Shown in pieces: positions 1 through 64,000 of a stretch of DNA of 64,000 nt. Made by a program: the position numbers and the translations under genes. The notes beneath the pieces were generated by a model, which was given only the letters and a program-made list of their open reading frames with translations, was not told the DNA's origin and did no database searches. Within the stretch, counting starts at the first letter, position 1. Each line of letters opens with the position of its first letter. Source of the stretch: Synechococcus sp. PCC 7336 (GTDB lineage: Bacteria; Cyanobacteriota; Cyanobacteriia; Thermostichales; PCC-7336). The DNA is taken from positions 1,287,268 to 1,351,267 of the forward strand of contig NZ_CM001776.1 of NCBI RefSeq assembly GCF_000332275.1, in the 5' to 3' direction.

Positions 1-149
1 AAAGGTATATTAAAAGCCTCCAGCACGATCTAACCTCGTTTTCTCGGTATGTTGTCAGCAGTCTTTATAGTGGCTGTAGACCCCTCACGGAGTGGTGTTT
101 GTTATGATTTTATTGCACTGAATCATACTCAACATTTGGCAATAGAACA

Positions 150-551
150 ATGAGGCACAGGCTTGGGACGGAAAATGTAGCAGAAACTATAGCCTTTGCG
201 CTCGAGAGGTTGAGTATTGTTTGCTCTATCTTAATAATTTTTCTGATGGGGTCTACTGCGATTGAATCAGCAATGAATGGACCTCAAGCCTCGCCACTGC
301 AATTATCGCCGTCGGTGCCGGAGACTAACACGATTCCCTCTTCACCTTTTACCATGCCATCAATGCCATCGTTGAATAGTGGGCCGACCTCTCCGTCCAA
401 AGCCTCCAGCAGTACAGACAATGTTGAGGATGCTGCCAAAACGCGGCAATCGTTTTCGAGATACGTTCTAGATCCTCCCGCACCATTCAATATTGACGGG
501 CGTGCCCCTACTCCTTCAACGAATGCAGACAGCAACATGGGCATCCAATAG
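150..551 (+). CDS. possible small membrane-anchored Pro/Ser-rich protein
   Basis: I do not recognise this 133-residue frame. Residues about 22-42 form one hydrophobic segment (around LSIVCSILIIFLMG) that could be a signal anchor. The rest is low-complexity, rich in Ser, Pro and Thr, as in an exported tail or spacer. There is no convincing Shine-Dalgarno sequence before the ATG, and a 130-codon frame lies antisense over much of it. It stands alone, upstream of the convergent MscS gene. It could be a real secreted protein or a chance frame. Confidence 0.3.
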   Translation: MRHRLGTENVAETIAFALERLSIVCSILIIFLMGSTAIESAMNGPQASPLQLSPSVPETNTIPSSPFTMPSMPSLNSGPTSPSKASSSTDNVEDAAKTRQSFSRYVLDPPAPFNIDGRAPTPSTNADSNMGIQ

Positions 552-629
552 TCTGTCTCGGCGGCAGAAAGAACGTAGGGCTCAGTACATAGGACACGCT
601 GATTGCCTAGTCGATTGATATCCAGGCTG

Positions 630-2471
630 TCAGGGTGTCGGGTCTTTTGCTGCCTGAAACTCCGATCTCGATTCAAAGGTTTCCTTTTTCGAATTAGGTT
701 TGGCAGAGGTCTGAACGACGTCTTCGAGTTTTCCAGGGGTGCGAATGTGCAAGTCCCTTTGGGGAAACGGAATGGTAATGCTGTGACGATTCAACTCCCG
801 TTCCAGCTCGAAATAGAGTTCGCTGGTCAGCACGAATTGTTCGGCAGGTCGTAACGACCATACCAAGAGATCGAAATTCAGAGAAGAATCCCCAAAACCT
901 CGGAACAGCACTTGCGGGGCCGGAGATTTCAGCACTTTGTCGTGATTGTTGGCCACCTCTGAGAGAATCTCTCTCACCTGTTGAGTGTCAGAACCGTAGG
1001 CGACACCCACTGGAACGTGCAGGCGGCAGCGGGGATCGCGATAGCTCCAACTAATCACGTTCGACTCCATGAAGCGGGAGTTCGGCACGATGACATTAAT
1101 GCTATCGAGGGTTCGAATAATGGTGGATCTCAGGCTGACTCGCTCGACTGTCCCTAACAACCCATCCACCTCGACAAAATCCCCCACTTGGACGGGGCGC
1201 TCGAACAGCATTACAATGCCGCTGATAAAGTTGTTGCTCAAATTTTGCAAGCCGATCCCGATCCCCAAACCCACAGCACCCGCAATCAGCGCTAGCGAAC
1301 TAAAGTCGATACCAATCAGGGGCACGACAATCAACACCCCCACCAAGGTCAGGGCATATTTGATCAAAGTGGCAATGGTTTCTCGATCGCCCACATCCAG
1401 GCCAAATCGCGTCAGGAAATGGAGCTTAAAGGTGTTGCTGAGGTTGCGGGCAAGGGTAAAAACGATCAGAGATAACACGAAAAAGGCAACCACACTGACA
1501 ATCGAGACTTGACTGTTGGGCAGGATGGGGCGGCTGAGCACACCCCATACCGTCTCGAAAGCCACCTCTAAGCGGCGATAGAACACCTTTTGGAAAGGGG
1601 CTAGAACGGGCAAGAGTTCGAGCGAAAAATGAATGGCCCCCGTGACAATGCCGAGGCGGATCGACCACTTGGCCAATTCTGCGCTTGCATCGATCCAGAG
1701 TTGCCAAATGGGGTTGAGGTGACTGCGTTCGAATGCCTTGAGGCGACGAATAGCGCGATCGCTGAGACGCATCAATCCAATCGCGACTGCCACAATGGCC
1801 GAGACATATAGCAGATTGCGAGCCAATAAGAGGGGTTGACTGGCTTGCTGTAAGACAATCCGGCGATCGCGTTCTTCGCTGATGGCGGGGGCGAGCTGCT
1901 TGGCCCATTGTTGGGCCACCACCTTCACTTGAGCCACACTCGTCTCGTCCCCCCCAATCCCTAAATGGTTGGCAGCATCTTTGCGGGTGACGGTGAAGAG
2001 GTTAATCGGTTCTCGGCTGGGGTTATTGCGATCGAAGAGATGGACCACATATTCAGTGTTGGCGACCAAATCCACATCTAGACGCGGATCGGGAATGCGC
2101 CCGCTCTCGTCCGGTTCGAGAAAATCTTCAATTTTAGACAGCACCAGATCGGCTCGATCGCGGGCGCTCAGCGAACCGAATCTCTGCAACTGAAAGAGCT
2201 GCTGCCCCCCCAAGATCAGCCATCCTTCTCGATCGTCGCGCTCCTCGACAATGGGCTTCGTCTCTCGCTCGGTCTGACCGTCAGACTCGCTCGAGTCCGG
2301 CACATCGACAGCAGGCTGAGCCCGGAGGGTCCTCACGGGCAAATTCCCATGCCCGAGGGGCAGAAAAAATGACCACAGCGCCAATCCGATCGCGAACGCG
2401 ATCGTCAGCCATCGACCGATTGCCCGTCTATCGATTGCCCGCCTACCAATTGCCCGCCTACCAATTGCCAT
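630..2471 (-). CDS. MscS-family mechanosensitive ion channel
   Basis: Small-conductance mechanosensitive channel protein of the inner membrane, expected to release solutes on hypo-osmotic shock. The 613 residues start with a hydrophobic segment (about 20-37), followed by a hydrophilic, probably periplasmic, domain to about residue 205. Several membrane helices follow, then the MscS core. The pore helix is recognisable from GLGIGIGLQNLSNNFISG, followed by the beta-domain with FERPVQVGDFVEVDGLLGTV and the motif VIVPNSRF. The C-terminal alpha/beta domain is complete. The extreme N-terminus is made of near-identical five-residue repeats encoded by 15-bp tandem repeats, so the true start may lie a little downstream. 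It is much longer than E. coli MscS (286 residues), as is common for cyanobacterial members. Confidence 0.9.
   Translation of the reverse strand: MAIGRRAIGRRAIDRRAIGRWLTIAFAIGLALWSFFLPLGHGNLPVRTLRAQPAVDVPDSSESDGQTERETKPIVEERDDREGWLILGGQQLFQLQRFGSLSARDRADLVLSKIEDFLEPDESGRIPDPRLDVDLVANTEYVVHLFDRNNPSREPINLFTVTRKDAANHLGIGGDETSVAQVKVVAQQWAKQLAPAISEERDRRIVLQQASQPLLLARNLLYVSAIVAVAIGLMRLSDRAIRRLKAFERSHLNPIWQLWIDASAELAKWSIRLGIVTGAIHFSLELLPVLAPFQKVFYRRLEVAFETVWGVLSRPILPNSQVSIVSVVAFFVLSLIVFTLARNLSNTFKLHFLTRFGLDVGDRETIATLIKYALTLVGVLIVVPLIGIDFSSLALIAGAVGLGIGIGLQNLSNNFISGIVMLFERPVQVGDFVEVDGLLGTVERVSLRSTIIRTLDSINVIVPNSRFMESNVISWSYRDPRCRLHVPVGVAYGSDTQQVREILSEVANNHDKVLKSPAPQVLFRGFGDSSLNFDLLVWSLRPAEQFVLTSELYFELERELNRHSITIPFPQRDLHIRTPGKLEDVVQTSAKPNSKKETFESRSEFQAAKDPTP
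2412..2470 (-). repeat. 15-bp in-frame tandem repeats at the MscS N-terminus
   Basis: About four copies of a 15-bp unit (reading ATTGGTAGGCGGGCA on the minus strand, with variants) encode AIGRR, AIGRR, AIDRR and AIGRW just after the start codon. The array can gain or lose units without breaking the frame. Confidence 0.8.
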
Positions 2472-2522
2472 AACCTACCGCGACAGTGCTCCCCCTCTAA
2501 CTCGATCTCGAAATCCCTCACA

Positions 2523-2930
2523 TCAATCTAGTCCAGACTGCTCGGATTCTGCCTGCTGTCGGGCAAACGCGCCCAAGCGATTGAGGGTGACTGACAGCCC
2601 CAACCGCAACGGTAACAAAGATACTCCCTCCACATGCAGCTGCACCCATCCATTTCCCCAGCGCCACTCGTTCCAGCCATCAATTGCCCCCCACAGGGTC
2701 AGCACCATTCGATCGCCTTCGAGAGCTTCCACCTGATGGCCGATGTGCAATGGCCCCAGATGGGAATCAAACTGGCTGCCCAACTCCAGTTGTAGGGGCA
2801 GGCGATCGTCTAACCGCTGCGGCCAGACCCATTGGCGCAGCAATGCTGCCTCAGTCACACATCGTGCCAGGACGGGCGCGGGAGCCTTTACGGCCACCCG
2901 TACCGTCGCAGTTTGCAATTTGCCAAACAT
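2523..2930 (-). CDS. SRPBCC/START-like conserved protein
   Basis: A protein of about 135 residues that looks like a small ligand-binding SRPBCC (helix-grip) domain: an N-terminal beta strand (TATVRVAVKAPAPVLARCV), a W-containing segment (ALLRQWVWP) typical of activator/cyclase-like SRPBCC proteins, then alternating strands with GWNEWRWGNGWVQLHVEGV and a C-terminal amphipathic helix. The start was set at MFGKLQ because the upstream nine codons look like non-coding extension; the ATG at 2957 is the alternative. Function unknown. It lies just upstream of the MscS gene on the same strand, about 50 bp away, and its 5' side faces the DnaA-box region. Confidence 0.6.
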   Translation of the reverse strand: MFGKLQTATVRVAVKAPAPVLARCVTEAALLRQWVWPQRLDDRLPLQLELGSQFDSHLGPLHIGHQVEALEGDRMVLTLWGAIDGWNEWRWGNGWVQLHVEGVSLLPLRLGLSVTLNRLGAFARQQAESEQSGLD

Positions 2931-3055
2931 CCCCAACCCCCGCTCGCAGCGCCCCATCTATTCTGGCAGGGCGATCGCCTCCCTCCAACCCCCAGTCAAA
3001 AGTTGTAAAAGATACTGAGCCCTTGAGGACAGTACTGAAATTTTGCCATTCCAAA

Positions 3056-3204
3056 CAAATTTTTTTTGCGCAACATTCCACAGGATTTCCCCAGAGTTTC
3101 CCCCAAGAGACCCCCAGTTTTTCAAAAGTTTTCCACAGGTTTCCACACCTTTTTCCACAGGTGCCGAACGAGTTTTCGAGAGTTACGGGGCAATCTGGGG
3201 AAAA
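3056..3204. other. cluster of DnaA-box-like repeats, candidate oriC or DnaA-binding locus
   Basis: Two perfect copies of the cyanobacterial DnaA box TTTTCCACA lie at 3129-3137 and 3151-3159. Near copies are GTTTCCACA (3139-3147), CATTCCACA (3074-3082), ATTTCCCCA (3085-3093) and GTTTCCCCC (3096-3104), with an inverted TGGGGAAAA at 3196-3204. Successive TTCC cores sit 10-12 bp apart, roughly one helical turn. An A/T tract (about 3055-3067) precedes them. Genes on both sides are transcribed away from the cluster. I infer a DnaA-binding region. Whether it is the origin cannot be decided here, because dnaA and dnaN are not in the window. Confidence 0.55.
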
Positions 3205-3517
3205 CTCCCTCCCTAGTTCCCCCTATCCCCCACAGTGTTTCAAGATGTAAAGAGAAGCATGCATATCAGTCGATTGAATCATTGAAATTTTGGCAATTGG
3301 TTGCCTTCTCCGTGCGTGAATTGGATTGACAGACTCGCTATGGTTGGGGAAAGATTGAGTTCCATCGCCTCAAAGGTTTTTGTCACTCCAGCGAAATAGC
3401 TGTCGGGAGCCCCTGTGGAAATCTCGATACTGTTCGAGATGCGTTGTTGCGCTTGGCGAGAAACCGATGGGCTCTGACTGAGCTTGAAAAGTAGTACCAC
3501 TGTTTTGGGAGGTTGCC

Positions 3518-3718
3518 ATGAGCACGACGGTCAGTATCCTGACGGAAATTCCTGAAGAACTCAACGATACTTTGCAGGCATATTTGACCACTCACCCCGA
3601 TTGGGACCAAGATCGAGTGTTTACAGCGGCACTATCCCTCTTCCTGCTGCAAAATTGCGGTAGTAGCGATCGTCGGGCCGCCCGCGTCTATCTCAATAGT
3701 CTGTTCCACCGGTCCTAA
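3518..3718 (+). CDS. DUF2811-like small cyanobacterial protein
   Basis: A 66-residue protein resembling the DUF2811 family, which as far as I recall is confined to cyanobacteria and has no known function. It begins MSTTVSILTEIPEELNDTLQ, followed by HPDWDQDRVFTAALSLFLLQ and a basic tail with RRAARVYLNSLF. The fold looks like a short helical, ribbon-helix-helix-like protein. A GGGAGG ribosome binding site lies just ahead of the ATG. It is followed after 14 bp by the TldE/PmbA-like gene, so the two may be co-transcribed. Confidence 0.75.
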   Translation: MSTTVSILTEIPEELNDTLQAYLTTHPDWDQDRVFTAALSLFLLQNCGSSDRRAARVYLNSLFHRS

Positions 3719-3732
3719 TATCGCCACGCCAC

Positions 3733-5082
3733 ATGGGGTCAGCTTTCTCCACCCTCAATCCCGAGCAATTGCTCGATTTGGCCCTGCAGGCTGGGGCAAG
3801 CGATGCAGAGGTGTATGCATCGCAGTCGCGATCGCAGCCGGTCATTTTTGAAGCGAATCGTCTCAGGCAGGTGGAAAGTGTCGAGTCGGCAGGGGTAGCT
3901 CTGCGGGTTTGGTCTCGGGGACGCTGCGGGTTGGCGGTGGCTTGCGGACCTGTCGATGCGCGCCAGTTAGTGGATAAGGCGCTGGCCGCGAGTCAGTTTG
4001 GCCGACTGGAGGAACCCCTGTTGCCCGCTCGCGCTCCTGCGAGTTGGACCGTACCCCCTCTGGATATTGCAGTGGAGCAGTTAGTGGAATGGGGTCGTCA
4101 GGGAATCGCACAATTGCGCGATCGCCATCCCGATCTGATTTGCAATAGCGAATGGAGTCTCGATCGCGATGCTTCGAGAACGATCGATTCTCGCGGTTTA
4201 GATTACTCGTTTGTCGATTGGAGCTTGGAGGGGTATCTCGGGGCAGAGTGGATTCGAGGGGACGATTTTTTAGGGGTGGAAGCGGGGCAAACCGATGCCC
4301 CCCGTCCCGGTCAGCCCTCTCGAACGATGCAGCTCGATCGCTGGGTGGAAGCCATTGCTCGGCAATTGCGTTGGGCAGAGGAGACAGTGGCGATCGCACC
4401 GGGTCGCTATCCGGTCATCTTTCTACCCTCCGCCATCGATACCCTCGTGGATACAGCGATCGCCGCCCTCAACGGACGGCAAGTGTATCGGCGAGCCTCT
4501 CCTTGGTGTGACAAGTTGGGCGATCGCGTGACCTCGCCCCTGCTGTCCCTCTCCCAACAGCCGCTGCTGGGACCCTATGGCGTTCCGTTCGACGATGAAG
4601 GGACGCCGACCCGAGCGCTGGACTGGATTGTAGAGGGACAGTTGCGCCATTGGTTTTGCGATCGCCGTCATGTCCAACTATTGGGCTGCGACCCTACAGG
4701 AAACGGTTTTCGCGGCGGGCTCAATCACTATCCCGCACCGGGGCTGTACAACGCGATTTTACCGGCACCCCAGCTCTCGTTTGCAGATCTGCTGGCAAAG
4801 CTGGATCGGGGGATTGTGGTGGAACGGGGGATGGGCAATGGCGGCGATCTGTCCGGGGATTTTTCAATCGCTGTAGAACTGGGCTATTGGGTGGAGAGGG
4901 GCAGCATTGTCGGTCGAATTAAGGACACAATGGTGGCGGGGAATGCTTACTCGACCTTGCAACAGGCGATCGCGTTGGGAGCTGCGCCCGATGGCATTGA
5001 GCCCTGCGGGCGAGAATGGGCGGGGGCTTATTTAGCACCGGCTTTCTTAGTCGAAGCACTCTCGGCGATCGCCCCTGTTTGA
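3733..5082 (+). CDS. TldD/PmbA-family metalloprotease subunit (TldE/PmbA-like)
   Basis: A 449-residue member of the TldD/PmbA family, which forms a TldD-TldE heterodimeric peptidase acting on unfolded peptides. The N-terminal domain (LLDLALQAGASDAEVYAS...VESAGVALRVW) and the C-terminal domain with conserved GNGFRGG, MGNGGDLSGDFS and GRIKDTMVAGNAYSTLQ are intact. I see no HExxxH zinc motif, so this should be the non-catalytic TldE/PmbA partner. A TldD partner is not in the window. No clear Shine-Dalgarno sequence precedes the ATG, which may fit translation coupled to the DUF2811 gene ahead of it. Confidence 0.85.
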   Translation: MGSAFSTLNPEQLLDLALQAGASDAEVYASQSRSQPVIFEANRLRQVESVESAGVALRVWSRGRCGLAVACGPVDARQLVDKALAASQFGRLEEPLLPARAPASWTVPPLDIAVEQLVEWGRQGIAQLRDRHPDLICNSEWSLDRDASRTIDSRGLDYSFVDWSLEGYLGAEWIRGDDFLGVEAGQTDAPRPGQPSRTMQLDRWVEAIARQLRWAEETVAIAPGRYPVIFLPSAIDTLVDTAIAALNGRQVYRRASPWCDKLGDRVTSPLLSLSQQPLLGPYGVPFDDEGTPTRALDWIVEGQLRHWFCDRRHVQLLGCDPTGNGFRGGLNHYPAPGLYNAILPAPQLSFADLLAKLDRGIVVERGMGNGGDLSGDFSIAVELGYWVERGSIVGRIKDTMVAGNAYSTLQQAIALGAAPDGIEPCGREWAGAYLAPAFLVEALSAIAPV

Positions 5083-5172
5083 TTCCCAGCCCTCCAGAGC
5101 GATCTGTCCCAAGCCTCAACCTCTGAAGCATGCTGCCCCCCATCAGGACCCGAGTCACCGCGAGGAGTTCCC

Positions 5173-5979
5173 ATGCGCTTATCACTGGCTCCGATCGCTG
5201 CTGCAGGGATTGCCCTCAGTGTGGCGATCGAGCTCGCCCTCCCGACGACCGTCCGCGCTTTGCCAGATTTGGGCGGTGTCGAACTCTCGATTGCGTCAGA
5301 GACCACCTATTCTCCCTTTGAGTTTGCGAACGCGCAGGGGGAGATTGTGGGATTTGATGTGGATTTGCTGGAGGCAATTTGCGATCGCCTCAATTGCACT
5401 GCCACTTTTGTCTCGGCAGAGTTTGAGGGCATCTTTAGTGCGCTGGCAGCGGGCCAATACGACGCGATCGCCTCAGCCACGACCATCACGCGAGAACGCA
5501 GTAGAGTGGTGGATTTCACTCGGCCCTATTTGAACGCAGGCCAGATTGTGACGGTGCGGGTGGAAAGCGATATCGTCGGCCCTGCCGATCTGACAGGCAA
5601 AGCGGTGGGGGTGCAGTTGGGCACTGTGGGGGATATGGAAGCGGGTATTTATACAGACGAGATTGACGTGCGCCGCTATTCGAGCATCGAGCAGGCACTG
5701 GCGGCATTGGCCCGAGGGGATGTAGAGGCGGTCATTGCCGATGCTCCGACGGCTGGGTATATTGTGGCTCGACAGTTTGCCGATCGCTTAAAACTCGTGG
5801 GAAAGCTGTTTACTGTAGAGTATTACGGCATTGCTCTGCGCAAGGAAACTCCCGAGATGACCGAGGCAATGAGTGCGGCGATCGCCCAGTTGGCTGCTGA
5901 CGGCACGCTGGCCCAAATTGCCAAAGCTTGGGGCATTCCTGCGATTGCTGTAATGGATCTACCCGAGAGCGGCCTCTAA
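5173..5979 (+). CDS. amino-acid ABC transporter substrate-binding protein (SBP family 3)
   Basis: Periplasmic binding protein of 268 residues. Residues 1-29 form a Sec signal peptide (hydrophobic core LAPIAAAGIALSVAIELAL). The mature part has the family-3 signature ETTYSPFEFANAQGEIVGFD, then CDRLNCTATFV, FEGIFSALAAGQYDAI and TITRERSRVVDFTRPY. These are typical of polar or basic amino-acid receptors. A GAGGAG ribosome binding site stands 7 bp before the ATG. No permease or ATPase lies next to it, so it is either an orphan receptor or works with a transporter encoded elsewhere. Confidence 0.88.
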   Translation: MRLSLAPIAAAGIALSVAIELALPTTVRALPDLGGVELSIASETTYSPFEFANAQGEIVGFDVDLLEAICDRLNCTATFVSAEFEGIFSALAAGQYDAIASATTITRERSRVVDFTRPYLNAGQIVTVRVESDIVGPADLTGKAVGVQLGTVGDMEAGIYTDEIDVRRYSSIEQALAALARGDVEAVIADAPTAGYIVARQFADRLKLVGKLFTVEYYGIALRKETPEMTEAMSAAIAQLAADGTLAQIAKAWGIPAIAVMDLPESGL

Positions 5980-6010
5980 GTTCTGCTAAATGCTGAATTG
6001 GAAGGGGGAA

Positions 6011-6850
6011 TCAACTGTGAAACGGAATCGCCAACAGCGGCAAAACCGTCACCCACAACCAAGACCAATTCATCCGAACGACAAGCGCCGCAGTCGAGTC
6101 CCCAGCCAAGAGTGCCTCAATCCGCTCCTGCAGCCGCTCCGTTCCCCCAGCAGTCCCAAACGCAGCCACGACTCCTTCAAACTGCAACGGCGCACTCGCC
6201 ACCTGAAAGAGTGCCTCGGCCAACATTAATCGATCGCACTCTGCCACCGCCCGCGCATCTGCCCGCAGTTCCCGCAGGGTAATCAGCTCCTGCCAGAGGC
6301 GATCGCTCTCGGGCAGCCAACTGGTTAACTGTCTCAAACAGCCCAAGCCAAAGAACCAAAAGGTATCGCGATAGTACAAGTGAGCGCGTTCGTGAACGAG
6401 CACGGCATCGAGGTGCTCTGGCGATAGTTCCTCCATCAACCCCCGACTCACCGCCAACTCCGGCTGCCAAAATCCCACCTGAGCTGCAAAGGGTAAATCG
6501 ATCGGTACGATGCGCCCTGACTGCTGCCCCACTCGACACAGCGGATAGGACTGCACCTGCCGCAGCGTTCGCCAACCTCGCCATACCTGCCCCGCCACAA
6601 TAGCGGCGATCGCCAGCAGCAGCAGCAGAGATAGATCGTGACTCAACCAACCCAGCCAATGACCGCTCATGCGACCGCGCGGTCCCATCACCACAATCGC
6701 CACACAGGTGGCAATCAGTAACAGCGGCGGCAGTGCAAATCGCCAGATCGCCCGCTGCCAGCGATCGCTCCACCCCTGCGAGCTCGATGTCGGCAATAGC
6801 CGGATGGCGATCGCGATCGTGAGTGCGGCAATTAAGAGCAGAAAATGCAC
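6011..6850 (-). CDS. M56-family (BlaR1-like) membrane metallopeptidase
   Basis: A 279-residue integral membrane peptidase of the BlaR1/MecR1 M56 family. The zinc motif HExxH is visible as HERAH within VLVHERAHLYYRDTFW, and the downstream LRELRADARAVAECDR supplies the third-ligand glutamate region. N-terminal helices at about 1-20, 37-57 and 75-95 span the membrane. No penicillin-binding sensor domain is attached, unlike true BlaR1. The GTG start overlaps the stop of the BlaI-type gene (TAGTG) and has GGAGG upstream, so the two are translationally coupled. Most likely it cleaves the paired repressor after a membrane signal; the signal is unknown. Confidence 0.85.
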   Translation of the reverse strand: MHFLLLIAALTIAIAIRLLPTSSSQGWSDRWQRAIWRFALPPLLLIATCVAIVVMGPRGRMSGHWLGWLSHDLSLLLLLAIAAIVAGQVWRGWRTLRQVQSYPLCRVGQQSGRIVPIDLPFAAQVGFWQPELAVSRGLMEELSPEHLDAVLVHERAHLYYRDTFWFFGLGCLRQLTSWLPESDRLWQELITLRELRADARAVAECDRLMLAEALFQVASAPLQFEGVVAAFGTAGGTERLQERIEALLAGDSTAALVVRMNWSWLWVTVLPLLAIPFHS

Positions 6851-7269
6851 TAGCTTTCCTCCCGCTCCCGCCGAGCCGCCTGCAGTCGCTGGGCAATGGC
6901 CGTCATTTTGTCCACACTGGCGCGATCGAGGCTATCGGCAAACGCCGCCACCACATCGGGATTGCCAATCGAGAGGAATTCCTGCAATTTGGCATGGGCT
7001 TCAATGCTTTGGGCTTCTTGCCGGGTGAGGCGCGGCTGCCATCGAAACACCCGCTCGGACTTATTGCAGTTAAGCCAACCTTTCTGGGTGAGGCGATTGA
7101 GGATAGTGGTTACAGAGGTGTAGGCCAACTCGCGATCGGGATCGGACAAAATCTGCTGGTGGACGTCGCGAACGGTGGCCGACTCTAAATCCCACACAAT
7201 CGATAAAATCTCTCTTTCCAATGGACCCAAGGACAGTTGTTTGGGTTGGCGATCGGGCAGGGGAGCCAT
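6850..7269 (-). CDS. BlaI/MecI/CopY-family transcriptional repressor
   Basis: A winged-helix repressor of about 139 residues with the family hallmarks LGPLEREILSIVWDLESATV, the recognition region LAYTSVTTILNRLTQKGWL and a C-terminal dimerisation/cleavage segment. I set the start at MAPLPDRQ because AAGGA lies about 7 bp upstream. The ATG at 7302 has no visible ribosome binding site but keeps the frame. It forms a two-gene operon with the M56 peptidase. The target genes are not evident nearby; self-regulation is usual for such pairs. Confidence 0.88.
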   Translation of the reverse strand: MAPLPDRQPKQLSLGPLEREILSIVWDLESATVRDVHQQILSDPDRELAYTSVTTILNRLTQKGWLNCNKSERVFRWQPRLTRQEAQSIEAHAKLQEFLSIGNPDVVAAFADSLDRASVDKMTAIAQRLQAARREREES

Positions 7270-7484
7270 TGGCGAGTCCTTATCGTGCTGTGCAATCATC
7301 ATAGGCTAGTGGAGGAAAGGCAGCGATCGATGTGACTGAGTCAAAGGTTCAACTTTTGAGGGGGAGCCTCCGCCAGGTTGTCTGGGTATGATTCCAAAAT
7401 CCGCGATCGCCATCGGTCGACCGAGTGGAATAGCTAGGTCGAGCGGGATAGAATGTAAACTCGCACTGCTTTACTTTTCTTAAT

Positions 7485-8330
7485 ATGCCTGCATCTGGAA
7501 GAACGGCTGCTGACGGGGGATGGTCTTTAGAAGCTCGCGACCCCGAGACGATTCAAACCTGGTTGCCGGTGTGGGAGTGGCTGTATCGCTACTATTTCCG
7601 GGTACAAACAGATGGCTGGGAGCAGATTCCTTCAGACGAAACGGTTCTGTTTGTGGGGTCTCACAATGGCGGCATTGCCAGCCCCGATTTGCCCATGTTT
7701 ATGGTGGATTGGTTTCGGCGGTTTGGCTTAGAAATACCTATTTACGGCTTGATGCATCCGAAAGTGTGGCAGGTGTCGCCGCAAATGGGAGCTTTAGCCT
7801 CGCGCTTGGGGGCAGTGCAAGCGCACCCGAAGATGGCGGTGGCTGCATTGCAGCAGCAAGCTAGTGTCTTGGTGTATCCGGGGGGGGCGCGGGATGTGTT
7901 TCGCCCCCACCGCCTGCGCGATCGCATTCACTTGGCGGAGCATACCGGCTTTATCAAGTTGGCTTTGCGGCAGGAGGTGCCCATCGTGCCGATTGTTTCT
8001 TGGGGTGCCCACGACACTCTAGTCATATTGGACGATTGCTACGAGCAAGCTAAGTTTTTAAACGAGCGAGGTCTGATGCCCTGGCTGTTTGGCATCGATC
8101 CAGAAGTATTTCCGGTTTATTTGGGCCTGCCTTGGGGGTTTGCGTTTGGGCCGCTGCCCAATCTCCCCTTGCCCGTTCAGATTCACACTCGGGTTTGCCA
8201 GCCGATCGCGTTTCCGCGCTATGGGCTGCAGGCTGCTCGCGATCGCGATTATGTCGCTGAGTGTTATGCGATCGTCGTGCGGCACATGCAACTGGCTTTG
8301 GATAGTTTGGTGTCGCAGTACAGCGCTTGA
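7485..8330 (+). CDS. lysophospholipid/glycerol acyltransferase family protein
   Basis: A 281-residue acyltransferase related to the PlsC/DAGAT superfamily. The catalytic H-x4-D block appears in modified form as SHNGGIASPD. The downstream YPGGARDVF box matches the FPGGARE box of the cyanobacterial DAGAT-like subgroup, and FIKLALRQEVPIVPIVSWGAHD follows. It probably acylates a lysophospholipid or another hydroxyl acceptor at the membrane. It stands as a single gene. The true substrate cannot be read from sequence. Confidence 0.8.
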   Translation: MPASGRTAADGGWSLEARDPETIQTWLPVWEWLYRYYFRVQTDGWEQIPSDETVLFVGSHNGGIASPDLPMFMVDWFRRFGLEIPIYGLMHPKVWQVSPQMGALASRLGAVQAHPKMAVAALQQQASVLVYPGGARDVFRPHRLRDRIHLAEHTGFIKLALRQEVPIVPIVSWGAHDTLVILDDCYEQAKFLNERGLMPWLFGIDPEVFPVYLGLPWGFAFGPLPNLPLPVQIHTRVCQPIAFPRYGLQAARDRDYVAECYAIVVRHMQLALDSLVSQYSA

Positions 8331-8589
8331 GAAAGGCTTTGACCCTGAAATAGAGTGTTAGCAACTTTATTGCATAGAGGCGAGAAGGGGCGAGCCCTTC
8401 TGGGTGGGGCTTTCAGTCTCTTTGGACTTACAACCGAGATCGTCGGCCTGTTGGAGTCGAAAAAGATCGATTCCACCTTTCAAACGAAAAAATGCTTGCA
8501 CCAAAATCTTAATGTCAGCTCTTAATATCTATACGACAACTAAATTTAACTTGGGCTAAGCTACTCTATGTAAGTTTCAGCATCTCTTT

Positions 8590-10806
8590 ATGGAGCTCAG
8601 TCCCATCACAACAATTGCTGGGGTAGCGGTGCCCATTGCTATAGCTGCAGTATTATCGAAACTTTCTGCAGCCAGTGTGCCTGTGTTAAGTGGTTTTGGC
8701 TCGAAGCTGGGTGAGATACTATTTATACATATAAGCCAAATCCTTCCAGATATAGCCTTTTCTCGCCAGTATCCTGAAAACCTGCCGTGTCATGGCTCCA
8801 CAGAGTTTGTAGGTCGCTCGGACAAACTACTACAACTTGCAAGGGTACTCAAGAGGGAGCTGCCATCCTCAAACAAGATGGCGGCAGCGATTATTGGGAT
8901 GGGTGGTGTTGGGAAGACAGAGTTGGCATGGCAGTATGCCCGAAGATACTCATACCTGTACCCAGGTGGAACCTGTTGGTTGCAAGCGCGCAGTGCTGAT
9001 TTGGGGGCTCAGATTGTAGAGTTTGCAATTATAGCTCTCGATATTAATGAATTTCCCGAGCAAATTAATAGTTCAATTGCTCAAGCACAATGGTGTTGGA
9101 AGCACTGGCATCGGCGAGGGAAAGTACTGTTGATATTCGATGACGTATCTGACTATGCAGCTATTCAGCCATACTTGCCAGGGCTCAATCCTAAATTCCA
9201 AATTTTGATGACCAGCCGCCAAGAACTTGGGCCAAGTTTTATATCGATTAATCTCGATCCCCTCCATGAAAAGTCTGCTCTTCATCTCTTAAATACTTTG
9301 GCAGGGCATGAGCTAATTACAAAGCAGCCAAGATTGAGTAGAGATGTTTGCCAACGCTTAGGCTATCTTCCGTTAGCAATCGAATTGGTAGGGCAGTATC
9401 TACGGCAATGTCCAGATCGGTGGGAAGAAATTCAGGAATCATTACAGGAATCATTATTGAATTCTGCTTTATCTGTCCCGATGGATGGCAATCCTAAGCA
9501 GGAGACTATTTGGGAAATATTTAACTTAAGCTGGGTAGAGCTCTCTGAAGAGATTCAGGAGCTATGTATGTTCTTGAGTGCTTTTGCAGCTGCTCCAATT
9601 GAGTGGGATTTGCTAGAAGAATGCTTTCCTGAAATAGAGCCTCGACAGTTAAAAGATTTTCGCGATTTCAAGTTGTGCAAATTTAATCTACTCCAGAGAA
9701 TAAGTGAAAACAAATATCAACTACATAATTTGGTTAGAGATTTTATAAAGAAAAAACTTGCCGAATCGGAAGAAAATGAGAACCAAATCAAGGCAAGAGT
9801 CTGTCAAGTCATTGCTGAGCGAGCCAAGCAAATTCCTGAACGACCTATTCGAGAAGATATTAGTCAGCTATCTTCCTTGGTTGCCCATTTATCAGAGGTA
9901 AGCTCCTACTTATTTGAATGGCTAGATGATTCAGATCTAACCTCACCTTTTTTTGGCTTGGGATACTTTTACCAAGGACAAGGTGCATATGAAACAGCCC
10001 AAGAATATTATGAGCAATGCCAAGGAGCGATTTTGAATCGATTTGGCAATCTGTTAAATCTTCAAGGGATTGCTGTATTGCAGAAGTTAGCCCTAATTTA
10101 TTTTTTTAGAGCTAGACCAGAGGAAGCAAAGGAAATGCTCACTCAAGCTGAGCAGATAGTCAAGCAACTGAATATAGGACATGAAATTTTAGCCTCAGAC
10201 ATATTTACCACGCTCTCCGCAGTATATCGCGATACAGGCGAACTCGATAATGCCATGGAATATGGTTACAGAGCTCTAGATATTCGAAAGAACTTCCAAG
10301 AGGAGGATAATCTTAAAGTAGCCGAAAGCTTCATGACTCTTGCAACTATTTACTATAGAAAAGACGATCTACAAAAGGCAGAAGAATACAGCTTAAAATC
10401 TAGAGCCTTGAGAGAAGAAAACTTACCAGGGAATCATCCCGACATTGTAGAAACTTTAAATCTTACAGCAATGATTTACCAGAAGAATAAAAGATTTGAA
10501 GAGGCAGAGAGAGAGTATCGAAAAGCCTTAGAAAAAAACACAAAGTTGCTTGGGAAAGACCATCCTAATGTTGCGGGAATATACTACAATTTGGCTAGTC
10601 TATATTTTGATTGGGAGAAATTTGACATAGCAAATGGCTATTATCTACGGGCTCTTGAGAGCTTTCAGAAGAAACTAGGTGAAAATCATGCTTGGACGGC
10701 ACAATGTCAAGAGAGGCTAGAAAAATGTAGGCTAATGTTGCCAGAAGAATCTAAGATAAGTCTATTTTTGAAATTACTCTTGTGGTGGAAGTCCAATGAA
10801 AGCTAA
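8590..10806 (+). CDS. STAND ATPase with NB-ARC and TPR domains
   Basis: A 738-residue signal-transducing ATPase. A hydrophobic N-terminal segment (about residues 6-35, possibly a membrane anchor or effector helix) is followed by the NB-ARC domain: FVGRSDKLLQL (73-83), Walker A GMGGVGKTE (103-111), Walker B VLLIFDDV (179-186), a sensor-like ILMTSRQE and the GLPL-type motif LGYLPLAIELVG. The C-terminal half is made of TPR repeats (about 440-720; for example ALDIRKNFQEEDNLKVAESF and SLKSRALREENLPGNHPDIV). Such proteins often act in phage defence or signalling. It overlaps the next gene by 11 bp. The DNA is clearly more AT-rich than its flanks and I saw no full HIP1 site, suggesting transfer. Confidence 0.85.
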   Translation: MELSPITTIAGVAVPIAIAAVLSKLSAASVPVLSGFGSKLGEILFIHISQILPDIAFSRQYPENLPCHGSTEFVGRSDKLLQLARVLKRELPSSNKMAAAIIGMGGVGKTELAWQYARRYSYLYPGGTCWLQARSADLGAQIVEFAIIALDINEFPEQINSSIAQAQWCWKHWHRRGKVLLIFDDVSDYAAIQPYLPGLNPKFQILMTSRQELGPSFISINLDPLHEKSALHLLNTLAGHELITKQPRLSRDVCQRLGYLPLAIELVGQYLRQCPDRWEEIQESLQESLLNSALSVPMDGNPKQETIWEIFNLSWVELSEEIQELCMFLSAFAAAPIEWDLLEECFPEIEPRQLKDFRDFKLCKFNLLQRISENKYQLHNLVRDFIKKKLAESEENENQIKARVCQVIAERAKQIPERPIREDISQLSSLVAHLSEVSSYLFEWLDDSDLTSPFFGLGYFYQGQGAYETAQEYYEQCQGAILNRFGNLLNLQGIAVLQKLALIYFFRARPEEAKEMLTQAEQIVKQLNIGHEILASDIFTTLSAVYRDTGELDNAMEYGYRALDIRKNFQEEDNLKVAESFMTLATIYYRKDDLQKAEEYSLKSRALREENLPGNHPDIVETLNLTAMIYQKNKRFEEAEREYRKALEKNTKLLGKDHPNVAGIYYNLASLYFDWEKFDIANGYYLRALESFQKKLGENHAWTAQCQERLEKCRLMLPEESKISLFLKLLLWWKSNES

Positions 10807-11518
10807 AGCTATTAATTTTGCTTGGGTAGGTATTTTAGTCTTCCTATTCACATGCATCGTTAGAATGACAGCAGAAGCTCAGCGTGCCGATGATTTTTCC
10901 TATCTTTTGACGAATTCCGAATGCGTCTCATTCAATACATCATCTTCTTATGGCAATTATGTGTCTGACGATACGGGTAATGTTTCAATTGGTCGAGAAC
11001 TTTTAAGAGCTCGCTTTAGCGTTAAAGCCCTGAGGAATTCCGCAACTATAATCACTTGTAACTTAAATTCAGGTAGACCATTTTCAACACTGAACTTAAA
11101 GTTTGGTCTCTCTGATGCATCTATTTCAAATGAATCTGCTGTCGAAATGAATATCTATAAGGACGGTAATACAGAGCACTCTTACAACGAAATTCTTCCA
11201 GGATCTTTGGTGAGTGTTCCAATGAATATTTTGAATTCTAGTAGTGTTGCGATTGAGGTTTTATGCCTCAGGGCAAGAAGCGGTAGTTGTAATCTCCTGT
11301 TTTTTGAGGCTGAATTGATTGCATCGTCATCATTACCGCAAGGCTCTAGTCCTAGTGGGCAGACCGAGCTTGAGAGGAAATATCCACAACTGAGAACTCA
11401 AGAAAGAGAGTCACAAACCAATAACAATCGTACTGGCGAAAGACCTAGTCTGGATGATTTGAACGACGGCGTTAATGACTTGAATCGTCTGAGACGCTCC
11501 ATAGAATCTTTCTTCTGA
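10796..11518 (+). CDS. secreted protein of unknown function, second gene of the STAND cassette
   Basis: A 240-residue protein I do not recognise. The N-terminus (FAWVGILVFLFTCIVRMTAEAQ) is a Sec signal peptide with a likely cleavage after AEA. The mature part is Ser- and Asn-rich with four to six cysteines (around ITCNLNSGR and EVLCLRARSGSCNLLFFEAE) and looks like an all-beta exported domain, with a low-complexity polar tail from about residue 180. The ATG lies inside the end of the STAND gene with GGAAG upstream, so the two must be co-translated. The pairing of a cytoplasmic STAND sensor with an exported partner is unusual. Confidence 0.65.
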   Translation: MKAKAINFAWVGILVFLFTCIVRMTAEAQRADDFSYLLTNSECVSFNTSSSYGNYVSDDTGNVSIGRELLRARFSVKALRNSATIITCNLNSGRPFSTLNLKFGLSDASISNESAVEMNIYKDGNTEHSYNEILPGSLVSVPMNILNSSSVAIEVLCLRARSGSCNLLFFEAELIASSSLPQGSSPSGQTELERKYPQLRTQERESQTNNNRTGERPSLDDLNDGVNDLNRLRRSIESFF

Positions 11519-11538
11519 TCGTATATTGATTGAAAACC

Positions 11539-12270
11539 ATGTCTCTAAATCGACGAAAATTTACTAAGCTCCTTGCTGCAGGGGCAACTTCCGCCACAGC
11601 GGCTAGTTTCTTTGTTCAGCGCCCTACGAATGCCTATTCAATCAACTTTTTACTCAGCAAAGGGACAGCCGATAATATTTTTAGAAATTTTATACAATCG
11701 TCTGTAGCTCAAAATGCAACTTCAACATTGCCTTCTAACCTGAATCCATCAGTCGTTTCCTCTGTTCAATTTGCAGAAGCTGAATTTTCTGAACAGCAGT
11801 TCACCTCAAATCGAACACCCTTTGCTCAACGACTAGGTGACCCTAGTAATCCAATATGGGGTCGGCAGAAACAAGAAGATGTAGGCCCCAATCCTGGGTT
11901 TGCAACAGTACAATTTGTCCGAGATAGATTCAGCTCTGTTGCCTTTTCTGGAGCAACAACAGTAGCAATTGATAATGCAATCCAAGTTTTAGCTGCTGAC
12001 GAAGGGCTCGCACCACCCGAGCTCGATGGAATCTTGGTGCCCTGGCGCGAACAGTATCAAGATTGGGGGACTTGGGCAGGCGATATAAATCCAAGCACGG
12101 GGCAGCCCCTCGGTACAAGTCTAGCCACTTATCGAACCCGTTTTGGTGAAGTCATCCGCAGATATGATGTTGTAGAACCTGGGCCAGGGGGGTTTGGAAT
12201 TATTCAATTGATTGTTGAATCTCAGAGGCAATGGCGCAGAATCATTGAGATTCGCGTCGATTTTGCCTAA
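11539..12270 (+). CDS. Tat-exported protein of unknown function, third gene of the STAND cassette
   Basis: A 243-residue protein beginning MSLNRRKFTKLLAAGATSAT, a good twin-arginine signal (RRKFTKLL) followed by an alanine-rich stretch. The ATG at 11539 is preferred over the upstream in-frame TTG because the Tat motif then falls at the very start. I see no known domain. The region FVRDRFSSVAFSGATTVAID and the Trp-rich segment WREQYQDWGTWAGDINPSTG suggest a folded periplasmic protein. It lies 20 bp after the Sec-signal gene, on the same strand and with the same AT-rich composition, so it probably belongs to the STAND operon. Tat export implies folding, or a cofactor, before transport. Confidence 0.65.
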   Translation: MSLNRRKFTKLLAAGATSATAASFFVQRPTNAYSINFLLSKGTADNIFRNFIQSSVAQNATSTLPSNLNPSVVSSVQFAEAEFSEQQFTSNRTPFAQRLGDPSNPIWGRQKQEDVGPNPGFATVQFVRDRFSSVAFSGATTVAIDNAIQVLAADEGLAPPELDGILVPWREQYQDWGTWAGDINPSTGQPLGTSLATYRTRFGEVIRRYDVVEPGPGGFGIIQLIVESQRQWRRIIEIRVDFA

Positions 12271-12389
12271 TAAAACTTCGCTTAATGAATTAGGTTCTAC
12301 CGTCCAATCGGAGAAACCTCAAGAATTATTACGCTAGGGCCTGCCATCAGTTAGGTAAATGTGTCATAACTAGCCTAAACGAGTGTAAG

Positions 12390-12580
12390 ATGCGTCGCTA
12401 CGGACTGAGAGACGAGCGGTTGAAGAAGATAGAAGATAGAGGACTTTCTGCCAGGACGTGAAGGGCATGTGGGCGGTACAGCCAAAGACAATCGGCTGTT
12501 TGTCGATACCGTCCTTGACCGATATCGAGCCGGGATTCCCTGGCGGGACGACCCGAGCGCTTTGGCGACTACGGCTCGTA
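12390..12580 (+). pseudogene. IS5-family transposase N-terminal remnant
   Basis: Three reading frames together rebuild the start of an IS5-type (DUF4096-domain) transposase: MRRYGLRDERLKKIED from 12390, then DFLPGREGHVGGTAKDNRLF and RAGIPWRD in the next frame from about 12439, then PERFGDY in the third frame from 12552. The remainder is missing. At least two frameshifts and a 3' deletion show it is dead. It lies directly after the STAND cassette, so it may mark the edge of an inserted island. Confidence 0.75.
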
Positions 12581-12639
12581 ACTTCCTCGGAGCAATTTAT
12601 TGAGCTGCTTCTGCCATCTGGCTTAACTGATGACACGCC

Positions 12640-13041
12640 TTAGGGTTGGAGTTCGTCGAGGCGGCTGGCGACGCGATCGCTAAATGCTTCGTCGTTATTG
12701 GCGAGTGCCATCAGTTGGCGATATTGTTCGACGGTCAACCCTCGCGCTTCCAGAATGGAGGTGGCCAACTGAATGAAGCTCCGCTCGATTTCCCAGCGTT
12801 GCTCTTCGGTTTCTGCCGCTTGCAGTTGTGCAGTTGATTCTTCTAGCAAGGGCTGGATCGCCAGCAGCGATCGCACCAGCTGAGTCACCTGTTCGTCATT
12901 CACTTGCTCGCTAGAGACCAGCCCGATATCCTCCGATATCGGTGCATCTTGCGCGATCGCAACAGGCAATTGCACGTCGGTGATGAATACTCCCAAGCTC
13001 GCGACGGTCGCGATCGCAGTCCATCGAATCATCTCATTCAC
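12640..13041 (-). CDS. DUF4168-domain secreted protein
   Basis: A 133-residue exported protein with a Sec signal (WTAIATVASLGVFITDVQLPVAIAQ) and a DUF4168-like helical domain ending in the typical ILEARGLTVEQYRQLMALA segment. DUF4168 proteins are widespread in cyanobacteria and have no settled function. The GTG start at 13041 has GAGGA seven bases upstream; an in-frame ATG three codons later is the alternative. It is a single gene, convergent with the transposase remnant and divergent from the SDR gene. Confidence 0.78.
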   Translation of the reverse strand: MNEMIRWTAIATVASLGVFITDVQLPVAIAQDAPISEDIGLVSSEQVNDEQVTQLVRSLLAIQPLLEESTAQLQAAETEEQRWEIERSFIQLATSILEARGLTVEQYRQLMALANNDEAFSDRVASRLDELQP

Positions 13042-13200
13042 AACAAATTCCTCACCAGTATCGGCAACACTCCCCCCTTCAGTCGAGTCAATCGAGTGCT
13101 CGTCCGCGCCTCCAGAGCAATCTTAAGCTCCCTCCAGAAAAACACCTCTATTGCATCAAAGAATCGCTTAGTCTGTAGGTCAATGGCGATCGAGGATTTC

Positions 13201-13971
13201 ATGCAGCGACTAGTCATTTGGGGAACAGGCGAACTGGGCGGTCGTGTCGCCCAGCGATGGACTGCTGGCCCCGTCGTGGGAATCACCCAATCCACCAAGC
13301 GTCATTCCACACTACAAGCGATGGGGGTGGAAGCACGGGTGGGTAGTGCAGCAAATATTCTGCAGTCTGAGGATGCCTTTCTTCTCGCCATCCCCGGCTA
13401 TGCGGCGCAAGCAGAAGCGATCGCGCAACTACAAATCACTAAGACTGGTGTCCCCCGCCGAGCCGTTCTGATTAGTTCGACGGGATACTACGGACCCAAC
13501 GCCAGTGGCCCGATCTCCCCCGGTACTCCCCCTGGCCCCGAAGATCGAGCCCGAGGCATTGCCGCCACCGAAGCAGCCTTTCGCGACTGGGCAGGAGAGA
13601 CCGGTGTCGCGATTCGCTTTGGCGGGCTGCACCGACCGGGTCGAGGCCCCATTACTCCGCTGGCGCGACGGGGCAGTGCCCCTGCCGGCCCCCCCAACAA
13701 AATCTTGTGCCTCATTCACTACGACGATGCAGCAACAGCCGTGCTGGCGGCCCTGACTCTGAAGGACGTAGAGCCAGTCTATGTGGGCATGACATTACCG
13801 TCCCCCACCCGACAGGACTATTACGAAGCGGCTTGCGATCGCCTCAATCTGCCCGCCCCCAGCTTCACCGCCCCCCTCAATCGTCCTCCCCACTACGACA
13901 TTGCCGCTTTTCAACGGGACCTACTAGCTCAGCCCGCCCATCCCGATTGGCGAGAGGCGTTATTGCCATAG
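13201..13971 (+). CDS. NAD(P)-binding epimerase/reductase-like protein (YeeZ-like SDR)
   Basis: About 256 residues of an atypical SDR. The Rossmann glycine motif is WGTGELGGRVAQRW, followed by AFLLAIPGYAAQAEAIAQLQ and the active-site-like SSTGYYG (Ser with the YxxxK region replaced), then IRFGGLHRPGRGP and the cofactor/substrate segment IHYDDAATAVLAAL. This order matches the YeeZ-type proteins that resemble sugar-nucleotide epimerases. The reaction is unknown. The start at ATG 13201 has GAGG five bases upstream; ATG 13183 is possible. The upstream open frame back to 12904 overlaps the divergent gene and is not coding. Confidence 0.75.
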   Translation: MQRLVIWGTGELGGRVAQRWTAGPVVGITQSTKRHSTLQAMGVEARVGSAANILQSEDAFLLAIPGYAAQAEAIAQLQITKTGVPRRAVLISSTGYYGPNASGPISPGTPPGPEDRARGIAATEAAFRDWAGETGVAIRFGGLHRPGRGPITPLARRGSAPAGPPNKILCLIHYDDAATAVLAALTLKDVEPVYVGMTLPSPTRQDYYEAACDRLNLPAPSFTAPLNRPPHYDIAAFQRDLLAQPAHPDWREALLP

Positions 13972-14055
13972 CTGTCCGACAGATCGAGGGTGGAGTCGTA
14001 CAATGCAAGCAACGGGATCGTTTCGAGCTACCCACCCCATTCTCATTTAGGAGTT

Positions 14056-14460
14056 ATGCGAGTTTTCGTTCTACTGCTCAATGCCGATACCGATAGCGAA
14101 GGCATTCATACCCTCAAGCAGGGGCAGACCGATACAGTCTTGATGTTCGAGCAGGAGGACGATGCTGCTCGATTTGCCATGATGCTGGAGGCACAAGACT
14201 TTCCAACTCTCACGGTGGAAGCAATCGATGACGAGGATATCAAAGAGTTTTGCCAGTCGGCGGGATTTCGCTACCGCTTGGTGACGCCTAAAGATTTGGT
14301 GGTGCCGCCGGAAGCAAATTTGTCTGAGGATGCCTGGGATCTCAATCGCGAGGGGGAAACTGCTGCCACTGAGGTGGCTGAAGGCGATCGCGACTCGGAT
14401 GGCAAGCTGAGTGATGCAGCTCTGGAGCGCTTGCGCAAGCAGTTTGAGAATTTGCTTTAA
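14056..14460 (+). CDS. DUF3110-domain protein
   Basis: A 134-residue cytoplasmic protein of the cyanobacterial/plastid DUF3110 family. The signature is at the N-terminus: MRVFVLLLNADTDSEGIHTL, then TVLMFEQEDDAARFAMMLEA and LTVEAIDDEDIKEFCQSAGF. The C-terminal third is acidic and less conserved. The ATG at 14056 has TTAGGAG directly upstream. Function unknown. It probably lies upstream of, but is not tightly coupled to, the acyl-activating enzyme gene. Confidence 0.85.
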   Translation: MRVFVLLLNADTDSEGIHTLKQGQTDTVLMFEQEDDAARFAMMLEAQDFPTLTVEAIDDEDIKEFCQSAGFRYRLVTPKDLVVPPEANLSEDAWDLNREGETAATEVAEGDRDSDGKLSDAALERLRKQFENLL

Positions 14461-14691
14461 TCCTCTTGCCCTACACCGATTGGGAGGCCGATATTGCCTG
14501 CATCCACTTGAGAAAGTGGCACAGTCGGTCGCGGGGGGTGAAAGGGGCATCCCTAACATACAGACATCCCGATGTAGCTGCCGTGCTGGAGTGCGATGCG
14601 TATGTCTGCGACCCCGTTTTACCCGAACAGCCCTTGCGAATTCGAGCCAGCCGTTCATACTCGATGGCAGGGCTGTCTCGATTTGGATGCT

Positions 14692-16545
14692 ATGGCTGTT
14701 GAAGCGAACTTAACCACCTTGCCAACCTTGTGGCGGGAGCTGGCCGATTGCTACGGCGATCGCCTCGCCCTGCGCGATCCCCACAGCAAACCGACGGTCG
14801 AGCTGACCTACCGACAGGTGTACGAGCAGGCGATCGCCTTTGCCAGTGGCTTGCAGTCACTCGGTTGCTCTGGGGGAGAACGAGTCGCGATTGTGGCGGA
14901 AAATTCCCCTCGCTGGTTGATTGCCGACATCGGCACCGCGATGGCGGGGTTGGCCAACGCCCCCCGCAGCTCTGCGGCAGACGCGCGGGAATTGGCTTAC
15001 ATTCTGCAACACAGCGACAGCCGCATCGCGATTGTGGAAAATGCTAAAACTTGGCAGCGGCTGCAGCCGGAATTGGCCGGGACCGACATCGAGCAGGTCA
15101 TTTTGCTCTCTGACGAAGTTGTTGAGGGGTGTTTGACCTTTGCGGCGGTACAAGCCAAAGGGCGATCGCATTCCTTTACTCCACCCGACCTCAGCCGCGA
15201 AGACTTAGCGACCTTAATTTACACCTCCGGCACGACAGGACGCCCGAAGGGGGTGATGCTGACCCACGGCAATCTGATGCATCAGGTGGAGGCACTGCGG
15301 CAATTGCTACCCCTCAACGCGGGCGATCGCGTTTTGTCCATCTTGCCCACCTGGCATGCCTACGAGCGAGCGGGAGAATACCTCGTGCTCAGTCAGGGCT
15401 GTCAGGTGATTTACACTAACCCCCGCCATCTCAAAACCGATCTCAAGACCGAGCAGCCTCACTTTTTAGTAGCCGTGCCGCGCATTTGGGAATTGCTCTA
15501 CGACGGCATCCAGCAGCAGTTGCAGCGACAGACCGGCCTCAAACAGGCTCTGGCTCGCACCTGTTTGGCCATCAGCCATCGCTACATCGTCGAGCGACGC
15601 ATCGCCCGCAACGAATCGATTCAGCATTTTCACATCTCTCCCCTGCGACGGGGCTGGGCTGCACTGCAAGCCGGATTGCTCGCCCCCCTGCACCAACTGG
15701 GCGATCGCCTCATCTACCGCACCATTCGCCAAGCGGTTGCGCCCCAATTGCGCTATGCCATTAGCGGCGGCGGCTCGCTGCCCAGCCACATCGACACCTT
15801 CTTTGAAGTCACCGGAATTGCCGTGCTCAACGGCTACGGTCTCACCGAAACGGCTCCCGTCTTGGCCGGTCGCGGCCCCAGCCATAACGTGCGCGGCACC
15901 GTGGGAAGGGCGATCGCCGAGACTGAAATCAAAATCGTCGATCCCGAAACTCACACCCCTCTACCTGCAGGCCGCGTGGGCCTCGTGTTCGCTCGCGGAC
16001 CGCAGGTGATGCAAGGTTATTACAACAACCCCGAGGCAACCGCTAAGGTCTTATCCTCTGACGGCTGGTTCAATACCGAGGATCTGGGCTGGCTGACCCC
16101 CGCAGGCGATCTCGTGCTGACGGGGCGAGCAAAGGACACGATTGTGTTGCGCAATGGCGAGAATATCGAGCCGGTGCCCCTAGAAGACGCCTGTAGCCGC
16201 AGCCCTTACATCGACCAAATTGTAGTCGTCGGTCAGGACCAAAAACGACTCGGGGCTCTGATTTACCCCAACGAAGAGGCGATCGCCGCTTGGGGGCAAT
16301 CCCGAGGACTGCCCGCCGAGAATCTATTGCAACAGGCTGCCGTCCGCGAACTGATTGCCAGCGAACTCAAACAGCGCATTCGGCAACGCCCCGGCTACCG
16401 CTCGGACGACACCATTGCTGATTTCTGCCTCGTCCCGGAAGCGTTCTCGATTGAAAATGGGCTGATGACTCAAACCTTGAAAATCAAGCGCAAACAGGTG
16501 ACCGAACGCTACGCCGAGGCGATCGCCAGTCTGTACGAGCCCTAA
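14692..16545 (+). CDS. aas: long-chain acyl-activating enzyme (acyl-ACP synthetase-like, AMP-forming)
   Basis: AMP-forming ligase of the ANL family, resembling the cyanobacterial acyl-acyl-carrier-protein synthetase that re-activates free fatty acids released from membrane lipids. The P-loop-like motif LIYTSGTTGRPKGVMLTHGN, the A5 motif NGYGLTETAPV and the A8 region LVLTGRAKDTIVLRNGENIE with a hinge-lysine region near the C-terminus (TQTLKIKRKQV) are present. The ATG at 14692 is chosen; the frame is open to 14596, and a start there would add 32 residues. The next gene on the same strand is a PlsC-like acyltransferase 54 bp downstream, so activation and esterification of fatty acids may be linked. 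Confidence 0.88.
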   Translation: MAVEANLTTLPTLWRELADCYGDRLALRDPHSKPTVELTYRQVYEQAIAFASGLQSLGCSGGERVAIVAENSPRWLIADIGTAMAGLANAPRSSAADARELAYILQHSDSRIAIVENAKTWQRLQPELAGTDIEQVILLSDEVVEGCLTFAAVQAKGRSHSFTPPDLSREDLATLIYTSGTTGRPKGVMLTHGNLMHQVEALRQLLPLNAGDRVLSILPTWHAYERAGEYLVLSQGCQVIYTNPRHLKTDLKTEQPHFLVAVPRIWELLYDGIQQQLQRQTGLKQALARTCLAISHRYIVERRIARNESIQHFHISPLRRGWAALQAGLLAPLHQLGDRLIYRTIRQAVAPQLRYAISGGGSLPSHIDTFFEVTGIAVLNGYGLTETAPVLAGRGPSHNVRGTVGRAIAETEIKIVDPETHTPLPAGRVGLVFARGPQVMQGYYNNPEATAKVLSSDGWFNTEDLGWLTPAGDLVLTGRAKDTIVLRNGENIEPVPLEDACSRSPYIDQIVVVGQDQKRLGALIYPNEEAIAAWGQSRGLPAENLLQQAAVRELIASELKQRIRQRPGYRSDDTIADFCLVPEAFSIENGLMTQTLKIKRKQVTERYAEAIASLYEP

Positions 16546-16599
16546 ACCATCCCACGAGATTTCCAGCCCCGTTGCTAAACCCTTCCTCGCACGAACCCC

Positions 16600-17955
16600 A
16601 TGAAACCCGTCCGCACCGTCCAACCCCCCCTCGATTTTGCACCCCCCCGCTATACCCCTTGGATTCTCACCTTGCTGCGGGTCATCGGTGCCCCCTGGTT
16701 GTGGATCAATGCTAAGGTCAGCCGCGTCACCGTCGAAAATCCAGAACCCTTAGTGGATCTCTATCGGGATTTCCACCAGCACAAAGCCCGGATGATTTTG
16801 GCCTTTCGCCATCCGTCCACCGACGATCCCCCCAGTCTGGAGCATATGCTGCTGAGTGTGTTACCTGGAGAAGCTCGCCGCCTCGGCAAACCTATCCCCG
16901 GCGAAACCCACGCCCACTATCTCTACGAACGAGGCATTTTGATGTGGGGGGGAGCGGCGGCGCGCTGGTTGTTTACCCGCATGGGGTCGGTGCCGATCAA
17001 GCGGGGGACGGTCGATCGCACTGCCCTGAAAGTGATTCGCCAATTGTTGAGCGATGGGCCATTTCCGGTCGCGCTCGCCCCAGAAGGCACGGTCAATGGC
17101 TATAGCGAAATTGTCAACCCACTGGAACCGGGGGTGGCGCAAATGGGGTTTTGGTGTGTGGGCGATCTGCAAAAGGCCAACCGCGATGAAGAGGTCTGGA
17201 TTGTGCCGCTGGGGATGCGCTACACCTTCAACCGCCCCCCCTGGCAGGCAATACACCGCCTGCTGTGCCAGCTCGAAATCGACTGCGGTTTGGACGTTCG
17301 CACTCCGATGCCCCTACTGGAGGGTAAGGAGCGGAGCGAATGGTTTCGCCAGCGATTGGTGCGGCTGGGGGATTACCTATTGCCTCAGGTGGAGACCTTT
17401 TACCAGCGCTTTTACGACCAAAGTTTGCCTCGGGAAGGGGCATTGCGCGATCGCCTGCAAGCATTACTCTCGGCTTCTCTGAGCGTCCCCGAGCGGGCCT
17501 TGGGGTTAGATTCCGAGGGGGAACTGATCCAGCGTCGCCATCGCATCGAACAGGCGGCTTGGGATCGGATCTTTCGAGAGGATATTGACAATATCGAGGC
17601 GCTGCCGCTGGTGGAAAAGGCGCTGGCCGATCGAATTGCGAAAGAATCGAGCGAGCTGCTCTGGCACATGCGTCTGGTGGAAAATTTTGTGGCGCTGAAA
17701 AATGACTATGTGGCCGAAAAACCGACGGTAGAGCGCATTGCCGAAACGGCAATCTTGCTGTGGGATTTAGTCGCTCGCTTGCAAGATGCGCCCATTGGTT
17801 CCTACCCGCGTTTGGGCCTGCGGACGGCTACCGTTACAGTGGGCGATCCGATTTCGGTGACGCAATATTGGCCTCAATATCAGCAGAATCGCCGTCAGGC
17901 CATTGCGGCTGTGACTGACGAGCTGCAGGTGGCTTTAGAAAAAATGCTTCTATAA
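16600..17955 (+). CDS. PlsC-like 1-acylglycerol-3-phosphate acyltransferase family protein
   Basis: A 451-residue acyltransferase. The catalytic H-x4-D box is FRHPSTDDP, the second box is MGSVPIKRGTVDR, and the third, EGTVNGYSEIVNPLEPG, binds the acyl donor or phosphate. The C-terminal half (about 230-450) is an extension not found in ordinary 240-residue PlsC. Such long forms occur in cyanobacteria next to acyl-ACP synthetase. It probably inserts acyl groups into lysolipids at the membrane. No strong Shine-Dalgarno sequence is visible. Confidence 0.8.
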   Translation: MKPVRTVQPPLDFAPPRYTPWILTLLRVIGAPWLWINAKVSRVTVENPEPLVDLYRDFHQHKARMILAFRHPSTDDPPSLEHMLLSVLPGEARRLGKPIPGETHAHYLYERGILMWGGAAARWLFTRMGSVPIKRGTVDRTALKVIRQLLSDGPFPVALAPEGTVNGYSEIVNPLEPGVAQMGFWCVGDLQKANRDEEVWIVPLGMRYTFNRPPWQAIHRLLCQLEIDCGLDVRTPMPLLEGKERSEWFRQRLVRLGDYLLPQVETFYQRFYDQSLPREGALRDRLQALLSASLSVPERALGLDSEGELIQRRHRIEQAAWDRIFREDIDNIEALPLVEKALADRIAKESSELLWHMRLVENFVALKNDYVAEKPTVERIAETAILLWDLVARLQDAPIGSYPRLGLRTATVTVGDPISVTQYWPQYQQNRRQAIAAVTDELQVALEKMLL

Positions 17956-17977
17956 GGAAGAGTGCCTATGCTGTAAA

Positions 17978-18019
17978 GCAAACTGTCGGTGGCAAACTGT
18001 CGGTGGCAAACTGTCGGTG
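17978..18019 (+). repeat. three tandem 14-bp repeats ahead of the symporter gene
   Basis: The unit GCAAACTGTCGGTG occurs three times without interruption and ends six bases before the likely ATG at 18025. It lies where the leader and ribosome binding site should be. 14-bp steps change the spacing or the frame of any upstream start. Confidence 0.9.
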
Positions 18020-18024
18020 AAACT

Positions 18025-19449
18025 ATGGCGATGACTTCAAGTTCCGAATCAAAGGCGATCGAGCCGCGCGAGACACCACCCTCTGAAAAGTTGAGCTTAG
18101 TCACTAAGCTCGCTTTTGGCGTGGGGGATATGGGGGCGGGCATGACAGCCACTATCATGGTGTTTTACCTGCTGTTCTTTCTGACCGAGGTGGCTGGGCT
18201 GCCGCCGGGGCTGGCGGGAACAGTGCTGCTGGTTGGCAAGGCATGGGATGCCATTAACGATCCCATTATTGGGAGTTTGAGCGATCGCACCAAGTCCCGC
18301 TGGGGGCGCCGTCATTCTTGGATGTTGTGTGCGGCGATCCCGTTCGGGCTCTTCTTTTTTATCGGCTGGATGGTACCGGACTTCGGAGCCGATATAGCCA
18401 CTAACCCGTGGCCTTGGTTCTGGTATTACGCCATCGTTGCAATTTTGTTTCACACCTTCTACACCTGCTTCAACTTGCCCTACGCTGCCCTGACGCCCGA
18501 ATTGACGGAGGACTATAACGAGCGCACCAGTTTGAATAGCTTTCGCTTCACGTTTTCGATTAGCGGCAGCATTTTGGCGTTAGTAATGGCCCAAGTGATT
18601 TTTGGCCAAATCGACGATCTGAAAATGCGCTTTGTGGTGTTGGCTGGGGCGATCGCCGTGATGGCGGTGATTCCGATTTTTCTGTGTGTTTGGGGTACCG
18701 AAGAACGCTATAGTTCTGCCACCGAGCACGGGCTGTCCTATTTCGAGCAAATCAAAGTTGTTTTCAGCACCAAGGCATTTTTGTTTGTCATCGGCATTTA
18801 TCTGGCCTCTTGGCTGTCTTTCCAGCTCACAGCCTCGATCATTCCCTTCTATGCCCAGCATTGGATGGGAATGGAAGATCCCACGCCTCTGGCGATTACA
18901 GTGCAGGGGACGGCGATCGTGATGTTGTTTGTCTGGAGCTATTTCAGTCGTAAATTGGGCAAGCGGATGGTGTATTTTTTGGGCATGTCACTGTGGATTG
19001 TTGCCCAAATTTTTCTGTTCTTCTTGCCTCAAGGCGATCGCGGTTTTCTCTTTTTCCTTTGCTTCTTGGCAGGAATCGGCATCTCGACGGCCTACTTGAT
19101 TCCTTGGTCGATGATTCCCGATGTGATCGATCAGGACGAATTGAATACGGGGGAACGTCGGGAGGGGGTGTTCTACGCATTTATGGTGTTGTTGCAAAAG
19201 TTGGGGCTGGCGATCGGTCTGTTTATGGTGGGGCAGGCGTTGGAAATTTCGGGCTTCAATCATGATTTGGCAGTGCAGCCGGATTCAGCTTTGATGGCGA
19301 TTCGAGTGGCGATCGGCCCGCTGCCGTTGGTGTTTCTCATTTGCGGTCTGATTTTGGCCTATTTCTATCCGATTACCCGCAAGCGTCATGCGGAGATTTT
19401 GAAACAACTGCACGAGCGGAAGGGGTTGCCCGCGCCCACCTGTGATTGA
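18025..19449 (+). CDS. GPH-type MFS sugar:cation symporter
   Basis: An MFS transporter of about 474 residues with 12 predicted helices and the glycoside-pentoside-hexuronide (MelB-like) signatures: KLAFGVGDMGAGM near the N-terminus, AWDAINDPIIGSLSDRTKSR with the cation/sugar-site aspartates, RWGRRHSWML, and the later SMIPDVIDQDELNTGERREG. It should co-transport a sugar or glycoside with Na+ or H+ across the inner membrane. The gene overlaps the nanE-like gene region by proximity (2 bp apart), so the substrate may be an amino sugar or its derivative, but this is inference. Confidence 0.88.
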   Translation: MAMTSSSESKAIEPRETPPSEKLSLVTKLAFGVGDMGAGMTATIMVFYLLFFLTEVAGLPPGLAGTVLLVGKAWDAINDPIIGSLSDRTKSRWGRRHSWMLCAAIPFGLFFFIGWMVPDFGADIATNPWPWFWYYAIVAILFHTFYTCFNLPYAALTPELTEDYNERTSLNSFRFTFSISGSILALVMAQVIFGQIDDLKMRFVVLAGAIAVMAVIPIFLCVWGTEERYSSATEHGLSYFEQIKVVFSTKAFLFVIGIYLASWLSFQLTASIIPFYAQHWMGMEDPTPLAITVQGTAIVMLFVWSYFSRKLGKRMVYFLGMSLWIVAQIFLFFLPQGDRGFLFFLCFLAGIGISTAYLIPWSMIPDVIDQDELNTGERREGVFYAFMVLLQKLGLAIGLFMVGQALEISGFNHDLAVQPDSALMAIRVAIGPLPLVFLICGLILAYFYPITRKRHAEILKQLHERKGLPAPTCD

Positions 19450-19451
19450 GC

Positions 19452-20180
19452 ATGAATAGTGAACGATTCAATTGGGGCGACCTACTGCAATCGCTCCGAC
19501 ATCGCTTAGTGGTGTCCTGTCAAGCGGAGGGAGAGAGCCCATTTAACTCCCCAGAAGGGGTGGCGATGTTCGCGCGGGCAGCAGAACAGAACGGAGCAGC
19601 AGCAATTCGGACAGAAGGGGTTGCAAAGACTCGCAAGATTGTTGAAACGGTCTCGCTGCCAGTGATCGGACTCGTGAAAACGCAATTTCCCGACGGGACG
19701 GTTTGCATCACCGGCTCTTTCCAAGCTGTGGAAGACCTGCTCTCCACTGGCTGCAATCTTGTGGCGATGGACGGAACCTTGCGATCGCGTCCCGCTCCAG
19801 ATTCAGACCTCAACGGTCCCGCATTGATCCGTGCTGTCAAACAGCGTTACGACTGCATCGTCCTGGCCGACATTTCCACCGACGAGGATGCTGCAGCTTG
19901 TGTAGAAGCAGGCGCGGATTGCCTGTCGACCACCCTGAGCGGCTACACCCCCGCAACGGCAGATTTGCCGCGCGATCGCCCCAATCTCGATTTGGTCAGT
20001 CGACTGACCCAAACCCACCATCTGCCGGTGTTTGCAGAAGGGCGCGTCAATTCGCCCGCTCGGGCGGCACAGGCGATCGCCGCTGGAGCCTGGGCCGTAG
20101 TGGTGGGGACAGCCATCACGCGTCCCGATACGATTACCCGTTGGTATGTGGAGGCTGTAGAGGCAGCAGCAGGGCAGTAG
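19452..20180 (+). CDS. nanE: N-acetylmannosamine-6-phosphate 2-epimerase
   Basis: A 242-residue TIM-barrel enzyme of the NanE family, converting ManNAc-6-P to GlcNAc-6-P. Conserved blocks are VVSCQAEGESPFN (phosphate/active-site loop), GAAAIRTEGV, PVIGLVKTQFPDG, LVAMDGTLRSRP, LADISTDEDAAACVEAGADC, STTLSGYTP, and the phosphate grip FAEGRVNSPARAAQA with GAWAVVVGTAITRP. The ATG at 19452 follows the symporter stop by 2 bp. No NanA lyase or NanK kinase is in the window, so a complete sialic-acid pathway is not shown. Confidence 0.88.
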   Translation: MNSERFNWGDLLQSLRHRLVVSCQAEGESPFNSPEGVAMFARAAEQNGAAAIRTEGVAKTRKIVETVSLPVIGLVKTQFPDGTVCITGSFQAVEDLLSTGCNLVAMDGTLRSRPAPDSDLNGPALIRAVKQRYDCIVLADISTDEDAAACVEAGADCLSTTLSGYTPATADLPRDRPNLDLVSRLTQTHHLPVFAEGRVNSPARAAQAIAAGAWAVVVGTAITRPDTITRWYVEAVEAAAGQ

Positions 20181-20408
20181 CGATCGCCCACCGATCCGTA
20201 ATGCGTGTGACTGTTACTCGGGCTGCTGCTTGGCGAAACTCAAGGCTGGCGAAGGATCGCTGCGGTCCTCTCAAATGGCAGACTAGAGTTACACTGCACC
20301 AGCGATGGGGATTCAGGCGGTTTGGCGAGTGGACTGATTCGGCTGGCGCAAGGCAAGTCTGTAGGGTGATAGGTAATGCGACAAAACACGACTCCAACGG
20401 ATAGATCG

Positions 20409-21116
20409 ATGACGGTGGAGGAATTACTGGAGCTCTACGAGTCTGGCCAGCGCGATTTTGCCGGTGTCGAATTGGTTGGAGCAACCCTCAGCATGGAGAA
20501 CTTGAGCGAGATCTTGCTGACTGGGGCCAACTTGAGTCGTGCCGTTTTGATGGGGGTCGATCTCAGCCGTGCCGATTTGATGGAGGCGAACTTGCAGGGG
20601 GCTCAGTTGTGGAAGGCCAATCTGAGCGTGGCAAATTTAGCCGGTGCGAACTTAGCGGAAGCCAATTTATGGGATGCCAATTTATGGGATGCCAATTTAC
20701 GGCAAGCAAAACTACAGCGGGCAAATTTAACGGGAGCGAATTTGTGGAACGCTGATTTGACGGCAGCCGATTTGAGTCGTGCAGACTGCACGGGCGCTAA
20801 TTTTACAGGAGCGATTTTGTCAGAGGCTCAGTTGGTGAAAGCTCAATTGCGCAAAGTGGAATTGGCCAGTGCCGACCTGGTGGAGGCGAATTTAACCAAA
20901 GCCAATTTAATGGAGTCGAATTTGGCTGGGGTGAATTTATCGGATGCCGTCTTGGACTCCGTGCAGGCGATCGGGGCAAATTTGAGTCACACACAGGTGG
21001 ATGGTGCCAACTTTGCGGGAGCCTGTTTGCGCGGGGCAGAGTTTGAGGGAGTGGATCTGGATGCCGCTCGGTTCGAACGCACAGTCATGCCCGATGGCGA
21101 TATCCGCAGTAGCTAA
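20409..21116 (+). CDS. pentapeptide-repeat protein
   Basis: A 235-residue protein made almost wholly of A(D/N)LXX pentapeptide repeats (from about residue 25 on: LTGANLSRAVLMGVDLSRAD and many more), which fold as a right-handed quadrilateral beta helix. It begins MTVEELLELYESGQRDFAGV, a common cyanobacterial N-terminus for this family; the upstream ATG at 20376 would add 11 residues. No signal peptide is present, so it is cytoplasmic. Function unknown, as for most of the many cyanobacterial members. Confidence 0.88.
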   Translation: MTVEELLELYESGQRDFAGVELVGATLSMENLSEILLTGANLSRAVLMGVDLSRADLMEANLQGAQLWKANLSVANLAGANLAEANLWDANLWDANLRQAKLQRANLTGANLWNADLTAADLSRADCTGANFTGAILSEAQLVKAQLRKVELASADLVEANLTKANLMESNLAGVNLSDAVLDSVQAIGANLSHTQVDGANFAGACLRGAEFEGVDLDAARFERTVMPDGDIRSS

Positions 21117-21170
21117 TTGACGGCTGGTGGGATTGCATAGAGACTGGCTTGCCACTCAGGAGCATTCACT

Positions 21171-22499
21171 GTGAATCCAGATCTGTTCGCCCAGTTGCAG
21201 GCGATTCATTCTCTGCTGGTCTATCGATCGCTGTTGCAAACTCCTGTCGCGCAAGCGTGGCTGGAATGTGCCCGCCAACTGCTGTCGGCCCCCGATCGCT
21301 CGGAGCAATATGCGTGGCAATTGCAGGTGCTCTCAGCCTATGGCAATTGGTTCGAACAGTTGGCCGAACGGCAGTGCAGCGGGTCGGACTGGCTGTTGCG
21401 GGAGCTGTTAGTGACTGAAAACGCCTTTTCGCGGCAGGCGTCGAGGCGGGATCTCGGCGATCTGCCGCGATCGCTGCTGGAGGCTGCTGCGCGCGATTTA
21501 TCCCACTTGCAGCAATGGTGGAAACAGGGGGATCTGCTGGGTTGCGCTGTGGAAAAGGCGGCGGGGCAGGCGCTCGTCACCTGGAAAGATGCTCGAAGTC
21601 CGAGCACTGCGATCGCCCGACGGCTGCAGGATGCTGAGGATTGGGGCGACTGTGTGGGCGATCTCGCTGCCTATTACCGCCAGAACGGCGTCGGGCTGTT
21701 TGGTCGCTATCGAGCAGCGCGCTGGCAGGACGGTCAACTAGCGGGCATTGCGGCACCAGATGCCATTGCCCTCGATTGGATCTACGGCTGCGATCGCCAA
21801 AAAATGCTGCTGTGCCAAAATACCGAAGCTCTGTTGGCCCGACAGCCCGCCTTGAATGTCTTGCTGTACGGTGCACGGGGAACGGGCAAGTCGTCTCTAG
21901 TCAAGTCGCTGCTGCATCGATACGGCGATCGCGGCCTGCGCGTGGTGGAGATCGCGCGGTCGGATTTGCGGGATCTGTTGGTGGCGATCGATCGTCTAGC
22001 GCAATTGCCCCACGCCTTCATCGTCTTCATTGACGATCTGTCATTTGCTGCTGCAGAAACTGAGTACAAGCAACTCAAAGTCATGCTGGAGGGGGATATT
22101 GCGACTCGGCCCGAGAATGTCTGTTTGTACGCCACCTCCAATCGCCGCCATTTGGTCAAAGAGGATCTGGCCGATCGCCCCAGGCCCAGCGATACCGAAG
22201 TCCATGCCTGGGATAGCGTTCAGGAAACTTTATCTCTGAGCGATCGGTTTGGCCTCACCCTCACCTTCCCTCCCTTCAGACAGACCGATTATTTTGCCAC
22301 AGTCAACCACTTGGCAGATTACTTCCAGTTACCGCTCTCTCCCGAGAGGCTGCAGCGAGAGGCCCTGATTTGGGCGCAGCAGCAGAATGGTTTTTCGGGA
22401 CGGACGGCCCGCCAATTTATCGATCGCCAGCGAGCCCTGTGCTTTGCCGCCGGTCGAGCTATTCCCGCCGAATCACTGACCCCCGAGCAGGCAAAATAA
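21171..22499 (+). CDS. DUF815-family AAA ATPase
   Basis: A 442-residue ATPase of the DUF815 group. The N-terminal half is helical and family-specific. The C-terminal half is an AAA module with Walker A YGARGTGKSSLVK (about 236-248), Walker B FIVFIDDLSF (about 282-291) and the sensor region CLYATSNRRHLVKEDLADRP. The GTG start has AGGAG seven bases upstream. Function unknown. The gene is convergent with the FecR-domain gene and their 3' ends overlap by 41 bp. Confidence 0.85.
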   Translation: MNPDLFAQLQAIHSLLVYRSLLQTPVAQAWLECARQLLSAPDRSEQYAWQLQVLSAYGNWFEQLAERQCSGSDWLLRELLVTENAFSRQASRRDLGDLPRSLLEAAARDLSHLQQWWKQGDLLGCAVEKAAGQALVTWKDARSPSTAIARRLQDAEDWGDCVGDLAAYYRQNGVGLFGRYRAARWQDGQLAGIAAPDAIALDWIYGCDRQKMLLCQNTEALLARQPALNVLLYGARGTGKSSLVKSLLHRYGDRGLRVVEIARSDLRDLLVAIDRLAQLPHAFIVFIDDLSFAAAETEYKQLKVMLEGDIATRPENVCLYATSNRRHLVKEDLADRPRPSDTEVHAWDSVQETLSLSDRFGLTLTFPPFRQTDYFATVNHLADYFQLPLSPERLQREALIWAQQQNGFSGRTARQFIDRQRALCFAAGRAIPAESLTPEQAK

Positions 22500-23418
22500 C
22501 CTGGGGCCGAGCAGTTGGGTTATCGAGTATCCAGCGGTCTTCTGTCAGGGTGAGCTCGTAGTCTCTGGAGCCCCAAACCGGCGATCGCACGGTGATGGTG
22601 AGGTGGCGGTTGTCTTGCAGGGGAATGACTTCGCTTTGAAACAGTCCCGCGCGATCGCTGGGGGCGATCGTGCCGTTGAAGACGATGGAGTTAATCGGAT
22701 GGAGCACCCCCGCCAGTTGAACTCCGACTCGGCCGTCCGGCAAGTCCACCACTTCCAGTCGCCGAATTCCCACCCGCAGATTGCTCGATCCCAAAGGCAA
22801 GGGAGCGGTGGGGGGCTGGCCCCGTTCGATGGTGGAATAAAAGCCGCCATTGACAATGACTGTCTTGCCTTGGGCACTGGCACTGACAGAGCCACTGAGG
22901 GTGGCCACTGCTGTGTTGCTGCCGTCGGGGGTGACCCCCACCCCAAAGTTCGTGCCCCGTACTCCGGCAATGCCGGCGGGGGTTTCGATCCTCAGGCGGG
23001 AGCCGGGATGGGTGAATCGCCGAATTTGGAATTGCACCGTTCCTTGCGGCACGGTAATGTGGGTGATTTTACTGCCGTCTGTCTGGGTCTCAATTCTAGA
23101 AACTTCGATCGCTGTGTTGTCGTATACTCTGAGGCTGCCAATCCCATCGTCGAATTGCAATTGAGCGCCTGAGTCTACTGCCGTGCTGAGGCTGTCTCCC
23201 ACAGCCACGAGGCGATCGCCCAGTTGGGCAACTTGTTCGGTTTCCAAGGCGATCGGGAGGTAGGCCACTCGGCCGCGAATAGAGCGCACTTCTAACCAGC
23301 GGCTGGTGCGGTTGAGACGTCTTTCGGGCGCGGCGAAAGCAGTGGCGTGTAGAACAGCCAGAGCAACCAGGCACGCTCCCAAACGGGGAAGAACTCGGGC
23401 TAGCGTCGGTTGGTTCAC
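22459..23418 (-). CDS. FecR-domain secreted protein
   Basis: A 319-residue exported protein: signal peptide (LGACLVALAVLHATAFAAP), a LysM-like or SH3-like stretch, then a FecR domain (about residues 75-190) with VGDSLSTAVDSGAQLQFDDG, the repeated beta strands around GSLRVYDNTAIEVSR and VPQGTVQFQIR, and the diagnostic IETPAGIAGVRGTNFGV. The C-terminal 120 residues are a separate beta domain. It is not next to a sigma factor or TonB receptor, so it is unlikely to be an iron-citrate regulator; many cyanobacteria have stand-alone exported FecR proteins of unknown role. Confidence 0.82.
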   Translation of the reverse strand: MNQPTLARVLPRLGACLVALAVLHATAFAAPERRLNRTSRWLEVRSIRGRVAYLPIALETEQVAQLGDRLVAVGDSLSTAVDSGAQLQFDDGIGSLRVYDNTAIEVSRIETQTDGSKITHITVPQGTVQFQIRRFTHPGSRLRIETPAGIAGVRGTNFGVGVTPDGSNTAVATLSGSVSASAQGKTVIVNGGFYSTIERGQPPTAPLPLGSSNLRVGIRRLEVVDLPDGRVGVQLAGVLHPINSIVFNGTIAPSDRAGLFQSEVIPLQDNRHLTITVRSPVWGSRDYELTLTEDRWILDNPTARPQVILPARGSVIRRE

Positions 23419-23435
23419 GGCATAACAGTTACGAT

Positions 23436-23461
23436 TTAGATCGTCGGATTAGATCGTCGGA
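23436..23461 (-). repeat. 13-bp tandem duplication upstream of the FecR gene
   Basis: TTAGATCGTCGGA is present twice back to back, 18 bp upstream of the FecR start. It could be a regulatory site or a replication slip. Confidence 0.7.
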
Positions 23462-23588
23462 CGAGGCAATGACCCCACTTGGCATCAGGTCATGAAGTGT
23501 TCGGAGAAACCCATTCATCTTCCCGACGTAAATTCATCGACGCCCAACGGAGAAGGCTGGTTCCTAAATGCAATCTCGCCCCCGCTCC

Positions 23589-24617
23589 TCAGTAGCGAAT
23601 GCGGGGATCGATGTAAGCGTTGAGAATGTCTAACAGCAAACTAACTGCGATCGCAATTGAGGCAAAAAACACCACTAACCCCTGCACCACCGGATAGTCC
23701 CGCTGCCCGATCGCCAAGATCAAACGGCTAGCCAACCCCGGCCAAGAAAACGTCACTTCTGTCAGCAGCGCCCCTCCCATGAGTGATGCCACCACTAACC
23801 CCATCACTGTCAAAATGGGGACCAACGCATTGCGCCCCGCATGAACGAACACCACCCGCCATTCTCGCAACCCTTTCGCTCGCGCGGCGGCAATATAGGG
23901 CGATCGCAACACCTCAGTGAGATGCACCCGGATCGTGCGCACGAACACCCCAGCTAAGACGAGGCCGAGAGTAACTGCAGGCATCGCCAGATGGTGCAGA
24001 GCTTCCCCTAAAGCCGCCCAATTTCCCGTCACAGCAGCATCGATCGCATACAGCCCGGTAATCGCTCTGGGCTCGGCCATGCTGACCGGCAGGCGATTGC
24101 CAATGGGAAACCAGCCCAGATAAACGCCAAACACGAGCTGGACCATCATGCCCACCCAAAATACCGGAATCGCGTAGGTGAGAATGCTGGCGGTGCGGGT
24201 GGCGGTGTCTACAGGGCTGCGGGGATGGGTGGCGGCGAGAACCCCCAGGGGGATAGAGATCGCCAGGGCCACCAGCAGAGCGGCGATCGCCAATTCTGCC
24301 GAAGCGGGAAAAAAGGTGGCAATAATCTCGCGCACTGGTTTGCCAGTGGAGGAAATCGAAGTGCCCAAGTCCAAACGCAACAACTGGCCCAAATAGTTGA
24401 GGTATTGCACCCAAAGCGAGCCTGTCAGCCCCAAATCCGCCCGCATCTGCTCCCGCACGGCCTCAGATGCCCTCGGCCCCAAAATCGCATCCACCGGATC
24501 TCCCGGAACGATACGCAGCAAGACAAACAGAATTGTCGCGACCATCCACAATGTGGCGGGCAACAGCAGTAGTCGAGTGGTGACAAACCTACGCAGGGAA
24601 CTTTCTTGACGGCTCAC
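23589..24617 (-). CDS. peptide/nickel-type ABC transporter permease (DppB/OppB family)
   Basis: A 342-residue inner-membrane permease with six predicted helices. It has the N-terminal signature VLLRIVPGDPVDAILGPRAS and LGLTGSLWVQYLNYLGQLLR of DppB-like proteins, a BPD_transp_1 core, and the EAA-type loop YIAAARAKGLREWRVVFVHA before GRNALVPILTVMG. It is expected to import peptides, nickel or a related solute with a DppC-type permease, ATPases and a binding protein, none of which lie beside it. The start is GTG with GAGGAA upstream, both inside a small hairpin. Confidence 0.88.
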   Translation of the reverse strand: MSRQESSLRRFVTTRLLLLPATLWMVATILFVLLRIVPGDPVDAILGPRASEAVREQMRADLGLTGSLWVQYLNYLGQLLRLDLGTSISSTGKPVREIIATFFPASAELAIAALLVALAISIPLGVLAATHPRSPVDTATRTASILTYAIPVFWVGMMVQLVFGVYLGWFPIGNRLPVSMAEPRAITGLYAIDAAVTGNWAALGEALHHLAMPAVTLGLVLAGVFVRTIRVHLTEVLRSPYIAAARAKGLREWRVVFVHAGRNALVPILTVMGLVVASLMGGALLTEVTFSWPGLASRLILAIGQRDYPVVQGLVVFFASIAIAVSLLLDILNAYIDPRIRY

Positions 24618-24629
24618 GAGTTCCTCGTG
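24615..24629 (-). promoter_or_regulatory. hairpin enclosing the Shine-Dalgarno sequence and start of the permease gene
   Basis: CACGAG-TTC-CTCGTG on the plus strand is a perfect 6-bp inverted repeat. In the permease mRNA the stem contains the purine-rich GAGGAA and the GTG start codon, so ribosome access could be limited by this structure. Confidence 0.5.
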
Positions 24630-24643
24630 GATGCAACAGTCGG

Positions 24644-24672
24644 CGATCGCCTCTGAAGCATAGAGGCGATCG
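24644..24672 (-). terminator. strong hairpin after the 24.8-kb gene
   Basis: Perfect 11-bp inverted repeat, CGATCGCCTCT and AGAGGCGATCG around a 7-nt loop, between the end of the 24767-25132 gene and the permease start. It has no clear T-run. It contains a HIP1 core, so it may be a repeat rather than a terminator. Confidence 0.4.
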
Positions 24673-24766
24673 ATTCATCAGTTTAAACGAGTGTGACGGA
24701 AACGGCAGGCGCAGGCTGCAGCTTCTAAACTGAGAACTTCCACACTTCTTACATACTCCTGAAAAT

Positions 24767-25132
24767 TTAGCCGAACCAATTGGAGGGAGTATCCCCATTG
24801 GAAAAATCTTCAGCATGGAACATGTGAGTATCTCTAATTGAGTTGTCTTGGCAAATTTGATGAACACCTCGATAGATTAGTTCGTCAAAATCAAAAGAGC
24901 GATCTCTCGATCGACCTCGGACTTCGCTATATCCATACATCCATTGCTGTATCTCATCAAGCAAGACATCACTTTCAGACACTCTATTAGTTATATAATC
25001 TAAGAGCTGTTGTCGTAGAGAAGGATTGGTAAAGGCTTCTTGATAGGGGCAGATGGGATAGTGTTTCAGAATTCGATTGACATATTTGCTGACTGCCGCC
25101 ACGAAGATTGCATCTTCCTTCAGTGTGCTCAT
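24767..25132 (-). CDS. hypothetical protein, 121 residues
   Basis: I do not recognise this protein. It starts MSTLKEDAIFVAAVSKYVNR after a good AAGGAG site and is hydrophilic and largely helical, with an Arg-rich patch (SEVRGRSRDRSFDFDELIYR) in the middle. No signal peptide or membrane segment is present. The DNA is more AT-rich than the neighbouring permease gene, and it sits next to a long non-coding stretch. Confidence 0.55.
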   Translation of the reverse strand: MSTLKEDAIFVAAVSKYVNRILKHYPICPYQEAFTNPSLRQQLLDYITNRVSESDVLLDEIQQWMYGYSEVRGRSRDRSFDFDELIYRGVHQICQDNSIRDTHMFHAEDFSNGDTPSNWFG

Positions 25133-25798
25133 TTTATCCAAACTCCTTCTGGAATAGGTGTTGCAAGGATCGACGGTTGTTGAATGCTTTGCCTCAAAAT
25201 TGCTAAATTCTATCTGCCTAGGAGTTTATATCGACAGAAGGAGATTATATGGAACCACGGTCGAGGATATCGTAGTATCGAATTATCTATTCTCTACGAA
25301 CGTTGAATCTCTACAAGCCAACTTTAGGCCCGCCTAACGCGAGTCTACCTTAAAAGATATTTTTCATTTTTAGTAAAGTAGCTATTGGACTATGTAGATG
25401 CTCGTGATTTATTCTAGCTTCAGCTTAAAAAATAAAATTATACTGATTTTGGTTTCGACTATAAGTTTATCCGCCTTTTGGAGGATTATGACTGGTGTAT
25501 AGAATATATATCTCAAGGATTTTCGATGAATGTCGAAAATCCAGAACAAAAACTGATACTTTTAGAGATAATTCCACCCTTTCACTAGCAATTCCTGGGC
25601 AAGGAAGGAACACCTGACTTCAAATCAGACTCAAATAAGATGGAGTTAGGAAAGTATTAGGCATTCCTAGGCTTAATGAATCTACATATTATTTAATTTG
25701 TTGTTTCTAGAGCATTCTCCGATACTGACAGCAGCAAGCCTGAGAGGTTAGAAACAAGACGCCAAGGAGTTTGACCTGCATACGCTAGGAAACCTACG
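25133..25798. other. AT-rich non-coding region with one strong hairpin
   Basis: About 650 bp without a convincing gene. At 25517-25542 a perfect 10-bp inverted repeat (GGATTTTCGA, 6-nt loop, TCGAAAATCC) is followed by an A-rich stretch. I see no tRNA and no protein remnant. It may hold an unrecognised small RNA or only decayed DNA. Confidence 0.5.
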
Positions 25799-26215
25799 AT
25801 GACTCCATTTGATGTCCCAGACATACAGAATACAGTTCGCGAATGGTTGAATTCGCTACCCGATCGAGATGCGATCGAAAAAGAATTGCCTTCCTCAAGC
25901 CGCGATAGCTTTCAAAACCGAGAACTGAAGTATCGATTAGAGCTAGAAGTCTGCCCCGGAGTGATATTGAATTGCTACCCACTGTGGTTGGTCGGCCACA
26001 ATCTGCCTGTTATTGCAGAGATGGAGTTTCTGTGGCCTGAATCAGATCGATGGGATGATGCACCCGAGCTACTGGCTTGTCCAGATGGAAAAAGCCAATT
26101 TTGCCACACTCAACCTGAGAATGCCCTAGCGTGGATAGAGGCTGCAAATCAGCTTGCAAATAGCTTTAAGCAAAATTTTCAGAAGGTAGAGGCAGAAGCC
26201 GACCAATTTTTATAG
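25799..26215 (+). CDS. hypothetical protein, 138 residues
   Basis: Unrecognised soluble protein without a signal peptide. It begins MTPFDVPDIQNTVREWLNSL and has a likely beta core around LKYRLELEVCPGVILNCYPL and a C-terminal helix rich in Gln, Asn and Glu. It may be an immunity- or chaperone-like small alpha/beta protein, but nothing specific supports that. A short antisense frame exists and is not favoured. Confidence 0.5.
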   Translation: MTPFDVPDIQNTVREWLNSLPDRDAIEKELPSSSRDSFQNRELKYRLELEVCPGVILNCYPLWLVGHNLPVIAEMEFLWPESDRWDDAPELLACPDGKSQFCHTQPENALAWIEAANQLANSFKQNFQKVEAEADQFL

Positions 26216-26337
26216 CCTCTCCAGCGGGATCTGAGGAGGGGACGCTTACAGCAAGCAAGACATTTCGAGAGGCAGCCGCTAAAACCAACGACGTAGTAGG
26301 AGGCGGTAGAATCGCAGCCAGAATAAGAGGGGAGTGA

Positions 26338-26739
26338 GTGGAGAGCGATCGCGTGGAGACTGAGACTGAGGCTCTATTGGCGGCGAACGAGGCGTTTTAT
26401 CGGGCGTTTGAGAAGCGCGATATGGAGGCAATGGAGGCGGTCTGTTCGCAGGGGATTGGCTGTTTGTGTGCCCATCCCGGTCGCTTGCCGCTGCAGGGCT
26501 GGCAGGCGATTGGCGAGTCTTGGCGGGCGATTTTTCGCAATACCGATTACCTCGAGATCGATACGGAGATTATTTCTGTAGAGGTGAATGGGGATTTGGG
26601 TTATGTTGTGGCGATCGAACATGTGATGCAGGTGGCGAAGCGGCAACGGGGGAAGGCGCGATCGCTGGCCACCAATATTTTCGAGCGGATGGGGCCGAAT
26701 TGGTATTTGATTCACCATCACGGCAGCCCGTTGCTGTGA
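26338..26739 (+). CDS. NTF2/SnoaL-like domain protein
   Basis: A 133-residue protein with the cone-shaped NTF2/SnoaL-like fold, probably of the SnoaL_3 type. The helix ALLAANEAFYRAFEKRDMEA is followed by VCSQGIGCLCAHPGRLPLQG, GWQAIGESWRAIF and the beta strands up to NWYLIHHHGSPL, the usual C-terminal WRIVHxHxS-type pattern. The GTG start has AGGGGAG upstream. Members are often annotated as ketosteroid-isomerase-like; the substrate is unknown. An Uma2 gene follows on the same strand. Confidence 0.8.
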   Translation: MESDRVETETEALLAANEAFYRAFEKRDMEAMEAVCSQGIGCLCAHPGRLPLQGWQAIGESWRAIFRNTDYLEIDTEIISVEVNGDLGYVVAIEHVMQVAKRQRGKARSLATNIFERMGPNWYLIHHHGSPLL

Positions 26740-26815
26740 TGGTGGCAAAGGGTTGGGGGCGATCGCGACATTGAGAATTGACTACACTAAAGCCAGTGCC
26801 TCACTGCTAGCAGCT

Positions 26816-27463
26816 ATGTTGCCAACGATTTCTGAAGGTACCCTCGATCTCGAGCCGGGAACTGAAGTGCTTTTGCGCCAACAAACTTGGGAAGATTACG
26901 AGACGCTATTAGAGCGGCGGCAGGATAATGCGGCCTTAAAAATTACGTTTGATGCCGCCACCCGAGAAATTCGAATAATGGCTCCTTTACCCGGCCACGG
27001 CCATCGGTCCGCTGCTTTGATGAACTTCGTTCAAGCCATGTTGATTGCTCGGAAAAAAGATTGGTCCGTTTATCATCCGACTACCCTCAAGCGCTTTCGC
27101 CAGAAGGGAGTAGAGCCCGACACTTGCTTGTATATTCAAAATGCGCAAGCAGTTCTGGGCAAGGATCGAATCGATTTAGAGATCGATCCTCCTCCTGATT
27201 TGGTTTTAGAAGTCGATCTCACCTCTCTCACTAAAATTGAAGATTACGAACCGATTGGCGTTCCAGAAGTCTGGATCTATCAATCTGCAGAGTTGAGCAT
27301 TTATCTGTTCGACGGACAGCACTATCAGTTATCGACAGAGAGCTCAGCATTTCCAGAAATTCCTGTGAAGCAGTTGATTCCTAAGTATGTCGAGCGGGGT
27401 TGGGCGGTTCCGTCGAGCGTGGCCCTAAAGGAATTTCAGGCCGAACTGCAGCGGTTGGGCTGA
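26816..27463 (+). CDS. Uma2-family (DUF820) putative nuclease
   Basis: A 215-residue member of the Uma2/DUF820 family, PD-(D/E)XK-fold putative endonucleases greatly expanded in cyanobacteria. The pattern is clear: LRQQTWEDYETLLERR, ALKITFDAATREIRIMAPLP, GHGHRSAALMNFVQAMLI, then GVEPDTCLYIQNA and PPPDLVLEVDLTSLTKIEDY, with D and E-x-D in the expected active-site places, and VPEVWIYQSAELSIYLFDG. The ATG at 26816 is chosen over the GTG at 26753. It is convergent with zwf. The biological role of the family is not known. Confidence 0.85.
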   Translation: MLPTISEGTLDLEPGTEVLLRQQTWEDYETLLERRQDNAALKITFDAATREIRIMAPLPGHGHRSAALMNFVQAMLIARKKDWSVYHPTTLKRFRQKGVEPDTCLYIQNAQAVLGKDRIDLEIDPPPDLVLEVDLTSLTKIEDYEPIGVPEVWIYQSAELSIYLFDGQHYQLSTESSAFPEIPVKQLIPKYVERGWAVPSSVALKEFQAELQRLG

Positions 27464-27561
27464 AATCGCGATCGCTCTTGGCTCGAGCTTGGGGGCGATC
27501 GCAGGCATTGTCGTCTCAGTATCGAAGGCCGAACGATAGCTGAATCGGTCTGACCGGAACG

Positions 27562-27592
27562 GGGGGACTCGAACTGCTCCCGAGTCTCCCCC
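27562..27592 (-). terminator. hairpin just after zwf
   Basis: GGGGGACTCG pairs with CGAGTCTCCCCC (one bulged T) around a 9-nt loop, eight bases past the zwf stop and between two convergent genes. It lacks a T-run, so it may terminate weakly or stabilise the 3' end. Confidence 0.45.
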
Positions 27593-27599
27593 AGCGCAC

Positions 27600-29132
27600 C
27601 TACAACCGCCGCCAGCGCCGACCTTCTTTCGTCAATAACTCTTCCGCCGCCGCCGGTCCCCACGTACCGGCTTCGTACTGGCTGACGCGGTGGCTGGCAT
27701 CGGGATCTTCCCAATCGGTCAGCAAGGGCGTGACCACCCGCCAAGCCGCTTCCACTTCATCGGAGCGCATGAAGAGGGTTTGATCCCCCAACATACTGTC
27801 CAACAAGAGGCGATCGTAGGCATCTGCCGTCTTGGTGCCGAAGGCAGTACCGTATTGAAAATCCATATCCACCGATCGCGTCAAAATATCGGGACCGGGC
27901 ATCTTGGCCTCAAACCGCAGCGAAATCCCCTCATCCGGCTGAATCCGCATCGTCAACACGTTGGGACTCAACTGTTGGGCAGCAGACTCGAACAGCAACA
28001 AGGGCACTTGCCGGAAGAAGATCGCGATCTCGGATACCTTCTTCGGCAAACGCTTGCCCGTCCGCAGGTAAAACGGTACCCCCTGCCAGCGCCAGTTGTC
28101 GCACATCAACTTCACCGCCACAAAGGTCGGCGTCGCCGACTCGGGATTGACATCCGGCTCTTCCAAATAACCGGGGATTTGCCGGCCCGACATCCAGCCA
28201 GACGAATACTGGCCCCGCACGGCACAGGCAGCAATGTTGCGCGGATTGGCCACGCGAGTCGCTTGCACCACCTTCACTTTTTCATTGCGCACGCCATCCC
28301 CACCGAGCGAAACGGGGGGTTCCATCGCCGCCAGCGCATAGATTTGCATGAGGTGGTTTTGCAACATGTCTCGCAGCGCACCCGAAGAGTCGTAATAGCC
28401 CGCGCGCTCTTCTACACCCACGGTTTCAGCCACGGTAATTTGGACGTGGTCGATGTAGTTGCGATTCCATAACGGCTCGAAAATCGCATTGGCAAACCGA
28501 AACACCATCATGTTTTGGACGGTTTCTTTGCCTAAATAGTGGTCGATGCGAAAGACCTGTTTTTCATCGCAGACGGCACTGACGATTTGGTTGAGTTCTT
28601 GGGCTGAAGGCAGATCGCGACCGAAGGGTTTTTCGATCACAATCCGGTTTTTGCTGACATCGGCAATCATGCCGGTATCAGCCAGTTGTTCTAGAGCACT
28701 GGGAAAGAGCTTGGGGGAGACGGACAGGTAGAAGACGCGATTGCCGCGAATGTTCTGTTCTCGATCGAGTCGATCCAGTAATTCATTCAGGCGCAGGTAG
28801 CTCTCTCGCTCTTGGATATTGAGCGGCGAGTAGAACAGGCGGCTGGCAAAGTCGCCCCATACCCCCGGACGCCCGACATCGTTGGGGGCAAATTCCTCCA
28901 CCGCCGCGTGCATCTTCTCTCGATAGATCTCGTGGGTCCATTCCCGACGGGCCACCCCCACGAGGGCAAATTGGGCGGGCAGGCGGCGGGCTTGAAACTG
29001 GCGGTAAATGGCGGGGATGAGTTTGCGGGCTGCCAGATCCCCCGACGCGCCGAACAGCACGAACAGAAGGGGGGCTGGGACGCGTTCTTGGGTCAGACCG
29101 ATACGAAGGGGGTTGGGGGCTAGGGCGACCAT
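27600..29132 (-). CDS. zwf: glucose-6-phosphate dehydrogenase
   Basis: First enzyme of the oxidative pentose phosphate pathway (glucose-6-P + NADP+ to 6-phosphogluconolactone), the main route for dark glycogen catabolism in cyanobacteria. The 510 residues show the NADP motif [20 protein letters not shown] (27-46), the kinase-like EKPFGRDL (168-174) and the substrate/active-site block [13 protein letters not shown] (195-207). The start at MVALAPNP is chosen because the 57 codons upstream look like leader. It follows fbp on the same strand, as in the usual cyanobacterial fbp-zwf-opcA order, but opcA, encoding its redox activator, is not downstream. Confidence 0.95.
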
Positions 29133-29229
29133 ACTCAAACCTGGGGGATTAAAGTCTCGATGGGGTGTTGATGATGGGGAGCGACGAGAGTGAAAGGGGG
29201 AATGGCTTAGAGATCGTATCCCCTTCGGG

Positions 29230-30288
29230 TCAGCAGGAGGGGCCAGTGGTGGCGTGCTGGCGCAGGATATTCTCCACTTCGGCAACATTGTCGGCACTGC
29301 CAATCACCAGCGGCACCCGTTGGTGCAAGGCGGTGGGATGAATGTCGAGAATGCGATCGCCCGCTGTGGTCGCGGCGCGCCCTCCCCCCTGTTCGAGTAA
29401 AAAGGCCAGAGGTGACGCCTCGTACAGTAGCCGCAGCTTGCCATCGGGCTGCTCTAACGTGCCGGGATAGAGATAGACGCCGCCGTACATCAAAATGCGG
29501 TGTACGTCAGCCACCAGCGCGCCACTATAGCGAGCCGTGTAGCCTTCAGTGCGATGGACGTAGCGGACGAACTCCTGCACCGCTCCGGCCCACTGGCAGT
29601 AATAGCCCTCATTGAGGCTGTAGGTGGTCCCTCGGGAGGGCGTTTGAATGTTGTCTTTCCACAGCACGAACTCCCCCAAACTGGGGTCGAGGATAAAGGC
29701 ATGTACCCCTTTCCCCATGGAATAGACCAACTGGGTACTGGGGCCGTAGAGGATATAGCCTGCCGCCAACTGTTTGTGTCCGGGCTGCAGTAAATCCTCG
29801 TAATTGCCTTCGTCGATACCTTCAGCCCGAATGATAGAGAAGATGGAGCCAATGGAGAGGTCGGCGTCGATATTGGAGGAACCGTCAATGGGGTCGAACA
29901 AGATGGCATAGCGACCCAACGAGCAATTGTCGGGCAGGTGGGCGGGTTCGTCCATTTCTTCAGACACCAACCGGCATACCAGTCCACTTTGCTCGATCGC
30001 CCGAATGAATACGGTATTGGCGTATTCATCCATCATCTTGACTTCTTCTCCCTGTACGTTCACCGTACCGGTGACGCCGAGGGCATTCTCCACCAAGCCC
30101 GCTTTGCTCAGGTGGTGGGCGATCATCTTGCCTGCCAAGCTGATGCGGGACATGAGGGCGCTGAAATCTTGGGCCTCGGCAGAATAGTCGCCAAATTCTT
30201 GCAGGATGTATCGGGAGAGGGTCATAAACCCCCGTTGGATATCGCGATTGGAGGCATCGCTTAAGGAGGATGGGGCGGTCGCAACCAT
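29230..30288 (-). CDS. fbp: fructose-1,6-bisphosphatase, class I
   Basis: Hydrolyses fructose-1,6-bisphosphate in gluconeogenesis and the Calvin cycle. The 352-residue protein has the metal/phosphate motif [20 protein letters not shown] (from 131), the N-terminal [10 protein letters not shown] region, and the sugar-binding [21 protein letters not shown] and [16 protein letters not shown]. The start MVATAPSSL lies within a normal class I N-terminus. It lies 97 bp upstream of zwf and is probably co-transcribed with it. Confidence 0.95.
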
Positions 30289-30570
30289 AGTGTCTGGCCT
30301 AATCTGGGGCGTGGGGAGGAATGCCGTCGCGAAGGAGGCTGGCCTCTATCGCCTATGGTAGGTAGGTGAATTCAAAACGACCTTAAAACCCAGAGAGTTT
30401 ACAGAATTGTTTTAGGTTCCCTCAAGAAATTTCAATCAGCGCAAGTGAGGGGCGATCGCCAGCTCGATCCAACGAATGGGAAAGGCATCTAGAGAAATGG
30501 CCCGCGCCAGTTCTACCGGTCGCGCTTGGCTCTGGCCGCGACTGCTACTGCGTAAAACGCGCTCACAGCT

Positions 30571-30948
30571 TCAGCCACTGCTTAACACCACCTCAATGGC
30601 CAAGTCGGGAAACTCGCTCGCAGGATCGAGGCAATAACATTCATCTGGCTCCAACCCCCTGGCCAGTGCTTCGCTTCGATAGTTTCTAGAGCCAAAACCC
30701 TGCAGTGGGATGTGATTGGCAAAGGCATAGATTTCGAGCAAGCGGGCAATGACTTTCTTCAACGCTTCGTGTAGCGATGAGGTTGTCATCATCTCTAGAG
30801 TTCCTTCCAGATAGGAGAGCCGTATGCCAGGTCTTTCCTCGAACGTGGCATCCAACACCAAATACTCTTGCCAGCTAACCCCATGCAAAAGGATTTGCTG
30901 CTCTGGCTGGGAAATGATGGGAGAAAGTGTTTCAGAGGTCGTAGTCAT
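30571..30948 (-). CDS. C-terminally truncated Uma2-family protein
   Basis: The first two thirds of an Uma2 protein: LHGVSWQEYLVLDATFEERP, IRLSYLEGTLEMMTTSSLHE, then the lost-half boundary LEPDECYCLDPASEFPDLAI and EVVLSSG followed by a TGA. Complete relatives continue with a conserved EVW segment that is absent here. The frame stays open for about 45 codons beyond the TGA (to about 30436), so a single nonsense change plus an internal deletion may have shortened it. The ATG at 30948 is chosen; 31011 is also possible. Probably non-functional. Confidence 0.6.
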   Translation of the reverse strand: MTTTSETLSPIISQPEQQILLHGVSWQEYLVLDATFEERPGIRLSYLEGTLEMMTTSSLHEALKKVIARLLEIYAFANHIPLQGFGSRNYRSEALARGLEPDECYCLDPASEFPDLAIEVVLSSG

Positions 30949-31102
30949 GGGCAGATCGTCATCGCAAGTCCCGTTGGTCGCCGAGCTTCCATCAAGCAGG
31001 ACTGAGGCCACCGCTCTTTAGCATATCCTTAAGGCCAGATTCCAGTATTCCGCTGAGGCGATCGCGATCGCCTCAGCGAGATATTTGACCACGCCGCAGA
31101 CC

Positions 31103-31363
31103 TTAATGGGCCAAGGCTAGTCGTCGATTGAGATGACTCATTTCGCGGCTCGCTCGCGACACTGGGTCCATGCCGGGGGTCCAATCCAGCAACTCGGGAA
31201 TGTCGCAGCTCAGTGCCTGCGACTCTTTCGCTAAAATTAACAGTGTCGCCGCATCGCGCCCCGCAGCAGCAGTCTGAATTCGCAAACACTCGCACAGATA
31301 GAGACGATGTGTTTCGAATTCAAAAGTGGTGCGATCCGCCTGACTCGCATAATAAGTTTGCAT
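31103..31363 (-). CDS. small hypothetical protein, 86 residues
   Basis: Unrecognised. It is a compact, mostly helical protein (LYLCECLRIQTAAAGRDAATLLI) with an Arg-rich C-terminal third and no signal peptide. It has a reasonable cyanobacterial codon usage and lies alone between the truncated Uma2 gene and the divergent M1 peptidase gene. Overlapping frames on both strands are less protein-like. I hold it at even odds. Confidence 0.45.
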   Translation of the reverse strand: MQTYYASQADRTTFEFETHRLYLCECLRIQTAAAGRDAATLLILAKESQALSCDIPELLDWTPGMDPVSRASREMSHLNRRLALAH

Positions 31364-31562
31364 GTTCTTGCACCGAATTCCTTTACCCCCATATTAAGTT
31401 GCGATCCCCTGACATTTAGACAGGTGTCGCGATTATTAACACAACGATCGCTCTCCATCAAGGTTAATTTCATCCGCTTCTGCTGCTGCACTCGGCAAAT
31501 CGGCGAGTTACGCTAGCGATCGCCCCTTTTCAGCCCACTCGATCCCCCTCGGAGCCGTTGCC

Positions 31563-34154
31563 ATGTCCCTCCTCAACCGCCTGCACGCCCTCAGCAGCTT
31601 TGGCTTTGACGAAGACAGCAAAGATGGCAAGCCCAAACCCAAACCTTTTGCCCGACCGGGTTCCAGCCCCCACTACACCCCCGATCGCCCCGGTCGGGTG
31701 GAACACATTCGCCTCGATTTAGATATCCGGCTCGATGCGCGCGAAATCGAAGGCACCTGCAGCATTCAGCTCAACCCGATTCGGGACGGGATTCGTTCCC
31801 TCAAGCTGGATGCGGTCGATCTCGAAATTCAATCTGTCCGCTGCCATCACGCCGATCTGAGCTTCAGCTACGACGGCAAGGAACTGGAGATTCAGTTAGC
31901 GGAGCCTACCCGTAGGGGCGAACGGCTAGAACTGGCGATCGCCTACGCCGCCCGCCAACCCCAACGGGGCATCTACTTCATTCATCCCAGTGAGGACTAT
32001 CCCGATAAGCCGGTGCAGGTGTGGACCCAAGGGGAGGATGAAGACTCGCGCTATTGGTTCCCCTGCTTCGACTATCCGGGCCAATTGGCGACCACCGAAA
32101 TTCTCGCCACTGTGCCCGACCCCTATATGGCAGTCAGCAACGGGGAGTTGGTGGCGGTGACTGAATCGGGGGCGGAGAAAAAGACTTATCACTGGAGTCA
32201 GGCGGAGGTTCATCCCTCCTATCTGGTGGCTTTGGCGATCGGCGATTTTGCCGAACTGCAGGACGAGTGGAAGGGCAAGCCCATTACCTACTACGTCGAG
32301 AAGGGTCGCGAAGAGCAAGCCCGCATCACGATGGGCAAAACCCCCGAGATGGTGGAGTTTTTCTCGACCGCGTTCGGCTATCCCTATGCCTATCCCAAAT
32401 ACGCTCAGGTGTGTGTGGATGATTTCATTTTTGGCGGCATGGAAAATACCTCTGTGACACTGCTGACCGATCGCTGTTTGTTGGACGAGCGGGCGGCGAT
32501 CGACAATACCCGCGCCGAAACGCTAGTGGCCCACGAACTCGCCCACCAGTGGTTTGGCGATCTGATTGTGATTAAGCATTGGTCTCATGCCTGGATTAAG
32601 GAGGGCATGGCCACCTATTCTGAAACGCTGTGGTTGAACCATGCTTACGATAAAGAGCGGGCAGATTACAACCGCTACGGCGACCAAAAGAGCTATTTGA
32701 GCGAAGATTCCAGTCGCTATCGCCGTCCGATGGTGACGAATGTATATAAGGAGGCGATCGAACTCTACGATCGCCACATCTACGAGAAAGGCGCTTGCGT
32801 CTACCACATGCTGCGCCATCGCCTCGGTGACGATCTGTTCAGTCAATCGATTCAATCTCTCATCACCGACCATGCCCACAGCACGGTCGATACTGCCGAT
32901 CTCGTGCGGGCGGTGGATAAGGCCACTGGGATTAACATCCAACCCCTGCTGGATCTGTATGTCTTTCGAGGGGGCCATCCCGATTACAAGGTCGGCTATA
33001 GCTGGGATGACGATGCCAAGTTGGCCAAGGTCACGGTTACTCAAACCCAAGATAAAGAGTCTCTTTTCGATCTCAAAATTCCGATCGCCTTTGGCTACGA
33101 CGACGGCAAGACCCTGAAGGATTTCACGGTCAAAGTCTGCGAAGCCGAACAGAGCTTTTTCTTCCCCCTGCCCGAGAAACCGCAATTTATCAGCTTCGAT
33201 CGCGGCAATCACCACCTCAAAACGGTCGAACTCACCTACGCTCTGCCGGAGTTGAAGGCTCAGTTGCTGTATGCGTCTGATGTAATGGCGCGCATTTATG
33301 CGGCCAAGGCGATCGCCAAAAAAGGCAATCTCGAAGCGCTCAAAGCTTTACAAGAATCCCTCAAAGCCGAGGCATTCTGGGGGGTGCGCGTGGAGGTGTG
33401 CGAAGCGTTGGCCGATATCTCCCTCGACCAGGTCTTCGATGTCTTGGCTTCTGCGCTTGAGGATGGCGATGCCCACGTGCGCCGAGCGGCGATCGCCGGT
33501 CTGACGAAGTTCAAAACCCGCAAAACTTTTGACCTGCTACTGCAACGGCTGAAAGACGGGGACGAGAGCTATTACTTTGAGGGGGCTGTCGCTCGGGCGA
33601 TCGGGGTGATTGCCGGTAAGACGGTGGATAGCGATGTGAGGGAGGAAGAGGCGATCGCGGCTCTCAAGTCGGTGTTGGAGGAGAAGGCAGGTTGGAATGA
33701 GGTGGTGCGATCGGGGGCGATCGGCGGTCTGTCTCAAATGAAGGAGTCGGCAGCGGCTCTCGATCTATTGCTCAAATACACCGAAAGTGGCGTGTCTCAA
33801 CCGTTGCGCTTGGCCTCTATCCGCGCTCTGGGCTCTTATGCTTCTGAGAAGGAGAACTCCAAAGTGCTCGAACGCTTGCGCGAGCTCTCTCGCGAAACGT
33901 TTTTCTTGACTGAAGTGGCGACTGTGAATGCGTTAGGTCAGTTGAATACGACTAAGGCGATTCCAGTTCTTCAGAGTTTGGAGAGTAGCGATGGACGGGT
34001 TGAGCGGATGGTTGGAGAGGCGATCGAGAAGGTGCAGAAGAATGCTGGGTCTGACAGCGCGGTGAAGGAGCTGCGAGATGAGTTGGAGCAACTTAAGAAA
34101 ACCAACCGTGATTTAGTCAGCAGGCTGGAAAAGCTAGAAACCAAGTCACCCTAA
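31563..34154 (+). CDS. M1-family aminopeptidase with HEAT-repeat C-terminus
   Basis: An 863-residue zinc aminopeptidase. The exopeptidase motif GGMENTSVT and the zinc motif HELAH (residues 324-328) with E347 exactly 18 residues further on (HEXXH-X18-E) are intact. The N-terminal beta saddle begins at about residue 45 (VEHIRLDLDIRLDAREIEGT). After the catalytic region, residues about 540-830 are HEAT/PBS-lyase-like repeats (IYAAKAIAKKGNLEALKALQ and others), followed by a short coiled coil (ELRDELEQLKKTNRDLVSRL). No signal peptide: cytoplasmic. It should remove N-terminal residues from peptides. Single gene. Confidence 0.92.
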   Translation: MSLLNRLHALSSFGFDEDSKDGKPKPKPFARPGSSPHYTPDRPGRVEHIRLDLDIRLDAREIEGTCSIQLNPIRDGIRSLKLDAVDLEIQSVRCHHADLSFSYDGKELEIQLAEPTRRGERLELAIAYAARQPQRGIYFIHPSEDYPDKPVQVWTQGEDEDSRYWFPCFDYPGQLATTEILATVPDPYMAVSNGELVAVTESGAEKKTYHWSQAEVHPSYLVALAIGDFAELQDEWKGKPITYYVEKGREEQARITMGKTPEMVEFFSTAFGYPYAYPKYAQVCVDDFIFGGMENTSVTLLTDRCLLDERAAIDNTRAETLVAHELAHQWFGDLIVIKHWSHAWIKEGMATYSETLWLNHAYDKERADYNRYGDQKSYLSEDSSRYRRPMVTNVYKEAIELYDRHIYEKGACVYHMLRHRLGDDLFSQSIQSLITDHAHSTVDTADLVRAVDKATGINIQPLLDLYVFRGGHPDYKVGYSWDDDAKLAKVTVTQTQDKESLFDLKIPIAFGYDDGKTLKDFTVKVCEAEQSFFFPLPEKPQFISFDRGNHHLKTVELTYALPELKAQLLYASDVMARIYAAKAIAKKGNLEALKALQESLKAEAFWGVRVEVCEALADISLDQVFDVLASALEDGDAHVRRAAIAGLTKFKTRKTFDLLLQRLKDGDESYYFEGAVARAIGVIAGKTVDSDVREEEAIAALKSVLEEKAGWNEVVRSGAIGGLSQMKESAAALDLLLKYTESGVSQPLRLASIRALGSYASEKENSKVLERLRELSRETFFLTEVATVNALGQLNTTKAIPVLQSLESSDGRVERMVGEAIEKVQKNAGSDSAVKELRDELEQLKKTNRDLVSRLEKLETKSP

Positions 34155-34249
34155 CCAACTCTCCATTAAGATAATTTATTCAGATCTGAGTTCAAGTGCT
34201 GAGCTTTACTTAACGTGAGTTCGATAACAGGCTGCTCCCGATTCCCCAA

Positions 34250-34337
34250 CCCCTTCCCTCAATGTTTGGGGAAGGGGAACTTGATGATAAATAGAGATTT
34301 TTGGCTGTTGCTACCCTCTCCCAATATTAGGAGAGGG
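34250..34337. repeat. pair of C-rich/G-rich REP-like hairpins
   Basis: Two separate palindromes lie in the 225-bp spacer after the M1 gene: CCCCTTCCC (34250-34258) with GGGAAGGGG (34269-34277), and CCCTCTCC (34314-34321) with GGAGAGGG (34330-34337) around AATATTA. Such ACCCTCTCCC-type palindromes are common REP or MITE-like elements in cyanobacteria and may also end transcription. Confidence 0.65.
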
Positions 34338-34379
34338 CTGGGCATGAGAGCAGTTCGATATCGTCGAATTCACCTGTCC

Positions 34380-35129
34380 CTAAGCCGTCATGATTCGATC
34401 TGCACTTCCATCTGAAGGAAATAAAGTAGCAAAATTACGTTCACGCCAAGCCATAAATTCCTCAAGTGTGCCATTGCTGCCAAAGAGATTTCCAGGACAT
34501 AGTGTAGCTTGAGGTGTCCACTTATGTGCAGTCACAGCCGTATAAGGCAAGTCATATTTTGCTAGCAAATACGAAACCAATTTAATGGATGCAGCCTCTT
34601 GTTCTTCAGTAAATCTTTCTCCTACTCCTGCCGTATGCTCAATTCCGATTGAGCGCGAATTCACCGATGGTGCGTGCCAAGCTTTTTTGTCTTCTGGGAC
34701 AATCTCGTATATAGTTCCATTTTTGAATACAAGATAGTGGGAGCTAGCTTCGCGATCGCCATCTGTCAAGGTGAAGAGGCCAGAAGCATCATTGTTAGAT
34801 GCTGTGTAGTGTAAAACAATTGTGTCGATATCAACACCAGTCCGTCTATTACTCTGTTTTCGTGTTCGCTTTATTTGGGTGGGAGGTTTAGAAAAGAAGT
34901 CAGAACCAGTACCAGGATGATCTTCAGCTAAAAGTTCGGGTTCATCAGTACGACCTAGATCCCGAACCAACGTGCCTAGAGAATCTATTCTTCTAAACCA
35001 GTCTTGTAGATCGACAACAATCAGCTTATCTTTGCCACTAGGATTTGTTGATTTAAAGTCAATTTTTGATATAAACTTATCCTCTTCCATAAGATACATA
35101 GATGTTCTGGTTTCGAGTATCCAAGACAT
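34380..35129 (-). CDS. N-acetylmuramoyl-L-alanine amidase (Amidase_2/PGRP type)
   Basis: A 249-residue protein with a C-terminal amidase_2 domain (about residues 100-240): IDTIVLHYTASNND (first zinc His), SSHYLVFKNGTIYEIVPEDK, AWHAPSVNSRSIGIEHTAG (second His) and TLCPGNLF, where Cys replaces the usual His/Asp-P-G ligand. It should cleave the amide bond between MurNAc and the stem peptide. The N-terminal 95 residues are unrecognised. There is no signal peptide, unusual for a wall amidase, so it may be delivered by lysis or a secretion system. AGGAG sits six bases before the ATG. AT-rich composition and two further genes upstream suggest one module. Confidence 0.8.
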   Translation of the reverse strand: MSWILETRTSMYLMEEDKFISKIDFKSTNPSGKDKLIVVDLQDWFRRIDSLGTLVRDLGRTDEPELLAEDHPGTGSDFFSKPPTQIKRTRKQSNRRTGVDIDTIVLHYTASNNDASGLFTLTDGDREASSHYLVFKNGTIYEIVPEDKKAWHAPSVNSRSIGIEHTAGVGERFTEEQEAASIKLVSYLLAKYDLPYTAVTAHKWTPQATLCPGNLFGSNGTLEEFMAWRERNFATLFPSDGSADRIMTA

Positions 35130-35253
35130 AGTATTACTCCTGAGAATTGTAGTCAAAGATTAGATGTATAGCTCTTTGATGAAATTTCTGTTACTAGCCA
35201 TAAAAGCACTGAATACTTCTATCATTTTTACAGAGTCTCATGACTGTTCGGAG

Positions 35254-37089
35254 TTATCTAGCATTTTCAGACTCAGATGCGGCGGCAGAAATTTCGCTAA
35301 TTACAGGACCTTCTCCAAGACCAAAATTAATTCCAAAGATTGAGACTAAATCACTATCTCCATTAAAGCTATCGTCGAATGTCTGACCATAACTGGCAAA
35401 CACTGAGTAAGTATCATTGATTCGATATTCAAGTACTCCGACTAAGCGATCGTCTCTTCGATCTCCAAATCTTGCAATATATTCAATCTGGAAATTGACA
35501 GGTCCTTGATTGGGAGTTATGAGAAAGCTTGCTCCTAGATCGACTAAATTTTCACCATTATCACCTATATCATCGAAAGTATAACGGCCAATGCCAAGAA
35601 ACGTGAAGTCATCCATAAGTCCAGTAGGTTGATAAGATGCTGTCAACCAAGCTGCAGCTTTAGCAAAATCTATTGAACTGATACTATCATCAATGAAATC
35701 AAAGGCTCCTGCAGAATCGAACCTAAGTTGAAATCCTTCTCGATTTAAATCAAGCTCTTCAATATCTGCCGCAAGCACCTTAAGCTTCGTAAGAATACTT
35801 TGAATTTCTTCCTCCATTTTCTGAATAGGCTGAGCTTCAATAGACAAGAGGAGATCGAAGGTTTCTAGCTGATCGCTAACTGTTAGCAAATCTGTCGAAC
35901 AATCAGATATCAAGCTGTCTAGTTGCCTCTTATTCTCTTGCAAATTTGTGAAGATAGCTCCTGTACAGTTTCGCTTGATGGAGTCTAGGAAGAAAATTTC
36001 ATTCTCATTGATTTCTTTAGAGTCTGCTGTTGAAATGATTTCGTTTACCAATTTGATTCGATTGATTACGGTCGAGCAAAGTTCTCGTTGAGAGACTATT
36101 GCATCTCCCGTAACTAATCTAGTTATACTTTGACTAGAACAATATTCTCTCTTATACCAGTCTAAAGAAGTTCTAAGATTAATAATTGTTGTTTTCCAAT
36201 TCTGAGAGACGCTCTGTCGATCTCTTTCAGTATTTATACTTGCATCATCACCTTCGGTATCTTCAGGATCTTCTTCCGCACGTTCAACTCCTATCTGGGC
36301 AAAACAAATTGTATTGACTCTTGTCGCTTCTGCTTCATCATTCAGAAGCTCATTCATAAGGTCCACGAACCTTGGATCATTTTCTGGAATGCCCAGTTTC
36401 TCACTTATAATCTTTCTTTGGCAACTATCTAGATGCGTTCGTAGCAAGGCTCTCAGTTGCCTTTGTAGTTGCGTTACCTCTTCAGCTTTTTCCCATAGTT
36501 CATTGTCAGGTTTTCCCGGATCTAGTAAAAAACTAATTCCAGTGGATAACCGGGTTGCATCAATCTCATTATCTCCATCCGTCAACATAACATCTGTGCT
36601 GCCTAGAGATATTGCAAAACTCTCTGGAATAAATTCACCAAAACCTGTTTTGCTGTAGTAATCTTCAAATGTCAGATTTGGACGGGGGAACCACCAGAAA
36701 GGAGAAATTTCCACTACAAAATTACTAGGAAAGCTGCCTTGTGCACTACTAACTGATTCCAATATAGTCACACCAAATGCTTGAGGTGTTGTTGGTTTAG
36801 ATATCTCTCTTTCAGAAATACCAAGAATATTTAATGCTGGAGTATTGCTCACTCTAAGGCGATCAATGCTTAGATTTTCTCCGTCTTCAAGAACTGTATT
36901 CATCAAATCTTGAGCGCGATTACTAACGACCCTTGCTTCAAGCTCAGGACTTTCTTGTCGTTTTTCTTCTTCAGAAGAGTCGATATCACCTGTCACTTGA
37001 GCGAAGGATAAATTGCTTATACTTAACAAGCCAAATAGACATAAAAAATAAGCAATTTTTGGTGATAGTCTAAGATCTTTAAGCCGCAT
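35254..37089 (-). CDS. large secreted coiled-coil protein, possible outer-membrane beta barrel
   Basis: A 611-residue protein I do not recognise. A Sec signal peptide ends near LSISNLSFAQ. The mature N-terminal part (to about 200) and the C-terminal part (about 450-600; alternating strands such as AAWLTASYQPTGLMDDFTFL, FQIEYIARFGDRRDDRLVGV, EYRINDTYSVFASYGQTFDD) look like outer-membrane beta strands. The central 200-440 is helical and rich in Gln, Glu and Cys, as in a coiled coil. The beta-barrel pattern is my inference. The gene is AT-rich compared with flanking genes. It lies between the amidase and a small beta protein, both on the same strand. Confidence 0.6.
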   Translation of the reverse strand: MRLKDLRLSPKIAYFLCLFGLLSISNLSFAQVTGDIDSSEEEKRQESPELEARVVSNRAQDLMNTVLEDGENLSIDRLRVSNTPALNILGISEREISKPTTPQAFGVTILESVSSAQGSFPSNFVVEISPFWWFPRPNLTFEDYYSKTGFGEFIPESFAISLGSTDVMLTDGDNEIDATRLSTGISFLLDPGKPDNELWEKAEEVTQLQRQLRALLRTHLDSCQRKIISEKLGIPENDPRFVDLMNELLNDEAEATRVNTICFAQIGVERAEEDPEDTEGDDASINTERDRQSVSQNWKTTIINLRTSLDWYKREYCSSQSITRLVTGDAIVSQRELCSTVINRIKLVNEIISTADSKEINENEIFFLDSIKRNCTGAIFTNLQENKRQLDSLISDCSTDLLTVSDQLETFDLLLSIEAQPIQKMEEEIQSILTKLKVLAADIEELDLNREGFQLRFDSAGAFDFIDDSISSIDFAKAAAWLTASYQPTGLMDDFTFLGIGRYTFDDIGDNGENLVDLGASFLITPNQGPVNFQIEYIARFGDRRDDRLVGVLEYRINDTYSVFASYGQTFDDSFNGDSDLVSIFGINFGLGEGPVISEISAAASESENAR

Positions 37090-37251
37090 TTCTTCTCCTC
37101 ACTTTAATCTAGATTTTTGATGTTTAACCTGTACGTTTATTGACTCCAAAAGAAGAATTTTTTTCTCGTAAATTCACAAGCCAGATCCCAGTCCAGAACT
37201 GTACAATCCTTAGTCAAGAGACACCAAGATGCCGCCAGATCAAGTTGAAAA

Positions 37252-37611
37252 CTATCTGAACGTAATAAGAGTTAGAAAGATCGCTGTCTCATTGTCTTCA
37301 TCTACCGTTGCTATATAAGTTCTATTAAATCTTTTTCCTTGATTCTCAATTTTGAGAGCAATACTGGTTCGATTTGTTCTAGCGTTACTATCAGTTACAG
37401 TAGTAACAATTCTCAGTTTTTTGCCATTCATTTCATTTCCAGTTCCAATCTTTACTGGTATTCCATCTCCATCAACATCGCGAATAAATTCTCCATTCAA
37501 ATCATAGCTAGATCCTCCAAGATTTCCTTCACCAACTGTAACTGTCACAGTTACATCTTTATTCAGATCGGCAATTTCAAAATCGACAAAATCATCTCTA
37601 AAAACAGCCAT
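37252..37611 (-). CDS. small beta-rich protein of unknown function
   Basis: A 119-residue protein with short alternating hydrophobic residues (DVTVTVTVGEGNLGG, KKLRIVTTVTDSN, RTYIATVDEDN) typical of a beta sandwich, and a possible DxDGDGxP calcium-like loop (RDVDGDGIPVKIG). No signal peptide. It is the first gene of an AT-rich, same-strand group with the large secreted protein and the amidase. It might bind calcium or another ligand on the cell surface or form small assemblies; I recognise no family. Confidence 0.55.
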   Translation of the reverse strand: MAVFRDDFVDFEIADLNKDVTVTVTVGEGNLGGSSYDLNGEFIRDVDGDGIPVKIGTGNEMNGKKLRIVTTVTDSNARTNRTSIALKIENQGKRFNRTYIATVDEDNETAIFLTLITFR

Positions 37612-38123
37612 TTTTGAATCTCCATAAACTTACTAGACTAATATAGATTTTTGGTATCTCAACCAATTCAAGATTTTTCAATGAATCAAATCATTGAAAG
37701 CTCGTTGATTTTTTTTGATTGAACCTTTTTGGCAGAATTACTAGCCTTTTAAATGTTTAGATCTTCTATACATATTGAACTCCTCTTTCCTGTTCCCTGA
37801 AATTATTATATTGATAATATAAATATTTGTTTAGAGTAAAATTCAGATATTTACTCTCAACAGTTAAGCTCTGTTGATACCGAATTTCTCGATCGGATTT
37901 GTCTTTAACTTAGATAAATTCAGCTATTTTATGGCACTTGAGTCAGCTTTACTCGATCGCTCATAAACTTCGCCAATCTTTATACTCTGCGCCACAAGCC
38001 TCCCAACCTATGAACACAACGCTAGACCAATGAACTAATCTCAATAGGCCCCTGCTATTTGCTGGCACTCGTCGGACTTCACCCGATCGCCCTCACCCCA
38101 ATTCCACAACCAGCTCTTAGCCC
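37612..38123. other. AT-rich intergenic region upstream of the 37.6-kb gene
   Basis: About 510 bp with very low GC and no convincing gene. It probably holds the promoter of the leftward 119-residue gene. I see no RNA gene. Confidence 0.5.
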
Positions 38124-39233
38124 TTAGCTGACAGACATGCGGTTATCTTGTCGGGCTCGAATCCGCGATCGCGCCAGCTCGATCGCCACATGTCTGGGCA
38201 ACCGCCCCGCTTGCACCGCTTCATCCAACATCGCAGCAGTATTGACACGAATTTCGCGCTCGATCGCCTCAAACGCATCCGCCTGAGTCCCCCCTCGATA
38301 CTCCACCGCCCCACAAATCACGCCGCCCGCATTAGCAATAAAGTCTGGAATCACGAGAATATTCTGGGCGTGACAAATCTCTTCAGCCGCCGCTGTAAAG
38401 GGAATGTTCGCCCCCTGAACCACCAACTTGGCCTGCAGGCGATCGATGTTATCGAGACGGACCACATCCGGCCTCGCCGCCGGAATCCAGATTTCGCACT
38501 CAATATCGATCGCCCCATCGCGATCCAAAGCTTTGCCTCGGGGCAGATCGATAACGCTGCGACCCGATCGCTTGAGGGCGATCGCCATTGCCACATCAAT
38601 CCCGTCAGGATCGAACAACGTTCCTTGCGAATCCGTAACACCCACCAAAATCGCTCCTTTCTCGGCTAGAAACTTCGCCACATGCTGTCCGACAGACCCA
38701 AACCCTTGCACCACAACGCGAGCGCCCTCTAATTCGACATCGCAGTAGCCAGTGGCAACTTCAGTCGCGATCGCCAGACCGAACCCCGTCGCGCCAATTT
38801 CGTCGAGCGGAATCCCCCCCATCTGGGCGGGCAAGCCAATCGCGCGACCCATCTCGCCGTACACCCAAGCCATACACTGCTCGTCAGTCCCCATATCGGG
38901 ACCGGGAATGTAGTCGGTGAAGGGGGCGATCGCCCGTGCAAACGCCCGCATCAATTGCTCCTTCTCCCCTCGCGGCAATTTCGGATCGGCCAAGATAGCC
39001 GCCTTGCCGCCGCCGTGGGGCAGGTTGGCCGCAGCATTTTTCAGCGTCATGGCTCGCGCCAGCCGAAACACCTCCTCGGTGGTGACATCAGGAGCCATGC
39101 GGACCCCGCCGATCGCCGCGCCGAGGGCAACATTATCGATCGCGAGAATGGCTTTCAACCCCGTGCGGGGGTCATACAGGTGAACGATCTTGGCTGGACC
39201 GAGATCGTCCGCAAATCGAAAGATAGTTTCCAT
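38124..39233 (-). CDS. Glu/Leu/Phe/Val-type amino-acid dehydrogenase
   Basis: A 369-residue NAD(P)-dependent amino-acid dehydrogenase, in size closest to leucine or other branched-chain types (about 365) rather than to the 420-450-residue glutamate enzymes. The catalytic and phosphate region LKNAAANLPHGGGKAAI with Lys, IPGPDMGTDE, and the Rossmann motif VVQGFGSVGQHVAKFLAEKG are present, as is the C-terminal NAGGVICGAVEYRGG. It interconverts an amino acid with a 2-oxoacid and ammonia. It is the last gene of a leftward run with an aldehyde dehydrogenase and a thiamine-diphosphate decarboxylase. GAGGTGA precedes the ATG. Confidence 0.88.
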   Translation of the reverse strand: METIFRFADDLGPAKIVHLYDPRTGLKAILAIDNVALGAAIGGVRMAPDVTTEEVFRLARAMTLKNAAANLPHGGGKAAILADPKLPRGEKEQLMRAFARAIAPFTDYIPGPDMGTDEQCMAWVYGEMGRAIGLPAQMGGIPLDEIGATGFGLAIATEVATGYCDVELEGARVVVQGFGSVGQHVAKFLAEKGAILVGVTDSQGTLFDPDGIDVAMAIALKRSGRSVIDLPRGKALDRDGAIDIECEIWIPAARPDVVRLDNIDRLQAKLVVQGANIPFTAAAEEICHAQNILVIPDFIANAGGVICGAVEYRGGTQADAFEAIEREIRVNTAAMLDEAVQAGRLPRHVAIELARSRIRARQDNRMSVS

Positions 39234-39277
39234 TAGGAATCACCTCAGAAATGTGCCAGCAGCAGTTCTGGCTCTGC

Positions 39278-40750
39278 CTACAACTTGACCGTTACCGCCT
39301 TCACCTCGGTGTATTCCTGCAGAGCATATTCCCCCAGCTCGCGGCCAATACCCGACTGCTTGAACCCACCGAAGGGGGCTGCTGCATCGAAGACGTCATA
39401 GCAATTCACCCAAACCGTTCCGGCCTTGATGGCATGGGCGATCGCGTGAGCCTTCGAAATATCCCGAGTCCACACAGCCGCTGCCAGACCGTAAATGGTC
39501 TGATTCGCTCGCCGAATCACTTCGTCAATGTCCTTAAATTTGATGATGCTCATCACGGGGCCGAAAATCTCTTTCCGCGCAATCGTCATCTCGTCTCGAA
39601 CGTCGGCAAACACCGTCGGTTCGACAAAAAAGCCGCGATCGCCGATCCGGTTGCCGCCGCACAACAGGCGAGCGCCCTCGCGCATCCCCGACTCGATATC
39701 GTGCATGACTCGATCCATCTGGGCCTGACTGACCTGCGGCCCTTGCTCCGTTTCCGGGTCGAAGGGATCGCCCACAATCCGGTTCCGAGCGCGTTCGACG
39801 CTGCGATCGACAAACTCGTCGTAGATGCTGTCCTGCACAAACAACCGCGATCCCGCCGTACAGCATTGTCCTTGGTTAAAGAAAAGGCCAAAATGTGCCC
39901 CGGCAAGCGCCGCATCCATATCGGCATCGGCAAACACGATATTGGGATTCTTCCCCCCCAACTCCAGCGTCACCCGCTTGAGATTACTGCTGGCGGCCGC
40001 TGCCAAAATCGAGTGACCCACTTTGGTGGACCCCGTAAAGGCTACCTTGTCGATGTCTGGGTGGCTGGCGATCGCCATTCCAGCGACAGACCCCAGACCG
40101 GGCACAATATTCACAACGCCAGCAGGAAACCCCGCTTCCACAATTAGTTCTCCCACCCGCAGAGCCGTTAGAGGGGTGTTGCTAGCAGGCTTGAGCACCA
40201 CCGTATTGCCTGCCGCCAACGCAGGAGCCAGTTTCCATGCCTGCATCAGCAGGGGGAAATTCCACGGAATAATCTGACCGACGACGCCGATGGGCTCGTG
40301 CCGCGTATAGCTGAAATAGGGGCGATCGACGGGCAAGGTGCGCCCCTGGATTTTGTCGGCCCAACCCGCATAGTAGCGATAGCACTGCACGGTCAGAGGC
40401 AAATCTGCGCTAAGCGATTGGCTGAGGGGCTTGCCATTGTCGAGGGTTTCTAACCGAGCCAGTTCGTCCCGATGCTGTTCGACGAGATCGGCTAGGGCGA
40501 ACAGGAGCTCGCCACGACGCCTGGGGGACATTTCAGCCCACTCGCCCAGCTCAAATGCCTCACGGGCAGCGCTGACAGCGCGATCGACATCGGCAGCGCC
40601 AGCCTCCGCAATGGCACAAATCGGTTCTTCAGTGGCGGGATTGAGGGTGTCGAAAGTCTTGCCCGAGAGACTGTCCACCCACTCGTTATCGATGAGTAGC
40701 TGGGTGGGTGCGAGATCCAGCGACGATTTCAATGGGGTGGCCATTGTCAT
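39278..40750 (-). CDS. NAD(P)-dependent aldehyde dehydrogenase
   Basis: A 490-residue ALDH with all landmarks: [20 protein letters not shown], the cofactor motif [11 protein letters not shown], the general base [18 protein letters not shown], and the nucleophile [16 protein letters not shown]. The start at [10 protein letters not shown] is favoured because GAGGATC lies ahead of the ATG at 40750. It lies 44 bp from the amino-acid dehydrogenase gene and 20 bp from the decarboxylase gene, all leftward. It should oxidise the aldehyde released by the decarboxylase to the acid. Confidence 0.92.
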
Positions 40751-40769
40751 AACGATCCTCCTCGCCCTG

Positions 40770-42395
40770 CTATCCCTTGAGGGTTTTGGCAAACAGGGCG
40801 CTTAAATGTTGCAAAGCGGGCGATATGTCATCGGCAGCCAGACGAACGTCCAAAATACTGAAGCTGTTGCTGGCTCGGGCACTACGCAATGCCTGTCGCA
40901 GCTCTTCACCCGTTCCGATCGCAAAACCGTGCCCCCCCAACACCGTAGCGAGTTGGGCATAGTCGAGATGAGGAATATTCACAAAGGCCGCCTCCTCGTG
41001 TCCCATCGAACGCAAGGAGGTGAACGAGCCGTTATTAATGACGATGACAATCGGATTCAATCCCAGCCGTTTCGCCGTAATCAATTCCATCCCCGTCATT
41101 TGAAAGGCCCCATCCCCCACCAAGGCGATCGCCCGTCGGAAGGGATCGGCCAATTGCGCCCCGATCGCCCCAGGGACTGCGAAGCCCATGCTGGCGTAGA
41201 AAGCAGGACACAAAAATGACGTCCCGGCCTGCATGCGAATATCGTCAGCGGCAAACAGCGGGTCGCCCACGTCTGTGACGAGTAGGGTGTCGCTGTCGAT
41301 GAACTGATTCAGTTCGTAGATTAAGCCGCCCATAGAAACGCTGCTGCTATCGGGCGCAACGCGCGGACGCATCGACACGATCGCCGCCGGATCGCGCTGG
41401 GGTAAATCGGGGTGCTCCTCTAAGGCCGCGATAAAGTCCTCGAACCGCACATTGACATACTCGTGATGCTCGATCGCCAGCCGCTCGGAGGTGACGGAAA
41501 TGGTTCGGCCCGGATCGAGGTGGGCTGTGAACATGCCCAAGTTGATGTCGGTCAAGAACACCCCCACCATCAGCAGGCAATCCGAGTCCTCCACCCGATG
41601 GCGCACGTAGGGATCTCCAGCTTCGCCGTTGTAGATACCGATGTACTGGGGATGTCCTTCTGGAAAGGCGGATTTGCCCAGCATCGTGGCGCAGACCGGC
41701 AGGCCCAGTTTTTCGGCGATCGCCACCACTCGCTCTTGCAGGCCAAAACGATGCACCTCGGCCCCCACCAGCAACACAGGGGATTGGGCCTGTTGCAGCA
41801 TGTCGAGGGTTTCGGCTAACGCCTCCGAGAGTGTGTCTGGGTCCGTCTGTTTGAGGGGCGGCAGTGGGTGACTGGTTTCTTCAATCTCCGCGTAGACCCG
41901 ATCGCGGGGAATTTCCAAATAGACGGGGCGTTTGAAGGTGATGGCGCTGTCGATCGCCTTGTGGATCTGCGCGTCGGCAGTAGCCGGATCGTCCAACGTT
42001 GCAGCGTACAGAGTCACCTCTTCGTAAACCCGTCGCTGCGTATCGAAGCTTTTCACCTTATGGTGCAGCAACCCCCGCTCCTGCCGCTCCTTCACGCCAG
42101 GACCGCCGCTCAAGACCACCAGCGGCGACTTCTCGGCATAGGCCCCCGCCACCGCATTAACCATATTCAAGCCGCCGACCCCGTAGGTCACCACCGCCAA
42201 CCCGATTCCCCGCATGCGGGAGTAGGCATCGGCAGCGAACCCGACGCAGGGTTCGTGGGTCATCACCACCGGTTCGATCTCGCTCTCTGCCAAAGCGTCG
42301 TAGAGGGTCAGGGCAAAATCCCCCGGAATCCCAAACGCATGTTGAACTCCCTGACGGTGCAGGAGTTCGAAAATATGAGGAGCTAACTGAGGCAC
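40770..42395 (-). CDS. thiamine-diphosphate-dependent 2-oxoacid decarboxylase (IPDC/PDC family)
   Basis: A 541-residue enzyme of the indolepyruvate/pyruvate decarboxylase family. The N-terminal domain carries the catalytic Glu in [20 protein letters not shown]. The C-terminal domain has the ThDP/Mg motif [19 protein letters not shown] ending in NN. It removes CO2 from a 2-oxoacid to give an aldehyde. The GTG at 42395 with GAGGGA upstream is preferred over TTG at 42410. The next two genes encode an aldehyde dehydrogenase and an amino-acid dehydrogenase, which points to oxidative decarboxylation of a 2-oxoacid from an aromatic or branched-chain amino acid. Confidence 0.9.
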
Positions 42396-42829
42396 GATTC
42401 TATCCCTCAAACATCTAAATTGGGAACCGCAGTCTTCTGCAGTTCGGCTTCACTTCGCTATCTCTCAGCAGCAATAGGGGATGACTGCACTGCAAACGGT
42501 TGGCGTGGTAGTTCGAGCGAGAATCTTATCTAGCGATTCCACAAAGCTTTCGTTCGCGATCGCAGCAAGATCGCCAGCAGAGAGACAAACACTCCGCATA
42601 CCTCTAGTCCAATTCTACGAAATCTGGAGGCTGAACTTCGACACAGCGATTCAAAACTCACACAGCAATTCAAAATTCACACCTGACCGCAGACTCTATC
42701 CCCGTCTTTGCGGAATGCGAGTCGGTCTGCGACAGGCTAGATTGCGAGAGCCCGCCGTAAGAACAGCCTTCAATCTTGCTGTAGCCTCTCTCACTGGACG
42801 TGAAGGCAGTTAAAAAGACGAGCTCTCAT
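42396..42829. other. intergenic region without a convincing gene
   Basis: About 430 bp. It holds the upstream region of the leftward decarboxylase and the downstream flank of nblA. A plus-strand 110-codon frame exists but shows no family resemblance or ribosome binding site. Confidence 0.5.
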
Positions 42830-43030
42830 TTATTGAACTTTCAAGCTTGAGAAATCCGGGAGATAGCACTCTTTGAACATGTGCTGAATCCAATTGTCTT
42901 TCAGCATTAACTGTCGCGTCAGTTCGAGGAAAAACTCCTCTAATTGCTCGCGATCGGCAGACTTGACTGCTTCTCTCATCACTTGCAGCCTAAACTGCTG
43001 CTCCATTTTGAGCGTTCCTGGGCCGTTCAT
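42830..43030 (-). CDS. nblA: NblA phycobilisome degradation protein
   Basis: A 66-residue protein with the NblA pattern: MEQQFRLQVMREAVKSADRE, QLEEFFLELTRQLMLKDNWI and the C-terminal KECYLPDF-type tail. NblA binds phycobiliproteins and the ClpC-type protease and starts phycobilisome breakdown under nitrogen or sulphur starvation. The gene is short and separate, as usual. AGGGTG lies nine bases ahead of the ATG. Its presence fixes the organism as a phycobilisome-bearing cyanobacterium. The core EQQF...QL.LKDN is good but not the most canonical version. Confidence 0.85.
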   Translation of the reverse strand: MNGPGTLKMEQQFRLQVMREAVKSADREQLEEFFLELTRQLMLKDNWIQHMFKECYLPDFSSLKVQ

Positions 43031-43704
43031 AATTTCACCCTAAGTTCTGACAATGCTGCCTTTCGACTTTTAGAAACAGGGATGCATGTTGTGGAGTAGA
43101 ACTCTCAGGTCAGTTATACGGCAATGCGAACAGAAACAGCAACTAGCAAGTTTGAGATAAAAGAGAGTAAAACCTGACTACACTTTGGAAGCATCCTGTT
43201 GCTATAAAGGCCACTCTTGAAAGGTCTCGGAGTCAAACAATCAATTGCCCGGGCAAAAGGTTGCGCCAGGCGGCAGCATTCGATTGTTCGTCCTGTTTTA
43301 AAAGACCTCAACGAGCTGCAACAGAAAATCTGAATCACCTCCCAGCCTATTGGATGTACGATTGTCAACTCATTATAACAAACTAGATTTTTCGAAATTA
43401 TTTTGACAACAAAGTTTATGGATTATGTAGTATTTTGATTGCGAGACGTAACGAAGAAGGCTCTTTTGAGCTTTTGCCTCTATTCTGAGAGTTTTCTAAG
43501 AATGCTTGCGATCCCCACTATTGCTATATTTCTGGAACGGGCATTCCATTGAGTTGGATTGCTGCTGATTCTAACGAATTCTGCGATCGCCTCTGCCAAA
43601 TAGGCAGGTTCTATTTGTCGATCGCGGGGATCGCGATCGGTCGAGCGTTCATTATTGGTTGAGAGGTAATTGTGAGGAGTTTTTTGGATTTGTTTCTCAA
43701 GAGT
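43031..43704. other. non-coding region between nblA and the toxin gene
   Basis: About 670 bp with mixed composition. It includes the nblA promoter on its left side and a small palindrome, CTGCC-AAATA-GGCAG, near 43.6 kb. A minus-strand 84-codon frame (43114-43368) is Cys- and Arg-rich, unlike a real protein. I saw no RNA gene. Confidence 0.45.
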
Positions 43705-44187
43705 TTATTTGATGCCTTGAAACGCTCGTTCGTTATACAAGTCTGTTTTCACATCAACTCGTTTCAGGCTGCCAATCTCCGGATGGTTGGGGTTTATCGC
43801 CACTATCTGCTCTAAACCGGCGGGTATGGCTGCGCTGGGTACCAGCAGACACAGGCTAGTCGACCGTGTCAGCCAGTCGCTGCCCATTGCTTGAGTGCTT
43901 GCTGGATAAGGGTACTTGGCCCAGTCTTTCGGCATTTGTGCGATGGTTAGTGTTTCACAAGACACATCTTCGGGCAATTCGTAGATCCCGAGCCGATAGC
44001 TTTTGGGGACAAGTCGGGGTGACGGAAGGTAGTTGGCCATCTCTAGAAGGGCCACCGCAGGACTGGATGCAAAATAGAGTACCGGCAGTCCTGGCTGATT
44101 CCAGCGAGCGCCGTCGATAAAGGATTTACCCTGTCCTGAGAAGTTGTCGAGATATTTCTCCTTGACAATCCGGTAAAGCAGTATCAG
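43705..44187 (-). CDS. RES-domain toxin (NAD+ phosphorylase), CTG start inferred
   Basis: The full RES domain can be read only from 44187: LLYRIVKEKYLDNF, then SFIDGARWNQPGLPVLYFAS, SPAVALLEMANYLP, IAQMPKDWAKYPYPASTQAM and the C-terminal LLVPSAAIPAG...AINPNHPEIG. RES toxins degrade NAD+ by phosphorolysis. The usual RES start would sit at 44187, where the codon is CTG; it overlaps the antitoxin stop as CTGA, in the place where ATGA is expected. The first conventional start is a GTG at 44055, 44 codons in, which would remove the N-terminal active-site Arg/Tyr part. So the toxin starts at CTG or has been weakened by a start-codon change. Confidence 0.75.
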   Translation of the reverse strand: MILLYRIVKEKYLDNFSGQGKSFIDGARWNQPGLPVLYFASSPAVALLEMANYLPSPRLVPKSYRLGIYELPEDVSCETLTIAQMPKDWAKYPYPASTQAMGSDWLTRSTSLCLLVPSAAIPAGLEQIVAINPNHPEIGSLKRVDVKTDLYNERAFQGIK

Positions 44188-44615
44188 GAGAATTCGCCGT
44201 ACTCAATCGCGCGCAGCGATTCCCTCACTAAAGTGCGCCCTTCAAAGGTATCGAACAGGTCGACCGGACGCTCTCCGGCCAAGGCAGGAATGCGGGTATG
44301 CAGCCATTCCTGCGCAATCTCTTTATCTTCAAACGCGGTAACGGCGTACTGGAACAGGCGCAATGTATCGAGCACTTCCTCGCTGTCGGCGCGGGTCAGC
44401 GCCTTCTTGCGATAGAAGCGGCTCAGGTTCGCTGAGGTGGTATCCAGCAACCGGATAAACAGCTCTCGCTCGCCCAAGACGGCGACGGCCTGTTTGACGG
44501 CTAGACCCGGAATGCCTTGACGAACAGCCTGTATGAACGCGCCACGGTCGGTCAGAACCTCAGGGGAGACATTCACATTTTCTAATAACGCCGCAACATT
44601 CATGTTTTCGCTCAT
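44184..44615 (-). CDS. Xre/MbcA/ParS-type antitoxin
   Basis: A 143-residue DUF2384-containing antitoxin. The C-terminal toxin-binding domain reads IPALAGERPVDLFDTFEGRT and LVRESLRAIEYGEFS, typical of RES partners. The N-terminal half carries a helical region that could bind DNA. It precedes the RES gene and overlaps it by four bases, a standard antitoxin-toxin order. It should hold the toxin and autoregulate the operon. Confidence 0.88.
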   Translation of the reverse strand: MSENMNVAALLENVNVSPEVLTDRGAFIQAVRQGIPGLAVKQAVAVLGERELFIRLLDTTSANLSRFYRKKALTRADSEEVLDTLRLFQYAVTAFEDKEIAQEWLHTRIPALAGERPVDLFDTFEGRTLVRESLRAIEYGEFS

Positions 44616-44733
44616 CGTGTGGCTTCAGGATTGACATACATCATAATGATTGCCTTAGCTCATCATTGTGATTTATATCGTGAACGATCGTCTCCCACCG
44701 AGCAGCAGCTCGATCGGGGGGTAAAGGTGACTA

Positions 44734-44906
44734 CTCTCACCGCTAACCCTACGGGTCTAGCGGGAGCTTCTCAGACTCACGAGTGAGAGTTGCTGTTTCA
44801 CAGGCATCCCAGCGGATAAGCCTCCACAGCCAGAGAGCGGTAGTCCAACCGCCCTGCGTTTAACTATCCTATCCCCCTCACCGCCAAACGCTCTGCGTTC
44901 TGGCGG
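44734..44906. mobile_element. paired-hairpin IS200/IS605-like remnant or structured RNA
   Basis: Two similar bulged hairpins occur 140 bp apart: CCGCTAACCC-TAC-GGGTcTAGCGG (44740-44763) and CCGCCAAACGC-TCT-GCGTTcTGGCGG (44881-44906), both preceded by CTCA and followed by GAG. Between them is a perfect hairpin GCGGT-AGTCCA-ACCGC (44837-44852). CTCTCAC (44734-44740) can pair with GTGAGAG (44783-44789). The resemblance of the two end hairpins suggests the left and right ends of an IS200/IS605-type element or a palindrome-associated non-autonomous derivative. No transposase or TnpB is present. A structured RNA is the alternative. Confidence 0.5.
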
Positions 44907-45038
44907 GAGTACCCCGGAGGTCATGATGGCAAAGCTGTATTGAGCTAGTATTCACTCAATTTGAAGAGCTGGGTTCTGCTCGAAACGTGATGCGTTATTG
45001 CAGAGATCGTGACATTGTTGAGTCTCGCAAACAAGCCA

Positions 45039-46547
45039 TTAGTTTCCCCCCTGCATTTGAATTATCCCCATCATGCCGAGGTCTTCGTGATCGAGAATAT
45101 GGCAGTGGTAAACGGCCTTGCCCGGAAAATCTGCAAATCGAACTCGAAGGCGCACCACTTCCCCTGGCCGGACGAGGACTGTGTCTTTCCAGGCTCGAAA
45201 AGCTTCAGCCCGACCATCCCGGCTAATCACCTGAAAAGGATTGGTATGGAGGTGAAAGGGGTGATCCATTGTCCCTGTATTGGCAATTTCCCAGTCCTCT
45301 ACTGTGTTGAGGGACACCCGCGTATCGATGCGTTGATGGTTGAAAGTGTAGCCGTTAATTAAAAAGGCCATTCCCATACCCGGCCTCATGCCGTGGTTTA
45401 GAGAGAAACGTCGCACAGTCTGGGGTTCGGGTAATGCTTCCACGGGAATCAGTTGCCGAGGTAGAGCCATAGACTCAACCTGCCCTCGGTACGTCAAAGT
45501 GGCCAAAGTCCGGGCGGTGCCTCCGCCTGAGGAGAAATCCGTACCTGGCCCCATCCTCGGCCCCATACGACCGCGTCCCATCGGCCCCATCATTCCCGAC
45601 CCCATGCCGCGTCCCATCATTCCCATGCCCCCTCGGTTGTAAGGCAGATCCAGCAATCGATACTGTCCGGGCTCTCTTTCACCTCTTACGAGCACGTCCG
45701 CACGTTCTCCCGGAGTTAACAGCAACTCTCTCAGCTCTACTGGCTCGGATAGCGATATGCCATCTGTAGCAATGAGATAAAGAGGGTGATCTTCGAGTGT
45801 TAGCCGATAAAAGCGGGCGTTGGACGCATTAATCAGACGCAAGCGCAGCAAGCCACCGCGAGGAATAGACAAATCGAGGTTTGACTGACCGCTAACAGTC
45901 ACCAGAGGACCTTCCCGTCCCAGCATCTGTTCCATATGATGGGGTGCTGGAACTCGACCGCTGGCATCTAAAGCAAAGTCTTTTAAGAATAGAAAGACTT
46001 CTCGAGCAGCCTCAATTTCCGGAATTTCATCCATCTCCCCCCGAATAACAAATATGCCACCGAGACCGCCAAATACCTGTCTGGCAACCCAACCGTGGAG
46101 GTGGGGATGGTAGTAAAAGGTTCCTCCTGGATGGTCGTCGGGAATCGTGAATTCGTAAGTGAAGACTTCTCCGCTGGGGATGTTTAGAAAGACGTTATCG
46201 GCATTGCCAGTGGGAGGAACGTGCAAGCCGTGGTAGTGGAGATTTGTTGGCTCGGGGAGGTTGTTGCTAAAGCGGATGCGGACCGTATCGCCAGGGCGAG
46301 CTTCAATTTTAGGGCCGGGTATCTGCCCGTTATAGGAGAAGAGTTGAGCCGATTGTCCGCCGATATTGACAGTGCCATAGCTAGCTTCAAGGAAAACCTC
46401 AACTAACCCCTCTTCAGCGCTATCTTCAGTAGAGGACGGCGAGGATGGTTGAGCTTTCGACTGAAACAACCTCCCCTGTAACAGCAGGAGGGTACCAGCA
46501 GCACTGGTGCCGAGCGCTATGAACTGTCGGCGTCTGAGTTGTTTCAT
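45039..46547 (-). CDS. multicopper oxidase with Met-rich insert
   Basis: A 502-residue exported multicopper oxidase. The Tat-like signal begins MKQLRRRQFIALGTSAAGTL. The copper ligands are at LHYHGLHVPPTG, FYYHPHLHGWVARQ, MDHPFHLHTNPFQV and VYHCHILDHEDLGMMG, covering the T1, T2 and T3 sites with the axial Met. A Met/Gly-rich loop (about residues 305-340: GGMGMMGRGMGSGMMGPMGR and following) resembles the Cu(I)-oxidising insert of CueO-like enzymes. It should oxidise Cu(I) or other metals in the periplasm. The Met-rich gene lies upstream on the same strand and a metal-regulator gene beyond. Confidence 0.9.
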   Translation of the reverse strand: MKQLRRRQFIALGTSAAGTLLLLQGRLFQSKAQPSSPSSTEDSAEEGLVEVFLEASYGTVNIGGQSAQLFSYNGQIPGPKIEARPGDTVRIRFSNNLPEPTNLHYHGLHVPPTGNADNVFLNIPSGEVFTYEFTIPDDHPGGTFYYHPHLHGWVARQVFGGLGGIFVIRGEMDEIPEIEAAREVFLFLKDFALDASGRVPAPHHMEQMLGREGPLVTVSGQSNLDLSIPRGGLLRLRLINASNARFYRLTLEDHPLYLIATDGISLSEPVELRELLLTPGERADVLVRGEREPGQYRLLDLPYNRGGMGMMGRGMGSGMMGPMGRGRMGPRMGPGTDFSSGGGTARTLATLTYRGQVESMALPRQLIPVEALPEPQTVRRFSLNHGMRPGMGMAFLINGYTFNHQRIDTRVSLNTVEDWEIANTGTMDHPFHLHTNPFQVISRDGRAEAFRAWKDTVLVRPGEVVRLRVRFADFPGKAVYHCHILDHEDLGMMGIIQMQGGN

Positions 46548-46715
46548 CGCATGAGTCTCTAAAGCCTATTGAGGGTCTTGAGGTGTCTGGGAAATGCGTC
46601 AGGTCTAGCGCCCGTACCTTTCACGGTGAGGAACGCGCCACCCAATATGCGATCGCCTGCGTAGGCAATTCTCCAGTGCGATCGGTGACAGAAGCCCTCA
46701 GTCACTCCAGACGCC

Positions 46716-47378
46716 TTACCAACAGCAAGCTCTTCCAGGTCCCCAGCGACCATTCTGCTGAGACCAACCACTCCAGGCCGGATATCCCTGGTTATCTCTC
46801 AGAATTAGCCGCTCGTCCCCCCGTCGGATTTCAGATGCAATAATCGTCGAATTTCCAGCAAAGGGCATCCGGGAGCCGACGACCTCTACTTCATCATTGG
46901 GGGCAAGTGGCAACTCCTGGGTATTGAGATACCAGGCGGGACCGAGATGCACGGGTACCGTTTCATCGCCGGTCCGAATCAGTAGCTGCCTACCTTGGGA
47001 CATCCCTTGCATTGGAGTAAAAGGCTCGACGCTAACGACTCTCCCTCGAACGGTTTCGACGGTATTGGGGTCAAACATCATGCCATGCTGGGGACCGTAT
47101 CCCCAACGGTTGCCTCTCCCCAAGCCGGGTCCCATCATATGTTGTCCGGGTCCCATCCTATGTCTGGGGCCTATCCAGGGAGCATTTGGATTCGTGCCCT
47201 GCTGGAGGGGAGGATAGGTCTGAGAAGGTGCTGTTAAATCTCCATTAGAAAAATCTGTCGCTGGGTTGGGTTGCTGAGAAATCTCGTGGGCTAGCAAAGA
47301 ACTCGTTCCTCCTATTAGTAAAACTAGTCCCGTCAAGGCAGCAATGGTTGGCTTTTTGAGAGCATAACTAGCCTTCAT
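46716..47378 (-). CDS. exported Met/Gly-rich protein with OB-like domain
   Basis: A 220-residue secreted protein: signal peptide (TIAALTGLVLLIGGTSSLLA), a Met/His/Gly-rich region (PRHRMGPGQHMMGPGLGRGN, about 70-100) that could bind copper, then a small beta domain (VRGRVVSVEPFTPMQGMSQG, LLIRTGDETVPVHLGPAWYL, DEVEVVGSRMPFAGNSTIIA) resembling the OB-like fold of periplasmic metal-related proteins. It ends in ...RACCW. It starts after a strong AGGAGG site and lies upstream of the multicopper oxidase, divergent from the ArsR-type regulator. I infer a periplasmic metal-binding role; no named family is certain. Confidence 0.7.
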   Translation of the reverse strand: MKASYALKKPTIAALTGLVLLIGGTSSLLAHEISQQPNPATDFSNGDLTAPSQTYPPLQQGTNPNAPWIGPRHRMGPGQHMMGPGLGRGNRWGYGPQHGMMFDPNTVETVRGRVVSVEPFTPMQGMSQGRQLLIRTGDETVPVHLGPAWYLNTQELPLAPNDEVEVVGSRMPFAGNSTIIASEIRRGDERLILRDNQGYPAWSGWSQQNGRWGPGRACCW

Positions 47379-47503
47379 TTCTCGGTCCTCCTATTTGCTT
47401 GAGGTTAATGAGCCCACCTAGATCGTAGGACCTCCAGTCAACTGGAGAATGATATGAGTGCAATCAAACTTCACTAGATTTCGACTAACTGGGTGGACAC
47501 TCA

Positions 47504-47543
47504 AGATATTATCATATCAGCAATTGCTGATATGATAATATCT
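47504..47543. promoter_or_regulatory. perfect 40-bp palindromic operator
   Basis: The left half AGATATTATCATATCAGCAA and its exact reverse complement meet without a gap, giving a perfect 40-bp palindrome. It is 33 bp upstream of the ArsR-type gene and about 125 bp upstream of the divergent metal operon. ArsR/SmtB regulators bind imperfect AT-rich repeats of this type, so this is the likely operator. Confidence 0.85.
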
Positions 47544-47575
47544 AAAAGAAAAATTAAGATTCCAACCTCAGCAAT

Positions 47576-47920
47576 ATGATCGTCACTGCTCGAACAACTT
47601 CTATCAAGTTGAAGGCCAAGCTTTTCCGTGGCTTTTCAGATGGCTCGCGATTGGCCATCTTGGAGGCGCTGCGAACGGGTTCGCGCACTGTCGGTGAAAT
47701 TGTTGAGGCAACTGGATTGAGTCAGTCGAATGCCTCCAATCACCTGAGCTGTCTCAAAGATTGCGGACTGGTCGTTTCTACCCAGCAGGGACGTTACGTC
47801 AGCTACCAGCTAAGCGATCCGCGAGCGATCGAAATGTTGGCACTAGCAGATGAATTGCTAGCGGATGTGGCAAAGGGTGTTTACGAATGCACTCGCTACA
47901 ATTGCTCGGAGGAGTCGTGA
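47576..47920 (+). CDS. ArsR/SmtB-family metal-sensing repressor, CmtR-like
   Basis: A 114-residue winged-helix regulator. The HTH is visible as TVGEIVEATGLSQSNASNHL followed by the wing RYVSYQLSD. Cysteines C59 and C63 in the recognition helix (LSCLKDC) plus C105 and C110 in the tail (YECTRYNC) match the layout of the Cd/Pb sensor CmtR (C57, C61, C102). It should leave its operator when Cd(II), Pb(II) or a similar metal binds. The perfect palindrome lies upstream, the multicopper-oxidase operon is divergent, and a truncated cation-exporter gene follows with a one-base overlap. Confidence 0.88.
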   Translation: MIVTARTTSIKLKAKLFRGFSDGSRLAILEALRTGSRTVGEIVEATGLSQSNASNHLSCLKDCGLVVSTQQGRYVSYQLSDPRAIEMLALADELLADVAKGVYECTRYNCSEES

Positions 47921-48036
47921 TGGCAGATTGTGCATGTGAAGTTGAGGCTGGGAATGCTGCCCAACGTAATAGTCTGCGCCAGCTCCTCGCCATCAATAGC
48001 GCGATCGGCGCAGGCTTGTTAGTGGCTCTCCTATAA
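47920..48036 (+). pseudogene. truncated cation diffusion facilitator N-terminus
   Basis: A 38-codon frame starting in the stop of the arsR-type gene (TGATG) reads MADCACEVEAG then NAAQRNSLRQLLAINSAIGA before ending in TAA. This is the N-terminus of CDF-type exporters found next to CmtR-like regulators, including the Cys-rich head and the start of the first membrane helix. The other about 170-260 residues are missing and a convergent DUF1338 gene ends 8 bp on, so a rearrangement removed the pump. Confidence 0.7.
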
Positions 48037-48043
48037 ATCTCGA

Positions 48044-48973
48044 CTACATCGCCTTTCGAGTCATCTCAAATAAGTTCTGGGCTTGAGCTCCGAGGAACCC
48101 TTCAAATAGTTCGGTCTGCCCCGGAGAAACTTCGACCCAATTGCGCTCGGCAATCTCGAAGTAGGCATAGGGCCAAGGAATTTGCATCGAGGCTCCAGTC
48201 TCGTCATCCCGCACTGAAACCATTTCGATCACCGCATGGGTTGCGGTTTGACGCAGACCACTGCCCCAACTGCCTTCGATCGCCACTTTCATCGGTACTC
48301 CCCGTTCCGCCAGAGCGAGGGCTGTGCTTTCAATATCGGGGAAATGGGGGGTGTTTTGGGCGTTGACGTAACCCGTAAAGTGGTTGACGGCATAGCCGTG
48401 CAGTAAGACCCAAGCTCCGTATTGACTGACTTTATTGACGGCTTCAACGACGGAACGCAGGGGAGGGTTCCAGGGACGGGTGAAGACCGTTTGGAGGCGA
48501 TCGGCTGTCTGTTGTATAGCGAAATCGTTGGAGGCCGTCTCGATGGTTTGCTTCAGGGTTTGCACGTCCGCAAAGTGGCCGGACCGAACGCTTTGGTAAA
48601 TCGACTGCACAATGGGGGAAGGCAGCTCGTCTACTAAGAGTTCGCTGATGAAGAGTTTGGGTAATGCAAACCGATCGCGCTCGGGATGCAGGTAGTGACG
48701 CGCGTAGAGATGCCGGTCTGGGAATTCATATTCTCCTGCCACTTCGTAGCCTAAAGATTCAAACATCCAGGCGAGGTAGAGAATCCCCAAGTCGATTGCT
48801 CCGTGGGGAGTTTCGGTGTCGAGACGCAGCGAGCGAAAGGCAATGTGGTCGTTGGCGATCGCTCCCCCCGCTGCTTCGATCGTCTGTTGATAAATTCGGG
48901 CGTAGGGAACTCGGCCGAGGTAGGTCTGCCAGAGTCGCTCCCACAGTTGGAGCGCTATCTGAATGCGTTTCAT
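48044..48973 (-). CDS. DUF1338 protein, likely 2-oxoadipate dioxygenase/decarboxylase
   Basis: A 309-residue DUF1338/HglS-like protein. HglS and its plant homologues use Fe(II) and O2 to turn 2-oxoadipate into D-2-hydroxyglutarate in lysine catabolism. His43 in NDHIAFRSLR, a further His in AVNHFTGYVN and a Glu in FEIAERNWVEV are in the places expected for the metal triad. The ATG overlaps the aminotransferase stop (TGATG). Together with the aminotransferase and aldehyde dehydrogenase genes upstream it makes a compact operon that suggests lysine or 2-aminoadipate breakdown. Confidence 0.8.
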   Translation of the reverse strand: MKRIQIALQLWERLWQTYLGRVPYARIYQQTIEAAGGAIANDHIAFRSLRLDTETPHGAIDLGILYLAWMFESLGYEVAGEYEFPDRHLYARHYLHPERDRFALPKLFISELLVDELPSPIVQSIYQSVRSGHFADVQTLKQTIETASNDFAIQQTADRLQTVFTRPWNPPLRSVVEAVNKVSQYGAWVLLHGYAVNHFTGYVNAQNTPHFPDIESTALALAERGVPMKVAIEGSWGSGLRQTATHAVIEMVSVRDDETGASMQIPWPYAYFEIAERNWVEVSPGQTELFEGFLGAQAQNLFEMTRKAM

Positions 48974-50289
48974 CAGAGATCTTTCAACACTTCAGCAAGG
49001 ATTTGCAAGGCAACCTGAATCTGTTCGCGTTCGACGACTAGGGGGGGACAAAATCGAATGGCAGCTTTGCCGCAACCGAGCAGTAAAAGACCGCGATGGA
49101 AGGCGCGATCGACGATGCGATCGCGCAAATTTGGATCGGGATTGCGATCGCGATCGAACAGATCGATCGCCACCATCAACCCTTTCCCCCGAGGCAGAGA
49201 AACGTTGTCGAAGCGAGCGGCGAGCTGCGTTAGGCCCACCTGCAATGCCTCTCCCATTTGGCGCGCATTTTCAATCAGCTCGGTTTCCAGAAGTCCCAAC
49301 GTGACCTTGGCTGCCGCACAGGCGACGGGATTGCCCCCAAAGGTGTTGGCATGGGAGCCGGGAGGCCAAGTCATCAGTTCCGGTCGCGACAGGATCGCCC
49401 CCAGCGGCAAACCGCTAGCAATGCCTTTTGCCAACGTGACAATATCGGGTTGGACGCCCCAATGCTCGATCGCAAATAGCTTGCCCGTCCGCCCCATGCC
49501 CGACTGGACTTCATCTACCACCATCAAAATGCGATGGCGATCGCAAATCCCGCGCACCCGCTGCAGAAATCCATCCTCCGGCACGATATAGCCCCCTTCC
49601 CCTTGAATGGGCTCCACCACAATTGCCGCGATCTCGTCCGGCGGCAGCATCGAGGGAAACAGTTCCCGTTCCAGGTCATCGAGGCTGGCATGGCTGCCGT
49701 AGGGAATGTGGGTGACACCGGGGAGGAGGGGGCCGAACCCCCGACACTGGACAGCTTTGGACGCCGTGAGGGACATCGAGCCGTAGGTGCGTCCGTGAAA
49801 GCCGCCGAGGCAGGCAACAATCCGAGACCTACCTGTGGAGTAGCGAGCTAGTTTAACTGCGCCTTCCACCGACTCCGTGCCGGAGTTGGTGAAAAATACG
49901 CGCGCGCGAGTGCCACTGTCCGGCTCTGGAAACGGTGCGCGCGCGGCCAGGGCTTCGGCTAACTCCAGCATGGGAGCGTAGTAAAAATCTGTGCCCGACA
50001 TGTGCAGGAATTGAGTCGCCTGCTGTTGAATGGCCTCAACCACTTGGGGATGGGCGTGACCGGTGGCTGTGACCGCAATTCCTGCCGTAAAGTCCAAAAA
50101 GACATTGCCATCCACATCTTCAATCGAGCAACCCTGGCCGCGAGCCACCACCAGCGGATAGGCGCGGGTGTAGGAGGGGGAAGACACGGCTAGATCGCGA
50201 TCGATCGAAGCGCGGGCGCGAGGCCCCGGCAGCGGCGCGACCAGTTTCGGAAACCGAGGCAGCGTGGGGTTGGACAATGCATCAAACAT
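48973..50289 (-). CDS. class III PLP aminotransferase (acetylornithine/GABA/lysine type)
   Basis: A 438-residue omega-aminotransferase. The PLP lysine is K288 in DIVTLAKGIASGLPLGA; other hallmarks are NSGTESVEGAVKLAR (136-150), GFHGRTYGSMSLT, and MVVDEVQSGMGRTGKLFA (256-273). It moves the terminal amino group of an omega-amino acid to 2-oxoglutarate, leaving a semialdehyde. The start at MFDALS has GAGG upstream; the frame is open far beyond but into the end of the ALDH gene. It lies 7 bp from the upstream aldehyde dehydrogenase gene and overlaps the DUF1338 gene by one base. Which substrate (lysine, GABA, ornithine) is used cannot be told from the motif. Confidence 0.88.
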   Translation of the reverse strand: MFDALSNPTLPRFPKLVAPLPGPRARASIDRDLAVSSPSYTRAYPLVVARGQGCSIEDVDGNVFLDFTAGIAVTATGHAHPQVVEAIQQQATQFLHMSGTDFYYAPMLELAEALAARAPFPEPDSGTRARVFFTNSGTESVEGAVKLARYSTGRSRIVACLGGFHGRTYGSMSLTASKAVQCRGFGPLLPGVTHIPYGSHASLDDLERELFPSMLPPDEIAAIVVEPIQGEGGYIVPEDGFLQRVRGICDRHRILMVVDEVQSGMGRTGKLFAIEHWGVQPDIVTLAKGIASGLPLGAILSRPELMTWPPGSHANTFGGNPVACAAAKVTLGLLETELIENARQMGEALQVGLTQLAARFDNVSLPRGKGLMVAIDLFDRDRNPDPNLRDRIVDRAFHRGLLLLGCGKAAIRFCPPLVVEREQIQVALQILAEVLKDL

Positions 50290-50296
50290 GGCATCC

Positions 50297-51790
50297 TCAA
50301 CGGTTATCAATTTGAGCCCGCTGTAATTGACCGGAAAAGTCCACATAGACCGTCTTCCAGTCCGAAAACACATCGAGGGCTGCGCTCCCGGCTTCGCGGT
50401 GGCCGTTCCCCGTCTGCTTGACGCCCCCAAACGGCAGGTGAACTTCTGCGCCGATGGTGGGACCGTTGATATAAGTGATGCCTGCTTCAAGATCGCGCAT
50501 GGCTTGAAAGGCGCGGTTGACATCCCGCGTGTAGACAGAGGAGGAGAGACCGTAGGGGGTGTCGTTCAGCACTTGAATGGCCCGATCGAACGAGTCCACG
50601 GCGATCGCCGATACAACGGGACCGAAAATTTCCTCTCGGGCAACGCGCATATCCGGCGTTACGCCATCCAAAATCGTGGGTTGGAAAAAGCAGCCGTATT
50701 GCAGGTCGTCCTCCCTCGCCACTTCCCCTCCGATCGCCAGCTTCGCTCCCTCGTCGCGGGCAATGTCGAGATAGCGTATGACGCGATCGCGCTGAGCTTG
50801 GTTAATCAGAGGACCGACATCAGTTTGAGGATCGAGGCCGGACCCCAGTCGCAAATTGCCGGTCAGTTCGATCAGTTTACTGACAAACTCAGCTTTGATA
50901 TCGCGATGCAGAATGAGACGACTGGTGGCAGTGCATCGCTGTCCCGTCGTGCCAAACGCTCCCCACAGAGCACCTTCGAGGGCCAGGTCTAAATCGGCAT
51001 CCTCCATCACAATCTGGGCGTTCTTCCCGCCCATTTCCAGACAAACGCGCTTGTGGGTGCGCCCGCAGGTGGCCCCCACTTCGGCCCCCGTCTGCGACGA
51101 TCCGGTCAGCGAGATGAGGTCGATGCCGGGATGCTCCGCGAGGGCTCGACCGACGGCCTCTCCCGTGCCGTGGACCAGGTTGACGACGCCAGCAGGCAGA
51201 CCGGCGGCCTCAAAAATTTGAGTCAAAAGGGTGGCGCAAGCAGGGGTGTCTCTGGCCGGTTTGAAGGCGATCGCATTCCCGCAAACCAGGGCTGGGAGAG
51301 ACTTCCAGCAAGGAATGGCAATGGGGAAATTCCACGGGGTAATGAGGCCGCAGACGCCAATGGGAACTCGCACCGTCATGGCAAATTTATTGCCCAATTC
51401 CGAAGGGGTGGTTTGGCCGAACAAGCGACGCCCTTCCCCCGCGTAGTAGAAGGCGCAGTCAATGCCCTCTTGCACATCTCCTCGGGTTTCCTCCAGAGGT
51501 TTGCCCATTTCCCGAGTCATCAGTTGGGCCAGTTCTGCTTTGCGCTCCAACAACAGTTCGCCGATACGGCGAACAGATTCTGCCCGCACCGGGGCGGGAA
51601 CGAGACGCCAGCTTCGATAGGCGCGGCGGGCAGCGGCAACGGCGGCATCGACATCAGCCGCATCAGACTGCGGCGCGGTTGCCACCAACTCTCGCCAGTC
51701 GGCAGGATTGCGACTTTCCATCACAGCCCCCGATCGCGCGGGCACCCAGCGACCGTCGATGTAATTCAGACACTGCATTGGAGTCACCAA
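50297..51790 (-). CDS. aldehyde dehydrogenase, probably a semialdehyde dehydrogenase
   Basis: A 497-residue ALDH. Catalytic features are [20 protein letters not shown], the cofactor motif [20 protein letters not shown], the base [15 protein letters not shown] and the nucleophile [16 protein letters not shown], plus the C-terminal [20 protein letters not shown]. The TTG at 51790 is kept because GGAGG stands eight bases upstream; GTG (51787) and ATG (51778) are alternatives. It is the first gene of the aminotransferase-DUF1338 operon, and its expected job is oxidising the semialdehyde made by the aminotransferase. Confidence 0.88.
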
Positions 51791-52013
51791 TCTTCAAACC
51801 TCCAAAGTACAGACGCACCGTTCGAACATTTTGGATCGACCCCCCAATTATCTATGGTGGAAAAAGATGGAGGTGAAATGTAGGTTATTGACCCGTAGGG
51901 GCGGGGTTTTCCCGCCCAGTGCAACATCTCTGCTGGACCGCAGTCCGAGCAGACCGAGCCGCTGGCAGCGATCGCCTCATGCAGGCTGCTGCCCCTCTCA
52001 GCTCAATGGATTC

Positions 52014-52041
52014 CCCGACAGTGTGGCTTGGCACTGTCGGG
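52014..52041 (-). terminator. hairpin after the 28-codon gene
   Basis: CCCGACAGTG (52014-52023) pairs perfectly with CACTGTCGGG (52032-52041) around an 8-nt loop. It begins 18 bp beyond the 52059 stop on the minus strand, so it is placed to end that short transcript. No T-run follows. Confidence 0.55.
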
Positions 52042-52058
52042 CTAGAGTGCTGGCGCGA

Positions 52059-52145
52059 TCAAATCAGCGCGATGACGCCCAAAATGACGGCAAACACAGC
52101 AATGAACCCCAGTACTTCGTACGCTTCAACTCGACGATTGTCCAT
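52059..52145 (-). CDS. 28-residue single-span membrane peptide
   Basis: A very short gene with a strong AGGAGG seven bases before its ATG and a perfect terminator-like hairpin just after its TGA. The peptide starts MDNRRVEAYE, then continues as one hydrophobic helix (LGFIAVFAVILGVIALI) to the C-terminus, so it would span the membrane once with its charged N-terminus outside the bilayer. Size and build resemble the small subunits of cyanobacterial photosystem, cytochrome b6f or NDH-1 complexes, but I cannot match it to a named one. It lies alone in a long intergenic region and has no antisense competitor. Confidence 0.65.
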   Translation of the reverse strand: MDNRRVEAYEVLGFIAVFAVILGVIALI

Positions 52146-52579
52146 TACAGGCCTCCTCAGGCTGAGCCTTCTCCATCTCAATTATGGCCGAGGTCAATCA
52201 AAATCATTGATTTTTGTGTAACAAAAATCAATTGGACTACCTGACAGGCTCTGTAAAAACAAATAAAATGGATTTGATTGCGTCTCGGTCTTCAAATTCT
52301 GTAGTTTGAGGAGCTTGGTTTGGCGGCTGAGTCAGCAGGGCTCGAAGTCCAGAGAGACATTCTCAAGCTTCTAAAATTTGTCCAACCCCTGTCTGGAAGC
52401 AATACACATCAATACATGCACTTGTCCTATCCGGTCAAGTCCTTCAAGTCAATGTTATGACTCTCTCTGTTTGCTGCACTACAAATAGGATCTTGAAATC
52501 AACCGGAGATCGAGTAGATTAGCATTCGTTCAATTGCCTAAAAATAGTTGAGTAAAACTGACTGGAAACCGATCGTTTG
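52146..52579. other. intergenic region upstream of the threonine-catabolism genes
   Basis: About 430 bp without a recognisable gene. It contains the promoter side of the leftward 28-residue gene and the leader of the rightward threonine-degradation operon. I see no riboswitch or tRNA. Confidence 0.45.
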
Positions 52580-53578
52580 ATGAATGAAAGAATCTTAGTC
52601 ACTGGGGCTAAGGGTCAGATTGGGAGTGACCTCGCGATCGCCTTGCGCGATCGCTATGGTGCAAAACAAGTCATCGAAACGAGTCGTCGGCCCCTGTCCG
52701 CCTCAGATGCCAATCGGCTGCCCTACGAGGTTCTGGATGTGACGGATAAGCGGCGGCTGCAAGAGCTCGTAGAACAGTACCGCATCGAGACGATTTACCA
52801 CTTGGCCGGAGTCCTTTCAGCTAAGGGAGAACAGTATCCCGATCGCTGCTGGCAGGTCAATATCGATGGGCTCAGAAACGTCCTCGAAGTTGCCAAAACT
52901 CACCGGCTAAAAGTGTTTTGGCCCAGCTCGATTGCTGTCTTCGGTCCCCACAGTCCCAAGATGGGTACCCCCCAGTTCGCGATCGAAGATCCGTCCAGCC
53001 TATACGGCATTACCAAGGCGGCAGGAGAAATGCTCTGTCGCTATTCCGCCGATCGCTTTGGGGTGGACGTGCGCAGCCTGCGTCTCCCCGGCATCATCAG
53101 CCACCGCGCCTTACCGGGGGGTGGAACGACGGATTTTGCGGTTGAAATGTTCTATGACGCCCTCAAATACGGCAGTTACACTTGCTTTGTCCGGCCCGAC
53201 ACTCGCCTGCCCATGATGTATATGCCGGACGCGATCGCCGCTATCCTCGCCCTCATGCAAGCGAACTCTACAGCGATCGCCGTTCGTTCCAGCTATAACG
53301 TTGCGGCAGTCAGTTTTTCTGCAGTAGAACTTGTTGCAGAGATTCAGACCCACCTGCCACACTTCACCTGTGACTACGCGCCCGATTTTCGGCAGGCGAT
53401 CGCCGATTCCTGGCCGTCTGTTATTGACGATTCACAGGCACGGCAAGACTGGGGCTGGCAGCACTGCTATGACTTGCCCGCGATCGTGGCAGATATGCTC
53501 GTGCATCTCTCGCAACACATTGGCTCGAACGGAGCAGCCGATCGTGCGGGTCCGCAACCGATCTCGGGTGGTGTTTGA
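52580..53578 (+). CDS. SDR-type L-threonine 3-dehydrogenase (NAD-dependent epimerase family)
   Basis: A 332-residue protein of the extended SDR (epimerase-like) family of L-threonine dehydrogenases. NAD binding: ILVTGAKGQIGSDLAIAL; then YHLAGVLSAKGE, the active-site SSIAVFGPHSP and Tyr/Lys in SSLYGITKAAGEMLCRY; and SLRLPGIIS...GGGTTDFAVEMFYDAL with YTCFVRPDTRLPMMYMPDAI, typical of these threonine dehydrogenases. It oxidises threonine to 2-amino-3-oxobutyrate. The ATG at 52580 is chosen over the TTG one codon before. The kbl-like gene follows 44 bp later, completing threonine-to-glycine conversion. Confidence 0.82.
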   Translation: MNERILVTGAKGQIGSDLAIALRDRYGAKQVIETSRRPLSASDANRLPYEVLDVTDKRRLQELVEQYRIETIYHLAGVLSAKGEQYPDRCWQVNIDGLRNVLEVAKTHRLKVFWPSSIAVFGPHSPKMGTPQFAIEDPSSLYGITKAAGEMLCRYSADRFGVDVRSLRLPGIISHRALPGGGTTDFAVEMFYDALKYGSYTCFVRPDTRLPMMYMPDAIAAILALMQANSTAIAVRSSYNVAAVSFSAVELVAEIQTHLPHFTCDYAPDFRQAIADSWPSVIDDSQARQDWGWQHCYDLPAIVADMLVHLSQHIGSNGAADRAGPQPISGGV

Positions 53579-53622
53579 ACGGAACAACCAGTTTGCCTGC
53601 TGAATTCTGAGGAGATTCCCTC

Positions 53623-54807
53623 ATGGCGATGACAGCGACCCCCATCTTCCAAGCCATCCTGGACGAAATTCACCAGTCCGGTCTCTACAAAGGGGAACGA
53701 CTGCTGACGACGCCACAGGATGCCGAGATTGCCATTCGAGGGGGGAAGGAAGCGATTAACTTTTGTGCCAATAACTATTTGGGCTTGGCCAACAACCCCG
53801 AGCTGATTGCCACCGCTCGGGAAGGCTTGGATCGGTACGGCTTCGGTCTGTCATCAGTCCGCTTTATCTGCGGCACCCAGACCATTCACAAAGAATTAGA
53901 AGCGAAAATTTCGCAGTTTCTCGGTACAGAAGACACAATTCTCTACAGTTCCTGCTTCGATGCCAATGGAGGATTATTTGAGACCCTCTTGGATGGCGAC
54001 TGCGCCGCGTTCAGCGATGCTCTCAACCACGCCAGCATCATCGATGGCATGCGGCTGTGTAAAGCCCAGCGCTACCGCTACCCCCACAGCGACATGCAGG
54101 CATTGGAACAGGCCCTGCAGCAGGCGCAGTCTGCCAAAATTCGTCTCATTGCCACCGATGGCGTTTTCAGTATGGATGGCGATATCGCTCAGTTAAAGCA
54201 AATCTGCGATCTGGCCGATCGCTACGATGCCTTAGTTATGGTGGATGACAGCCATGCCACGGGCTTCTTCGGCCCGACAGGACGCGGTTCCATCGAGCAT
54301 TGCGGCGTCATGGGCCGAGTCGATATCGTCACCAGCACCCTCGGTAAAGCCCTGGGCGGAGCTTCGGGCGGCTTTACGTCAGGTCGCAAAGTGACGATCG
54401 ATTTGCTGCGACAGCGATCGCGTCCCTACCTGTTTTCCAACAGTCTGGCTCCCGCCATTGTCTACACCAGCCTGAAGGTGCTGGAGATGCTCGACCGAAC
54501 CCCCGAACTGCGCGATCGCCTGCGGGAAAACACCCGCTACTTCCGCCAGCGCCTGACTGCCCTCGGCTTCGACATCAAACCCGGCATTCACCCGATTGTG
54601 CCGATTATGCTCTACGAGGCCCAACTGGCCCAGGATATATCCCGCGACTTGCTGGAGGAAGGAATTTATGCCACTGGATTTAGTTATCCAGTCGTGCCCA
54701 AAGGACAAGCTCGCATTCGCATACAAATCTCTGCTGCCCACACCCGCGAGCAGCTCGATCGCTGTATCGATGCCTTGACTCGCATGCGCAAGCAGGATGG
54801 CTGTTGA
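53623..54807 (+). CDS. kbl: glycine C-acetyltransferase (2-amino-3-ketobutyrate CoA ligase)
   Basis: A 394-residue PLP enzyme cleaving 2-amino-3-oxobutyrate with CoA to glycine and acetyl-CoA. The PLP lysine is K242 in [28 protein letters not shown] (206-218) and the substrate region [15 protein letters not shown] and [20 protein letters not shown] are canonical. GAGGAGATTCCCTC stands ahead of the ATG. It is the second gene of a two-gene threonine-degradation operon. Confidence 0.93.
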
Positions 54808-55130
54808 ATCCTACGGGCAACTGCAGCAATGAGGGCATCTATTTCTCCCGTGGGTTTGCCTACGCGGCGAAGTTCGCCTTGGATTTTGCCAAATTCTACT
54901 GCGGCGGCTCGATCGAAGGGCTCGATCGTTAGCAGTTCGCTCAGTTCTTCGAGGGTATCAATATTACGTTGAATCTGCTGCGAACAATAAGCCCCTTATA
55001 CAATTCCCCTAAGACAAGAGTTGGTATATAGCACTGCGGGAAAATTCGATTGAACTGAGCGATCGGCGCGTTGCAGGGAATCTCAACCCACCTCTTTGTA
55101 CGTACATTGAGAGCAAGCCCCAATGACATG
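54808..55130 (-). pseudogene. VapC-type PIN toxin remnant
   Basis: Two minus-strand frames together show part of a VapC toxin: CYIPTLVLGELYKGLIV in one frame, then QQIQRNIDTLEELSELLTIE and EFGKIQGELRRVGKPTGEID with DALIAAVARR in another. The N-terminal Asp motif and the C-terminal Asp block after DALIAA are missing and a frameshift lies near 54.97 kb. No VapB is seen. The remaining spacer to 55541 contains nothing else I can name. Confidence 0.7.
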
Positions 55131-55541
55131 GGCTGCCCATCAAACCGAACCGTTCGAATTGCCGCTATGTTACGGCTTTGGTTCAAAATCGGCCAATCTT
55201 GGCTAGCAAAGGAAGCAAAAGCTAGCCATCTTGTGATGTCTGCAGGGCACGATTACATTGAGTTCTGATAATTTTCTTGCCTCTTGAGTGTCAATCAGTC
55301 TCTTAATCTACTCTCTGCAAACATAGTCCAGATAATTCGCTACTTTTTGCGACTATCTTCCAGAGGCTGAAAGGCTTACTGTGAGTAGCTTTCAACTCTT
55401 GAAGTCTGGAAGTGAACCATTGCCCACCTGACGCACCAAACCCGATCGCACGAAAGCATTCCCTCTTGTCGTCAACCACGATCTCTTTGAGCTCTAACCC
55501 ACCTCGCTACGATAGAGTAAGCTCAGCTCGGAGCAAACCCG

Positions 55542-56351
55542 ATGGTCCAGTTCAAACCCCGGCAATACCTCCCCACTCAAGACGAACTGCCCGAAACTGA
55601 CTTTGCCCCTGTGGATAGCGAATTGCAAGTGCTCGCCGCCAGCCTCCTCGGCGATCTCCTCGCTTGGCACTGGCGCGATCGCACCGATTGGTTCTGGGGC
55701 ATTAATTTAGCCGTCTATTACGACCCCGAGAAACCTTCCATTGCCCCCGATGGCTTCTTGAGTCTGGGAGTGGAGCGGCTCCCTCGAAAGGGCGGCAGAC
55801 TCAGCTACGTCGTCTGGGATGAGGGCGAGCTACCGATTCTGGTGGTGGAATACGTCTCCCGCACTTACGGGCAGGAGTACGGCTCCAAGATGGAAGAGTA
55901 CGCCCGCATCGGTGTGTTGTATTACGCGATCTACAACCTGGAGTACTGCACTCGCAAGCGGCGTCAGCCCTTAGAGGTTTATCGGCTCGAAGGCGATCGC
56001 TACGTCTTGCAAACGGGGGAGCCGGTTTGGCTGCCAGAGATTGGGTTGGGCTTGGGAAGCGAGTCGGGAACCTATCGAGGTTGGTCGAGAGACTGGTTGT
56101 ACTGGTATGACCGAGAGGGGAATCGACTCACTGCTCCTACTGAGGTCGCGGAGCAGGAACGACTGTTGCGCGAACAGGAAAGCCTGCGGGTCGAACAGGA
56201 ACGACAATTGCGCGAGCAGGAGAGCCTGCGGGCCGAACAGGAACGACAATTGCGCGAGCAGGAGAGCCTGCGGGCCGAGCAGGAACAACAGTTACGCGAG
56301 CAACTGCTGGACAAACTCCGACAAAAGGGAATCGATCCCGATACGCTCTAG
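55542..56351 (+). CDS. Uma2-family protein with C-terminal coiled-coil repeats
   Basis: A 269-residue Uma2/DUF820 protein. The nuclease-like part (to about 190) shows WHWRDRTDWFWGINLAVYYD, KPSIAPDGFLSLGVERLPRK, WDEGELPILVVEYVSRTYGQ and YYAIYNLEYCTRKRRQP with D...E-x-V at the PD-(D/E)XK positions. The C-terminal about 70 residues consist of a repeated coiled-coil unit (RQLREQESLRAEQE) encoded by near-identical 42-bp repeats, ending DKLRQKGIDPDTL. This tail is common among cyanobacterial Uma2 proteins and may make them oligomerise. Role unknown. Confidence 0.85.
   Translation: MVQFKPRQYLPTQDELPETDFAPVDSELQVLAASLLGDLLAWHWRDRTDWFWGINLAVYYDPEKPSIAPDGFLSLGVERLPRKGGRLSYVVWDEGELPILVVEYVSRTYGQEYGSKMEEYARIGVLYYAIYNLEYCTRKRRQPLEVYRLEGDRYVLQTGEPVWLPEIGLGLGSESGTYRGWSRDWLYWYDREGNRLTAPTEVAEQERLLREQESLRVEQERQLREQESLRAEQERQLREQESLRAEQEQQLREQLLDKLRQKGIDPDTL
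56158..56300 (+). repeat. 42-bp tandem repeats in the Uma2 coiled coil
   Basis: About three copies of a unit encoding RQLREQESLRAEQE, almost identical at DNA level (centred on TTGCGCGAGCAGGAGAGCCT). Copy number changes would lengthen or shorten the coiled coil in frame. Confidence 0.85.
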
Positions 56352-56454
56352 CTTGTGGAAATACCCGTCAAATACCAACTGGTCACTACTATTGCTAGAC
56401 TGCATGCTTTCAGGTGATTGGAGCAGTGCGATCGCCTCCAAATTTTCATTCGCT

Positions 56455-56610
56455 TTAATCTACCCGCGTCAACGCAATACTCCGCTTGCCCAGTTTGAGG
56501 GTAAATTCATCCCCAGGCTTCAATCCCATTTTCTTAGCGTAAACAGCACCAATCAATAAATTCCCATTCTTGTGAACAGAGGCTTTATCAGTGTAACCGT
56601 CCCAGGAGGC
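56455..56610 (-). pseudogene. C-terminal fragment of a cyAbrB regulator
   Basis: The minus-strand frame reads WDGYTDKASVHKNGNLLIGA, then VYAKKMGLKPGDEFTLKLGK and RSIALTRVD before TAA. This matches the C-terminal DNA-binding domain of cyAbrB transcription factors (SVHKNGNLVIG...GLKPGDEFEIKLG). The N-terminal half is missing and a stop lies just upstream, with no usable start. Confidence 0.75.
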
Positions 56611-56734
56611 TTATTAAGCTGCCAATAGTTTTTCATCCTGAGATAAGGGACAACATTACTCGTATTAGCAAGCAGTACGCTATCCTAACCGCAAGCCCAG
56701 CATAGGCCATTCATCCTGACTGAGGAGACTTGCA

Positions 56735-58003
56735 ATGACTGTCACTTTGCAGGACATTCACACTGCTGCCGAAATCGTGCGCGATCGCGTCTCCAATACC
56801 CCCTGTCGTCCGTCGCGATCGCTGTCAGACCTAGTGGGGGCAAACGTCATCCTCAAATTTGAAAACCAGCAATTCACCGGCTCGTTCAAAGAACGCGGAG
56901 CCTTGGTGAAACTGCTCTCCCTCACCCCCGCCCAGAAGGAGACAGGCATCGTTGCCATGTCAGCGGGTAACCACGCTCAGGCCGTGGCCTATCAGGCCCA
57001 ACAGTTGGACATTGCGGCCACCATCGTCATGCCCCGTTTCACCCCCAATAACAAAGTGGAACGCACCCGCGCCTTCGGGGCTGAAGTGATTTTCCACGGA
57101 GATACTCTAGACGAATCGATCGTCTTGGGCTATCAATTGGCCCGCGAGCGGGGTCTTCAAACGGTTCACCCCTACGATGACGAACGCATTATTGCCGGAC
57201 AGGGGACGATCGCCCTTGAAATATTGGCCGCTTATCCAGAGTTAGAGGCGCTCGTGGTGCCTGTGGGAGGGGGTGGCTTGATTTCGGGGAATGCGATCGC
57301 CGCCAAGAGTCTGCGTCCCGACATCGAGATTATCGGCGTCCAAACGAAACGCTTCCCCTCCACCTTCCAAGCTCTGCGAGGGGATCTGGCGGTGTGCGGC
57401 AGTTCCACCATTGCAGAAGGCATCGCGGTCAAGTCCCCCGGTCAATTGACATTGCCGATTGTGCGGGAGTGGGTGGACGACATCCTTCTGGTCGATGAAG
57501 AGGATATCGAGGAAGCGGTGCGACTGTTGCTCGAACGGGAAAAGACTGTCGCGGAGGGGGCAGGAGCGGTCGGACTGGCAGCTCTGATGAAATATCGCGA
57601 TCGCTTTGTCGGTCGGTCTGTGGGGATTATTCTCAGTGGCGGCAATATCGATCTGCCCATCCTCTCCAGAATTGTGCAGCGGAGTTTGGTGCGTTCCGGT
57701 CGGCTGATACGGCTAGATGTGGATGTCAGCGATCGGCCAGGGGGGCTGGCGGAAGTCTCCCGCTGTATTGCCGAAGCTGGAGCCAATGTTGTTGACGTTC
57801 ACCATCAACGGGCATTTACCAGTCTGCCGCTGCAGTCGGTGAGTATTCAATTCGTCCTCCAGACAAGAGGACTGGAACACGTACAGCAGATCGTTGATGG
57901 CCTCATTGAAGCGGGATATCGCGTGTCTCTCCCCCAGCAAATGGATGGAGCTAGTTCTGTAGAGGCGATCTCGACTCTCCCGCACTACTTACAGCGGGCC
58001 TGA
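56735..58003 (+). CDS. threonine ammonia-lyase with C-terminal ACT domain
   Basis: A 422-residue PLP-dependent threonine/serine dehydratase, giving 2-oxobutyrate and ammonia from threonine. The PLP lysine is K52 in FTGSFKERGA; the phosphate loop is VPVGGGGLISG; VAMSAGNHAQAVAYQA is typical. The C-terminal ACT domain (about 325-400; DVDVSDRPGGLAEVSRCIAE) suggests allosteric control, as in catabolic and some biosynthetic forms. GAGGAG lies upstream of the ATG. Given the neighbouring threonine dehydrogenase and Kbl, it may serve degradation rather than, or as well as, isoleucine synthesis. I do not assign ilvA or tdcB. Confidence 0.92.
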   Translation: MTVTLQDIHTAAEIVRDRVSNTPCRPSRSLSDLVGANVILKFENQQFTGSFKERGALVKLLSLTPAQKETGIVAMSAGNHAQAVAYQAQQLDIAATIVMPRFTPNNKVERTRAFGAEVIFHGDTLDESIVLGYQLARERGLQTVHPYDDERIIAGQGTIALEILAAYPELEALVVPVGGGGLISGNAIAAKSLRPDIEIIGVQTKRFPSTFQALRGDLAVCGSSTIAEGIAVKSPGQLTLPIVREWVDDILLVDEEDIEEAVRLLLEREKTVAEGAGAVGLAALMKYRDRFVGRSVGIILSGGNIDLPILSRIVQRSLVRSGRLIRLDVDVSDRPGGLAEVSRCIAEAGANVVDVHHQRAFTSLPLQSVSIQFVLQTRGLEHVQQIVDGLIEAGYRVSLPQQMDGASSVEAISTLPHYLQRA

Positions 58004-58005
58004 TG

Positions 58006-58584
58006 CTAGCTAGCTTCCGATTCGGGGACTAGGACAACATTCTCGTAGAGGCGATCGAGGGGGAGGGCGAGATCGATGCTGCTGAATTGAAGGGTATCGC
58101 CAAGCTCGTAAAGGGTGTATTCCCAGGTGTTGTGATTGGTGCGGCGATAGATTTCAACTCTTTGGGTTTCGCTGGAGACTAATACATAGTCTTGTAGGGT
58201 GGCGATACGTTGATATTGGAGGCGCTTTTTGCCTCGGTCGATTTTTTCTGTACTGGGGGAAAGGATTTCGACAATCAGGCAGGGAAATTGCAGATAGTCG
58301 CTTGCCGCTAAATCCTGCTGATGGCAGGTAACGCTAACGTCGGGATAAAAACAGGGGCCGGATTCCGAAATGCAAACTTTAGCGTCGGGGGAGAAGACTT
58401 GACAAGGTTTTCCGTCTAGATGGACACCTAAAGCAGTAATCAGTTTGGACGCTAAGAGGCTGTGGGCAAGGGTGCCGCCAGCCATAGCGTATACCTGTCC
58501 GTCGATATATTCGTGTTTCCAGTCCTGTTGGGCTTCCCATTCTAGATATTCGGCAAAGCTCATAGAGTCTTTGACGGCAACCAT
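58006..58584 (-). CDS. Uma2-family (DUF820) putative nuclease
   Basis: A complete 192-residue Uma2 protein: MSFAEYLEWEAQQDWKHEYI, DGQVYAMAGGTLAHSLLASK, the active-site strand FSPDAKVCIS...FYPDVSVTC, then FPCLIVEILSPSTEKIDRGK and KRLQYQRIATLQDYVLVSSE, with the D, E-x-L and K positions of PD-(D/E)XK nucleases. It is convergent with the threonine ammonia-lyase, 2 bp apart at the 3' ends. Fourth Uma2-type gene in the window. Confidence 0.87.
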   Translation of the reverse strand: MVAVKDSMSFAEYLEWEAQQDWKHEYIDGQVYAMAGGTLAHSLLASKLITALGVHLDGKPCQVFSPDAKVCISESGPCFYPDVSVTCHQQDLAASDYLQFPCLIVEILSPSTEKIDRGKKRLQYQRIATLQDYVLVSSETQRVEIYRRTNHNTWEYTLYELGDTLQFSSIDLALPLDRLYENVVLVPESEAS

Positions 58585-58842
58585 TGGCTGACTCGGCGAT
58601 CGCGGCTACCTACTAGTGTATGCAGTGGGGTGGGATAGGGGCGAAGATAGTTGAATATGATACTTGCCGAAAAACCGATATACACTATGTAACCTCCGAT
58701 ACGAACCTGTTGAAGGCGTTTGCCTACTCTGACATCACAGCAATCTTTTTCTCAGTGATTCTTCATAAATGGGATCTCGATCGGATTGCAAGCAACAGAA
58801 ATCTTGCTGCGCGTTAAAGCGTGGCATTACTAGAGGTGGCGA

Positions 58843-59805
58843 ATGCGGCTAGAGCAGCTTCAGGCATTTCTTGCGGTGGCAGAATCGGGAAGTTTTCAGC
58901 AGGCTGCTCGCCGATGCAACATTACCCAATCGACTGTCAGCCGCCAAATTCAAGCGCTAGAGACTCAATTGGGCCTTTCGCTCCTACACCGCTCTACCCC
59001 CACCAAACTCACTGTCGCGGGGGAACACTTACTGGGGCGCGCCCGCCGCATTTGCCAGGAATGGGAGCACGCCTCCACCGAATTGGCGGAGTTGGCTGCG
59101 GGCAAGCAAACCGAACTGTGTATCGCGGCCATTCAATCCGCCTGTTCGGACTATCTCCCCCCTATCCTGCAGCAGTTTTGCCACGCCTATCCCAACGTAC
59201 AGTTGCGGGTCACCTCCCTCGGTAGCGATCGCGCCCTCAAAGTCCTGCGCGATGGATTGGTGGATGTGGCGATTGTCATGCACAACCGCTGGATGACCGC
59301 CAACACTGAAATTGCGATCGAACCCCTCTACGACGAACCCGTTGAGGTGTTGATCTCGGCCCGCCACCCGCTGGCCCAGTTCGAGTTCATCCCTTGGCGC
59401 GAACTCGCCCGCTACCCCCAAGTGGTCTTTAAAGACGGTTATGGCATGCAGCGGCTCGTGCAGGAACAATTTCAGCGCCAGGGGATCGAGCTCAAGATAG
59501 CTCTGGAACTCAACACTCTGGAAGCCTTTCGCGGCATTGTCAAGCAGGGGCAAATGGCGGCGCTCTTGCCTCGGGCTGCAACGCTGTCAGCACGAGACGA
59601 TCGCGAATTGGCCATTCGACCCACCGAAGCGCCGCGATTGGCTCGGCAGGTGTCGCTCGTAACCACCCAAGATCGGCTGCAATTCCCCCCTATACAGTAT
59701 TTTTGCAAGCTAGTCCGCCAACAGCCCGTCCCCAAGAGTCGTGACTGGACTGCCGTCGAACCAGAGCTCGAATTGGATAATGCTGAGGCGATAGCTCATC
59801 CCTAA
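58843..59805 (+). CDS. LysR-family transcriptional regulator
   Basis: A 320-residue LTTR. The DNA-binding domain is MRLEQLQAFLAVAESGSFQQ and AARRCNITQSTVSRQIQALE with ETQLGLSLLHRSTPTKLTVA; the effector domain (from about 90) has LCIAAIQSACSDYLPPILQQ and the usual two-lobe pattern. It reads toward the TrpD2-like gene, which follows after about 140 bp. Regulation of that gene is plausible but not shown; LTTR targets are more often divergent. Confidence 0.88.
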   Translation: MRLEQLQAFLAVAESGSFQQAARRCNITQSTVSRQIQALETQLGLSLLHRSTPTKLTVAGEHLLGRARRICQEWEHASTELAELAAGKQTELCIAAIQSACSDYLPPILQQFCHAYPNVQLRVTSLGSDRALKVLRDGLVDVAIVMHNRWMTANTEIAIEPLYDEPVEVLISARHPLAQFEFIPWRELARYPQVVFKDGYGMQRLVQEQFQRQGIELKIALELNTLEAFRGIVKQGQMAALLPRAATLSARDDRELAIRPTEAPRLARQVSLVTTQDRLQFPPIQYFCKLVRQQPVPKSRDWTAVEPELELDNAEAIAHP

Positions 59806-59948
59806 GGGTCATTTGTGTAGCCTAGGTATCGGCATCGCAGTATCGCTGCGGCATAATAGCGCCTACAGAGCGCTGTGCTTTTACGGACTTCCTTGCTGCG
59901 ATCGCGCCAGATTGGCTGACAACTGCTTCACCTTTCCCCTCTGTAACT

Positions 59949-61034
59949 ATGAGCGACGCCTTTCGAGAGTTATTGAAGTTAGTCGGTAGTGGTGCCCATA
60001 CCAGCAAGCATTTGACGCGGGCTCAAGCGGCTGCGGCCACGGCGATGATGCTGCAGCAAGAAGCCACTCCCGCTCAAATTGGCGCGTTCATGATTGCCCA
60101 CCGCATCAAGCGTCCCACCAGCGAAGAACTCGTTGGCCTGTTGGATACTTACAACCGACTGGGGCCAAACCTGACCCCAATTGGTGCCGAGCCCCCCATC
60201 GTCTTCGGCATTCCTTACGACGGGCGATCGCGTTCGGCCCCTTTTGCCCCCCTCACTGCTCTTATCCTCACTGCCGCCAAGTATCCCGCCATCCTGCACG
60301 GCGGTCGGCGCATGCCCACGAAATATGGCGTTCCCCTCGTCGATCTGTGGCAGGCATTGGGGGTGGATTGGACCCCTCTCTCGCTCGCTTGCACCCAGCA
60401 AGTGTTTCAGCAAACCCGCTTGGGATTTGTCTATCAACCCCAACACTTCCCGCTGGCTGAAGCCTTGGTGTCCTATCGCGAACAAATTGGCAAGCGTCCT
60501 CCCCTCGCCACTCTGGAACTGGTTTGGGCTCCCTATCGCGGCGAGGTACTGATGGTCTCCGGCTATGTCCATCCCCCCACCGAAGAACGGCTGCAACAGA
60601 CCTGCCTGCTCGAAGGGGGCTATCGCCGTCTGGTGACAGTGAAAGGCTTGGAAGGCAGTTGCGATTTGCCGCGCGATCGCACCGGCATTATCTGCATTCA
60701 CCCCATGCAGCCCGGACTCGAACCGGAACGGTTGCTGTCACATCCTCGCGATTTCGGGATGGACGGGTCGGAAATTGCGGTTGTGCCGACGGCAGAATGG
60801 GGCGATCGCATCCGGGCGGTGCTGGCCGGAGGGGGTGGCGAGTGGCAGCAGGCGGCTCTGTGGAATGGCGGATTTTACTTATGGCAGGTGGGGCTTTGTG
60901 CGACCTTGGCGGAGGGGATCGAGCGGGCAGAAGCGCTGCTCTCTAGCGGGCAAGTGCAGCAGCAGTTGCAGCGCTTGCAAGGGGCTGTGGAAAGGGCGAA
61001 AGGAGCTGCGGAAGCGGCTTTAGGTGGCGTGTGA
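59949..61034 (+). CDS. TrpD2-like protein (anthranilate phosphoribosyltransferase family)
   Basis: A 361-residue member of the nucleoside-phosphorylase-like family of which TrpD is the best-known member. The N-terminal helical domain (AAAATAMMLQQEATPAQIGA and FMIAHRIKRPTSEELVGLL) is typical, but the PRPP loop is replaced by FGIPYDGRSRSAPFAPLTAL, followed by ILHGGRRMPTKYGVPLVDLW. Thus it is probably not the tryptophan enzyme but a TrpD2/YbiB-like homologue, some of which bind nucleic acid. The mobA gene overlaps its end by 4 bp (GTGA). Confidence 0.8.
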   Translation: MSDAFRELLKLVGSGAHTSKHLTRAQAAAATAMMLQQEATPAQIGAFMIAHRIKRPTSEELVGLLDTYNRLGPNLTPIGAEPPIVFGIPYDGRSRSAPFAPLTALILTAAKYPAILHGGRRMPTKYGVPLVDLWQALGVDWTPLSLACTQQVFQQTRLGFVYQPQHFPLAEALVSYREQIGKRPPLATLELVWAPYRGEVLMVSGYVHPPTEERLQQTCLLEGGYRRLVTVKGLEGSCDLPRDRTGIICIHPMQPGLEPERLLSHPRDFGMDGSEIAVVPTAEWGDRIRAVLAGGGGEWQQAALWNGGFYLWQVGLCATLAEGIERAEALLSSGQVQQQLQRLQGAVERAKGAAEAALGGV

Positions 61035-61636
61035 CAGCAGGATCGATCGTGGCGATTGTATTGGCGGGCGGTCGCAGTCGGCGGATGGGCCGAGATAAGG
61101 CGCTGCTGCCAGTGAACGGTCTGCCCCTACTGCAGCAGGTCTGCCGAGTGGCGTCAGCTTGCACTCAAACCACCTATGTGGTGACCCCTTGGCCCGATCG
61201 CTACCGCCATCTGCCCCTCGGCGGCCAATTCATTCCCGAAGATCCCGACACGGCTTGCGGTCCTCTCGCGGGGTTTGCCTTGGGACTGCAGCAGGTGACG
61301 GCGGATTGGGTACTGTTGTTGGCCTGCGATCTACCTTGCCTGGATGCGGATAGCTTGCGGCAGGGCATCGCGCAGCTCGATCGCGTGGGGGACGATCGCA
61401 TCGCCCTGCTCCACCGCTCCGAACGAGGCTGGGAACCGCTGTGCGGCTTTTATCGGACGAGCTGTTTGGCCTCGGTGCAGGCATTTTTGCACGAAGGGGG
61501 GCGATCGTTTCAAATGTGGCTGGCGGGGGAATCGCCGCAAGAGTGGGACATTAACAAGCCACAACTTTTCTTTAACTGCAATACTCCTGCCGACTGGGCT
61601 CGACTGCGATCGGTACCTCGGCTGAAACGATTGTAG
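61031..61636 (+). CDS. mobA: molybdenum cofactor guanylyltransferase
   Basis: A 201-residue nucleotidyltransferase that attaches GMP to molybdopterin. Motifs: the N-terminal LAGGRSRRMGRDKALLPVNG, the middle DTACGPLAGFALGLQQV, the metal Asp in VLLLACDLPCLD and the C-terminal FFNCNTPADW. The GTG start overlaps the end of the trpD2-like gene by four bases, implying coupling. It would serve molybdoenzymes such as nitrate reductase. Length is normal for MobA. Confidence 0.9.
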   Translation: MTAGSIVAIVLAGGRSRRMGRDKALLPVNGLPLLQQVCRVASACTQTTYVVTPWPDRYRHLPLGGQFIPEDPDTACGPLAGFALGLQQVTADWVLLLACDLPCLDADSLRQGIAQLDRVGDDRIALLHRSERGWEPLCGFYRTSCLASVQAFLHEGGRSFQMWLAGESPQEWDINKPQLFFNCNTPADWARLRSVPRLKRL

Positions 61637-61745
61637 GACTCTCCTAACGCATGGCATCAGAACGAGTCAAAGATTTTACCTGCAAAGCGGTGAAAAGTAG
61701 TGTAGTCTAGAACCACTTTGGTGCAGACCTTTGGAGGCTATCACC

Positions 61746-61997
61746 ATGCCGAGAAAAACAATCTCATTCACAAACGCCCATAACGACTGGCTGAAAGCGC
61801 AAGTCCAAAGTGGTCAGTACACCAGCGATAGCGAAGCGATCCGCGATCTGATCCGCGAACGTCAGAAGCGGGAGAGTCAAGTTGAATTTATCCGTGCTGC
61901 ATTAATTGAAGGCGAGAACAGCGGTTTTAGCGATCGGACGCCGGAAGAAATTATGCAAGGCGTTATCGAACGAAAGCGTGAAAATGGGACACTATAA
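61746..61997 (+). CDS. ParD-type antitoxin
   Basis: An 83-residue antitoxin with the ribbon-helix-helix N-terminus MPRKTISFTNAHNDWLKAQV and the ParD segment TSDSEAIRDLIRERQKRESQ, followed by a toxin-binding tail. GGAGG lies nine bases before the ATG at 61746. It overlaps the ParE start by 14 bp. Its toxin gene is frameshifted, so the antitoxin may be a leftover with a regulatory role. Confidence 0.88.
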   Translation: MPRKTISFTNAHNDWLKAQVQSGQYTSDSEAIRDLIRERQKRESQVEFIRAALIEGENSGFSDRTPEEIMQGVIERKRENGTL

Positions 61998-62281
61998 GCT
62001 CAGTGTGGCAGCCACTGAGGATTTCGACCAGATTTTTGATTATGGTATTGACGAATACGGCCTAAGCCAAGCAATAGACTATACAAAATAGGCTGAAACA
62101 GCGATTTTCCGACCTTGGAGAAAACCCTTTGCTCTACCCTGCCGTTGACGATATCCGCGCCGGATATAGGCGCAGCGTGTGCGGCGTACATTCGATTTAT
62201 TATCGAATCGAGAGTGGCGGAGTTGAGATTATCCGCATTTTGGGACGACAAGACCTCAATCAGGCTTTGAATAACTGCTGA
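61984..62281 (+). pseudogene. ParE-type toxin broken by a +1 frameshift
   Basis: The first 35 codons read MGHYKLSVAATEDFDQIFDY then GIDEYGLSQAIDYTK and stop at TAG. The rest of ParE continues in another frame, LKQRFSDLGENPLLYPAVDD followed by IRAGYRRSVCGVHSIYYRIE and IIRILGRQDL. Removing one A from the AAAA run near 62087 restores a perfect ParE (AIDYTNRLKQRFSDL). So it is a recent single-base inactivation, or an error or slippage site in the A run. Confidence 0.8.
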
Positions 62282-62493
62282 GTATTGAAGTATTTTTTTC
62301 TTGCCTGCGGCCTTGCGGCATCTCGATATTAACGAATATTGCCATTCGACTTACAACGATTGAGATGAGTCTCATACTGCAAGAGAGGCTCCTGCGCTCT
62401 CGGGGTTCGAGCGATCGCCCCATCGTGGGTTTAGCTAACCAGCGCATCCCGCCCTCAGCGAGCGAGCTCGAACGTATCTGGAGGACTGAATTC

Positions 62494-63363
62494 ATGCAGC
62501 TTTTCAATCGCATTTTGGTGGCCGTGGACGCCTCGGGGGCATCCGTTAGAGAAACCAAAGCGCTCTTAGGGCTACCCCGCTACGGTCAAACAGCTGTCAC
62601 CCTGTTGCACGTCGTCCCCAAAACTCAAGTAACAGAGCGGCTCAGTGGCAGCAAAGAAGCCGATGGCCGTGCCTATCTCGATCGCGCCAAAGCAGAACTA
62701 GAGGGTTTTGAGAATGTGACTGTGAGCGATCGCCTCGAAGAAGGAGATCCCAAAACCGTCCTATTGAAGGTTGCTGACGAAATCGATGCGTCCCTGACGA
62801 TTATGGGGGGGCGCAGTATGAACCGGCTGGTGGCCATCTTTAAAAACTCGGTCAGCCAATACGTGTTCCAACTGTCTACTCGCCCGCTATTGATTGTGCG
62901 GGAAGGTCTGATGCCCTCCCCCAATATCAACCGCGTCATGGTGGCACTCGATGGGTCCCAAGCCGCCCAGCAAGCCCTCAAAATTGGCATGGATATGATC
63001 GCGGATGCAGTCGGCCGCGAACTGTTACTGATCCGGGTGCTTTCAGATCGCGCCTCGGCCAGCTATCAGAAAGTTCCAGACAATCCCGAGAAAGAAGACG
63101 AGGTGCTAGCAACTGCAATCTCCACGCTAAAGAACAAAGGTGTTCCCTACCGATCGTTTTACGCCGTTGGCGATCCGGGTCGCGAAATTACACTGCTTTC
63201 GGGCGAGAAGGGGGCCGACCTATTGGTGATGGGCTCTCCCGATCGCCGTCCGAGTATTGCCAAAACCCTGCCCGATCTAGAGCGTCTATTGGGGAATTCT
63301 GTGTCTGACTACGTGCGCGTTCACGCCCAGTGCCCCGTTTTGATGGCTCGCCCGCAGGAATAG
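62494..63363 (+). CDS. tandem universal stress protein (UspA domains)
   Basis: A 289-residue cytoplasmic protein with two Usp domains. The first begins MQLFNRILVAVDASGASVRE and continues VTLLHVVPKTQ; its ATP-loop-like GGRSMNRLVAIFKNSVSQYV is recognisable. The second begins INRVMVALDGSQAAQQALKI and ends in VMGSPDRRPSIAKTL...NSVSDYVRVHAQCPVLMAR, a more typical G-x2-G-x9-G(S/T) pattern. The ATG at 62494 has GGAGG ten bases upstream, so the longer upstream frame was dropped. Probably binds nucleotide and acts in stress. Confidence 0.9.
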   Translation: MQLFNRILVAVDASGASVRETKALLGLPRYGQTAVTLLHVVPKTQVTERLSGSKEADGRAYLDRAKAELEGFENVTVSDRLEEGDPKTVLLKVADEIDASLTIMGGRSMNRLVAIFKNSVSQYVFQLSTRPLLIVREGLMPSPNINRVMVALDGSQAAQQALKIGMDMIADAVGRELLLIRVLSDRASASYQKVPDNPEKEDEVLATAISTLKNKGVPYRSFYAVGDPGREITLLSGEKGADLLVMGSPDRRPSIAKTLPDLERLLGNSVSDYVRVHAQCPVLMARPQE

Positions 63364-63432
63364 AGGTCTCGGTTGACGAGCCCCGAGGAGCCAAGTCGCT
63401 AGAGTAGATCCAGTCTGCTCTAGCGATAGTTC

Positions 63433-64000
63433 GTGTCTGCCAATCCCTCCGATACAATCGCCGCCATCGCCACCGCCGCCGTTCCCGCCCGAGGCAGCGT
63501 CGGCATCGTGCGCGTCTCCGGTCCCGAAGCCCTCGATCTTGCTAAAGTGCTCTTCCATCCAGCGGGCAAGCCCGCTTGGGACAGTCATCGCATTCTGTAC
63601 GGCAGCTTGCGGGATGCTGCGGGGAACGAAATTGACGAAGCTCTGTTGCTGTGGATGCAAGCCCCCCGTTCCTACACTCGCGAGGATGTGGTGGAGTTTC
63701 ACTGTCACGGCGGCATTATGGTGGTGCAGGCTGCACTGCAGGCTTGTTTGCAGCAGGGGGCACGGCTGGCAGAGCCCGGAGAATTTACATTGCGGGCCTT
63801 TTTGAATGGGCGGATTGACTTAACTCAAGCGGAGAGTATTTCGCAGTTGGTGGGTTCGCAGTCGGAGCAGGCGGCCCAGTTGGCCTTGGCGGGGGTGCGG
63901 GGCAAGTTGGCCCAACCGATTCGGGAGTTGCGATCGCGCTGCCTCGATGTGCTGGCGACGGTGGAAGCCCAGATTGATTTTGAAGACGATTTGGGGCCGC
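63433..64000 (+). CDS. mnmE: tRNA modification GTPase MnmE, 5' part
   Basis: The first 189 codons of MnmE, which with MnmG forms the cmnm5 modification at tRNA wobble uridine 34. The N-terminal folate-binding domain is clear: [29 protein letters not shown], then [40 protein letters not shown] and [14 protein letters not shown] at the window edge. The GTG start at 63433 fits the usual N-terminus. The GTPase domain lies beyond the window. Confidence 0.93.

Follow-up and report, generated by a model that had tools for sequence, protein, structure and literature searches.

A phased array of DnaA boxes upstream of DUF2811 genes as the putative DnaA-binding half of a promoter module in cyanobacteria

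We identified a phased array of DnaA boxes upstream of a small DUF2811 gene in a 64,000-nucleotide stretch of the Synechococcus sp. PCC 7336 genome (the window). Judged from sequence comparisons, this array is probably the DnaA-binding half of a promoter module of fixed geometry that controls DUF2811 in nearly all cyanobacteria, and a promoter controlled by DnaA and serving a replication-linked protein appears to be the best reading of the locus. Features of the window are listed in Table 1. An earlier note on this DNA had placed the array between divergent genes; the gene relevant to it is the small ORF at 3518-3718 with its TTGACA at 3326, and the DUF2811 profile matched this ORF with 97.2 bits (curated cut-off, 26.6).

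Table 1. Features of the array, the DUF2811 promoter and neighboring genes (positions in the window)
Feature	Position	Strand	Basis
144-aa gene in divergent orientation, with no family match; neighbor outside the module	2523-2957	-	
A/T tract left of the array	3053-3068		
Degenerate forward boxes at 3074 (CATTCCACA), 3085 (ATTTCCCCA) and 3097 (TTTCCCCCA), in steps of 11-12 bp	3074-3105	+	
Exact forward DnaA box, TTTTCCACA	3129-3137	+	sequence match
Forward DnaA box, GTTTCCACA, 1 mismatch	3139-3147	+	sequence match
Last forward DnaA box, exact TTTTCCACA; anchor of the module	3151-3159	+	
Inverted DnaA box, TTTTCCCCA, 1 mismatch, 45 bp after the last forward box	3196-3204	-	
Remnant half HLR1 (RpaB-type) site, TGTAAAG	3245-3252	-	
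DUF2811 promoter, -35 element (TTGACA), 175 bp after the last forward box	3326-3331	+	
Candidate -10 element of the DUF2811 promoter	near 3351-3356		alignment
DUF2811 gene (PF10929), 66 aa, the array's own gene	3518-3718	+	profile match, E 6.6e-28
TldD/PmbA-family gene, downstream; neighbor only	3733-5082	+	

The TTCC cores that the earlier note had reported at 3076, 3087, 3098, 3131, 3141 and 3153 were confirmed, as were its two exact copies of TTTTCCACA; its pattern was amended by the box at 3196, which is inverted and belongs to the array. Forms of the box with two mismatches occur at 3074, 3085, 3097 and 3118-3127. When positions 2958-3517 were subjected to 20,000 dinucleotide shuffles and boxes with at most one mismatch were counted within 90 bp, the observed number of four was never reached and the maximum was three (seven times), showing that the array is real. 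A lone inverted box with one mismatch was also observed at 3414-3422, within the DUF2811 leader. The whole 5.07-Mb genome contains 51 exact boxes, and exact boxes less than 300 bp apart were found at only two places, the array and the dnaN-dnaA region. In the A/T tract to the left of the array, AAATTTTT is shared by most Thermostichus-like relatives; many other cyanobacteria have an AT-rich block, TTTGCAATTCTTAT, on the same side of the array.

The proximity of an A/T tract to a cluster of boxes would suit a replication origin, and an oriC away from dnaA/dnaN had indeed been proposed in the earlier note. However, that the array is an origin, whether main or secondary, is hardly credible. The dnaA and dnaN genes are adjacent on the minus strand at 1222.5-1225.1 kb of the genome (dnaA domain match, 1224.1-1224.6 kb; dnaN, 1222.5-1222.9 kb), 67 kb from the array, and the gap between them contains nine boxes with at most one mismatch in 300 bp, an AT-rich stretch and TAGTAGTAG adjoining the boxes. 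This cluster is denser than the array and bears the DnaA-trio-like repeat, whereas no such repeat was seen beside the array when the sequence was read by eye; moreover, Thermostichus-like relatives also carry a denser box cluster elsewhere. The array was therefore rejected as oriC. The GC skew was flat across the sampled 0.86 Mb of the genome, which is in line with the irregular GC skew of most cyanobacteria (PMC7198777). In the dnaN-dnaA region of L005, the trio-like repeat TAGTAGTAG was located at 7115-7150, beside inverted boxes.

The array accompanies DUF2811 far beyond this genome. It was found beside the same gene and with the same inner spacing in 8/8 other genomes of the order, so its absence in relatives, which the earlier note had named as grounds for refutation, was not observed; in all eight, the inverted box follows the last forward box by 44-45 bp. 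The gene itself was present in 190/194 cyanobacterial genomes; of 14 genomes used as controls, that of Synechococcus elongatus alone had it. We examined DUF2811 loci that had not been selected for the array (family hits and stretches taken by position) and detected a phased array upstream of the gene in 126/131, with genomes judged dnaA-less set aside and copies within one genome counted separately. Inclusion of 15 further loci, which had been found by the pattern TTTTCCACAN{34,37}TGTGGAAAA, gave 141/146. The same-strand pair test was passed by 2/156 downstream windows. A TldD-based scan of contigs was uninformative, with only one of its 80 loci (L098) reaching three boxes within 200 bp. Among the five exceptions, one (L336) keeps the array 1.6 kb further upstream, and weaker boxes occupy the proper places in two others (L283 and L297); loci of the dnaA-containing genomes G015 and G120 lack the array. 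In L336 (G405), the array occupies about -1663 to -1612 relative to DUF2811, apparently because of an insertion between the two.

The upstream neighbors of DUF2811 were diverse (95 clusters over 155 loci), and paralogous DUF2811 copies in G033, G180, G071 and G537 each had their own array, suggesting that the array travels with the gene. In the small-genome family f3, two or three DUF2811 copies were observed, each bearing an array (L191, L304 and L305 in G033; L308 and L309 in G180). In dnaA-containing genomes of family f31 (G390, G517 and G496), DUF2811 was strongly diverged and the arrays were intact (L254, L255 and L252).

The module also has a defined geometry, for which spacing and promoter counts include the pattern-selected loci. 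Neighboring boxes were 11 bp apart in 63 pairs and 21-22 bp apart in 207, and 481 boxes were in forward and 52 in reverse orientation. Alignment of 144 loci on the last forward box revealed phased weak boxes at -42 and -21 and a conserved degenerate inverted box at +44 to +52. An exact TTGACA, by which promoter distances were scored, was located 172-176 bp (21 hits) or 181-184 bp (66 hits) from the last forward box, 87 in total, the two modes being approximately one helical turn apart; 97 of the 128 TTGACA hits fell at 170-195 bp. Thus, as in DnaA-regulated promoters, the boxes occupy a conserved position relative to the promoter, while the distance from TTGACA to the start codon varies from 58 to 445 bp. 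In 37 loci, many from family f3 and some from others, no exact TTGACA was present at 150-215 bp. Between the array and the promoter, many loci contained a sequence resembling HLR1, whose consensus is (G/T)TTACA(T/A)(T/A)NN(G/T)TTACA(T/A)(T/A) (PMC11633204). Scored by the two TTACA half-sites only, a pair with at most one mismatch was present in 39/144 loci but absent from all mononucleotide-shuffled controls; with up to two mismatches allowed, 48 matches began at a distance of 90-94 bp from the last forward box. In the window, just one half of such a site is present, whereas many relatives have a fuller one approximately 90 bp from that box. These HLR1-like sites may bind RpaB.

DUF2811 tends to be lost together with dnaA. 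In a sample of 391 genomes that were at least 90% complete, 55 had no strong DnaA match (49 had none and six had only weak ones); the identifiers of 29 unlisted dnaA-less genomes were derived by elimination, and the tallies agree. DUF2811 was missing in 44 of these 55 compared with 10 of 336 genomes with dnaA (Fisher p = 6e-38, related genomes being treated as independent), and several of the latter 10 were fragmented assemblies. Since this test takes related genomes as independent and covers DUF2811 alone, shared ancestry or general gene loss could account for part of the co-loss. The same contrast was found within genera (e.g., g84, g168 and g138), whose dnaA-less members lack DUF2811 and whose other members have both genes. 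DUF2811 pseudogenes with internal stops were present in the dnaA-less G434, G533 and G602, where the array had been lost or had eroded. At two of these pseudogene loci (L250 in G602 and L251 in G533), the array and promoter region were gone, and a block similar to TTTTGTAATTCTTATCATTAGCT, which is elsewhere located left of the array, directly preceded the pseudogene.

Where an intact DUF2811 persists without dnaA, the array was gone (G149, G363 and G499) or eroded (G467, G303 and G443), so in these few lineages maintenance of the array depends on dnaA; TTGACA was still present within 400 bp of DUF2811 in five of these six genomes, the exception being G303. As the gene is intact in these six likely dnaA-less genomes, DUF2811 may have a DnaA-independent role. 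Two further genomes, G489 and G553, are in our judgement dnaA-less through assembly gaps alone (both are fragmented, at 91-92% completeness), and in each an intact array accompanied the best DUF2811 copy. One might suppose that the array is bound by another protein whose site resembles TTTTCCACA, as between one and three boxes persist in some dnaA-less genomes (three in G443). This is very improbable, given that the dnaA-less genomes examined had either no array or an eroded one and that the boxes fit the cyanobacterial DnaA box (PMC4674748).

A locus that titrates DnaA had been the other suggestion of the earlier note. Its DnaA-binding part is well supported by the phylum-wide conservation and by the decay of the array where dnaA was lost, both of which suggest DnaA as the ligand; pure titration was weakened, because spacing to the DUF2811 promoter is fixed, the array is repeated with gene copies and the distance to oriC is not kept. 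More broadly, the DNA site itself could be the functional unit, either for titration or for reactivation or inactivation of DnaA (similar to datA, DARS or the Bacillus subtilis clusters), and lie beside DUF2811 by history. The array is the sole place outside oriC with clustered exact boxes in this genome, as expected for sites of the datA/DARS type, it decays without dnaA, and it has an inverted box and a fixed inner geometry. Nevertheless, we consider such a control site unlikely in view of the fixed 172-184 bp to the promoter, the arrays repeated at gene copies and the co-loss of the gene with dnaA. In addition, datA and DARS keep their relative distance to oriC in E. coli (PMC5010248), whereas the array was 67 kb of 5.07 Mb (G000), 252 kb of 2.93 Mb (G005) and 1.05 Mb of 3.05 Mb (G001) from the oriC-like cluster in the three genomes compared.

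Linkage to the gene, phasing, the locked distance and decay of the array would all be explained by DnaA acting on the DUF2811 promoter. For DnaA binding and the direction of control, we infer the following sequence of events. DnaA would assemble into an oligomer along one face of the DNA, where the boxes recur at intervals of one or two helical turns. From this position it would influence the TTGACA promoter, 172-184 bp further downstream, perhaps through bending or looping of the DNA from the forward boxes to the inverted box located 44 bp away. Expression of DUF2811 would then reflect free DnaA, either its amount or its ATP state. Given that the gene disappears or is disrupted in genomes that lost dnaA, a role of the DUF2811 protein in the DnaA/replication pathway is most likely, and this protein may exert feedback on DnaA; co-loss would be explained if DUF2811 serves DnaA-dependent replication. 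A single-sequence structure model of the protein (pLDDT 76) gave no confident fold match and a profile search of PDB yielded nothing; a ribbon-helix-helix fold is our guess from the sequence pattern. No viral homologs were detected in the search made, and we found no mention of DUF2811 in the open-access papers searched.

In Synechococcus elongatus, DnaA activity was concluded to be under the control of factors yet to be identified (PMC6478999). With its phylum-wide DnaA-box promoter and its tendency to vanish with dnaA, DUF2811 is a direct candidate for such a factor. We tentatively propose that it may be the missing cyanobacterial DnaA regulator, and that a DnaA-sensing control region of its gene, with an RpaB-type (HLR1) site in the same module, would provide feedback tying replication initiation to light or clock signals. 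It is also known that dnaA is dispensable for replication in some cyanobacteria (PMC7198777), and the module makes testable why many of them keep dnaA nonetheless. The decay of both array and gene upon loss of dnaA points to a hitherto unknown part of cyanobacterial replication control.

Several known systems resemble this module in part. The dnaN-linked oriC of cyanobacteria has the same box, TTTTCCACA, and similar local box pairs, but the array has no dnaA or dnaN neighbor, fewer boxes and no trio-like repeat. Intergenic DnaA-box clusters outside oriC are also present in Bacillus subtilis; in contrast to these, the array has a single conserved target gene, a locked promoter spacing and co-loss with dnaA. 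The datA, DARS1 and DARS2 sites of E. coli are likewise intergenic box clusters outside oriC with a conserved inner arrangement, whereas the array is linked to a gene, travels with DUF2811 copies and lies at varying distances from oriC. Finally, in DnaA-regulated promoters, as in the DUF2811 module, DnaA boxes precede the promoter of a gene; the module differs from them in having an uncharacterized, cyanobacteria-wide target, a long phased array and a distance to the -35 element that is fixed phylum-wide.
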